From Acetobacter sp. (GTDB lineage: Bacteria > Pseudomonadota > Alphaproteobacteria > Acetobacterales > Acetobacteraceae): 42,861 nucleotides of DNA. The notes under the pieces were generated by a model. That model saw only the letters and a list, made by a program, of their open reading frames with translations, did no database searches and was not told the DNA's origin. Each line of letters starts with the position of its first letter. Within the stretch, counting starts at the first letter, position 1. Positions 1 to 42,861 of this stretch are shown in pieces. Position numbers and translations under genes: made by a program. The DNA lies in assembly GCA_017413025.1 (NCBI GenBank), contig JAFPVE010000033.1, positions 1-42,861 of the forward strand, given 5' to 3'.

Positions 1-1
1 A

Positions 2-1324
2 GGGCGTGCTGTTGCACGGGTTATTCGGGCGCATTTTAAGCCGATGCGTGTTTTAGTTTTATGTGGTCCCGGCAATAACGGAGGGGATGGCTATGTGGCG
101 GCACGTTATTTGCGTGAGGCGGGCTGGCCTGTGCGGGTTGCGGCTTTGTCCTTACCGGCAAATAAAACCGCTGCGGCTGAAGCCTCAGCGTGTTTTACGG
201 GGATACGAGTCCCTTTTTCGTGCGAAGAAGTAAAACGTGCCGATTTGGTAGTAGATGCTGTTTTTGGCGCAGGGCTTACGCGTGATATAACAGAGGAAGT
301 TGCGCATGTGTTGGGTGCTGCTTCGCGCATTGTTGCTATTGATATTCCCTCTGGGGTTGATGGCGCAACGGGGCATGTACGTGGTTATGCATCACAAGCC
401 GAAATGACAGTAACCTTTGATCGGCTTAAATATGGACATTTGTTGTATCCGGGCAGGGAGCTTTGCGGCAAATTAGTGCTGATGCAAATTGGCATTCCTG
501 AAAAGGCTTTTCAGGCAGTACCTGCAACAGCATGGCAGAATAATCCTCGTTTGTGGTCATTGCCTGTGCTGGGAGCACAAAGTAACAAATACACAAGGGG
601 CGTTGTGAGTATTTGCGGGGGCGAAAAAATGCCGGGGGCAGCACGTCTTTGTGCTTCGGCAGCGCGGGCAACAGGGGCAGGTTTAGTGCGTATTGCAGCA
701 GGGGAAAACGCAGCCGTTTATAGATTAGGAGAAGCTGGCGTTATTGTAGATTCGGAACCAATTTTAGAATTATTAGCGGATAAACGTCGCTTTGTTTGGG
801 TTTGTGGTCCTGGCTTGAGTGCACGTGAAGTCGAAGAGACTTTGCCCCATTTGCTTGAAGCTAAATGCTGCGTATTAGCAGATGCGGGGGCTTTATCAGC
901 CACTGCAGGACAATGTGAACGCTTGCGCGGCGTGGCGGTCATAACGCCACATGTAGGGGAGTTTACCCGTTTATTTGGCGCGATTGAGGTTGATTTACCG
1001 GCACAAATACGGGCAGCGGCTTCTCATCTAGGGGCTGTTGTGGTATTAAAAGGTGCTTCAACTCTTATTGCCGCACCCGATAGGCGTTTGGCTATAAACA
1101 CCCATGCGACACCGGTGTTAAGCACAGCAGGTTCTGGTGATACGTTATCGGGTGTTATCGCTGCTTTTCTTGCTGCAGGAATGCTCGCGTGGGAAGCCGC
1201 CTGTGCGGGGGTGTGGATTCACGGTGAAGCGGGAATACAAGCTGGCATGTGGAGCATTGCTGAAAAGATAGAGCACTATTTGGGAGAGGCACGCCAAAAA
1301 GCATGTGTTTTTTATAAAAATTGA
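2..1324 (+). CDS. nnr: Bifunctional NAD(P)HX epimerase / ADP-dependent NAD(P)HX dehydratase, 5'-truncated by the window edge
   Basis: This enzyme repairs hydrated NADH and NADPH: the N-terminal part epimerises R- and S-NAD(P)HX and the C-terminal part dehydrates the S form using ADP. The first ATG in the window (position 44) is not the start. The frame stays open to base 2, and the upstream codons read as typical epimerase sequence (GRAVARVIRAHFKP) leading into the nucleotide-binding motif GPGNNGGDG, so the true start lies left of the window. The epimerase half also shows DIPSGVDGATG. The dehydratase half shows the TPHVGEFTRLF motif and, near the C-terminus, the phosphate-binding AGSGDTLSGV motif. 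It ends 163 bases before tRNA-Leu. No terminator hairpin is obvious after it. The family call is secure; only the N-terminus is missing. Confidence 0.93.
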   Translation, partial: GRAVARVIRAHFKPMRVLVLCGPGNNGGDGYVAARYLREAGWPVRVAALSLPANKTAAAEASACFTGIRVPFSCEEVKRADLVVDAVFGAGLTRDITEEVAHVLGAASRIVAIDIPSGVDGATGHVRGYASQAEMTVTFDRLKYGHLLYPGRELCGKLVLMQIGIPEKAFQAVPATAWQNNPRLWSLPVLGAQSNKYTRGVVSICGGEKMPGAARLCASAARATGAGLVRIAAGENAAVYRLGEAGVIVDSEPILELLADKRRFVWVCGPGLSAREVEETLPHLLEAKCCVLADAGALSATAGQCERLRGVAVITPHVGEFTRLFGAIEVDLPAQIRAAASHLGAVVVLKGASTLIAAPDRRLAINTHATPVLSTAGSGDTLSGVIAAFLAAGMLAWEAACAGVWIHGEAGIQAGMWSIAEKIEHYLGEARQKACVFYKN

Positions 1325-1487
1325 CTTTTGGAAATGTGTGAAAGCAATTTTTAAGGTAGGGTGAGTTTGGTCTGAGTGTTGTCTTTAAAAATGCTATTTT
1401 TATGGTAATACTTGCCGTAAAAGCACTTTAGGTGTAGAAGTATATGATTGTATCGTTAGTAGCTAATAACAATGGGTAATTGATAAA
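1325..1487. other. Intergenic stretch before tRNA-Leu
   Basis: This stretch separates nnr from tRNA-Leu. I see no gene in it. A weak promoter-like pair lies at TTGTCT (1379-1384) and TATGGT (1401-1406) with a 16-base spacer, which could drive the tRNA; both boxes depart from consensus, so I treat it as a guess. No stem-loop with a T-run marks the end of nnr. The rest of the gap to tig (1573-1696) is AT-rich leader. Confidence 0.3.
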
Positions 1488-1572
<85 letters not shown>

Positions 1573-1591
1573 GCTCGGGTTTCAATTTTCC

Positions 1592-1620
1592 TATTTTGTC
1601 CTAATTTTGCAGGGTATAAA
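1592..1620 (+). promoter_or_regulatory. Possible tig promoter
   Basis: A TATAAA box at 1615-1620, followed by more A/T, lies about 75 bases upstream of the tig start. A poor -35 match (TATTTT, 1592-1597) sits 17 bases before it. It is the only good -10 sequence between tRNA-Leu and tig, but the weak -35 makes this a low-confidence call. Confidence 0.25.
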
Positions 1621-1696
1621 ATATTGTAAGAGTTATGAAATTAGGTAGTATGTCCAAATTTTTACTAAAGACTAAAGATAAAGAAAGGTCTAATCA

Positions 1697-3034
1697 ATGG
1701 AAGTGAGTGAGATTCTTTCAGAAGGATTGAAACGTGGTTTTACGGTTAAAGTTTCTGCCGATGAGCTTGGCTCTAAACGTGATGCACGTTTGAAAGAGGT
1801 TGCGTCGGGGTTGAATTGGTCGGGGTTTCGCCCGGGAAAAGTGCCGGTGTCTTTGGTGCGTCAACGTTATGGATCTGCCGTGTGGGATGAGGTAATAAAG
1901 CAAGAAGTTTCTGATTCTATACGCAAAATTTTTGAAGAACGCGGTTTACGCTTTGCAGAAGAGCCACAAGTTGATTTTATTTCTGGACAGCAAGACGATG
2001 GTCAAGGGCTAGAGTTTACAGTGAAGAGTGAAATTTTACCCGATATTACTCTTCCTGATTTTTCTACATTAGAACTTGTTCGCTTAAAAACACCAGTTGG
2101 GGATGAAGCTGTTGAAAAAATACTCAAAGACATTGCTCATCGTCATCGTACCTTCGAAGCTGTTGAAGAAAGTGATCTGACTGGAAAAGGGGCAGGAAAG
2201 GGAGATGTTCTTGTTGTTGATTTCGTTGGTAAAATAGAGGGTGTACCTTTTGAAGGGGGAACAGCGCAAGACGTACCCGTAGAGATAGAGGGGAAAGAAT
2301 TTATCCCCGGTTTTGCAGAACAAATAGAGGGTATGTCTCCCAATGAAGAAAAAACAATTACCGTTACATTTCCAGAAGATTACAATGTGCCAACATTAGC
2401 AGGAAAAGAGGCAACCTTTGATATTAAAGCCAAACAGTTGAAAAAAGTGCTTGAACCGGCTATTGATGACAATTTGGCAAAAAAAGTTGGTTGTGAAAAT
2501 CTCGATCAACTGAAAGAGTCTATTCGTAAACAAATTGAGAAAGACTATGAAGAGCTTTCGCGGTTGCATCTGAAACGTAATTTAATGGATATTCTTGCAG
2601 AAAAGATTGATTTTGACATTCCCTCTAGTTTAGTTGAAAACGAGTTCAAGCAGATTTGGAGTCGTATTGAAGCAGATCGTCAGGCTAATCGACTTGACGA
2701 GGAAGATAAAAATAAAGATAGTGAAACACTTAAGGCTGATTATCAGGGAATTGCAAAACGTCGTGTTGGGTTGGGTCTTCTTTTAGCTGAAGTGGGTCGC
2801 AAAAATGGTATTTCTGTGACAAGGGAGGAATTAGCATATGCTATGCGTGCGGAAGCGGCGCGCTATCCTGGGCAAGAACGTAAGGTTTTAGAATTTTTTC
2901 AAAAAAATCATCAGGCTGTAGATGCTCTTCGTGGTCCTATTTTTGAGAATAAAGTTGTGGATTACTTAGTGGAGCTTGCTCAAGTAACAGAACGTGAAGT
3001 TTCTTCTGAAGAGCTATTAGAAATTGTTCGTTAA
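1697..3034 (+). CDS. tig: Trigger factor, ribosome-associated chaperone and peptidyl-prolyl isomerase
   Basis: Trigger factor binds the ribosome at the exit tunnel and shields nascent chains in the cytoplasm. The 445-residue product has the usual three parts: an N-terminal ribosome-binding domain with the signature GFRPGKVP at residues 43-50, an FKBP-type isomerase domain at about 155-245 (the stretch around DVLVVDFVGKIEGVPF and FIPGFAEQIEGM), and a helical C-terminal substrate-cradling domain. The start follows AAAGG at 1684-1688, 8 bases upstream. It is first in the tig-clpP-clpX-lon order common in proteobacteria. The gap to clpP is 140 bases, so clpP may have its own leader. Length and domain order are normal. 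Confidence 0.97.
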   Translation: MEVSEILSEGLKRGFTVKVSADELGSKRDARLKEVASGLNWSGFRPGKVPVSLVRQRYGSAVWDEVIKQEVSDSIRKIFEERGLRFAEEPQVDFISGQQDDGQGLEFTVKSEILPDITLPDFSTLELVRLKTPVGDEAVEKILKDIAHRHRTFEAVEESDLTGKGAGKGDVLVVDFVGKIEGVPFEGGTAQDVPVEIEGKEFIPGFAEQIEGMSPNEEKTITVTFPEDYNVPTLAGKEATFDIKAKQLKKVLEPAIDDNLAKKVGCENLDQLKESIRKQIEKDYEELSRLHLKRNLMDILAEKIDFDIPSSLVENEFKQIWSRIEADRQANRLDEEDKNKDSETLKADYQGIAKRRVGLGLLLAEVGRKNGISVTREELAYAMRAEAARYPGQERKVLEFFQKNHQAVDALRGPIFENKVVDYLVELAQVTEREVSSEELLEIVR

Positions 3035-3113
3035 AAGGCTTTTTCTAAAATATAAAGATCTAGACGTTGTGCGTTAGTTTTATGCAGGTTTGCTAAAATA
3101 GAAAGAAATATAA

Positions 3114-3148
3114 GGGGAGATAACCGAAGTGTTATTACATAAATCCCC
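3114..3148 (+). promoter_or_regulatory. Possible stem structure in the clpP leader
   Basis: Two nested short inverted repeats lie just before the clpP ribosome binding site. The outer arms are GGGGA (3114-3118) and TCCCC (3144-3148); the inner arms are ATAAC (3120-3124) and GTTAT (3131-3135). Together they could fold into an interrupted hairpin ending about 26 bases before the ATG. The arms are only 5 bp each, so this may be chance. Confidence 0.2.
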
Positions 3149-3174
3149 GTTATTTGGAGAGGAATAAGTGAGAG

Positions 3175-3804
3175 ATGAGGGATCGTGATCCCGTTGAAGC
3201 TTTGGATACATTGGTGCCTATGGTGGTTGAACAAACCTCCAGAGGTGAGCGTGCTTTTGATATTTATTCCCGCTTATTACAAGAGCGAATTATTTTTTTG
3301 ACGGGACCTGTCTATGATCAAGTTGCATCGTTAGTGTCCGCACAACTTTTATATTTGGAAAGTGTGAATCCGAAAAAAGAGATTTCGTTTTATATCAATA
3401 GCCCGGGTGGTGTTGTTACAGCAGGGTTAGCGATTTATGATACGATGCAGTATATTCGTTGTCCTGTCAGTACTGTTTGTATTGGACAAGCAGCTTCTAT
3501 GGGTTCGTTGTTGTTGGCAGGTGGAGAAAAAGGGCGGAGATTTGCTCTTCCAAATGCACGTATTATGCTTCACCAACCGTCTGGTGGTGCCCAGGGACAA
3601 GCAAGTGATATAGAAATTCAGGCACGGGAAATTTTGGTTATTCGGCGACGTCTTAACGAAATTTATTGTGAACATACGGGGCGGACGATTGAGGAAATCG
3701 AGCAGAAATTAGAGCGAGATGCTTATATGTCTGCGGATGAGGCGCGATCTTTTGGTGTGGTCGATGATGTCGTCTGTCGACATAAATCTACAGAAACAAA
3801 GTGA
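3175..3804 (+). CDS. clpP: ATP-dependent Clp protease proteolytic subunit
   Basis: ClpP is the serine peptidase that forms the double-heptamer chamber and degrades substrates fed in by ClpX or ClpA. The product has 209 residues, normal for the family. The catalytic triad can be read directly: Ser108 in GQAASMG, His133 in MLHQP, and Asp182 in ERDAYMS. The start ATG at 3175 is preceded by GGAGAGGAA at 3157-3165; the GTG at 3168 is out of frame. It lies between tig and clpX, with 93 bases before the clpX start. No long propeptide is present. Confidence 0.97.
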
Positions 3805-3897
3805 CTTTATTTTCTCTAACGTGCTGGGTTTAATGGAAATTTTCATCTGCTTGCGGGATTACGTTAAGTAAGATCGAGACTGATTGAGGGGTGACTA

Positions 3898-5163
3898 ATG
3901 AATGCAGGATCGGGTGATTCCAAAAATACATTATATTGTTCGTTTTGTGGAAAATCGCAGCGTGACGTGCGTAAACTTATTGCAGGTCCCACAGTATTTA
4001 TTTGTGATGAATGTGTAGAACTTTGTACAGATATTATTCGTGAAGAAAAAGGAGCAGTTCTTCTTAAATCAACGCGAGGAGTACTTACGCCACGTGAAAT
4101 TTGCAAGGTTTTAGACGATTACGTTATTGGTCAATCACAAGCAAAAAAGATTTTGTCTGTTGCTGTACACAACCATTATAAGCGTTTGGTAAATGTGGCT
4201 AAATTGGGCGATGTTGAGATTGCAAAATCAAACATTCTTCTTATTGGTCCTACAGGGTCAGGGAAGACTTTACTTGCACAAACTCTGGCGCGTATTCTCG
4301 ATGTGCCTTTTACAATAGCGGATGCAACCACTTTGACAGAATCAGGATACGTTGGTGAAGACGTTGAGAATATCATTCTTAAATTATTGCAAGCCTCTGA
4401 TTACAATATTGGGCGTGCCCAACAAGGGATTATTTATATTGACGAAATTGATAAGATTTCTAAAAAATCTGATAACCTGTCGATTACGCGTGATGTCAGT
4501 GGTGAAGGCGTACAGCAAGCATTGCTGAAACTTATGGAAGGGACAATTGCCTCTGTTCCGCCACAAGGAGGAAGAAAGCATCCTCAGCAAGAATTTTTAC
4601 AGGTTGATACAACAAATATGTTGTTTATTTGCGGTGGTGCTTTTGCGGGTTTAGAAAAAATTGTGTCGGCTCGTAGTGAAGGTGGAGGAATGGGTTTTGG
4701 TGCAGATGTACGTTTGCGTGATGAGGCTCCTATAGGAGAGGTTTTACGTAATGTTGAGTCGGAAGATTTAATGAAGTTTGGGCTTATTCCTGAATTTATT
4801 GGTCGTCTTCCTGTCGTCGCAACGTTAGATGATCTTGATGAGTCTGCCTTGAGTGCGATTTTAACAAAGCCCAAAAATGCGCTTCTGAAACAATATCAGT
4901 CTCTTTTCCAGATGGAGGATGTGGAACTTACTTTCACAGATGAAGCGATTCAGGCAATCGCTGAAAAAGCAATTGATCGTAAAACTGGAGCACGCGGGCT
5001 ACGTTCGATAGTAGAAAACATTTTGATGTCAACAATGTTTGAACTTCCTGGTTTGTCAAATGTTGAGGAGGTTGTTGTGGATAAGGAAGTCGTTGATGGT
5101 CAAAAAGACCCTGTTTATGTTTATAGGGAAGATAAGGGATTGTTAGTAGAACAATCGAGTTAG
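3898..5163 (+). CDS. clpX: ATP-dependent Clp protease ATP-binding subunit ClpX
   Basis: ClpX is the hexameric AAA+ unfoldase that recognises tagged or damaged proteins and threads them into ClpP. The 421-residue product begins with the C4 zinc-binding domain: Cys14 and Cys17 (CSFC), then Cys36 and Cys39 (CDEC). The AAA+ module has Walker A GPTGSGKT at 117-124, the pore-1 loop sequence GYVGED, Walker [10 protein letters not shown], and the RKH loop (GGRKHPQQE) typical of ClpX. The C-terminal sensor-2 region contains [10 protein letters not shown]. It follows clpP and precedes lon on the same strand, as in many alphaproteobacteria. Nothing is missing or displaced. Confidence 0.97.
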
Positions 5164-5226
5164 CTATTTATGAGTAGATAACACCAATAGGCAAGAGATA
5201 CCGTTAAATTAAATAAATATATTAGG

Positions 5227-5252
5227 TCTTAAGAGTATTTATCCTCTTAAGA
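5227..5252. other. Perfect 9-bp inverted repeat in the clpX-lon gap
   Basis: TCTTAAGAG at 5227-5235 is the exact inverse of CTCTTAAGA at 5244-5252, with an 8-base loop (TATTTATC). It lies 63 bases after the clpX stop and 39 bases before the lon start. No T-run follows it on either strand, so it is not a standard intrinsic terminator. It could be an mRNA 3'-end or processing structure, or an operator for lon. Each arm contains the self-complementary hexamer CTTAAG. Confidence 0.5.
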
Positions 5253-5291
5253 AAATATGAGCTAATACCTTTTGAAAGGATAAATGTCGTC

Positions 5292-7763
5292 ATGAAAGAA
5301 GGTGAACATTCTCCTGAACAGATAGAAAACGATACAAATGTTCAGGAAGAGGTAAAAGAAACTGAACAGAGCGAAGTAGCAGAGTCTATTCCTAAGCGAG
5401 TGCCATTATTGCCATTGCGTGATATTGTTGCGTTTCCACATATGATTTCCCCGTTATTCGTCGGGCGAGAGAAGTCTGTTCGTGCTTTGGAAACAGCAAC
5501 ACAAGACGGTAAATATATTCTATTAGTGGCACAAAAAGAAGCAACATTAGACGAACCTTCGATAGACGATATTTACCGCGTTGGTACACTGTCAACGATT
5601 TTACAAATGCTGAAGCTACCCGATGGAACAGTTAAGATGTTAGTTGAAGGTGTCCGACGTGTTAGACTTGTTACTTTATATGACACGAATGGGTATTTTG
5701 AAGCTGATATTGAGACAATGCCTGATGAGGAGTATAGCACAGAGGCACAAGTGCTTGCTCGTTTAGTGGTGTCTCGTTTTGAACAATATATGAAATTTAA
5801 TAAGAAAGTTGCTTCTGATGTTCTTACTGCTCTTGAACAAATGAATGATTTATCAAAACTTGTTGATACGATTGCGAGTCATCTTAATATTAAGCTTTCT
5901 GACAAACAGGAGATTTTAGAAGCGGATACTATTTTAGATCAGCTTGAGAAAATTTTTAATCATATCGAGAATGAAATTGAAAAACTTCAAGTTGAGAAAA
6001 AAATTCGTAGTCGTATCAAGCAGCAAATGGAACGATCTCAACGAGAATATTATTTGAATGAACAACTTAAAGCCGTTCAAAAAGAATTGGTAGAAATGGA
6101 TGGTGGTAAAGATGAGTTATCTGAAATAGAGGAAAAAATTGCGAAAACAAAACTCTCAAAAGAAGTACGTGAAAAGGCATTAGGAGAGCTCAAGAAACTG
6201 CGTAGTATGAATGTTATGTCGGCGGAGTCGACAGTAGCGCGAAACTATCTTGATTGGTTATTAGGTGTGCCTTGGAAAAAACGTACAAAAATTCGGCGAG
6301 ATTTGTCTGAAGCAGAGAAAATTTTAGATATTGATCATTATGGTTTAGAAAAGGTTAAAGAGCGGATTCTTGAATATTTGGCTGTTCAGAGTCGTTCACA
6401 TAAGTTAAAAGGACCGATTTTGTGCCTTGTAGGTCCGCCTGGTGTGGGGAAAACATCGTTGGCACGTTCAATTGCGGAGGCAACAGGAAGGCATTATGTC
6501 CGGATGTCTCTTGGAGGAGTGCGTGACGAGGCAGAAATTCGTGGTCATCGGCGGACATATATCGGGTCTATGCCGGGTAAAATCATTCAGGGAATGAAAA
6601 AAGCAGGGGTTTCGAATCCATTATTTCTTCTAGATGAAATTGACAAACTTGGATCAGATTGGCGTGGCGATCCTGCATCTGCACTGTTAGAGGTGTTAGA
6701 TCCAGAACAGAACAATGCTTTTGCAGATCACTATCTAGAAGTGGATTATGATTTGTCAGATGTTATGTTTATAACAACAGCGAATACGTTAGATATACCG
6801 CGTCCATTGCTCGACAGAATGGAAGTTATTCGTTTATCTGGATATACTGAGGAAGAAAAAATCCAGATTGTGAAGAGACATCTTATCAAAAAGCAGATGG
6901 AGTTCCATAATCTTAAGGCGGGTGAGTGGTCTGTAACAGATCACGCGTTACAAGATCTTATTCGTTATTATACGCGGGAGGCTGGTGTACGGAACCTAGA
7001 ACGTGAATTAGCAAAACTCGCGCGTAAAGCTGTGAAAGAAATTGTAAAAGGGAATGCTACTTCTGTAACTGTTACAGCTGATAATCTTGGTGATTATGCT
7101 GGTGTACGACGTTTCAATTATGGTGAAATAGAGTCGGAGGATATGGTTGGTATTGTTGCTGGTCTTGCTTGGACTGAAGTAGGAGGGGAGATTTTGACGA
7201 TTGAAAGTGTGATGGTCCCTGGGAAAGGGGGGATTGTCGAAACAGGTAAGTTAGGCGATGTGATGAAAGAGAGTATTTCTGCCGCATTTTCTTTTGTGAG
7301 GAGTCGTGCACCAAGCTTTGGTATTACGCCACTGCTGTTTGATAAGAAAGGCTTTCATGTTCATGTGCCAGAAGGTGCCACACCGAAAGATGGTCCTTCA
7401 GCAGGTGTCGGAATGGTGACCTCTCTTGTTAGTGTTTTGACAGGGATTCCTGTTCGTAAAGATATTGCGATGACAGGGGAAATTACTTTGCGTGGTCGTG
7501 TTCTTGCTATAGGAGGGCTTAAGGAAAAACTCCTTGCTGCATTGCGTTCTGGTATTCGTACAGTATTTATTCCGGAAGAAAATAGTAAAGATCTTGTTGA
7601 GATACCAGAAAACGTTAAAGAAGGATTAGAAATCTTACCAGTCAGGCATGTAGATCAGATTTTAGAACGAGCGTTGGTACGCCAACCACAACCTATTGAG
7701 TGGGAGGATGATCTTTCCTTAGGGCGTAATATTGCTGTCACAACACAACCTTTGCCACATTAA
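5292..7763 (+). CDS. lon: ATP-dependent protease Lon (La)
   Basis: Lon is a cytoplasmic AAA+ serine protease that degrades misfolded proteins and short-lived regulators. The 823-residue product has an acidic N-terminal lead-in (about 30 residues), the Lon substrate-binding domain starting at VPLLPLRDIVAFPH, a helical linker, and an AAA+ module with Walker A GPPGVGKT at 381-388 and Walker B FLLDEIDK. The C-terminal protease domain carries the catalytic dyad Ser703 (KDGPSAG) and Lys746 (GGLKEK). The start ATG follows AAAGGAT about 10 bases upstream. It is preceded by the 5227-5252 hairpin and followed after 131 bases by an HU gene, the conserved lon-hup order. Confidence 0.97.
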   Translation: MKEGEHSPEQIENDTNVQEEVKETEQSEVAESIPKRVPLLPLRDIVAFPHMISPLFVGREKSVRALETATQDGKYILLVAQKEATLDEPSIDDIYRVGTLSTILQMLKLPDGTVKMLVEGVRRVRLVTLYDTNGYFEADIETMPDEEYSTEAQVLARLVVSRFEQYMKFNKKVASDVLTALEQMNDLSKLVDTIASHLNIKLSDKQEILEADTILDQLEKIFNHIENEIEKLQVEKKIRSRIKQQMERSQREYYLNEQLKAVQKELVEMDGGKDELSEIEEKIAKTKLSKEVREKALGELKKLRSMNVMSAESTVARNYLDWLLGVPWKKRTKIRRDLSEAEKILDIDHYGLEKVKERILEYLAVQSRSHKLKGPILCLVGPPGVGKTSLARSIAEATGRHYVRMSLGGVRDEAEIRGHRRTYIGSMPGKIIQGMKKAGVSNPLFLLDEIDKLGSDWRGDPASALLEVLDPEQNNAFADHYLEVDYDLSDVMFITTANTLDIPRPLLDRMEVIRLSGYTEEEKIQIVKRHLIKKQMEFHNLKAGEWSVTDHALQDLIRYYTREAGVRNLERELAKLARKAVKEIVKGNATSVTVTADNLGDYAGVRRFNYGEIESEDMVGIVAGLAWTEVGGEILTIESVMVPGKGGIVETGKLGDVMKESISAAFSFVRSRAPSFGITPLLFDKKGFHVHVPEGATPKDGPSAGVGMVTSLVSVLTGIPVRKDIAMTGEITLRGRVLAIGGLKEKLLAALRSGIRTVFIPEENSKDLVEIPENVKEGLEILPVRHVDQILERALVRQPQPIEWEDDLSLGRNIAVTTQPLPH

Positions 7764-7894
7764 GTGAAAAAATGTATTGTTAAATAAGGTTTTGAGTGTT
7801 ATTAGCCTATAACTAGGAGACAGTTTCGTCATTATACGATATGTTTCGTAAAATAGTAGAAATGGAACTTACAGTTGAAGAAAGGTAGTATCTT

Positions 7895-8245
7895 ATGGAA
7901 AAATCATTTACGAAGCAGGATCTTATTGAGTCTGTTGTAGAGAGATCAGATCTATCGAAGGTGAAAGCCGCTGAAGTTGTAGAAGCGGTGTTGTCTGCTG
8001 TTGAGGGTGCACTACGCAAAAAACGAGAAGTGCGTTTTGTTGGTTTTGGGAGCTTTGTGATAACGGAACGTAAAGCGACGAAAGGACGTAACCCACGCAC
8101 AAAAGAAGAGATAGAGATTCCGGCTTCGACGTCTGTGCGCTTCAAACCAGGAAAAGCTCTAAAAGATGCTTTAAATTCTCATCATGAGAAAAGTAAGGAA
8201 CATGTTGCAGCACCTGTACATTCTAAGTCTAAAAAATCTAAATAG
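7895..8245 (+). CDS. hup: HU-family DNA-binding protein with a basic C-terminal tail
   Basis: HU is a small dimeric nucleoid protein that bends and compacts DNA. Residues 1 to about 92 form a complete HU/IHF fold: the N-terminal helices (TKQDLIESVVE), the GFGSF turn, and the DNA-contacting arm with RNPRTKEEIEIPAS, where the conserved Arg-Asn-Pro is intact. The product is 116 residues, about 25 longer than ordinary HU; the extra tail (HHEKSKEHVAAPVHSKSKKSK) is rich in Lys, Ser and His and probably adds nonspecific DNA contacts. The ATG follows AAAGG by 9 bases. It sits downstream of lon as usual. Whether it works as a homodimer cannot be read from the window. Confidence 0.93.
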   Translation: MEKSFTKQDLIESVVERSDLSKVKAAEVVEAVLSAVEGALRKKREVRFVGFGSFVITERKATKGRNPRTKEEIEIPASTSVRFKPGKALKDALNSHHEKSKEHVAAPVHSKSKKSK

Positions 8246-8349
8246 TAGCACCTGAGTTGTATGGCAGGCGCATGCGATTGTTGATAAGATATGTGATACG
8301 TGGTGCATTAAGCTTTGGTTGTATTATTAGATTGTAGTGTGCTGTTCTG
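8246..8349. other. Intergenic stretch between hup and tRNA-Val
   Basis: About 100 bases with no reading frame that looks real. I see no convincing terminator for hup and no consensus promoter for the tRNA. Together with tRNA-Val and the nuo leader it makes a 345-base stretch without a protein gene. Confidence 0.3.
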
Positions 8350-8424
8350 GGGCGATTAGCTTAGAGGTAGAGCGTCTCGTTTACACCGAGAAGGTCGGCG
8401 GTTCGATCCCGTCATCGCCCACCA
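8350..8424 (+). tRNA. tRNA-Val (anticodon UAC)
   Basis: A 75-nt class I tRNA. The acceptor stem pairs GGGCGAT with ATCGCCC, the discriminator is A, and CCA is encoded at 8422-8424. The anticodon stem TCTCG/CGAGA closes the loop TTTACAC, giving anticodon UAC for valine. The T arm contains GGTTCGATCCC. It lies between hup and the nuo operon, a placement seen in other alphaproteobacteria. Confidence 0.97.
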
Positions 8425-8443
8425 TACGACCGGGTAATTCTGT

Positions 8444-8515
8444 CGATTGTGCAATCGCAATGTTGAGAAAATGTTGAAGAAGAGTGTGTTTGGTATTAGG
8501 GGTTTATGCTATAGT
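8444..8515 (+). promoter_or_regulatory. Candidate nuo operon promoter and operator region
   Basis: A good extended -10 element, TGC-TATAGT, ends at 8515 (TATAGT 8510-8515), which would start transcription near 8522, about 70 bases before nuoA. The -35 region is weak (TGTTTG, 8487-8492, 17-base spacer). Just upstream lies a dyad CGATTG-TG-CAATCG (8444-8457) and two near-direct repeats beginning TGTTGA at 8461 and 8472, 11 bases apart, about one helical turn. The layout fits a regulator binding on one face of the DNA upstream of the promoter. No regulator is identified. Confidence 0.4.
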
Positions 8516-8590
8516 GTTTTGGTGAATCGTTAAACTGTAAATGGTTGAAAGTTTAAGTGTAAGTTTAGGGTGGGTAAGGAGAAGTCTTTA

Positions 8591-8956
8591 ATGCAATCGG
8601 TTTTTGCAAGTTATGCTCCAGTTCTTATTTTTGGGTGTGTGTCGGCTGTCATTGCGGCTGCTATGCTAGGAATGGCGTTAGTTTGTGGACATCAAAAACC
8701 TAATCCGGAAAAATTAACGGCGTATGAATGTGGTTTTACTGCATTTGGTGATGCGCATCGTAGATTTGATATTCGTTTTTATTTAGTTGCTATCCTTTTT
8801 ATTGTCTTTGATTTAGAAATAGCGTTTTTATTTCCGTGGGCGATTAGTTTGGGTCGAATAGGGGTATTTGGCTTTTTGTCTATGCTTCTATTTTTGATAA
8901 TACTCGGTGTTGGGTTCCTTTATGAGTGGCGTATGGGTGCTCTAGATTGGGATTAA
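8591..8956 (+). CDS. nuoA: NADH-quinone oxidoreductase subunit A
   Basis: NuoA is a small membrane subunit of complex I near the quinone site. The 121-residue product has three transmembrane segments and the family signature YECGF followed by [20 protein letters not shown] place the start at ATG 8591 because AAGGAG at 8576-8581 sits 9 bases before it; a GTG at 8570 in the same frame would add seven residues but has no comparable ribosome binding site. It opens the nuo operon, which runs to nuoN with mostly overlapping or abutting genes. Confidence 0.95.
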
Positions 8957-8966
8957 GGGGAGATAT

Positions 8967-9533
8967 GTGGTGAGCGTTGATCATAACGAGAACGCTGTTA
9001 TATGGAATCGAGAGTCTTTATCACATGGGTCAGAACAAGATGCTGTGGTACGGGGTATTACAGGTGTTTTGGCAGAAAAAGGCTTTATTATATCGAATCT
9101 TGATAAACTCGTTAATTGGGGGCGTAATGGTAGTTTATGGCCAATGACATTTGGTCTTGCTTGTTGCGCTGTGGAAATGATTCATGCTTATATGCCACGC
9201 TATGATTTGGATCGTTTTGGGATTTTTCCGCGTGGATCACCAAGACAATCTGATGTGATGATTGTGGCTGGTACCCTGACGAATAAAATGGCTCCTGCGC
9301 TGCGTCGTCTGTATGAACAAATGGCAGAACCGCGTTGGGTTATTTCCATGGGATCATGTGCGAATGGTGGAGGCTATTATCATTACTCTTATTCTGTTGT
9401 GCGTGGATGTGATCGTATTATACCCGTTGATGTTTATGTACCAGGTTGTCCACCAACGGCCGAGGCGCTACTTTATGGTATAATGTTACTTCAGAAAAAA
9501 ATCCGTCGGACGGGAACAATTCTTCGTGGCTGA
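8967..9533 (+). CDS. nuoB: NADH-quinone oxidoreductase subunit B (cluster N2)
   Basis: NuoB carries the terminal [4Fe-4S] cluster N2, which passes electrons to quinone. The four ligands are visible: the tandem Cys66-Cys67 (LACCAVE), Cys131 (GSCANGG) and Cys161 (PGCPPTAE). The 188-residue product starts at one of two adjacent GTG codons (8967 or 8970) after AAGGGGAGA; the second gives better spacing, so the start is uncertain by one residue. The gene overlaps nuoC by 8 bases. The N-terminal 35 residues before the conserved core are variable in the family. Confidence 0.96.
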
Positions 9534-10164
9534 TCTTTGTTTAAATTCTAGACGGGCTGAATCGGAAGGGTATCTTGCTTCTTTGGCATTTACTTTTCTA
9601 ACAGAACAGCCTTATGTTTCGTATGGTGCGTTGGAAAAAGGAGAATTGGTTGTACGTACTATGTCTCAGTACTTATTGCCTTTTCTGGAAATATTAAAAA
9701 ACGATCCCAAATATCGTTTTGAGCAATTAATGGATATATGTGGGGTAGATTATCCGCAGCGTGCCGATCGTTTTGATGTCGTCTATAACTTGCTTTCTGT
9801 GTCTTACAATCGACGTATTCGTGTTATCGTAACAACAGATGAGGTAATACCTGTTCCTTCTGTTCACAAATTATGGCCTTGTGCGACTTGGTGGGAACGG
9901 GAATGTTATGATTTATTTGGTGTTTTATTTTCCGGGCAACCTGATTTGCGACGTATTTTAACGGATAATGGCTTTGAAGGGCATCCTTTACGTAAGGATT
10001 TTCCTTTAACAGGTTATGAAGAAGTACGTTATGATATGGGGCATAGGCGTGTTGTGAAAGAACCCGTTTCTCTTACACAAGATTTTCGTGATTTTGACTT
10101 TGTTTCTCCATGGGAAAGTGTTTTAACTTTGCCGGGGGATGAAAAAGCCCGTGAAGTTCTGTGA
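9526..10164 (+). CDS. nuoC: NADH-quinone oxidoreductase subunit C
   Basis: NuoC is a peripheral-arm subunit that docks with NuoD and NuoB and holds no cofactor. The 212-residue product contains the 30 kDa-subunit core: [13 protein letters not shown], then the signature [12 protein letters not shown] and the [20 protein letters not shown] segment. It begins with a GTG inside the end of nuoB and ends overlapping the longest possible nuoD frame, so the genes are probably translationally coupled. NuoC and NuoD are separate here, unlike the fused NuoCD of enterobacteria. Confidence 0.95.
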
Positions 10165-10184
10165 AATGTGAAGAGGTCGCTCTG

Positions 10185-11471
10185 ATGATGATTGAGTCAC
10201 AGGATAAAGAGATGCTTTCGTTCGCCAAAATGGTGTTGCGAGAAGATATCCCTGAGAGTCTTCTCCCTGAAAAAAAGCTTCATGAACAGACAAATTGTGT
10301 TGTTGAAATTGATTCTCACGCTCTTAATTTTGGTCCCCAGCATCCTTCGGCGCACGGAGTGCTGCGATTAGTTCTTGAGTTGGAAGGGGAAATTGTTGCG
10401 CGTGCTGTTCCCCATATTGGTTTATTACATCGTGGTACGGAAAAGTTGATCGAACATAAAACCTATCAGAAAGCTTTGCCTTATTTTGATAGGCTTGATT
10501 ATGTTTCTCCGATGTGTCAGGAACATGTTTTTGCTTTGGCAACTGAAAAACTACTAGGTGTAGAGATTCCAGAGCGTGCAAAGTGGTTGCGTGTTTTATT
10601 TTCTGAGATTACGCGTATCCTGAACCATATTCTAAACTTGACAGCTATGGCATTGGATTGTGGGGCGGCTACACCTGCGTTATGGGGGTATGAAGAGCGT
10701 GAAAAATTGATGGAGTTTTATGAGGCAGCTTCAGGTGCACGGCTTCATGCTAATTATTTTCGTCCAGGAGGTGTGGCACGTGATATTCCATCAGATCTTG
10801 AGGAGAAAATTTCTCTCTGGACGCGTGATTTTCCAAAGTGGATTGATGCGCTTGAGGGACTTTTAACGGAAAATCGTATTTGGAAGCAGCGTACGGTTGG
10901 AATAGGTGTCTTTACAGCAGAGCAGGCGCTTGCATGGGGTTTTAGTGGTCCTTGTTTAAGAGCATCTGGTGTTCCTTGGGATCTTAGGCGTAATCAGCCT
11001 TATGATAATTATCATAAGGTTGAGTTTGAAGTGCCTGTTGCACGGCATGGTGATTGTTATGATCGTTATCTAATCCGCATTGCAGAAATGCGAGAGAGTG
11101 TGAAAATTATTGAGCAATGTTTAGATCAGATGCAACCAGGCGCTGTTAAAGTGCAGGATCCGAAATTTAGTCCCCCACGTCGGGCTGATATGAAACAATC
11201 AATGGAGGCTTTAATCCATCACTTTAAATTATTTAGTGAAGGTTATCACGTTCCTCATGGAGCGACTTATACAGCCGTAGAAAGCCCGAAAGGTGAGCTT
11301 GCTGTTTATCTTGTTTCTGATGGCACGAATAGACCTTATCGATGTAAAATTCGTCCGACAGGTTTTGCTCATCTTCAAGCAATAGATGAGCTTTCTCGAC
11401 GAGGGATGCTGGCTGATATGGTGGCTATTATAGGCTCGCTTGATCTTGTGTTTGGAGAAGTAGATCGATGA
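10185..11471 (+). CDS. nuoD: NADH-quinone oxidoreductase subunit D
   Basis: NuoD is the 49 kDa-type subunit lining the quinone-binding cavity. The core begins with [12 protein letters not shown], which carries the conserved histidine loop, followed by [13 protein letters not shown] and the [10 protein letters not shown] segment; the C-terminus ends in the typical [12 protein letters not shown] prefer ATG 10185 (428 residues), 8 bases after AAGAGG; a GTG at 10161 overlapping the nuoC stop gives 436 residues. Either way about 35-45 residues precede the conserved core, longer than is common for NuoD. It overlaps nuoE by 4 bases (ATGA). Confidence 0.95.
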
Positions 11472-12103
11472 ATTCTGCTTGGGTACCCCCGCCACAACCT
11501 AATGACTTTGTTTTTGATGTAGAGTCTGAATCTGAAATAGCCGTTGTGTTGAAAAAATATCCGACTGAACGTAAAGCGAGTGCTGTTATGCCTTTGCTTT
11601 ATATTGCTCAAAAGCAAATGGGCAGACGTACAGGGAGTGCTTGGATTCCTTTACAGGCTATGAATGAAATTGCTAAACGCTTAGAAATGGCACCTATTCG
11701 TGTTTACGAGGTAGCGTCTTTTTATACGATGTTTAATAAACGTCCGATTGGTCGTTATCATCTACAAGTTTGCACAACGACACCTTGTTGGTTGCGTGGA
11801 TCTGATGAAGTAGTCTCTACATGTAAACATGAGACGGGTATTAACCATTTTGGTGAAACAAGTGCAGATGGTTTGTTTACATTGACTGAAGTTGAATGTT
11901 TAGGAGCGTGTGCTAATGCACCTATTCTTCAAGTTGATGATGATTTTTATGAAGATATGGATGCTGATAGTGTGCAGAAGTTGATTGCAGAGTTACGATC
12001 CGGGAAAAAGCCTACTCCTGGTCCTAGGGTGGATCGTTTGAATTCTGCCCCAGAAGGGGGACGTAAAACGCTTTTGACTGTTGCTACTCCGTCGGATAAG
12101 TAA
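11468..12103 (+). CDS. nuoE: NADH-quinone oxidoreductase subunit E ([2Fe-2S] N1a)
   Basis: NuoE is the 24 kDa-type subunit of the NADH-oxidising module, holding the [2Fe-2S] cluster N1a. The thioredoxin-like domain shows its four ligands: Cys102 and Cys107 (VCTTTPCWL), then Cys144 and Cys148 (ECLGAC). The 211-residue product starts at the ATGA overlap with nuoD. The C-terminal 40 residues after the core ([11 protein letters not shown] onward) are a flexible tail of the kind seen in alphaproteobacterial NuoE. nuoF follows after a few bases. Confidence 0.96.
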
Positions 12104-12115
12104 GAGAGGGTGCAT

Positions 12116-13420
12116 ATGTTGCAAGATAAAGATCGGATCTTTACCAATTTGTATGGGCAGGATGATTGGCGTCTTGCAGGTGCACGTAAAAGAGGGGATT
12201 GGGATAATACAGCTGCTATTCTTGCTAAAGGGCGTGAGGCTATCATTGCGGAAGTAAAGGCTTCTGGCTTGCGTGGCCGCGGAGGTGCAGGCTTTTCTAC
12301 AGGTATGAAGTGGTCATTTATGCCTAAAAAATTTGATGCTAGACCTCACTATCTGGTGATTAACGGAGACGAGTCAGAGCCGGGTACTTGTAAAGATCGT
12401 GAAATATTACGACATGATCCGCATAAACTTATTGAAAGTGCATTAATTGCCTCATTTGCTATAGGGGCACATACTTCTTATATTTACATTAGGGGTGAGT
12501 TTTATCGTGAGGCGGAGCATCTTCAAATAGCGATTGATGAAGCCTATGAGGCAGGTTTATTAGGAAAAAATGCAGCTGGTACCGGGTGGGATTTTGATTT
12601 TTTTATTCATCGTGGTGCTGGGGCTTATATTTGTGGTGAAGAAACAGCATTATTAGAGAGTTTAGAGGGTAAAAAAGGACAGCCTCGTATGAAACCGCCT
12701 TTTCCAGCAGGAATGGGGTTATATGGATGTCCGACAACGGTTAATAATGTTGAAAGTATTGCTGTTACTTCTACGATTTTACGCCGTGGTGCCTCGTGGT
12801 TTGCAGGTCTTGGTCGTCCGAATAACACGGGTACAAAACTTATGGCAATCTCAGGACATGTGAATACGCCTTGTGTGTTTGAAGAAGAATTGGGGGTTCC
12901 GCTTAAGGATGTTATCGAAAAACATGGTGGTGGTGTTCGTGGAGGATGGGATAATTTATTAGCCGTTATTCCGGGTGGATGTTCTGTACCGTTGTTGCCA
13001 AAATCTATTTGTGAAACGGTTTTAATGGATTATGACAGTTTACGGGACGAACATTCTGCACTAGGGACGGCGTGTATGATTGTCATGGATAAATCGACAG
13101 ATATTGTCAAAGCTATTGCACGTTTCTCTAAATTTTTTAAGCACGAAAGCTGTGGTCAGTGTACGCCTTGTCGTGAGGGGACAGGATGGATGATGCGTAT
13201 TATGGATCGTATCGTTGAAGGTAGAGCAGAGGTTGAAGAGATTGATATGCTTGAGCAGATTACACATCAAATCGAAGGGCATACTATTTGTGCGTTGGGT
13301 GATGCTGCGGCATGGCCTATTCAAGGATTAATCCGGCATTTTCGTCCGGAAATGGAAGCACGTATTCAACAGTATAAAGCTAGGCAAAAAGAGACAAATT
13401 CAACACATATGTTAGGGTGA
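12116..13420 (+). CDS. nuoF: NADH-quinone oxidoreductase subunit F (FMN, NADH site)
   Basis: NuoF binds NADH and FMN and carries [4Fe-4S] cluster N3. The 434-residue product (from ATG 12116) has the FMN/NADH glycine-rich motif [10 protein letters not shown] at 54-63, the second nucleotide motif [17 protein letters not shown], and the cluster ligands Cys346, Cys349, Cys352 (SCGQCTPC) and Cys392 (HTICALGD). I chose ATG 12116 because AGAGGG at 12105-12110 is well placed; a GTG at 12110 would overlap that site. It lies between nuoE and nuoG. Confidence 0.96.
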
Positions 13421-13445
13421 TGTTGTTTCGGTGTACGAGGTAAAA

Positions 13446-15512
13446 ATGGTAAGGGTAATTGTTGATGGCACGACTATAGAGGTTCCTTCTGGTTCTAGTG
13501 TGCTTCAAGCCTGTGAAGCAGCTGGAAAGGAAATTCCTCGTTTCTGTTATCATGAGCGTTTGTCTGTTGCTGGGAATTGTCGTATGTGTCTTGTTCAGAT
13601 AGCACGTGCGCCTAAACTTGTTGCCTCATGTGGTTTTCCTGTATCAGAAGGAATGGAGGTATTTACTGATACAGAGGTGGTTCGTCGTGCTCGCCGTTCT
13701 GTCATGGAGTTTTTACTTATTAATCATCCACTTGATTGCCCAATTTGTGATCAAGGTGGCGAGTGTGATTTACAAGATCAAGCTTATGGATATGGTGCCG
13801 GAATTTCTCGCTATCGGGAGGAAAAACGTGCTGTAACTGATAAAAATTTAGGTCCTCTTATTAAAACTGTTATGACACGTTGTATTCAGTGTACACGGTG
13901 TGTTCGTTTTTGTACAGAAGTGGCGGGTACTCCTGATTTGGGTCTAGTATCACGAGGTGAAAATGCTGAAATTACCACTTATGTAGAAAAAACTCTTACA
14001 TCGGAACTCTCTGGTAATTTGATAGATGTGTGTCCTGTTGGTGCCTTGACAGCCAAACCTATAGCGTTTCGCGCGCGCGCTTGGGAATATAAAAAGACTG
14101 ATAGTATTGATGTTATGGACGCTTTGGGGACCAATATCCAAATTCATGCGCGTGCTGGGGAAGTGATGCGCATTGTTCCTCGTGTGAATGATTCTGTTAA
14201 TGAAGAATGGCTATCAGATAAAGGACGTTTTTCTTTTGATGGGTTGAAGAAGAAACGTCTTGATCATCCTTGGGTACGTGTTCACGATTCGTTAATTCCT
14301 GTACCATGGAAAGATGCTTTTATTGCTCTTGCGTGTCGTTTAAAAGACACCTCGGCTGATAAAGTTGGAGCTATTGCAGGTGATTTGTGTGATGTAGAGT
14401 GCCTTTGTGCGTTGAAAGATCTTTTTACGGCATTTGGTTCTTCCAATTTTGATTGTCGGCAAGACGGTGCATGGTATGACACAAGGAGTCGTTCGGGTTA
14501 TCTCTTTAATAGTGGTATAACAGGTATAGACCAAGCAGATGCTCTTCTTCTTGTAGGAAGTATGCCTCGGCATGAAGCGCCTGTTCTTAATGCAAGAATA
14601 CGTAGACGTTTTCTTGAGTTGGGGCGTGGAAAATTCCCAGTAGGTGTTATAGGGGATCTAGCAGCAGATTTAACATATGCGGCGGATGTTATTGGAACGG
14701 GTCCTGATGTTTTAGAGCGTTTGCTTGAAGGTAAACATCCTTTTGCTGAAGTTTTAAAAAAAGCACATAATCCTATGATTATTGTAGGACATTCTGCATT
14801 AGTTCGCTCTGATGCACCGAGAATTTATAGTTTATGTAAACAACTTGCAGAATCATGTGGAGCGTTAACACCTGAATGGCGTGCTTTGAATGTGTTACAT
14901 ACTGCGGCCTCACGTGTTGGTGGATTGGATATAGGCTTTTTGCCGGGAGAGCGGGGTCTCTCAACAAAGGCGATGTTACGTGGCGGTGTCGATATACTTT
15001 GGCTTCTTGGTGCTGATGATTTGCCGATAGATGTTATACCGGAAGAGACATTTGTCGTGTATCAAGGGCATCACGGAGATCGTGCAGCTCATCGTGCAAA
15101 TATTATTCTTCCTGCTGCCGCTTATACGGAAAAGTCGGGCACTTATGTTAATATGGCGGGGCACGTTCAACGAGCGTTTCGTGCTGTGTTTGCTCCTGGT
15201 GAAGCGCGTGAAGATTGGCGTATTATTCGTGCTTTTTCAGAGGTGATCGGCTATACATTACCCTATGATACACTTGAACAGATCCGTGATCGTATGGCTG
15301 AAGTAAACCCGGTTTTTGCTATTGATGGAAAGAAAGGATCTTCTAATCTTTCTCAACATTCAGTGACTTCTGTTATAGATGAGTCCATGACATTGCTAGA
15401 TGAACCCTTTCAACCCATTATACAAGATTATTATCTAACAAATTCCATAAGTCGTGCTAGTCAGATCATGGCTGAGTGTTCAGCAGTATATAGATTGCGT
15501 GCGATGGAGTAA
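13446..15512 (+). CDS. nuoG: NADH-quinone oxidoreductase subunit G
   Basis: NuoG is the 75 kDa-type subunit with several iron-sulfur clusters linking NuoF to the Q module. The N-terminal domain shows the [2Fe-2S] ligands Cys34, Cys45, Cys48 and Cys62, the His94-Cys98-Cys101-Cys107 set for the N5 cluster, and CIQCTRC at 146-152 with a later Cys in [12 protein letters not shown] for N4. The remainder is the molybdopterin-oxidoreductase-like domain without cofactor use. I take ATG 13446 (688 residues, start MVRVIVDG) because it matches the usual family start and has ACGAGG upstream; GTG 13431 would add five residues. Confidence 0.95.
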
Positions 15513-15516
15513 AAAT

Positions 15517-16545
15517 ATGGAACAGTTTTTCTATCATACGCTTATAGGGCAGATTTGTTTAATGTTGCTAGAGACATTGGCAGTATTAGTGCCGTTGTTA
15601 ATTGCTGTAGCTTATTTGACTTATATGGAGCGTAAGGTAATGGCTGCTATGCAATGGCGACGGGGTCCTAATGTTAATGGTCCCTTTGGTTTGTTGCAAG
15701 CTTTTGCTGACGCGATTAAACTCATTATGAAAGAAACAGTAATTCCTGCTGGGTCCAATAGAGCTTTGTTTTTATTCGCGCCGTTTTTGACTTTTTCGCT
15801 TGCTATGGCAGCTTGGGCAGTAATTCCAACAGGGAATGGTTTAGCAGTTGCCAATATTAATGTAGGTATTCTTTATCTTTTAGCGATTTCTTCTTTAGGG
15901 GTTTATGGTATTTTATTTGCAGGGTGGGCATCTAACTCAAAATATGCTCTTTTAGGCGGCTTGCGTTCAGCGGCGCAGATGATTTCTTATGAAGTGTCTA
16001 TAGGCGTTGTTATTATTTCTGTGTTGTTAGCTGTTGGTAGTTTAAATCTTAATGATATAGTTTTAGCTCAGCGGCATGTGTGGTTTTGTCTCCCTATGTT
16101 TCCAATGTTTGTGGTTTTCTTTATTTCAGCATTGGCGGAGACAAATCGGGCACCGTTTGATCTTCCTGAAGGTGAGAGTGAGCTTGTAGCAGGTTTCTTT
16201 GTTGAATATTCATCTCTTGCGTTTGGTTTGTTTTTTCTTGGTGAGTATGCCAACATGATTTTGATGTCTGCTATGGTGAGTATATTGTTTTTAGGGGGGT
16301 GGTTACCCCCACTAGAGATGGCACCTTTAACGTGGATACCTGGACCACTATGGCTGGTTTTTAAGATTATATTTTGTTTGTTTGTATTTATTTGGGTGCG
16401 TGTGACTTTTCCGCGTTATCGTTATGACCAGTTGATGCGTTTGGGATGGAAGGTTTTTTTACCTTTTTCTTTACTTTGGATGGTAGGAACAGCAGGTTTT
16501 CTGATGGCAATGGGTTGGTTACCGCATGCAGGGGGTGTGATCTAA
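15517..16545 (+). CDS. nuoH: NADH-quinone oxidoreductase subunit H
   Basis: NuoH forms the membrane side of the quinone chamber and joins the two arms of complex I. The 342-residue product has eight or so transmembrane helices and the diagnostic loop [18 protein letters not shown] near the N-terminus, plus the acidic loop [21 protein letters not shown] that lines the E-channel. The frame is open further upstream, but ATG 15517 is the start: it lies 5 bases after the nuoG stop with GGAG 7 bases before it. The stop overlaps the nuoI start (TAATG). Confidence 0.96.
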
Positions 16546-17033
16546 TGGCTGCCTTAGGTACGACTCTACGATCTTTTCTGCTAAAAGAATTATTGGCAGG
16601 TATGGCTTCAACTTTTAGAATGATGTTTCGTCCTAAAGCAACGTTGAATTATCCTTACGAAAAAGGACCGTTGTCACATCGATTTCGTGGTGAGCATGCT
16701 TTGCGTCGTTATCCTAATGGAGAAGAGCGTTGTATTGCTTGTAAATTATGTGAGGCTACATGTCCTGCTGAAGCTATTACAATTGAAGCACAAGAACGTG
16801 ATGACGGCTCTCGCCGTACAGTTCGGTATGATATTGATATGACGAGATGTATCTATTGTGGTTTGTGCGAAGAAGCTTGTCCTGTAGATGCGATTGTTGA
16901 GGGTCCAAATTACGAGTTTGCAACAGAAACACGTGAAGAACTTATGTATGATAAGGAGAAGCTTTTAGCTAATGGAGATCGATGGGAGGCTTTGTTGGCG
17001 CGAAGGCTTAAACTTGATGTACAATATCGTTGA
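16545..17033 (+). CDS. nuoI: NADH-quinone oxidoreductase subunit I (two [4Fe-4S])
   Basis: NuoI is the ferredoxin-like subunit carrying clusters N6a and N6b on the way to N2. Both motifs are complete in the 162-residue product: Cys63, Cys66, Cys69 and Cys73 ([12 protein letters not shown]), and Cys102, Cys105, Cys108 and Cys112 ([12 protein letters not shown]). The frame extends upstream inside nuoH, but the ATG at 16545, which shares a base with the nuoH stop, gives the usual family length. It is followed by nuoJ. Confidence 0.96.
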
Positions 17034-17072
17034 TTGGATAAAAGTGATGTTAAGGCAAAAGGTTGCTTCTCT

Positions 17073-17798
17073 ATGATAGCACAGTTGTTTTTTTATATTT
17101 TTGTTGGGATATTACTGTTTTCCGCTGCTATGGTTATTACGGTACGTAATCCTGTGCATTCTATTTTGTTTCTTATTTTAGGCTTTTTTAATGCTGCAGG
17201 TCTTTTTCTGATTGCGGGTGCCGAGTTTTTAGCAATGCTTCTTATTATTGTTTATGTTGGTGCAATAGCGGTATTGTTTTTATTCGTCGTTATGATGTTA
17301 GATATTGATTTTAGCAGTTTGCGTGAAGGGGCTCAAAAACATGCGGCTTTAGGGCTTTGTTTGGGGTTGGTGCTTTTACTCGAGTTGTGGATGGCGTTGA
17401 GTCATTGGAAGGTGCTACCCACAGATTCTAATGCGTCATTAACAACAAATGTTCAGCATTTGACAAATACAGAAGCACTTGGGACACTTGTGTATACGCA
17501 TTATGTTCTGTTATTTCAAGCATGTGGTATTGTGTTGTTGGTTGCGATGATGGGGGCGATTACATTAACACTGCGTGATCATTCGACAAGTCGTCGTCAG
17601 AATGTCGCACGTCAGCATGTTCGCAAAGCGGCAGATACATTGGAGCTTACAACAGTGCAACTTGGTGAAAGCGTTATAGAGCATGGTGGCGTTTTGCGGC
17701 CTAAAGGTTCATATAATGAGATTGCTGCACCAGGTTCTTATGGTCTTGATATTAAAGAATCTGAATACCTACAAAATAAAGAGGAGAAAGGGGAATGA
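17073..17798 (+). CDS. nuoJ: NADH-quinone oxidoreductase subunit J
   Basis: NuoJ is a five-helix membrane subunit next to NuoA, NuoK and NuoH. The product shows the conserved helix-3 region with [26 protein letters not shown] split over two motifs ([16 protein letters not shown] and [13 protein letters not shown]), including the pi-bulge segment central to coupling. I place the start at ATG 17073 (241 residues, [10 protein letters not shown]); an in-frame TTG at 17034 adds 13 polar residues and lacks a ribosome binding site. The C-terminal 60 residues are hydrophilic and longer than in many NuoJ proteins. It overlaps nuoK (ATGA). Confidence 0.93.
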
Positions 17799-18118
17799 AC
17801 CCAACTCTTGCAGCTATTGGACTTGGTCCGTATTTGTTTGTTAGCGCTGTTCTGTTGGTGTTAGGCGTGTTAGGTATTTTTTTGAACAGGAAGAACGTAA
17901 TTATTTTGCTAATGGCATTAGAGTTGATTTTATTGTCCGCAAATCTTAACCTTATAGCGTTTTCTTCTGCTTTAGGGGATTTGTCTGGTCAGGTTATGGT
18001 TCTTTTCGTTTTGACTATTGCAGCGGCAGAAGCTGCTATTGGTCTTGCCATTGTCACCGTTTATTTCCGAAACCGTGGTTCTATTCAAGTTGAAGATATT
18101 ACGATGATGAAAGGCTGA
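17795..18118 (+). CDS. nuoK: NADH-quinone oxidoreductase subunit K
   Basis: NuoK is a three-helix membrane subunit related to MrpC and contributes two buried glutamates to the proton path. The 107-residue product has these at Glu43 ([14 protein letters not shown]) and Glu79 ([12 protein letters not shown]), with the conserved RKN loop at 32-34. The start overlaps the nuoJ stop and follows GAGGAGAAAGGGG, a strong ribosome binding site. The gene is normal and leads into nuoL 7 bases after its stop. Confidence 0.97.
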
Positions 18119-18125
18119 ACGTGCC

Positions 18126-20066
18126 ATGCAGACCGATTCTATATTGTTCACAACAGCGGTTCTTATGCCATTGGTAGGTTCTGTTATCGCTGGTCTTTTT
18201 GGTCGTTTAATTGGGGATATCTTATCACAGGTTGTGACGTTATTGTGCATGACTGTCGCGAGTTTGTGTGGTTTTATTGCATTGTACGATGCTTGGAAGG
18301 CTGGCTTTCCTCATCTTACGGTACATCTGGCAGAATGGCTACATGCAGGTGGCTTCAATGCGGCATGGACCTTGCGCTTTGATACCCTTTCTGTGAGTAT
18401 GGCGTCCATGGTTTTGTGTGTGTCTTTGCTTGTGCATTTTTACAGCGTTGGGTACATGAGCCATGAGACGATGCCAACCTATCGATTCTTTTCATATCTT
18501 TCTTTGTTTACATTTGCCATGCTCATGTTGGCCTCTTCTAATAACCTTATTCAGCTCTTTTTTGGATGGGAGGGTGTTGGTCTTCTCAGTTATTTACTTG
18601 TAGGTTATTGGTATGATCGTCCTTCTGCTTTGGCTGCGGCTGTGAAGGCTTTTGTTGTTAATCGTGTGGCAGATTTGTTTTTTATCGTTGGTATCGGATT
18701 GGTGTATGTTTTATTTCATTCGGTACAATATGATACCATTTTCGCCGCAGTGCCTCATGTATTGACGACGTCTTATACAATGTGTGGTATATCTTTTCGT
18801 ATGCTTGAAGTTGTCTGTTTCTTGCTTTTTGTTGGAGCAATGGGTAAGTCAGCACAGCTGTTTTTGCATACATGGTTGCCGGATGCAATGGAGGGTCCTA
18901 CACCTGTTTCTGCGTTGATTCACGCTGCGACCATGGTTACTGCAGGTGTTTTTCTTATGGCAAGGATGTCTCCACTGTTAGAATATGCACCTAACACACG
19001 TATCATTGTCCTTATTATTGGTGCGTCGACATGTTTCTTTGCCGCTTCTGTAGGTATGGTGCAACCTGATATTAAACGAACAATAGCTTATTCGACCTGT
19101 TCTCAGCTTGGCTACATGTTTGCTGCAGTGGGGGTTGGTGCTTACCAAATTGCAATGTTCCATTTAACGACACATGCTTTTTTTAAGGCGTTGTTGTTTC
19201 TCTCAGCAGGTTCTGTTATCCATGCTATGCATGATGAGCAGAATATGTTTCGTATGGGGGGGTTATGGAAAAAAATGCCACTAACTTATATCTCCATGTG
19301 GGCTGGGAGTCTAGCTCTTGCTGGTGTGTTTCCCTTTTCTGGGTATTGGTCAAAAGATGCGATACTTGGTGCTTTATGGGAGTCAGGGACAACGTGGAGT
19401 CATTACGGTTGGATATTAGGTACTAGTACAGCGTTTTTAACGGCATTTTATAGTTGGCGTTTGATTTTTCTGGTATTTCATGGTCGTGCGGCTGATGAGC
19501 ATGCTTTTAGTCAAGCTCATGAAAGTCCTGCAATTATGACAGTTCCCTTACTGATCCTTTCGCTTGGTGCTGCTGTGGTAGGCTTTTTGCTTGCACCGTT
19601 TTATATCGGGAAATATCAGTTGGCTTTTTGGAACGGATCTATTTTTAATGCTGTGACTGACAAGATTATGGAACAATTCGATCATACTTCGACACTCATT
19701 TCGCTCTTACCTTCTGTAGCGGGTCTGTCTGGTATTGCTTTAGCTGCTTGGTTTTATATTATTAGCCCTGAAATACCAAAAGCTTTGGCAAAAGCAACTG
19801 GTCCTTTGTATACTTTCCTGCTTAAAAAATGGTATTTCGATGAGCTTTATGACTTCATTTTTGTTCGTCCATATGCCGTTTTAGCTCGCCTTCTATGGAA
19901 ACGAGGTGATGATACTGTCGTAAAAGGTTTGTCTGTAGAAGCTGCTCGTGCAACATTTTTAAGTGCATTGGGGGCTATTAGATTGCAGACGGGCTCTATA
20001 GCAACATATGCTTTTACTATATTGGCAGGTTTGTTGTTCTTTTTGACCGTAGCTCTATGTAGATAG
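18126..20066 (+). CDS. nuoL: NADH-quinone oxidoreductase subunit L
   Basis: NuoL is the distal antiporter-like subunit of the complex I membrane arm. The 646-residue product is full length. It has the channel glutamate in FFGWEGVGLLSYLL, the lysine in GAMGKSAQLFLHTWLPDAMEGPTPVSALIHAATMVTAG (split: GKSAQLF and HTWLPDAMEGPTP), the second-half segment IKRTIAYSTCSQLGYM, and the C-terminal extension with KKWYFDELYDF that forms the lateral helix. It is therefore a single NuoL, not an L-M fusion. The next gene should be nuoM, but the sequence goes to nuoN after 51 bases. Confidence 0.96.
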   Translation: MQTDSILFTTAVLMPLVGSVIAGLFGRLIGDILSQVVTLLCMTVASLCGFIALYDAWKAGFPHLTVHLAEWLHAGGFNAAWTLRFDTLSVSMASMVLCVSLLVHFYSVGYMSHETMPTYRFFSYLSLFTFAMLMLASSNNLIQLFFGWEGVGLLSYLLVGYWYDRPSALAAAVKAFVVNRVADLFFIVGIGLVYVLFHSVQYDTIFAAVPHVLTTSYTMCGISFRMLEVVCFLLFVGAMGKSAQLFLHTWLPDAMEGPTPVSALIHAATMVTAGVFLMARMSPLLEYAPNTRIIVLIIGASTCFFAASVGMVQPDIKRTIAYSTCSQLGYMFAAVGVGAYQIAMFHLTTHAFFKALLFLSAGSVIHAMHDEQNMFRMGGLWKKMPLTYISMWAGSLALAGVFPFSGYWSKDAILGALWESGTTWSHYGWILGTSTAFLTAFYSWRLIFLVFHGRAADEHAFSQAHESPAIMTVPLLILSLGAAVVGFLLAPFYIGKYQLAFWNGSIFNAVTDKIMEQFDHTSTLISLLPSVAGLSGIALAAWFYIISPEIPKALAKATGPLYTFLLKKWYFDELYDFIFVRPYAVLARLLWKRGDDTVVKGLSVEAARATFLSALGAIRLQTGSIATYAFTILAGLLFFLTVALCR

Positions 20067-20076
20067 AGGGTATGTG

Positions 20077-20118
20077 ATGTGTAATATTCTTTCCTTCTTT
20101 TTACGGAGTGCTACCTAA
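20077..20118 (+). pseudogene. 13-codon open frame in the place of nuoM; possible deletion remnant
   Basis: Between nuoL and nuoN there is a short frame from ATG 20077 to a TAA at 20116-20118. It is preceded by GAGGG (20066-20070, 6 bases before the ATG) and its stop overlaps the nuoN ATG as TAATG, the same junction type used at nuoH-nuoI. The encoded peptide is MCNILSFFLRSAT. This is what an in-frame deletion of nuoM that kept its start and its coupled stop might leave. The peptide is too short to prove descent from NuoM; it may be chance. Confidence 0.25.
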
Positions 20119-21563
20119 TGGCTGTACCTTCTTTATTAAACTGGGCTGTTGCTCTTCCTGAGATTGCACTCGCTTGTATGGGGAGCGTTATTCTTGTTTT
20201 GGGTGTTTTTTTGCAGAGGGGAAAAAGGTTTTCTTCTGTCGTTTTGTTGAGTGTTGCTGCTCTTATCTTCACAGCATTTTTAGTACTTTTAGCACCGAGT
20301 GGCGTAGGGTATTCAGGGACATTTGTTAATGATACTTTTGCTAGATTTATGAATCTCCTCGTTATTGTTGGTGCCGGATGTGCAATTATTTTAAGTGTTA
20401 GTTATCGCGTTGATAAAAATACACCACTCCCTTTTGAAATTCCTGTGCTGATGCTTTTTTCAACACTTGGTGCGATGTTGATGGTGTCTTCTATCAATCT
20501 TATGGCTTTGTTTGTTGGATTAGAGCTTTCCTCGCTTTCAATTTATATTTTATGTGCGGCAGGGCGTGAGAATCTTTTATCGTCTGAAGCCGGATTAAAA
20601 TACTTTATTTTGGGTTCGTTTGCGTCAGGGTTACTGTTATACGGTGTTTCTCTTGTATATGGTTATACAGGGACAATGGAGTATTCGGGTTTGATCAGTG
20701 CTATACGGACAGTTGATACAGTACCTATGGGGTTGGTTGTGGGGATTGTATTTATTTTAGTCGGGCTGTGTTTTAAGCTTTCCATTGTACCATTTCACAT
20801 GTGGACTCCTGATGTTTACCAAGGATCGTTGACACCCGTAACGGCTTATATGTCGGTAGCACCTAAATTTGCAGCGTTTGCTTTATTGTTACGTGTTATG
20901 TTGGAATCGTTTGGTACTATGGCGCCTCGGTGGGCGTTGTTGTTAGAAGCTGTTTCTATGCTATCTATGGTTTATGGTGCTCTTGCTGCTATTCCACAAA
21001 GCAATATTAAACGTCTTATGGCGTATTCTTCTATTGGGCATATGGGATATGCCATGATGGGGTTGGTTGCTGATTCCGTCTGGGGTGTGCAGGCAACACT
21101 CATTTATTTAGTGGCTTATCTTTTTATGAACTCTGGTGCTTTTGCGTGTATTAGTGCGATGCGTAAAAAAGGATATGAAGTTTTTGATATTGCTGATCTT
21201 GCAGGACTATCTAAAACTGACCCAGGTATGGCAGCAGCATTGGCGATTTTTATGTTTAGTATGGCGGGTGTACCCCCTTTAGCAGGTTTTTTTGGTAAAT
21301 TTGTTGTTTTTGCTGCTGCTTGGCAATCAGGTTTTTATGGATTGGTTTTTGTGGCTGTGATCTCAAGTGTTATTGGGGCTTATTATTACTTACGTGTTGT
21401 TAAAGTGATGTATTTTGATACGCCTGTACAAGCATTTGATCATCCTGCGCCGAGTTTGGTACTTGTTTTTGGTAGTATGAGTATTGTAACTGTTTTGTTT
21501 GTTGCATTCCTTGGACCTTTAATGACGGTCGCGCAACAGGCTGCTGTAGCTTTAGCAGGTTAA
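20118..21563 (+). CDS. nuoN: NADH-quinone oxidoreductase subunit N
   Basis: NuoN is the antiporter-like subunit nearest the peripheral arm. The 481-residue product is identified by FVGLELSSLSIYIL with the channel glutamate, and by the NuoN-specific stretch FKLSIVPFHMWTPDVYQG followed by TPVTAYMSVAPK, which differs from the corresponding NuoM and NuoL motifs. The later IKRLMAYSSIGHMGYA and AGVPPLAGFFGKF segments are also present. The ATG has CGGAG 8 bases upstream. It follows nuoL directly, without nuoM, and birA starts 5 bases after its stop. Confidence 0.95.
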   Translation: MAVPSLLNWAVALPEIALACMGSVILVLGVFLQRGKRFSSVVLLSVAALIFTAFLVLLAPSGVGYSGTFVNDTFARFMNLLVIVGAGCAIILSVSYRVDKNTPLPFEIPVLMLFSTLGAMLMVSSINLMALFVGLELSSLSIYILCAAGRENLLSSEAGLKYFILGSFASGLLLYGVSLVYGYTGTMEYSGLISAIRTVDTVPMGLVVGIVFILVGLCFKLSIVPFHMWTPDVYQGSLTPVTAYMSVAPKFAAFALLLRVMLESFGTMAPRWALLLEAVSMLSMVYGALAAIPQSNIKRLMAYSSIGHMGYAMMGLVADSVWGVQATLIYLVAYLFMNSGAFACISAMRKKGYEVFDIADLAGLSKTDPGMAAALAIFMFSMAGVPPLAGFFGKFVVFAAAWQSGFYGLVFVAVISSVIGAYYYLRVVKVMYFDTPVQAFDHPAPSLVLVFGSMSIVTVLFVAFLGPLMTVAQQAAVALAG

Positions 21564-21567
21564 TCTT

Positions 21568-22296
21568 GTGTGGCCATTGGAATGTTATGAGGAGTTACCA
21601 TCAACTTCTGATTATTGCCTGAATTATATTAGACAGGGTGGAACAGTAGAACATGCTGTTCTTGCAAGAAAACAGACATGTGGGCGAGGAAGCCGCGGTA
21701 GGCGATGGGTTGATGCAGGGCAGGCTTTAGCGTTATCTGTTATTTTGAAATCTGATAAATTTGATCAAGAGGGTGTTTTAGGCGGTTGGCCATTCGTTGC
21801 ATCGCTGGCTTTTTACGAAGGATTGCTGAAAATTGCTCCCTGTGCAGCTGGTCGTTTGTTGATTAAGTGGCCTAATGATATCCTACTTGATGGTTGTAAA
21901 CTTGGCGGTATTTTAATTGAAAAGGAAGCATCTTTTGTGGTGGTTGGTTTCGGGGCAAATTTAATCAATGTTCCTTATGAGAGAGATATAGGTTATAAAG
22001 CCTCTAACCTTGGAATGTGTGGTGTTATTCCAGATGTTATTGACGTTGCTAAGGCTATTTTAGAGAGTTTAGCATTTTATCGTGATGTTTGGTTGATAAA
22101 AGGTTTTGAAGAAATACGTCATGCTTGGCTTATGCGTGCACACGTGTTGGGGACGTTTTTAATGGTAAAAAATGAAAATATTCATAAAGAGGGGTATTTT
22201 TCTGGTATTACACCAGAAGGTTGTTTGTTGCTTGAGACAGTAATGGGCATGGAAACTATCGTGACAGGAAGTGTTTTACTGCCTGATAGGAGGTAA
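21568..22296 (+). CDS. birA: Biotin--[acetyl-CoA-carboxylase] ligase, without DNA-binding domain
   Basis: This enzyme activates biotin as biotinyl-AMP and attaches it to the carrier protein of acetyl-CoA carboxylase. The 242-residue product has the catalytic-domain loop [12 protein letters not shown] that binds biotinyl-AMP, and [19 protein letters not shown] with the catalytic lysine, then a small SH3-like C-terminal domain. There is no N-terminal helix-turn-helix, so it is a monofunctional group I ligase and not a repressor. The start is GTG 21568, 5 bases after the nuoN stop. nuo-birA-coaX-rnj is a conserved alphaproteobacterial order, so it is probably read from the nuo transcript. Confidence 0.92.
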
Positions 22297-22298
22297 AT

Positions 22299-23108
22299 GT
22301 GTTACTTGCTATTGACGCGGGAAATACGAATATCGTTTTTGCTGTCTATGATGGTGAAAGGTGGCGCGGTGTTTGGCGTTTGATGATGCATGTGTCACGT
22401 ACTTCAGATGAATATGGTGTTTGGTTGGTTTCTCTTCTTAAGACACAGGGTATTGTTGGTGGCGATATTGATCGTGCTGTTATTGGTACAGTAGTTCCTG
22501 CAGCCTTGTACCATCTTCGGATGCTATGTCGTCAATGGTTTGCTGTAGAACCTATTCTTGCATCTGTTAAGCAAGATTGGGGTTTTTCTATTAAAGTCGA
22601 CAATCCTGATGAAGTAGGTGTTGATAGGCTTCTTAATGCTCTTGCAGGTTATCAAATTTATGGTGGTCCATTAGCGGTAATAGATTTTGGGACAGCAACG
22701 ACATTTGATGTTGTTGATAGTGAAGGGAATTATTGTGGTGGTGTCATTGCACCTGGAATAAACTTATCTGTTGAGGCATTACATCAGGCTGCTGCACGTT
22801 TGCCACGCATTGGTGTGGGGCGTCCGCGTAGGGAATCTGTTATTGGGCGAGATACTGTGTCAGCTATGCGTTCGGGGGTGTTTTGGGGCTATATTGGATT
22901 GATCGAGGGACTTGTTGAGAGGATTAGACAAGAGGTTGGAATAATGAAAGTTGTTGCGACGGGTGGTCTGTCTACTCTTTTTTCTGAAGGTACTAAGGTA
23001 TTTGATCATGTGGATTTAATGCTCACTCTTAATGGGTTGCGTCTATTAGCAGAGCGTAATCCTTTACCGTCGCTAAATGTGGAACAAGGCTTTCTGACAG
23101 AAGGATAA
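22299..23108 (+). CDS. coaX: Type III pantothenate kinase
   Basis: CoaX phosphorylates pantothenate, the first step of coenzyme A synthesis. The 269-residue product has the N-terminal phosphate-1 motif [13 protein letters not shown], the [12 protein letters not shown] segment, the catalytic strand [13 protein letters not shown], and [11 protein letters not shown], all typical of the type III enzyme of the acetate and sugar kinase superfamily. The start is GTG 22299, 5 bases after AGGAGG; the ATG at 22297 is out of frame. It abuts birA and rnj, so the three are almost certainly co-translated. Confidence 0.95.
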
Positions 23109-23112
23109 AATA

Positions 23113-24771
23113 GTGGTGATAGAGAAGACGATAAAACAAACCCATGATCTTGCCTTTCTCCCATTAGGTGGAACGGGAAAAATCGGTATGAATTTCAATT
23201 TATATCGGCTAGGTGATACGTGGTTAGCTATTGATTGTGGTATAGGGTTTAGTGGCAACGATACGCCAGAAGCAGAAATTTTTATTCCTGACCCGTCATT
23301 TATCGTTGAGCGTAAGAATCGTCTTGTTGGGTTGGTTGTTACCCATGCCCATGAAGATCATCTTGGTGCAATAGTACACATTTGGCCTATGTTGGGTTGT
23401 CCAATTTATGTAACACCGTTTGCAGCTGCTGTTTTGCAGCAGAAATTTGTAGAATTACATCTGACAAATGTTCCTCTTTATGTGGTGAGACCGGGAAGTC
23501 GCTTTAATATAGGACCGTTTGATATCGAGACATTACCTGTTACACATTCCGTTCCCGAGGCACAGGTTCTTGTTTTAAGAACGCCGATGGGCACTGTAAT
23601 TCATACAGGTGATTGGAAATTTGATCCAACACCACAAATTGGTCATGTAACAGATTTGGAAAGGCTTGCTACTATCGGGCGTGAAGGCGTTTTAGCTTTA
23701 GTGTGTGATAGTACCAATGTTATAAAGCAAGGCTTATCTCAGTCTGAGGCGCAAGTGCGACAGAGTATGTTCGAATTAATTAAGAGCTTAAAAGGGCGTA
23801 TTGCTGTCACATGTTTTGCCTCTAATGTTGCACGATTAGAAACAATTGCGCTAGCAGCACAGACTGTAGGGCGGAAGGTCGTTTTGGTTGGGAGATCACT
23901 TCGTAATATCGATAGAGTAGCACGTGATTGCGGTTATCTTGAGGGCATTCATCCTTTTTTACATGAGCAAGAGGTAAATGATATTCCTAACGATCAACTT
24001 TTAATGATTATTACAGGAAGCCAAGGGGAGCCTCGTTCTGCTCTATCGCGTATTGCATTAGGAATACATTCTCACATTTCATTAGGGGAAGGAGATACAG
24101 TCGTTTATTCTAGTCGTATGATTCCCGGGAATGAACATGCGATTATGACGATGCAAGATAATTTAGCAAAACGTGGCGTAACTGTTCTCACAGAAAGTGA
24201 ATGTTTTGTACATGTCTCTGGGCATGCAACAGAAGGGGATATACAACAAATGTATGATTTACTTAATCCTCAATATGTTATTCCGGTGCATGGCGAATGG
24301 CGTCATTTAACAGCACAGGCGGCTATTGCACGAAAAAAAGGGATAACGCCTGTTCTTATGGAGGATGGGGATATTCTACGTTTAGCTCATGGTCCTGTTG
24401 AAGTTGTGGATACAGCTCCTACGGGTTGTCTTGTGCTCGATGGTAATCGTTTGTTACCTATGCATGGAAGTGTTCTCACAGCGCGGCGTAAGATGCTTTT
24501 TAATGGTATGGTTATTGGTAGTTTTGCTGTTGATGATGAAGGATATGTGATTGGGGAGCCTAAAATAAGTGCCCCCGGGTTACTAGATCCTGATGATCTT
24601 GAGACTGTTCATGTGCATGAGGAGTTTGCAAATGCACTTGATATTATTCCTGATGAACTGCGCAATGATGATCACTCTTTCCGATCTGCAGCTAAAACGG
24701 CTTTACGGCGTGTACTTAGTCGAAAATTTCAGAAACGTCCTTTAGTGGATGTGCATTTACTTCGTGTATAA
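23113..24771 (+). CDS. rnj: Ribonuclease J
   Basis: RNase J is a metallo-beta-lactamase-fold ribonuclease with 5'-exonuclease and endonuclease activity, used in rRNA maturation and mRNA decay. The 552-residue product has the metal-binding motif HAHEDH at 78-83, further beta-CASP elements (VTHSVPEAQ, HTGDWKFDPTP, the stretch CDSTN), the RMIPGNEHA segment, and the late HVSGHA and PVHGEWRHL histidine motifs. The start is GTG 23113, 5 bases after the coaX stop. ComEC-like fusions are absent. Placement after coaX and before proS is the usual alphaproteobacterial arrangement. Confidence 0.95.
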   Translation: MVIEKTIKQTHDLAFLPLGGTGKIGMNFNLYRLGDTWLAIDCGIGFSGNDTPEAEIFIPDPSFIVERKNRLVGLVVTHAHEDHLGAIVHIWPMLGCPIYVTPFAAAVLQQKFVELHLTNVPLYVVRPGSRFNIGPFDIETLPVTHSVPEAQVLVLRTPMGTVIHTGDWKFDPTPQIGHVTDLERLATIGREGVLALVCDSTNVIKQGLSQSEAQVRQSMFELIKSLKGRIAVTCFASNVARLETIALAAQTVGRKVVLVGRSLRNIDRVARDCGYLEGIHPFLHEQEVNDIPNDQLLMIITGSQGEPRSALSRIALGIHSHISLGEGDTVVYSSRMIPGNEHAIMTMQDNLAKRGVTVLTESECFVHVSGHATEGDIQQMYDLLNPQYVIPVHGEWRHLTAQAAIARKKGITPVLMEDGDILRLAHGPVEVVDTAPTGCLVLDGNRLLPMHGSVLTARRKMLFNGMVIGSFAVDDEGYVIGEPKISAPGLLDPDDLETVHVHEEFANALDIIPDELRNDDHSFRSAAKTALRRVLSRKFQKRPLVDVHLLRV

Positions 24772-24832
24772 TAAGACAGATAAAACATACACGTATTTTT
24801 GAATGATTATCTTTTAGTAAGGTTAATGTATT

Positions 24833-26149
24833 ATGCGTCTTTCGCAGAGCTTTATTCCTACTCTTAAAGAAATACCGAAAGAGGCTCAAATTATCTCACA
24901 TAGGCTTATGTTGCGAGCGGGTTTGGTCAGGCAAACAAGCTCTGGCATTTATACATGGCTTCCTATGGGGTTGAGAGTATTGCGTCGTATTAGCAATATT
25001 ATTCGTGAGGAGCAGGACCGTATTAACGCACAGGAAATATTAATGCCTACGGTACAATCGGCTGAGTTGTGGCGTCGATCTGGGCGTTATGATGCCTATG
25101 GTCCAGAAATGTTGCGTATACAAGATCGTCATAAAAGAGAATTGTTATATGGACCGACCAACGAAGAGATGATAACAGATCTTTTTGGACAATCCATAAA
25201 ATCCTATAAAGATTTACCACAAGTCTTATATCAAATTCAGTGGAAGTTTCGTGATGAATTACGCCCGCGTTTTGGTGTTATGCGCGGGCGGGAGTTTCTT
25301 ATGAAAGATGCCTATAGCTTTGATATAGATTATGCTTCTGCGTTAACAAATTATTACCGTATGGTACTCTCTTATTTACGTATTTTTCAACGGTTAGGTG
25401 TGCGTGCTGTGCCTATGCGTGCCGATACAGGACCTATTGGAGGGGATTTAAGTTATGAATTTCTTATTCTTGCACCAACAGGAGAAAGCAGTGTTTTTTA
25501 CGATGCTGTTCTTGAGGAGCAAGATTGGTTAGCTGAAGTCGTTGATTATAATAGCCCTGAAGCTTTAGAAGCGTTTTTTCGTCGTCTTACAGTTCCTTAT
25601 GCGGCAACGGATGAAGTGCATAATATTGAGGCGTGGGAGGCTGTTCCGACTGAACGGAGGCGTGAAGGGCGTGGAATAGAAGTCGGACATATTTTTTATT
25701 TTGGTACTAAGTATACGAAATCTATGGGCATAACGGTGAGTGGGCATGATGGATTACCGTTTTATCCAGAAATGGGTTCGTATGGTATTGGTGTTTCTCG
25801 TTTAGTCGGGGCTATTATTGAAGCACAACACGATGAAAACGGTATTATTTGGCCTGAGTCTGTCGCACCATTTCGTGCTGTCATCTTGAATCTTAAATCT
25901 GGCGATAATGTTTGTGATAACGTTTGTGAACGCCTTTATATGGCAGCGCCACAACAACTTCTCTATGATGATCGTATGGAGCGGGCAGGTGTAAAATTCG
26001 CTGATGCTGATTTGATGGGGCATCCATGGCAAATTATTGTAGGGGCTCGAGGAGCAAGTGCTGGTATTGTTGAGTTAAAACATCGTGCAACAGGAGAGCG
26101 ACGTGAAGTCAGTATAGATAATGTATTAACCTTTATTATGGCGTCTTAA
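24833..26149 (+). CDS. proS: Prolyl-tRNA synthetase, short form lacking the editing insertion
   Basis: ProS charges tRNA-Pro with proline. The 438-residue product is the short bacterial form common in alphaproteobacteria: the class II catalytic core (motif 2 region [21 protein letters not shown], seen as [20 protein letters not shown], and motif 3 near [13 protein letters not shown]) runs straight into the anticodon-binding domain without the roughly 180-residue editing domain of E. coli ProS. Clearance of Ala-tRNA-Pro would then depend on a separate ProXp-type protein, not seen in the window. The ATG follows AGTAAGG. lolC/E starts 6 bases after its stop. Confidence 0.95.
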
Positions 26150-26154
26150 ATTTC

Positions 26155-27402
26155 ATGTTCGGGTCTTTTGAACGGGCAGTGGCAAGTCGTTATCTTTACG
26201 CACAACGTGGGGAACGGTTTGTTTCGATTATTGCTATTTTTTCTCTCATAGGCATTGCGTTAGGGGTGGCAACGCTTATTATCGTTATGGCTGTGATGAA
26301 TGGGTTTCGATCGGATTTGTTAAGTCGTATTCTTGGCTTAAATGGGGATATGATGATTTATGGTGCCGGTCGTACAATTTCTGATTATGAAGCTATTGCT
26401 AAAAAAGTGCGTGTTGTCCCTGGTGTTGTGAGTGTTACGCCTATGATCGAGGGACAAGTACTTGTCAGTGCAAATGGATATAATACGGGCGGCATTGTTC
26501 ATGGCTTAACGCCTCAAGGATTGCGTGGTTTAACGGCGGTAAGTTCTTCTATTGTTGATGGGTCTCTTGATTCTTTTGGTAGGGATAACTCTATTGTTGT
26601 TGGTGTTACTCTTGCGGAACACGCTGGATTGTCTGTAGGTTCACGGGTTACGTTGATTTCACCGGATGGGGCTGCTACAGCCTTTGGTACAGTGCCGCGT
26701 GTACGCGCGTATCGTATTGTTGCTATTTTTGATGCAGGCGTGAATGACTATAATTCGAGCGTTGTTTTTATACCTATGCATGAGGCACAGATTTATTTTC
26801 AAATGCCCAAACAGGTGACACAGCTCTCTATTATGACGACAAGTGCCGAAAATGTGCAAGCGGTTACACAAGCTGTTATACAGACACTTGATATGCCAGG
26901 ACTGCGCGTTATGGATTGGACAAAAGCGAATAATGCTTTGTTTGGTGCTGTACAGGTCGAACAAAATGTTATGTTCCTGATTTTAACGCTTATTATTCTT
27001 GTTGCAGCGTTTAACATTATTTCATCTTTGATTATGATGGTGAAAGATAAAAGGGGTGACATCGCTGTTTTGCGCACTCTTGGTGCAAGTCGTGGGGCTA
27101 TTTTACGTATTTTTTTGATGTGTGGGGCTACTGTAGGGGTGACGGGTACTCTTGCAGGTACTCTCTTAGGTATTGTTTTTTGTCTAAATATTGAGCGTAT
27201 ACGTCAATTTTTGCAAAAACTAACCGGGACGAATCTATTTAATCCTGAAGTGTATTATCTTGAACATCTACCTGCGAAATTAGTTTGGGGGCAAGTTTTC
27301 GAAATTATTATAATGGCTCTTTTATTATCATTTTTGGCAACTTTATACCCTGCGTGGCGAGCCGCACGAACAGACCCTGTAGAGGTATTACGTCATGAAT
27401 GA
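26155..27402 (+). CDS. lolC: Lipoprotein-releasing ABC transporter permease (LolC/LolE type)
   Basis: This inner-membrane permease takes mature outer-membrane lipoproteins and, with LolD, releases them to the chaperone LolA. The 415-residue product begins with [18 protein letters not shown], typical of the family, has a first transmembrane helix at about 22-48, a large periplasmic domain at about 50-270, and three C-terminal helices. The cytoplasmic coupling helix region contains [14 protein letters not shown]. Alphaproteobacteria often have one such permease that works as a homodimer, so LolC and LolE cannot be separated here. It overlaps lolD by 8 bases. Confidence 0.92.
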
Positions 27403-28090
27403 GGATCATAACTCTATTGTACTGGAATTACGTAACGTTAAAAAAACCTATCGTAGCGGTGATGTAGAGAGACTTCATGTTTTACGAGGGGTAGAGTTAT
27501 GTCTGCGTAGCGGTGAAGTGGTTGCTTTAGTTGCGCCTTCTGGAACAGGAAAGTCAACCCTTTTACATTTAGCAGGTTTGCTTGATACGCCTGATGAAGG
27601 AGAGGTTGTTGTTTGCTCTCAACCAACGCAAGGATTGTCTGATACGATTCGTACAACGTTACGGCGTGATAAGATTGGTTTTGTTTATCAATTTCATCAT
27701 TTGTTAGGCGAGTTTACAGCAAGAGAAAATGTTCTTTTACCACAGCTTATAAGAGGGATCTCTAAAAAACAGGCGCAAAGAGAAGCAGAGCGTCTTTTAA
27801 CGATGTTTGGACTTAAACATCGTATGAATCACTTACCAGGGAGGCTTTCTGGAGGAGAACAGCAACGTGTTGCCATAGCGCGTGCGTTAGCAAATGCGCC
27901 GGCTGTTTTGCTTGCAGATGAGCCAACGGGTAATTTAGATATACATACGGCAAATAGTGTATTTTCTGAGTTACTTGAGGCTGTTCGTCAAACAGGTATG
28001 GCTGCTTTGATAGCAACACATAACGAAGAACTTCTCTCTCGGACTGATCGTATACTCACCCTCTGTGAGGGGTTGTTGGTTGCCCGATAG
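27395..28090 (+). CDS. lolD: Lipoprotein-releasing ABC transporter ATP-binding protein LolD
   Basis: LolD powers the LolCDE lipoprotein release complex. The 231-residue product has Walker [10 protein letters not shown] at 47-55, the Q-loop in [15 protein letters not shown], the signature [15 protein letters not shown], Walker [13 protein letters not shown] and the H-loop in ATHNEEL. The Walker A begins with Ala instead of the usual Gly, a variant common in alphaproteobacterial LolD. The ATG lies inside the end of the permease gene. In many alphaproteobacteria dnaE follows; here the next sequence is a gene-free stretch with a large hairpin and then an IclR gene. Confidence 0.95.
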
Positions 28091-28207
28091 AAGGGAGGGA
28101 ACTTAAAAAATTTTAGTTTTTATATATACATAAAAAGCAGGATAATATACAAAGCATGCCAATGAAGAAGGATGCTTGACATAGTTAATAAAATATGAGC
28201 ACAAGGC

Positions 28208-28287
28208 GAGGAGGTGATAAAGATGAATACCGGAATAAAGTCTGTTGTCCTTTACGGATTCTTTTCCCAGACTTTATTCCCCTCCTC
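28208..28287 (+). repeat. Long inverted repeat that can sequester a strong Shine-Dalgarno sequence
   Basis: The inner arms GGAATAAAGTCTG (28232-28244) and CAGACTTTATTCC (28268-28280) are a perfect 13-bp inverted repeat around a 23-base loop. Directly outside the right arm, CCTCCTC (28281-28287) is the exact inverse of GAGGAGG (28208-28214). The whole can fold as one coaxial hairpin with a 17-base bulge on the left side. The outer stem pairs the Shine-Dalgarno core AGGAGG (28209-28214), and the bulge holds the ATG at 28223. There is no T-run after the stem, so it is not an intrinsic terminator. Both stems are exact matches and were read directly. Confidence 0.75.
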
Positions 28288-28300
28288 CCTCGTTGCGTAG
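28223..28300 (+). CDS. Putative 25-residue hydrophobic peptide inside the hairpin
   Basis: ATG 28223 to TAG 28298-28300 encodes 25 residues. It begins MNTGIKSVVLYGFF and ends LFPSSLVA. It is preceded by AGGAGGTGAT (28209-28218), complementary to the 16S rRNA tail over ten bases, with 8 bases between AGGAGG and the ATG, the best ribosome binding site in the window. The peptide is mostly hydrophobic with a single Lys and could enter a membrane. I recognise no family. It could be a regulated small membrane protein, a type I toxin or a leader peptide; it shows no run of one amino acid's codons, which argues against classic attenuation. It may also be chance within a structural element. Confidence 0.35.
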   Translation: MNTGIKSVVLYGFFSQTLFPSSLVA

Positions 28301-28406
28301 TAAGAGAGTGTTATAGGTTATTATTATTCATTATATCGAACTCTGTCTTACATTTTGAACTGTAAAGAGGAATGTTTCTTTTGTCAATAGGGAAAATAGT
28401 AAAATA

Positions 28407-29213
28407 ATGTCTATATCACAAGAAACAGTACCCGCGTTGCGTAAGGCAGTACGTATTCTTGATTGTGTTAAAATGTCAGATACGCCTCTTCTTGCTGTAG
28501 ATATTGCGCGACAACTCGATTTACCACGAAGTACGGTGCACGGGCTTTTGGCTGTTATGGTAGAACTTGGTTTGTTAGAAAAAACGTCTGTCCAAAGTTA
28601 TAAATTAGGTGTACGTTTATTGGACTGGGTCAAAGATGTTACAGACAAGCGTGATTTAGTAACAGAATTCTATTATGTATGTGATAACCGTGCCGATCAT
28701 GAGGCATTTACCATGACGCTTGCAACACTTGAAGGTATGGAAGTTGTCTATTTAGCTTGTCGCAACAGTACAGCTATTTTGGGGGCACATTTTAGAATAG
28801 GTTTACATTTTCCTGCAATTTTCACAGCAGTGGGTAAGGCTATTTTATCGGAGATGACAGATGTTGAGTTGGATAAATGGTTAAAACTTTATCCTATATC
28901 TTCGTGGCCAAAATCACCAACAAAGAATGAGAGTTTCTCTATGGCTATGTTGGTGAATCATTTGGACGAGACCAGAAAACGTGGTTATGCGATTGATGAT
29001 GGGTGTATTTATGATGGTTTATATTGTTTCGGATCCGTTGTTAAAAATTATTCTGGTCAGATTGTTGCAGGGGTTGGTTTGAGTTTGCCCAAAACAGTAT
29101 TAAGTCATTACGACATGTCTATCGTGGCTAATAAAGTTGTTGAGTTTGCTCATGATCTTTCTTATCGATTGGGGTATAGAGGCGGTATTAGAGATAGCAT
29201 AAGACGCAAGTAA
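28407..29213 (+). CDS. IclR-family transcriptional regulator
   Basis: The 268-residue product has the IclR plan: an N-terminal winged helix-turn-helix at about 8-70 (ALRKAVRILDCVK, then ARQLDLPRSTVHGLLAVMVELG with the recognition helix) and a C-terminal GAF-like ligand domain at about 80-255 (FRIGLHFPAIFTAVGKAILSEM; the late DDGCIYDGLYCFGSVV segment). Such proteins usually repress or activate catabolic or efflux genes after binding a small acid. The target is not evident, since neither neighbour is a catabolic operon. The ATG 28407 lacks a good ribosome binding site. Autoregulation through the AT-rich leader is possible but not shown. Confidence 0.9.
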   Translation: MSISQETVPALRKAVRILDCVKMSDTPLLAVDIARQLDLPRSTVHGLLAVMVELGLLEKTSVQSYKLGVRLLDWVKDVTDKRDLVTEFYYVCDNRADHEAFTMTLATLEGMEVVYLACRNSTAILGAHFRIGLHFPAIFTAVGKAILSEMTDVELDKWLKLYPISSWPKSPTKNESFSMAMLVNHLDETRKRGYAIDDGCIYDGLYCFGSVVKNYSGQIVAGVGLSLPKTVLSHYDMSIVANKVVEFAHDLSYRLGYRGGIRDSIRRK

Positions 29214-29237
29214 AATGATCCTCAAGTAACATGTCAG

Positions 29238-30056
29238 ATGTTAAGTAGAATATTTTTCTACCGGAGTTTTACCATCGCGTTGGTCGTGTTGGTAAGTGCC
29301 TTTGGAAAAGTAAAGGCAGATGATGTCTTATCCCAGACTGTTGCGCGTTACACGGTCTATATGCATGGTTTACGGGCTATGTATTTAGATGTTACTTACT
29401 CTGATTCTCATCTGCGTTATATTGCGGCAGTTCAAGGAAAAACAGTTGGTTTAATTGGTTTGTTTCTTTCCGGAAATTTGTCTATGCATGCTGAAGGGAA
29501 TATAACAGATCGTGGATTTGTTAAACCAGAAACATTTACTTTTTCTGACGATTTTCATCATCGAGAACAACAGCTTCAAATGGTTTATAAAAAAGATGTA
29601 CCTGTTGTTGTTAAAGAAAACCCACACGATATAGGACGTGAAGTTATTACGTCACAGGAACGGACAGGGGCTGTTGATATGCTTGCTGCTCTTATAGAAG
29701 TATTAGAACAAGTAAAAATAACGCATCGTTGTGCCGAAATCAATGGTCTTCTTTTTGATGGGAGACGTTTAAGCACACTTCAAGTACATGCGCCGCAGCA
29801 GAATATGCCTCTTTCTGTTGATGTGCTTAATGTGCCGGGTAAGGAAACACTCCGTTGTGATTTTGTGCTTCATCAAATACGCGGGTTTATGCCGAGTGAA
29901 CCTGGAAAACCGAGTAAATTACATCAGTTACAACCAGGATATATCTGGTTTCAAAATATACCGACTATGGGTGTTGTTGTGTCGAGATTAGAGCTACAGC
30001 ATCCAAAAATGGGGCGTATTGTTCTTGTGTTAAGAAAATATCATCATAAACATTGA
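29238..30056 (+). CDS. Exported DUF3108 domain protein
   Basis: The 272-residue product has a Sec-type signal peptide (residues 1-27: basic start, hydrophobic core ALVVLVSAF, cleavage after KVKA). The mature part resembles DUF3108 proteins of proteobacteria: an opening TVARYTVYMHGLRAMYLDVTY strand pattern (TVARYTVYMHGL), a central region with DMLAALIEVLEQV, and a C-terminal run of beta strands ending in VSRLELQHPKMGRIVLVLRK. This suggests a periplasmic beta-rich fold. Its function is unknown. It follows the IclR gene by 24 bases and converges on glmS. The family call is from pattern recognition only. Confidence 0.7.
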   Translation: MLSRIFFYRSFTIALVVLVSAFGKVKADDVLSQTVARYTVYMHGLRAMYLDVTYSDSHLRYIAAVQGKTVGLIGLFLSGNLSMHAEGNITDRGFVKPETFTFSDDFHHREQQLQMVYKKDVPVVVKENPHDIGREVITSQERTGAVDMLAALIEVLEQVKITHRCAEINGLLFDGRRLSTLQVHAPQQNMPLSVDVLNVPGKETLRCDFVLHQIRGFMPSEPGKPSKLHQLQPGYIWFQNIPTMGVVVSRLELQHPKMGRIVLVLRKYHHKH

Positions 30057-30095
30057 CAAATGTGATAAACAAAAAGCAATAAGTCACTCAAAGAA

Positions 30096-31922
30096 TTATT
30101 CTACCGTAACGCATTTTGCAAGATTGCGAGGTTGGTCAACATCTGTTCCTTTGAGGACAGCGACTTCGTAAGCTAATATTTGCAAAGGGATGGCATAAAG
30201 AATAGGGGTTACAAAATGATGCACATGTGGCAGCACAATACTTTGCTCAACAATTTTTGAAATGTGTTTATTGCCTTCTGTATCGGTAAAAACAAATAAT
30301 TTCCCTCCTCGTGCTTTGGCTTCTTGTAAGTTTGAAAGTGTTTTATCAAAGAGAGGACCATAGGGAAGTGTCGCGATAATAGGAAGAGAGCTATCAATTA
30401 AAGAAATTGGACCATGTTTCATTTCGCCTGCGGCATAGGCTTCGGCATGTATATAAGAAATTTCTTTAAGTTTAAGAGCACCTTCCATAGCAATGGGAAA
30501 AAGACTGTTTCTACCGAGGTAAAGGACATTATGTTTTTCTACTATATGTCGTGCTATTGCCCGAATAGCATCAGCTTGTTTGAAAACTTCAGCTGCACAA
30601 CCAGGTAAATTGAGAAGGGCAGAAACGAGTTCTTCTTCACGTAACGGATCAAGTGTTTCTCGGCTACGTGCTATTGCAATAGTGAGACAGGCTAAAACAG
30701 TCAGTTGAGCAGTAAAAGCTTTCGTTGAAGCAACAGAAATTTCAGGTCCTGCGATGGTTTCTAGAACCACATCACTTTTGCGTGCCATACTACTATGGGC
30801 AACGTTAAGAATAGAAATAATATGAGCTGCATTGTCTCGTAAAGTGTGTAAAGCAGCTAGTGTATCAGCAGTTTCACCAGATTGTGAAACAAGGATGCCA
30901 AGAGAATGGGGTGTAAGAGGGGGATTGCGATAGCGTAATTCGCTTGCAATATCAATATCGACAGGCAGACGTGCAATTTCTTCTAACCAATAACGCCCAA
31001 CCAGAGCAGCATAATAAGCAGATCCGCAGGCTGTCATAACAGCTCTAGGGATTTGTTCAAGGAGAAATGGAAGAGGTGGAAGAACAACTTGTCGTGTTGA
31101 AGGGTTGATAAGGCGCTGAAGAGTTTGCCCAATGACAAGCGGATGCTCGTGGAGTTCTTTTTCCATGTAATGGCGATAACCATCTTTATGAGTCGTGGAA
31201 TCAGCTAATTTTGTATGCTGAATAGCACGTTGAACAGGTTTGCCATCAAATGTCATGAATTCTGGAGGAGAATGTGCTGTAAGAACAACGCAATCTCCAC
31301 TGTTCATATAAGTAATACTTTGTGTAAAAGGAGCAAGAGCAAGAGAATCTGAAGCTAAAAACATTTCTTGCTCACCAAATCCTATAGTCAAAGGGGCGTT
31401 ATAGCAAGCACCTATGATTAAACCATCATGTTCTGCAAAGATCATAGCAACAGCATAGGCACCTTCTAAACGAGAAAGTGCTTGAAGAGCTGCTTCTTTG
31501 GGAGAGGCACCTTGCTGTAAATAATAGTCGACTAAAAGGGCTATAGTTTCACTATCTGTGTCCGTTTCAAAAACTTGTCCAATATTTTCAAGTTTTTGAC
31601 GAATGGCTTCAAAATTTTCAATAATACCATTGTGTACAATAGCAACACGGCGAGTGCTATGAGGATGAGCGTTACAAGTGGTTGGTGCGCCATGTGTCGC
31701 CCAGCGTGTATGTCCAATACCTGTTGTGCCATCAAGTGGAGAAGTTTTAAGAACTGCGGAGAGGTTATCAAGTTTACCTGCGGCACGCCTCCGTTCTATT
31801 TGTCCATCAACAAGGGTGGCAATACCTGCAGAATCATAACCACGATATTCAAGCCTTCGTAATCCCTCAAAAACAATAGGGGCTGCTTGTTGTCTACCTA
31901 CTGCACCACAAATTCCGCACAT
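30096..31922 (-). CDS. glmS: Glutamine--fructose-6-phosphate aminotransferase (isomerizing)
   Basis: GlmS makes glucosamine-6-phosphate from fructose-6-phosphate and glutamine, the entry step to peptidoglycan and lipid A sugars. The 608-residue product starts with MCGICGAVG, where Cys2 becomes the N-terminal glutaminase nucleophile after Met removal, followed by RRLEYRGYDSAG and GHTRWATHG. The C-terminal half has two SIS sugar-isomerase domains (TACGSAYYAA; SQSGETADT; YLGRNSLFPIAMEGALKLKEISYIHAEAY, read as GRNSLFPIAMEGALKLKE) and the end NLAKCVTVE. It lies 3 bases downstream of glmU on the same strand. No ribozyme-like leader is present. Confidence 0.97.
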   Translation of the reverse strand: MCGICGAVGRQQAAPIVFEGLRRLEYRGYDSAGIATLVDGQIERRRAAGKLDNLSAVLKTSPLDGTTGIGHTRWATHGAPTTCNAHPHSTRRVAIVHNGIIENFEAIRQKLENIGQVFETDTDSETIALLVDYYLQQGASPKEAALQALSRLEGAYAVAMIFAEHDGLIIGACYNAPLTIGFGEQEMFLASDSLALAPFTQSITYMNSGDCVVLTAHSPPEFMTFDGKPVQRAIQHTKLADSTTHKDGYRHYMEKELHEHPLVIGQTLQRLINPSTRQVVLPPLPFLLEQIPRAVMTACGSAYYAALVGRYWLEEIARLPVDIDIASELRYRNPPLTPHSLGILVSQSGETADTLAALHTLRDNAAHIISILNVAHSSMARKSDVVLETIAGPEISVASTKAFTAQLTVLACLTIAIARSRETLDPLREEELVSALLNLPGCAAEVFKQADAIRAIARHIVEKHNVLYLGRNSLFPIAMEGALKLKEISYIHAEAYAAGEMKHGPISLIDSSLPIIATLPYGPLFDKTLSNLQEAKARGGKLFVFTDTEGNKHISKIVEQSIVLPHVHHFVTPILYAIPLQILAYEVAVLKGTDVDQPRNLAKCVTVE

Positions 31923-31925
31923 AAA

Positions 31926-33263
31926 TTACTTCCTTTTTTTTGCTTTGCAAGAATCTTTGAAATATTTACCATAACCAGCGCGGTTTTGTTGGCGTGATCT
32001 TCCAAAAGCCATGGCTTCTGCAGGTACATCATCGGTGACAGTACTACCAGCGGCAACAAAAGCGTTATCACCGATATGAAGGGGAGCCACTAAAACAGAA
32101 TTTGAACCGATGAAAACATCCTTACCAAGGGTTGTATGGTGCTTGAATGTGCCATCATAGTTACAAAAAATAGTACCAGCCCCCACATTACTTTGTATAC
32201 CGATATCAGCATCACCGACATAAGATAAATGATTAACCTTTGTGTGATCTCTGAGGTGAGTATTTTTGATCTCAACAAAATTACCAACTCTACTGCGATG
32301 TCCAATAACGCTTTCTGGGCGTATGCGGGCATAAGGTCCAACGATAGCCCCTGATTGAATAAGACATCCTTCTAAATGGCTAAAGGCGCGAACGACAACA
32401 TCTTTACAAAGAGTGACGCCAGGTCCAAAAACAACATGGGGTTCAATAAGGACATCATGAGAAAATTGAGTGTCAGCGCTAAAAAAAACGGTATCAGGGG
32501 CAATAAGGGTAACCCCGGCGTCTAAAGCCTTGGTGCGAAGGTGTTGTTGTACAACGGCTTCAGCTGCAGCAAGTTCTGCGCGGGAGTTAATACCCATGAG
32601 TTCACTTTCTGGAGCTTCTACGGCTCTTACAAGGGCATGTTCAGCAATAGCCAGCCCAACAACATCGGTGAGATAAAACTCTGCTTTTGTATTATTGTTC
32701 TCAACAGCGTAGAGCCAACGACGTAAGTCTGTGGAATCGGCACAAAACACGCCAGCATTACATAGGTTTATGGCACGTTCTTCCTCTGTTGCATCAGACC
32801 ATTCAACAATACGACTCACGGAACCATTGCATTCAATAATACGCCCATAACGGTTAGGATGAGTTGCTCGCATAGCGAGAAGAGCCAAAGAAACACGAGG
32901 TTGGCGTCGTTCATAGAGAAGGCGCGTTAAAGTTTGAGAAGAGATTAACGGATTATCGGCGTAAAGAATGGCGACATCGCCATCCCCAAAAAATGCTTCT
33001 GCTTGAAGAGCAGCATGGGCGGTGCCAAGTCGTTCTGTTTGAATAACGGTTGGAAAAGGTTCCGCTAATCGGGCAACATCTTCCATATCGGGACCGATCA
33101 CAATAACTAACTGATCAAAAACTTCGGTCGCATGCTCGATGAGATAAGCAAGCATGGGTTTTCCAGCAATGGGATGCATGGCTTTAGGGCGGGAAGATTG
33201 CATACGTGTGCCTAACCCGGCGGCTAAAATGATGCCTGTTGTAGGGCGAGAAAAATGTTTCAA
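31926..33263 (-). CDS. glmU: Bifunctional N-acetylglucosamine-1-phosphate uridyltransferase / glucosamine-1-phosphate acetyltransferase
   Basis: GlmU acetylates glucosamine-1-phosphate and then forms UDP-GlcNAc. The 445-residue product has the nucleotidyltransferase signature LAAGLGTRMQSSRPKAMHP near residue 15, the YADNPL metal-binding Asp, and the EWSDATEEE and LCNAGVF segments. The C-terminal half is a left-handed beta helix of hexapeptide repeats with the acetyltransferase residues in VGNFVEIKNTHL, NHLSYVGDADIG and NYDGTFKHHT. glmU-glmS in this order is usual in alphaproteobacteria. The gene probably has its own promoter just upstream. Confidence 0.96.
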   Translation of the reverse strand: MKHFSRPTTGIILAAGLGTRMQSSRPKAMHPIAGKPMLAYLIEHATEVFDQLVIVIGPDMEDVARLAEPFPTVIQTERLGTAHAALQAEAFFGDGDVAILYADNPLISSQTLTRLLYERRQPRVSLALLAMRATHPNRYGRIIECNGSVSRIVEWSDATEEERAINLCNAGVFCADSTDLRRWLYAVENNNTKAEFYLTDVVGLAIAEHALVRAVEAPESELMGINSRAELAAAEAVVQQHLRTKALDAGVTLIAPDTVFFSADTQFSHDVLIEPHVVFGPGVTLCKDVVVRAFSHLEGCLIQSGAIVGPYARIRPESVIGHRSRVGNFVEIKNTHLRDHTKVNHLSYVGDADIGIQSNVGAGTIFCNYDGTFKHHTTLGKDVFIGSNSVLVAPLHIGDNAFVAAGSTVTDDVPAEAMAFGRSRQQNRAGYGKYFKDSCKAKKRK

Positions 33264-33330
33264 TAGTTTTACTCTAAAAAGACCCGCAAATAGGCGGTGA
33301 AAAGGTTAAAAAAGATAAAAAGTGCAAACC

Positions 33331-33336
33331 ATTATA
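33331..33336 (-). promoter_or_regulatory. Candidate -10 box for glmU-glmS
   Basis: Read on the minus strand, these six bases are a perfect TATAAT, lying just after the stop codon of the glycosyltransferase gene and about 68 bases before the glmU ATG. No clear -35 is seen 16-18 bases upstream. A weak terminator-like hairpin (CCGC/GCGG followed by TCTTTTT, at about 33269-33290) lies between it and glmU, which could also attenuate read-through. Confidence is limited by the missing -35. Confidence 0.35.
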
Positions 33337-33338
33337 TC

Positions 33339-34427
33339 TTATTTTAAGCCTGTGAGTGTGTGTATTTTTTGGAGGATTAAATTTCCGTTTTTCGTAAAGA
33401 TTTCAGGGGAAAATTTTTGATCGATATAGGCTTTGGCACGTGACCCAGTAGGCGCGAGAAGGTGAGGATTATGGAGAGCATTTTTAATAGCGTTGCTGAG
33501 AATAATGGGATTATTAGGTGGAACAGACCATCCTGTTTCGTCATTTTGGACGGAATATTTGAGCTCACCAACGTACGAGGCGATAACGGGGAGACCCACT
33601 TGCATAGCCTCATGTGCAGCAATGCAGAATCCCTCCCAGAGAGAGGGTTGTAAGTAGAGATGGAGGGAGGCAAGGAAGGGTTGAGGGTTTTGGAGGAATC
33701 CAGTGAGGGTAACGTGGTTTTGGAGATTGTAGTGAGAGATAAGATATTGAAGTTTTTGATACTCTGGACCTTCGCCAGCGATTGTGACATGGAAAGGGAT
33801 AGAAAGGGTTTCGCTATCTAACAGGGAGAGTGCTTTGAGGAGGATATCATAGCCTTTTACAGGATGAAGCCTACCTAGGGATCCTAAACGAAGGGGGGTG
33901 CCGGGTTGCCAAGGTTGAGCGATATGAGAAGGACCTGCTCGAAAAATAGGCCAACACATAAGCTTTTCGTGAGGGATATGTAAAACACGTGTTGTCATAT
34001 CGGCAACAGACTGTGAATCAGCTATCCACAAGCACGATGCTTGGCGGCGTAAATATAAAAGTATACGATTACAAAAACTTAAATGTTCGCTATGTTGCCA
34101 GCTTACAACAGGAATGCGTAGTGTTTGTCCAACGATTTGTCCGAGCAAAGTGCTTCGTATAAGAGAAGTCCAAATAAGGTCTGGTTTATATGTTTGAATG
34201 TTTTTATATAACCAGATCAATGCTGAGAAATGGTCTTCACTATTTCCTGATCGTACAACAACATTAAGTTTAGCTTTTTTCCATGCGGGCAGTGCAAGAG
34301 CATCTCTTCTATAGAGAGCAAAAATGGTCACTTCATGCCCTGACTCTTGAAAAACGCGACAAATAGCAGGAACGGGACATTCAGCACCACCAAAGCCTGT
34401 CGAGTTAATAACATAAGCAATGCGCAT
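33339..34427 (-). CDS. Glycosyltransferase, GT4 family, GT-B fold
   Basis: The 362-residue product begins with MRIAYVINSTGFGGAE, the usual nucleotide-sugar GT-B start in which GGAE follows the first loop. The second half has GSLGRLHPVKGYDILLKAL, the TIAGEGPEYQKL strand, LTGFLQNPQPFLASL and the EX7E motif in WEGFCIAAHEAM, all typical of retaining GT4 enzymes. It probably transfers a sugar to a lipid or saccharide acceptor on the cytoplasmic face. The donor cannot be read. It is the last gene of the minus-strand envelope-lipid run, 10 bases after the nucleotidyltransferase gene, so it may glycosylate the sphingolipid made by this locus. Confidence 0.85.
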   Translation of the reverse strand: MRIAYVINSTGFGGAECPVPAICRVFQESGHEVTIFALYRRDALALPAWKKAKLNVVVRSGNSEDHFSALIWLYKNIQTYKPDLIWTSLIRSTLLGQIVGQTLRIPVVSWQHSEHLSFCNRILLYLRRQASCLWIADSQSVADMTTRVLHIPHEKLMCWPIFRAGPSHIAQPWQPGTPLRLGSLGRLHPVKGYDILLKALSLLDSETLSIPFHVTIAGEGPEYQKLQYLISHYNLQNHVTLTGFLQNPQPFLASLHLYLQPSLWEGFCIAAHEAMQVGLPVIASYVGELKYSVQNDETGWSVPPNNPIILSNAIKNALHNPHLLAPTGSRAKAYIDQKFSPEIFTKNGNLILQKIHTLTGLK

Positions 34428-34437
34428 GGATATTCAT

Positions 34438-35283
34438 TTATTCGCTGAATTGCTGAAAGTCAGTTAGCGCAATTTTTTCTGCTAATACGATATCAGCAGG
34501 TTTATCGACATCAACAGCGGCTCTGCCATCAGAAAGAGGAATGAGTTTTGCGCGTGCGCCTGTCCGTATAAAAATATGTTTATACAACGCATGAGAACTT
34601 AACAAGCCCAATGCAGCGCGTAAAAATGTTATAGGTCCTAGCGTCCACGCAATACGAAGCGGATTCTTACGGTTTTTTTCTACAATACGCCATAGTGTAG
34701 CGACTTGTGCAGAAATCGGTGTTTGAAATAAAAAAAGATTGCAACCCGAAAAAACCATGTCTGTGAGATGAATATATGTTCGTTTTGTAGGAGGGACATC
34801 TCGCTGAATACATGCTTTCAAAGCTACAGCAGCAGCAATGTCGTTATGGGGTGTAATGGCGTTTAGAAACTCTATAATCCATTGGGGTTGAAGTAAGGCA
34901 TTATCGGCTGTTGTGACAAGCAAAGGAGTTCCAAAACGTTTTAACCCGTCTAATACGCTCGCACTAGGGCCTTCATCTTGCGCAGGAATAAGGAGGATAT
35001 CGTCAGAAATAATTTTTTTAAGAAGTTCTGGGTGCGAAGCACAAACAACAATCTGACCAATAGCGGGCACAGCGCGAAGGCTTGTAATAACACGTAATAA
35101 CATAGGCACGCCTGCAATCGGGAGAAGGGCTTTAAGCATAACACCACCTGCAGCAGCGACAGGGTCAACAACATGAGGGCGTTCACCTGCCAAAATAAAA
35201 GCTGTAAGCTTTTCTTTTGAATTTTTTAACACTATGTTCTTCAGCAAGGGCTGCTTTTGTAATGAATCTATTGATGTGTTCAT
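34438..35283 (-). CDS. MobA-like NTP transferase domain protein of unknown substrate
   Basis: The 281-residue product has a GT-A-type nucleotidyltransferase fold: a P-loop-like start FILAGERP followed by DPVAAAGGVMLKALLPIAGVPML, with the catalytic-type lysine in KALLPIAG, then VTTADNALLQPQ with the metal-binding Asp. The start differs from the standard LAGGxGxRM signature by an insertion, as in a subgroup near alphaproteobacterial lipid genes. A hydrophobic segment at about 215-240 may bind membrane. It overlaps the hydroxylase gene by 4 bases. It may activate a head-group precursor with CTP or another NTP; the substrate is inferred only from context. Confidence 0.75.
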   Translation of the reverse strand: MNTSIDSLQKQPLLKNIVLKNSKEKLTAFILAGERPHVVDPVAAAGGVMLKALLPIAGVPMLLRVITSLRAVPAIGQIVVCASHPELLKKIISDDILLIPAQDEGPSASVLDGLKRFGTPLLVTTADNALLQPQWIIEFLNAITPHNDIAAAVALKACIQRDVPPTKRTYIHLTDMVFSGCNLFLFQTPISAQVATLWRIVEKNRKNPLRIAWTLGPITFLRAALGLLSSHALYKHIFIRTGARAKLIPLSDGRAAVDVDKPADIVLAEKIALTDFQQFSE

Positions 35284-36065
35284 GGTGATTGTCGTATCTC
35301 TGAACGGGCACCATCAGGGCGATCGCGTGGCGGAGCACCTGTGATTTTCATAACCCATGGGTAGCGTTCTGCGGCTTGGAGATCGTAGCCAAGATTAAAA
35401 ACAGTTGGACTCCGTGGACAGGATTTCGCATCAACACAATAGGTCCCAAATAAACGATCAATCACAAAGCTGGTAATACCGTGATTAACGTCTTCGTTGT
35501 GAAAATGGTGTAAAAGATGGAGAGCTTTCATCCGCTGGATCCAACGAGAACGCGGTTTATAGTTGAGGTGTTGAATACAATGAAAAAATTCATAAATACA
35601 AGTAATAATAATACCTGTACCAACGCTGGCACAAGCCGCACCAATGCCACCGATAAGATAACCAATAGGCGCTGTGATGACAATAATGGTTGGAATTGTT
35701 GTTATGGGTGATCCAAAAAGCACATTAAGAAGATGAGGGTCTTGATGATGATCAAAATGAATACGTTTCCATAAAGCAGCTGTCCATCGGTTTTTATACA
35801 GTAAATGACCATGGAGCACATAACGATGGAGAATATACCAAGCGAACGGATAAACCAATATAACAGCGACAATTGCAAGGAGTGTCGTCAGCCAGCCTGA
35901 AAAATAGAAAAAACTACCAGTAAAACACACGATAATAAGGGCAAAATAAAGCAAGATAGTAGAATGAGTAAGATATGCTACCCAAAGGTGTGAAAGGTTC
36001 ATTTTCCCGAGGTCAAAACTGCGACCTGTTTTTAATGAATGGTTTTGGAGTGTACGACGTATCAT
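35280..36065 (-). CDS. Membrane fatty-acid hydroxylase / sterol desaturase superfamily protein
   Basis: The 261-residue product has four or so transmembrane helices (about 33-55, 60-80, 120-142, 145-165) and the eight-histidine di-iron pattern of this superfamily: His80-x4-His85, His103-x2-His106-His107, His162-x3-His166 and His183-x2-His186-His187. Such enzymes use oxygen and a di-iron centre to hydroxylate lipids at the membrane surface. In this locus a likely substrate is the fatty acyl chain or the sphingoid base. It overlaps lptG and the NTP transferase gene by 4 bases each, so all three are coupled. Carotenoid or sterol work is less likely from context. Confidence 0.85.
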   Translation of the reverse strand: MIRRTLQNHSLKTGRSFDLGKMNLSHLWVAYLTHSTILLYFALIIVCFTGSFFYFSGWLTTLLAIVAVILVYPFAWYILHRYVLHGHLLYKNRWTAALWKRIHFDHHQDPHLLNVLFGSPITTIPTIIVITAPIGYLIGGIGAACASVGTGIIITCIYEFFHCIQHLNYKPRSRWIQRMKALHLLHHFHNEDVNHGITSFVIDRLFGTYCVDAKSCPRSPTVFNLGYDLQAAERYPWVMKITGAPPRDRPDGARSEIRQSP

Positions 36066-37141
36066 ATTTCATTCCTTAAAAGTGTATTCAGTGCCCATAA
36101 TATAAAAATAACTAATCCTGAGAGAGTTGCAACTATTGGTGGAAGAATCTCTGCATTACCTAAAGCACGTAATAAACCTTGCGTGACAATAAGGAGTAAC
36201 CCTATGGAAAGGCAGCGTATAGGAATCCAGCTCTGAAAACCGGTACGGGGTGGGATATAAATAACAGGCATTGTAAGTAAAACAAGGGCACAGAGGAAGA
36301 GAGGAAGAAAGAATCGTTCTAAAATACTTGTTTCTAACAGAGCAGGAGGAAAAGCAGAGGGAAAACGACCATATAACGTCTTGAGGATTGTCCATGTTGA
36401 AAAGGACGGGTTTTGTATAGAAAGGCGTATAAAATCATCAGGTGTAAGGTGCGTTGACCAGTATATTTTGTCTTGAGAGGGGTTATAGGCAAAGAGAGAG
36501 TTTTTGATTTGAATACGGTAAGTCTTTTGAAGTTGCCAATGATATGTGTTGAGATAGTGGGCGTTTTGGGCATGAATCGTTTGAGAAAGTATGCCTGTAG
36601 AAGGGTCTCGCATATAAATGTCAATGTCAGAGAGCGTTTTTCCTCCATCAGAGAGATAGCCAACGTGAATAATTCGTGTTCCGTTTTGTATCCAAAAAGC
36701 ACGTCCGTTTTGATCGGGATGAGGGTCTGTCTTATTCCACCATGTGTAATAGGTAAGTTCTGAATGCGGAATAATTTGATCTGTGAGGAAAAATCCAAAA
36801 AATCCAATGAGTAATGTTGCCGGAATAAGATATTTGTAAAGAGTGAAGGAGGACATACCTGCGGCGCGTAGAGTGGGAATTTCACTGCTAAAGGTCATTT
36901 GTGTGAGCATAAACAGAGTACCGATTAACATACCCGGCGGTAAGGCATTAGAGATAAGAAAGGGGAATCTTAGTATGGCATAATAAAAAACACCCCGTAA
37001 TCCTAAATGCCGCTGTAAAATAGGCGTTGTTTGCTCGAGTAAAGAGAGGAGTTCTAATAAGCCTGCAATGGCTGCAGAGCATAATAAAACACGAGTAATA
37101 AGAGCGATAGAAAGGTATCGTAACAAAACGTAATGTGACAT
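36062..37141 (-). CDS. lptG: LptG-type permease of an Lpt-like lipid exporter
   Basis: The YjgP/YjgQ-family product (359 residues) has three N-terminal transmembrane helices (to about residue 120), a periplasmic beta-jellyroll-type domain at about 125-265, and three C-terminal helices. It shows the family pattern PPGMLIGTLFMLTQMT with SEIPTLRAAGMSSF, the conserved cytoplasmic loop contacting the ATPase. LptF and LptG with LptB2 extract lipopolysaccharide from the inner membrane. Here the pair lies inside a sphingolipid locus, so it may be a dedicated paralogue for sphingolipid export; no lptB is in the window. The LptG rather than LptF label rests on order and length. Confidence 0.8.
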   Translation of the reverse strand: MSHYVLLRYLSIALITRVLLCSAAIAGLLELLSLLEQTTPILQRHLGLRGVFYYAILRFPFLISNALPPGMLIGTLFMLTQMTFSSEIPTLRAAGMSSFTLYKYLIPATLLIGFFGFFLTDQIIPHSELTYYTWWNKTDPHPDQNGRAFWIQNGTRIIHVGYLSDGGKTLSDIDIYMRDPSTGILSQTIHAQNAHYLNTYHWQLQKTYRIQIKNSLFAYNPSQDKIYWSTHLTPDDFIRLSIQNPSFSTWTILKTLYGRFPSAFPPALLETSILERFFLPLFLCALVLLTMPVIYIPPRTGFQSWIPIRCLSIGLLLIVTQGLLRALGNAEILPPIVATLSGLVIFILWALNTLLRNEI

Positions 37142-37224
37142 GACATAATATAGGGGAAGAAAGAAAAGATTTATAAAAAGACTAGTCCTTAATGTGAAAT
37201 TATACGATGTAAAGGAGAATTACG

Positions 37225-38421
37225 TTATTGCTTTTGTTGTTGTCTTTGTTGTTTCCATGCACGGAACAAGAGTAGAATGTCGGCACGTTGCAGAAAGAAA
37301 GCGAGTGAAATAAGAGCAAATAAAAAAGTGGGTATCCATATGATAATAGAAGACGTGTGTCCTGTGGCAATGATACTATGCCCCAGTTGGAGGAGATGGT
37401 CAGAAGCAAGCATGATAATAAAAGCAAGGGGAAGAGCAAAAAGATTACGTTGGCGTTTACGTGTCAGGGCGAGGGCTGTTGTGAGTATGGGAATAAAAGG
37501 CATCATGAAACTACGCGCAATTATGAAAAGGAGTTGCGAACGGATATGGGCGCGGGGAACAAAGGGTGTGCCAGTTTGAAAATGTGTGAGGAGTTCGAAA
37601 AAAGTCAATTCGCGTTCGTCTTGACCGCGGTTACGAAAAGGTGTTATACGCGCCGCATGTGTTAAAAAATCCGTAAAATGGTTAAACGTTGTTAATGAGG
37701 GTGTGCCATTTTTTGGAATAGAAAGAATGATACCGTTTTCTAAATCAAGTTTAATGGTATCATGGTCGGCTGTTATGCGAATGTGTCCACGTTGGGCGGT
37801 AATCGTTTCATTGTGATGGTTATGGGTGTTGTGGATGAAAACATGGTAGAGTTCAGATCCGTTTTCTGTCACTTTATCAGCTAAAATACTTTGTCCTGAT
37901 GGCGTACTAATAAACATATGTGATTGTAATTTAGGCGCCCAGCTTGTGTGCTGTGCAAAATAAAGCAATGCACGGAAATCATAACGGGCATAAGGTTGTA
38001 TAAAGCCAGAAAGCAAGAATGTCGCTAAAGCTAATGCAAGACCTAAGCCAATATAAGGGCGGGTAATACGTAAAAGTGAAAGACCACTACTATAAATGGT
38101 ATCAATTTCTTCATTAAGACTCATACGATTGATAACAACAAAAACAGCGATACATACAGAAGCGGGCAATGCTAATCCAAGGTAATGCGGAAGAAGGCTT
38201 GCGAGTAAACTAAGAAAAGTTGTGAGATGATTGCCACCCGCGACGAGCATATTAAAAAGGCGGAGAAGACGTTCAAGAAGAAGGGCAACGATAACAACAG
38301 AAAGAGAAACAAAAAAAGGAAAAACAAGTTGTGCTAATAAATAGCGATCAAGTGTTGTAAGCTTTGTAACGTTAATAAGGTATTTTATTAGAGAAGAGCG
38401 AAGAGGAGGTGTTTTAGACAT
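37225..38421 (-). CDS. lptF: LptF-type permease of an Lpt-like lipid exporter
   Basis: The 398-residue product has the YjgP/YjgQ plan: opening LDRYLLAQLVFPFFVSLSVV, helices in the first 130 residues, the coupling loop NRMSLNEEIDTIYSSGLSLL, a periplasmic domain at about 140-290, and three C-terminal helices (PFIPILTTALALTRKR onward). It is the partner of the LptG-type protein 83 bases downstream. It overlaps the metallophosphoesterase gene by 8 bases at its start. As with LptG, the question is whether this is the cell's only LptFG pair for lipopolysaccharide or a second pair for sphingolipid. Confidence 0.82.
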   Translation of the reverse strand: MSKTPPLRSSLIKYLINVTKLTTLDRYLLAQLVFPFFVSLSVVIVALLLERLLRLFNMLVAGGNHLTTFLSLLASLLPHYLGLALPASVCIAVFVVINRMSLNEEIDTIYSSGLSLLRITRPYIGLGLALALATFLLSGFIQPYARYDFRALLYFAQHTSWAPKLQSHMFISTPSGQSILADKVTENGSELYHVFIHNTHNHHNETITAQRGHIRITADHDTIKLDLENGIILSIPKNGTPSLTTFNHFTDFLTHAARITPFRNRGQDERELTFFELLTHFQTGTPFVPRAHIRSQLLFIIARSFMMPFIPILTTALALTRKRQRNLFALPLAFIIMLASDHLLQLGHSIIATGHTSSIIIWIPTFLFALISLAFFLQRADILLLFRAWKQQRQQQKQ

Positions 38422-39352
38422 GATGGGTGTTTACAGAAAAGCTGGTCTGTATAGAGGGACGTGGTCTAATAAAAGTGTGAGGTTGTGCATCATTCTGTAA
38501 ATTATGAGGGGTCGTTAGGGCACGTCTTTGCACCGTAATATGCCAAGAATCAGGAAAACTCTGAATATCAATGCAATTCCAACCCGCAGCTTTTTGAGGA
38601 GAACTAGGAATATGCGAAGCTGATGTTGTACCGATAACAGGAATTTCTGTCCTTGGAATAGTCGTTATGGTTGCACGATGAGAATGCCCATGAAGGATAA
38701 GTTCTGTACCATTTTTATAAAAAATTTCTTGTAAAGCTTCAAGATCGATGAGGGCTTTTCTATGACGAACAAGGTGACGTACGGGAGGATGATGAAGGAT
38801 TACAATACGGCAAAGACCAGCAGAACGTGTCTCTTGAAGACAGGTCTCTAAAAGGGCGAGTTGTTTTTTTTCTATTCGTCCTATAGCGAGAAATGGCAGA
38901 GAGGGTACAGCTGTATTAATCCCGATAAGGGCAATACCTTTGTCGATAAGAGTAGGAAGACGAGTATTTTCTAAGTCTTCTCGTAGCCATGGATTCAAAA
39001 GTGCTTTTTTAGCGTGATGATTTTCATGGATAAGAGTTTCATGATTGCCTAAAACAAGCAAAGTCGGTGGGAGATGCTGTTGTTGTAGCCAATGGCGTGC
39101 TTGGAAAAATTCAGAGAACAAGCCAAAATTTATCATATCTCCTGTGATAGCTGTAAAGTCTGGGCGCGCTTGGTGAATATCCTGTATAATGGCGGCAAGT
39201 GGTTCCCATTGATAAATATAACGTCTGTTGAGTTTCCATGACAACAAACTGAGGACACGCTTAAAACGAATTTCTCGCAAACGAGGAAATTGAGAGAAAG
39301 GAAGATGAAGATCTGAAAAATGAGCAATACGGACAGAAGACACAGAAGACAA
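38414..39352 (-). CDS. Calcineurin-like metallophosphoesterase
   Basis: The 312-residue product carries the full set of metallophosphoesterase motifs: Asp14-x-His16 (SDLH), GDMIN, GNHET, HHPPVRH and GHSHRAT, enough for a two-metal site. It has no signal peptide, so it acts in the cytoplasm or at the inner membrane face, on a phosphomonoester or diester. The frame opens with TTG at 39352 after AAGGAA; an in-frame GTG at 39343 is an alternative. It heads the minus-strand run and overlaps lptF by 8 bases. A role in hydrolysing a phospholipid or nucleotide-lipid intermediate fits the context but is unproven. Confidence 0.83.
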   Translation of the reverse strand: MSSVSSVRIAHFSDLHLPFSQFPRLREIRFKRVLSLLSWKLNRRYIYQWEPLAAIIQDIHQARPDFTAITGDMINFGLFSEFFQARHWLQQQHLPPTLLVLGNHETLIHENHHAKKALLNPWLREDLENTRLPTLIDKGIALIGINTAVPSLPFLAIGRIEKKQLALLETCLQETRSAGLCRIVILHHPPVRHLVRHRKALIDLEALQEIFYKNGTELILHGHSHRATITTIPRTEIPVIGTTSASHIPSSPQKAAGWNCIDIQSFPDSWHITVQRRALTTPHNLQNDAQPHTFIRPRPSIQTSFSVNTHHV

Positions 39353-39531
39353 GGTACACTTTATTCCTTATAGTTGGTTAAAAATATGTTTAAATGCGTA
39401 TATAGAGAGTTGAAGTATAGGAGATTACTCGAATTTCTGGTATATAAGTTTTTGTTATACATTAAGGATGATGACAAGTTCTATGAAGTTTGTTTATTTT
39501 AATTATCAGCTTTTATCATTAAGGTTGTTTT
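39353..39531. promoter_or_regulatory. Divergent promoter region of the lipid locus
   Basis: This 179-base AT-rich gap separates the divergent metallophosphoesterase run and the lipid kinase pair, so promoters for both should lie here. Several TATA-like boxes exist (TATATAG near 39400; TATATAAG near 39442; TATACATTAAG near 39457), but none has a consensus -35 at the right spacing, and I cannot assign them. Confidence 0.35.
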
Positions 39532-40521
39532 GTGTCAGGTCGTTTTGCTGTTGTTTATAACCCGCGTAGTCTTTGCAATCTAAAAGCTGATGCACACTAC
39601 ATGAATATGCTCATGGCTATGCCGGGCAATGTTTTACATGTTTCCTATACGAATACAGAACTGCAACAAGTTATAAATAATTTAGCGCAAAACCCTGTGC
39701 CGTGTCTTGTTATTGATGGCGGCGATGGTACAGTGTGTCGCGTGTTGAGTGTTCTGTATGCATCGGCTTGGTCTCCAGAGAATTGGCCTCTTATCGTTGT
39801 TCTTCCTTCTGGGAATACAAATTTGATTGCGGCTGATGTTGGGTTTAAGACTCGAGGCGTTAAAGCGATTCACCTTTTGCAAGAACGTTTAACAGCATGG
39901 GAGGCAGGAAGGGCAAAAGTGAGTGTGCGTCGCCCCTTGCTTGTTTCGTATCAACAGCATAAAAAGCGTGATCTTTTAGGTTTTTTTGGAGGGCTAGGCG
40001 CCTTTACGCGGAGTGTGGATATTGCCCATAAGCCTGCTGTTTTGAACCATTGCCCACATGATACGGCTATTTTTGTAACGCTTTTAGTCGCTATAAGCCA
40101 AATTATAAGTCCGAAACAGCGCCAGACTTGGCTCGATGGGATTCAGGCACGTATTACCATTGACGGAAGGGTGAGTTTTGAGCAAGAACATTTTTTATTC
40201 TTGTTTACAACTTTGCGTAAATTGCCCCATGGTGTTTGGCCATTTTGGTGTGAAAATAAAGGTGCTGTTAAAGAGTTAAACTATCTCGATGTAGGGGCAA
40301 GACCAGAAAAAGTCCTTAAAGCCTGTTGGAATTTATTGCGGGGTCGTGTGCCTGAATGGTTGCGTTGTTCATCAACTTATAAAAGTGGAAGTGCTGAAAA
40401 GGTTACGATTCATACCAATCAGGCGTTTGTACTTGATGGAGAAGTTATTTCTTTATCTGAAGCTGAAGATATGTGCTTAACAATCGGTACAGGACCTGAA
40501 GTCTCGTTTTTGCGCGTATGA
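39532..40521 (+). CDS. Diacylglycerol/sphingosine-kinase-family lipid kinase
   Basis: The 329-residue product has the catalytic-domain signatures of this family: the opening VVYNPRS, the nucleotide-binding GGDGT at 63-67 and PSGNTN at 92-97, and the C-terminal VLDGE near residue 304 that completes the lipid-kinase fold. The family phosphorylates diacylglycerol, sphingoid bases or ceramide on the cytoplasmic face. Next to serine palmitoyltransferase, a ceramide or sphingoid-base kinase is the best guess; a ceramide kinase in the Caulobacter sphingolipid locus is a known parallel. The start is GTG 39532, 7 bases after AAGG. It overlaps the next gene by 4 bases. Confidence 0.82.
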   Translation: MSGRFAVVYNPRSLCNLKADAHYMNMLMAMPGNVLHVSYTNTELQQVINNLAQNPVPCLVIDGGDGTVCRVLSVLYASAWSPENWPLIVVLPSGNTNLIAADVGFKTRGVKAIHLLQERLTAWEAGRAKVSVRRPLLVSYQQHKKRDLLGFFGGLGAFTRSVDIAHKPAVLNHCPHDTAIFVTLLVAISQIISPKQRQTWLDGIQARITIDGRVSFEQEHFLFLFTTLRKLPHGVWPFWCENKGAVKELNYLDVGARPEKVLKACWNLLRGRVPEWLRCSSTYKSGSAEKVTIHTNQAFVLDGEVISLSEAEDMCLTIGTGPEVSFLRV

Positions 40522-41525
40522 GAGAGGTTTGCTTTTATTCTGATGATTTTGAGGATCGTGCATTGTCTCGCTACGCTTGCACAGAAGTCGCGAATGATAT
40601 TTTTGAAGAATTAACAACACCTGTTTCACCGATTATTGTTTCTTTTGTGCAAAAGGTTTTGGGGAAAGCCCGTCCTTTAGGTGTGATCTTTTACGGATCT
40701 GCTTTACGGGAAGGGATTGAAGCGAATAGCCTGTTAGATTTTTATATTATTGTTCGTCATCAGTGCGATTGGTCTCGTCCATGGGCTTCTGCACTTTCGA
40801 ATGCTCTTCTTCCCCCTAATGTGGAATACCACGAACATCAACAAAACGGGCAGATAATACGCGCTAAAATAGCGATTCTTTCTTTGGCTCAACTTCAATT
40901 ATTAACAGGGCGTCAAACATACAATACCACAGTTTGGGCGCGATTTTCACAACCCTGTCGATTAGTTTGGGTTAAAGATAATAAAGCTTTTCAGCAAATA
41001 GGGGCGTGTATTGTTCGTGCTTGCGTAACTGCGGCATTCTGGGGGGCAGTTCTCGGTCCAAAAAGTGGGTCAGCTTATCGTTTTTGGGAAGTCCTATACC
41101 AACAAACCTATAACGTAGAATTAAGGGTTGAACAACATCATCGATCGCGTCACATTGTTGAGAGAGATAAACATCGTTATGAAAAATTATTACTTCCTTG
41201 CTGGCAGATGATGAGAATAACGTATAAAACGCAACAAAATGGCTTTGTCAGACCAATTTTAACCCCATTTCAGCGGAAAAAGGCGATAAGACATTGGCGT
41301 TTATGTCAGGGGATAGGGCGCCCCTTAAATGTCATGCGGCTTCTTAAAGCAGCTTACACTTTTAAGGGAGGCGCGCGTTATGTCGCGTGGAAAATACAGC
41401 GGCATAGTGATTTTAAAATTGTTGTCACACCTTTTATGGAAAAACATCCTCTTCTTGCTGGGCTACCTCTCCTTTGGAGACTCTGGCGGCGTGGTCTATT
41501 TAAGAGAAATAAAATTAAGAAATAA
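40518..41525 (+). CDS. TAM41-like nucleotidyltransferase, possible CDP-lipid synthase
   Basis: The 335-residue product resembles the mitochondrial CDP-diacylglycerol synthase TAM41: the nucleotidyltransferase loop FYGSALREG (Gly60-Ser61), then Asp74 in LLDFYIIV, and the downstream RAKIAILSLAQLQLLTGRQTYNTTVW with the LxxL-GR pattern of that family (LLTGRQTY). The expected second carboxylate after Asp74 is not present in the strict DxD form, as in TAM41. It has no membrane helices, also like TAM41. Coupled to a lipid kinase by an ATGA overlap, it could turn a phosphorylated ceramide or phosphatidate into a CDP-lipid. The TAM41 link is by eye and needs a profile search. Confidence 0.6.
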   Translation: MREVCFYSDDFEDRALSRYACTEVANDIFEELTTPVSPIIVSFVQKVLGKARPLGVIFYGSALREGIEANSLLDFYIIVRHQCDWSRPWASALSNALLPPNVEYHEHQQNGQIIRAKIAILSLAQLQLLTGRQTYNTTVWARFSQPCRLVWVKDNKAFQQIGACIVRACVTAAFWGAVLGPKSGSAYRFWEVLYQQTYNVELRVEQHHRSRHIVERDKHRYEKLLLPCWQMMRITYKTQQNGFVRPILTPFQRKKAIRHWRLCQGIGRPLNVMRLLKAAYTFKGGARYVAWKIQRHSDFKIVVTPFMEKHPLLAGLPLLWRLWRRGLFKRNKIKK

Positions 41526-42714
41526 CACCAGCTTTTATTGCAGCTTGCCGGAAAACACTAATCGCTTGGTCAATCTGATCAGCGGTATGTGTTGCCATGA
41601 CAGAACAGCGTAAGAGAGGGCGTGAATCGGGTGTTGCAGGCGGGAGGCTGAGGTTGACATAAACGCCAAGGTTAAGCAACTCATTCCACATAAGAATAGC
41701 CTGTTCTTCTGTTTCGAGAGTCACAGCAATAACAGGGCTAACTTGTTGACTTGTATGAAGACCAAGATCAACAAACCCAGATCGTAAGTGAGCCGCATTG
41801 TTCATTAAATACGTACGCAGTTCTGGATGCGCTTGCATTTCATGAAGTGTCGCGGTTGTTGCTGCAATAATTTCTGGCGGCAAAGAAGCCGTAAACATGT
41901 AAGGGCGACAATTAAGCCTGAGTAAATCTAACTCTTGGTGATCTGAAACACAATAGCCTCCAACGGTGCCAAGGCTTTTAGAAAAAGTGCCGACAATAAA
42001 ATCAACTTCGTGTTCAACGCCATCTGCTTCGGCAACGCCACGACCGTGTTCGCCTAATACCCCAAATGAATGGGCTTCATCGACAAGAAGCGCCGAGTCC
42101 GTTTCTTTTTTAACCGCCACAAACTCACGAATAGGGGCAATATTGCCTGTCATCGAGTAAATACCCTCAACAACAATGAGTTTTGCTTGCTCTGGGGCAT
42201 TGAGTCTACGAATACGTTTGTATAAATCATCAGGATCATTATGCCGGAATCGAATGACTTGTGCCGCACTCAGGCGGCTCCCGTCATAAATACTTGCGTG
42301 GCTATCCGCATCAAGAAAGAGATAATCATCTTTACCCGCAAGGGCGGAAATCATACCCAAATTAGCTTGATATCCAGTCGAAAAAACAATCGCCTCACGT
42401 TTGCCAAAAAAATCAGCAATATGGCGTTCGAGTTGTCGATGTAAAGAAAACGTACCATTAGCAATGCGTGATCCTGTTGTTCCAATGCCATAGGTTAAAA
42501 CAGCATTTTGTGCATCTTTAATAGCGTTTTTTGATTGGCTTAATCCAAGATAATTATTTGTGCCGAAGAGGAGCGTTTCTTTTCCTTCAATAATCCCCGT
42601 AGTTGAAGAGAGCATTTTTTCGATCGTGACAGCAAAAGGGTTTCGTCCACCTGAAGTAACGATAGCGTTAAGGGCACGTGCCATATGATTGTATTTAGAG
42701 AACAGGGAGGGCAT
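41515..42714 (-). CDS. spt: Serine palmitoyltransferase (alpha-oxoamine synthase family)
   Basis: This PLP enzyme condenses L-serine with a fatty acyl thioester to 3-ketosphinganine, the first step of sphingolipid synthesis. The 399-residue product has the family landmarks: FGTNNYLGLS, GTTGSRIANGT, His139 (DADSHAS) that stacks on PLP, Asp212 and His215 in VDEAHSFGVLGEHGRG, and the Schiff-base Lys246 in GTFSKSLGTVGG. KBL or BioF are alternatives within the family, but the ACP gene immediately upstream and the lipid neighbours favour SPT. Its 3' end overlaps the convergent TAM41-like gene by 11 bases. No terminator separates them. Confidence 0.88.
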   Translation of the reverse strand: MPSLFSKYNHMARALNAIVTSGGRNPFAVTIEKMLSSTTGIIEGKETLLFGTNNYLGLSQSKNAIKDAQNAVLTYGIGTTGSRIANGTFSLHRQLERHIADFFGKREAIVFSTGYQANLGMISALAGKDDYLFLDADSHASIYDGSRLSAAQVIRFRHNDPDDLYKRIRRLNAPEQAKLIVVEGIYSMTGNIAPIREFVAVKKETDSALLVDEAHSFGVLGEHGRGVAEADGVEHEVDFIVGTFSKSLGTVGGYCVSDHQELDLLRLNCRPYMFTASLPPEIIAATTATLHEMQAHPELRTYLMNNAAHLRSGFVDLGLHTSQQVSPVIAVTLETEEQAILMWNELLNLGVYVNLSLPPATPDSRPLLRCSVMATHTADQIDQAISVFRQAAIKAGVIS

Positions 42715-42727
42715 TGTCTAACTTTCG

Positions 42728-42861
42728 TTATTTGGTTGATTTTTTAAGTTTGAGGGTGCAGAGTGCGAGGTCGTTGATTGTGTGGATATCTGCGAGTTGG
42801 TCGAGCGGTACGGAGACGTCGAGTGTATCTTCGATATCCATGAGGAAATTCATGATAGCGA
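42728..42861 (-). CDS. Acyl carrier protein, C-terminal part (gene continues past the window)
   Basis: On the minus strand the frame is open from the right edge to a TAA at 42728-42730, giving the last 43 residues. The visible part reads AIMNFLMDIEDTLDVSVPLD, then QLADIHTINDLALCTLKLKK, the helix III-IV pattern of acyl carrier proteins (IEDTLDVSVPLDQL). The phosphopantetheine serine lies outside the window. It is 13 bases upstream of spt, as in alphaproteobacterial sphingolipid loci, where a dedicated ACP delivers the acyl group to SPT. The remaining genes of the pathway (ceramide synthase, 3-ketosphinganine reductase) are probably to the right. Confidence 0.8.
   Translation of the reverse strand, partial: AIMNFLMDIEDTLDVSVPLDQLADIHTINDLALCTLKLKKSTK

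Follow-up and report, generated by a model that had tools for sequence, protein, structure and literature searches.

nuoM lies apart from the nuo operon, beside mutL, in an Acetobacter genome and in many sampled relatives

What has become of nuoM in a nuo operon that passes directly from nuoL to nuoN? The original prediction, made for a window of 42,861 bases of Acetobacter sp. DNA (the whole stretch that was analysed), was that nuoA through nuoL and nuoN are all present and that nuoN follows nuoL after 51 bases with no nuoM between them. Both statements were borne out, as open reading frames (ORFs) and NCBIfam matches identified the 13 genes (Table 1). The prediction left two alternatives, namely a nuoM that has moved elsewhere or a complex I with a shortened membrane arm. 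We favor a reading, to which we assign a probability of about 0.95, in which nuoM moved once, NuoM is supplied by a transcript of its own, and the product is an ordinary 14-subunit complex I.

The nuo operon and its nuoL-nuoN junction

Table 1. Features of the nuo locus (window coordinates) and the lone nuoM (genome:contig coordinates)
Feature	Coordinates	Strand	Basis
nuoA to nuoK block, in order	8570-18118	+	ORFs and NCBIfam matches
nuoA	8570-8956	+	ORF, family match (NCBIfam)
nuoB	8967-9533	+	ORF, NCBIfam match
nuoC	9526-10164	+	ORF, NCBIfam match; separate from nuoD
nuoD	10161-11471	+	ORF, NCBIfam match; separate from nuoC
nuoE	11468-12103	+	ORF, NCBIfam match
nuoF	12110-13420	+	ORF, NCBIfam match
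nuoG	13431-15512	+	ORF, NCBIfam match
nuoH	15454-16545	+	ORF, NCBIfam match
nuoI	16446-17033	+	ORF, NCBIfam match
nuoJ	17034-17798	+	ORF, NCBIfam match
nuoK	17795-18118	+	ORF, NCBIfam match
nuoL, 646 aa	18126-20066	+	NF005141 765 bits, TIGR01974 764 bits
nuoL-nuoN spacer, 51 bases	20067-20117	+	Sequence; site of nuoM in relatives with the ancestral order
nuoN, 481 aa	20118-21563	+	NF004440 556 bits, TIGR01770 466 bits
birA-like gene after nuoN	21568-22296	+	tblastn of ORF against outgroup loci
Lone nuoM, 511 aa	G000:C26:22252-23787 (minus strand; converted from L003 coordinates)		PF00361, TIGR01972

The TAG stop codon of nuoL ends at position 20066 and the ATG start codon of nuoN is at position 20118. 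The spacer contains a ribosome-binding-like ACGGAG, and by eye no remnant of nuoM was visible in its 51 bases. For both NuoL and NuoN the best match is to the protein's own family and spans nearly the whole length (765 and 556 bits), so neither is a fusion, which agrees with the original prediction. NuoA scored 114 bits against a cut-off of 155 for the one model listed, yet it was covered end to end. The longest ORFs of nuoH and nuoI (window positions 15454-17033) start inside the preceding gene; judging from the family matches, which begin at residues 26 and 37, the true starts are probably further downstream.

The ORF that follows nuoN is one that we take to be birA. By tblastn it had matches in loci L065-L069, L071, L072, L074, L078, and L080, and in outgroup loci with nuoM at its operon position, nuoN is likewise followed by a similar gene. 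The order is nuoL-nuoM-nuoN-birA in L065-L069, L071, and L072, as far as the DNA of each locus extends. Compared with the alphaproteobacterial nuoA-N operon in which nuoC and nuoD are separate, the window has the same order from nuoA to nuoL and then nuoN, with the birA-like gene after nuoN, but has no nuoM between nuoL and nuoN.

A lone nuoM elsewhere in the genome

The genome assembly that was searched comprises 1,464,704 bases (1.46 Mb) in 45 contigs and is 96.5% complete. The antiporter-core profile PF00361 (E up to 0.001) had three matches in this assembly, which were nuoL, nuoN, and a lone nuoM on contig C26, and the reading of a complex I without a nuoM gene anywhere in the genome thus does not hold for the organism's own assembly. 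A full nuoM elsewhere in the genome, the outcome that had been named as reducing the original prediction to a relocation, is thus what the search found. The 511-aa ORF is stop-free, and its product scored 548.5 bits against NDH_I_M (TIGR01972; cut-off 263.8, E = 1.3e-164) over positions 1-484 of the 486-position profile, while missing the threshold of the stricter model NF004499 (564 vs 585 bits). Among solved structures, the closest in sequence is chain 8qby_M, a subunit M (3.4e-125). The gene does not occupy the usual, though non-defining, position between nuoL and nuoN; it lies on the same strand as mutL, which encodes a 630-aa MutL and is 146 bases upstream, and is followed by a convergent gene for a 670-aa GyrB/ParE-type protein. 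nuoM is relocated, not lost, and with 13 genes in the window and nuoM on contig C26 the genome has all 14 complex I subunit genes. Complex I of this bacterium is probably complete, since nuoM sits elsewhere in the genome beside a DNA-repair gene, mutL, as it does in relatives.

The lone NuoM was aligned to E. coli NuoM, and positions are given in E. coli numbering. It retains E144, K234, K265, H322, H348, and E407, and the same six residues are kept in NuoM from all 18 genomes in which the split was found in the family sample described below (split genomes). In the sections of PMC9271201 consulted, E144 forms an ion pair with K234, and the proton path consists of K265, H322, and E407; the lone protein has all five of these residues. 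A foreign origin of nuoM was considered on the basis of composition and rejected, as the gene (GC 0.43, GC3 0.37) resembles the membrane genes of the operon, with GC and GC3 values of 0.42 and 0.35 for nuoL, 0.41 and 0.30 for nuoN, and 0.40 and 0.36 for nuoK. The adjoining mutL has a GC3 of 0.27.

Extent of the split among relatives

Named loci, family, genus, and class were sampled separately. Of 117 confirmed named loci, the 80 retained had been ranked by similarity to this NuoM, so that the set leans toward its kin. Within the locus DNA, no match to nuoK, nuoL, or nuoN was near nuoM in 61 of these 80, some of which are short (e.g., L020, L024, L031), and nuoL and/or nuoN stood beside nuoM in the other 19. 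The 61 lone-nuoM loci include Acetobacter, Gluconacetobacter, Komagataeibacter, Novacetimonas, and Lichenicoccus. A mutL match ends less than 250 bases upstream of nuoM in 48 of the 61, lies further off in 5, and is absent from the locus DNA in 8. For the table of flanking genes the longest ORF was taken each time, a rule that in GC-rich genomes selects ORFs on the wrong strand, and the table was used only where otherwise borne out.

Within the family, nuoM was searched in 150 genomes and matched in 135. The positions of nuoL and nuoN were checked in 67 of the 150, an uneven, hand-picked sample that leaves out the other 83 and consists mostly of genomes in which the nuoM match is weaker, absent, or duplicated (though not all such genomes) together with seven high scorers. 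nuoL and nuoN were adjacent and nuoM unlinked in 18 of the 67; three others (G011, G097, G099) have nuoL-M-N plus an extra lone nuoM, and 12 of the 67 had no nuoM match. In the genus sample, all 41 genomes have a lone nuoM and nuoL is followed directly by nuoN in 39, the profile matches being 58-492 bases apart and two of the 39 (G243 and G261) having partial matches. The two exceptions are G268, in which nuoL and nuoN are on different contigs, and G270, in which neither was found. The comparison of this junction across related Acetobacteraceae that was proposed with the original prediction yielded nuoL-nuoN without nuoM in 18/67 family and 39/41 genus genomes. Two side observations come from the genus sample. 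G270 is 99% complete and has a lone nuoM (G270:C63:12135-13574) with no nuoL or nuoN match, which is either an assembly gap or a stranded nuoM, and 10 of the 41 genomes have, in addition to the split set, another complete nuoL-M-N set (e.g., G250:C1:3170948-3175796).

In the class sample of 86 genomes, 76 had nuoM and 75 had both nuoL and nuoM. By a tally that rests on these two genes, with the NuoN search left out, they were adjacent in 73 of the 75, the exceptions being the genome of the window and G040, which belongs to the same family. nuoM matches without nuoL beside them occurred in G190 and G185 (second copies) and in G200 (no nuoL match at threshold). One contig of G185 (G185:C34:8001-16664) carries second matches to nuoN, nuoL, and nuoM that contain 2, 5, and 3 in-frame TGA codons, respectively, and is perhaps a contaminant, such as mitochondrial DNA, in which TGA encodes an amino acid. 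For the acetic-acid-bacterium lineage, the lone nuoM seems to be a stable marker.

In print, the arrangement is known for Acetobacter pasteurianus, for which the literature on complex I genes names strains SKU1108, 386B, and NBRC 3283. The gene numbers printed in the portion of PMC5158111 that we consulted place the operon at APT_01737-APT_01725 (13 numbers) and nuoM apart at APT_00690, an arrangement like that of the window in which we saw no substantial difference, although the genome of the window is much smaller (1.46 Mb) than that of A. pasteurianus. For strain 386B, the relevant part of PMC3751514 gives complex I as APA386B_556-567 plus APA386B_2247, which is unnamed there and would correspond to nuoM. 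According to the sections of PMC12361115 at hand, most clades of the complex I tree mix split and single-cluster gene sets; the split sets likewise have nuo genes that are not all clustered, but in the present case nuoM is the only gene that stands apart, and many relatives have it at the same site. The tree in the available part of PMC4596401 was built on nuoHIJKLN and leaves out nuoM without a stated reason, and the main text of PMC10715153 contains no occurrence of nuoM. Our literature search, which covered papers in part and placed supplementary files outside its scope, found no paper that describes the split as lineage-wide. As far as these sources go, the nuoM split is ordinary operon splitting that is in print for one species, A. 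pasteurianus, and the only addition here is its extent across the sampled relatives.

History of nuoM and the make-up of complex I

Trees of 44 NuoM, 41 NuoL, and 41 NuoN sequences each placed the 18 split genomes on one side of a branch, with support of 97/89 for NuoM and 100/100 for NuoL and for NuoN. A second set of trees added seven further named loci to serve as outgroups (five of them lie within the spread of the family), with E. coli-type rows and G029/G113 removed. The split genomes were again grouped in the NuoM tree, with support (84/84) that was lower than without the outgroups, and the sister group of the split clade was the same five genomes (G068, G135, G023, G093, and G147) for NuoM (100/97) and for NuoL plus NuoN (88/82). 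Because the three proteins group the split genomes and agree on the sister group, one ancestral move of nuoM with vertical inheritance fits the trees best.

Several genomes carry further nuoM genes. G097 has a normal nuoL-M-N set and a lone split-type nuoM (G097:C1:813154-814587, which is L133:6001-7434, and G097:C1:1471774-1473219), the lone gene being near one that matches the catalytic domain of Glu/Gln-tRNA synthetase. The lone extra NuoM proteins of G011 (G011:C1:993077-994525, L132) and G099 (G099:C1:2218110-2219552, L134) form a long-branched pair in the tree, and asparagine replaces the central lysine in both. The same replacement is present in the operonic NuoM of G053 (G053:C36:6663-8102) and G126 (G126:C70:116630-118072).

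One possibility is that the operon lost its nuoM and that another nuoM, either taken up from a foreign source or a duplicate that had diverged, took its role, in which case the gene beside mutL would not be the same gene moved. In favor of this, G097 carries operonic and split-type copies, G011 and G099 carry extra lone copies from another branch, and a long branch leads to the split NuoM clade. We nevertheless regard replacement as unlikely, as the sister group of the split clade is the same for NuoM as for NuoL plus NuoN, and as the lone NuoM of G097 falls beside the split clade (100/100) while its own NuoL and NuoN lie elsewhere in the tree, so that this copy seems to have been transferred from near the split lineage. 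The move may plausibly have come about by duplication of nuoM in the ancestor and later loss of the operonic copy.

The remaining alternatives concern the complex itself and the assembly. A shortened complex I, in which NuoL joins NuoN directly and fewer protons are pumped, would account for the absence of nuoM at the window junction, which is all that speaks for it; a complete nuoM is present in the genome, its key residues are kept in 18/18 split genomes, few conserved columns of NuoL (2/228) and NuoN (3/126) are switched, and the NuoM protein of a relative is reported in PMC10742644, as far as that source was available. We consider such a complex highly improbable, and of the two original alternatives the moved gene is right and the shortened arm is not supported, given an intact gene, retained key residues, and a detected protein in a relative. 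An assembly error, with nuoM really between nuoL and nuoN and dropped or misplaced, might be suspected in an assembly of 45 contigs. The same junction in 18/67 family and 39/41 genus genomes makes this very unlikely, to the point of being negligible; the junction and the lone nuoM recur in other genomes, including the single-contig G013 and G264, and the A. pasteurianus gene numbers in the consulted part of PMC5158111 agree. It is also conceivable, at long odds, that the separation of nuoM from the operon lets acetic acid bacteria set the supply of NuoM independently, so that under some conditions part of their complex I is poor in NuoM or pumps at an altered ratio.

Sequence constraint on the three subunits was compared in the split genomes. 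Among columns conserved in canonical rows, the split rows had 5 switched and 22 loosened of 146 in NuoM (27/146), 2 switched and 15 loosened of 228 in NuoL (17/228), and 3 switched and 10 loosened of 126 in NuoN (13/126), and conserved columns were thus loosened or changed more often in NuoM than in NuoL or NuoN. Remodeled NuoL and NuoN surfaces were rejected, with 2/228 and 3/126 conserved columns switched vs 5/146 in NuoM. On a fixed tree, NuoM was raised about 2.5-fold relative to NuoL plus NuoN, measured against the tree-wide ratio, on the stem of the split clade. We treat this faster evolution as a weak functional signal, since the stem ranks third of the 63 longer branches and the two that exceed it belong to the backbone and lie outside the split clade. 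The stem rate and the column changes still allow the constraint on NuoM to have changed somewhat.

How might NuoM reach the complex from its separate gene? A consensus scan of the mutL-nuoM spacer found no promoter-like site on the nuoM strand and one on the opposite strand; the nearest site on the nuoM strand is within the end of mutL. The 2.4 kb around nuoM contained 11 promoter-like sites vs 5.9 (sd 2.2) expected, a result to which we attach no weight, and the region before nuoA contained 3 vs 2.8 expected. In the portion of the A. pasteurianus proteome paper PMC10742644 that we consulted, NuoM is HN.1610 and the operon proteins are HN.3342-3354, numbers that seem to follow genome order. 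The table there gives NuoM ratios of 0.62 and 0.33 in lag phase and 2.16 and 1.78 in exponential phase; NuoB-NuoI shift the same way. The corresponding text mentions NuoM for the 6% lag-phase set alone, and the protein is in the table but not in the text lists of those down at 3% and up in exponential phase.

Under the favored reading, a single departure of nuoM from the nuo operon would have taken place in an ancestor of those Acetobacteraceae that make up the acetic-acid-bacterium lineage, and the gene would now sit just downstream of mutL in most loci seen. The other 13 nuo genes would have closed up, leaving nuoN with its own ribosome-binding-like site. NuoM from the separate transcript would enter the membrane and join the arm between NuoN and NuoL as usual, and the product would be an ordinary 14-subunit proton-pumping complex I. 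For this organism in particular, we infer a promoter for nuoM, assembly of the complex, and normal pumping.

A gene that is absent from its operon need not mean a missing subunit, and a false lead is thereby removed. For annotators of acetic acid bacteria, the neighborhood of mutL is the place to check before complex I is scored as incomplete. Were the supply of NuoM truly independent of the other subunits, the group would offer a natural test of the share of NuoM in proton pumping.
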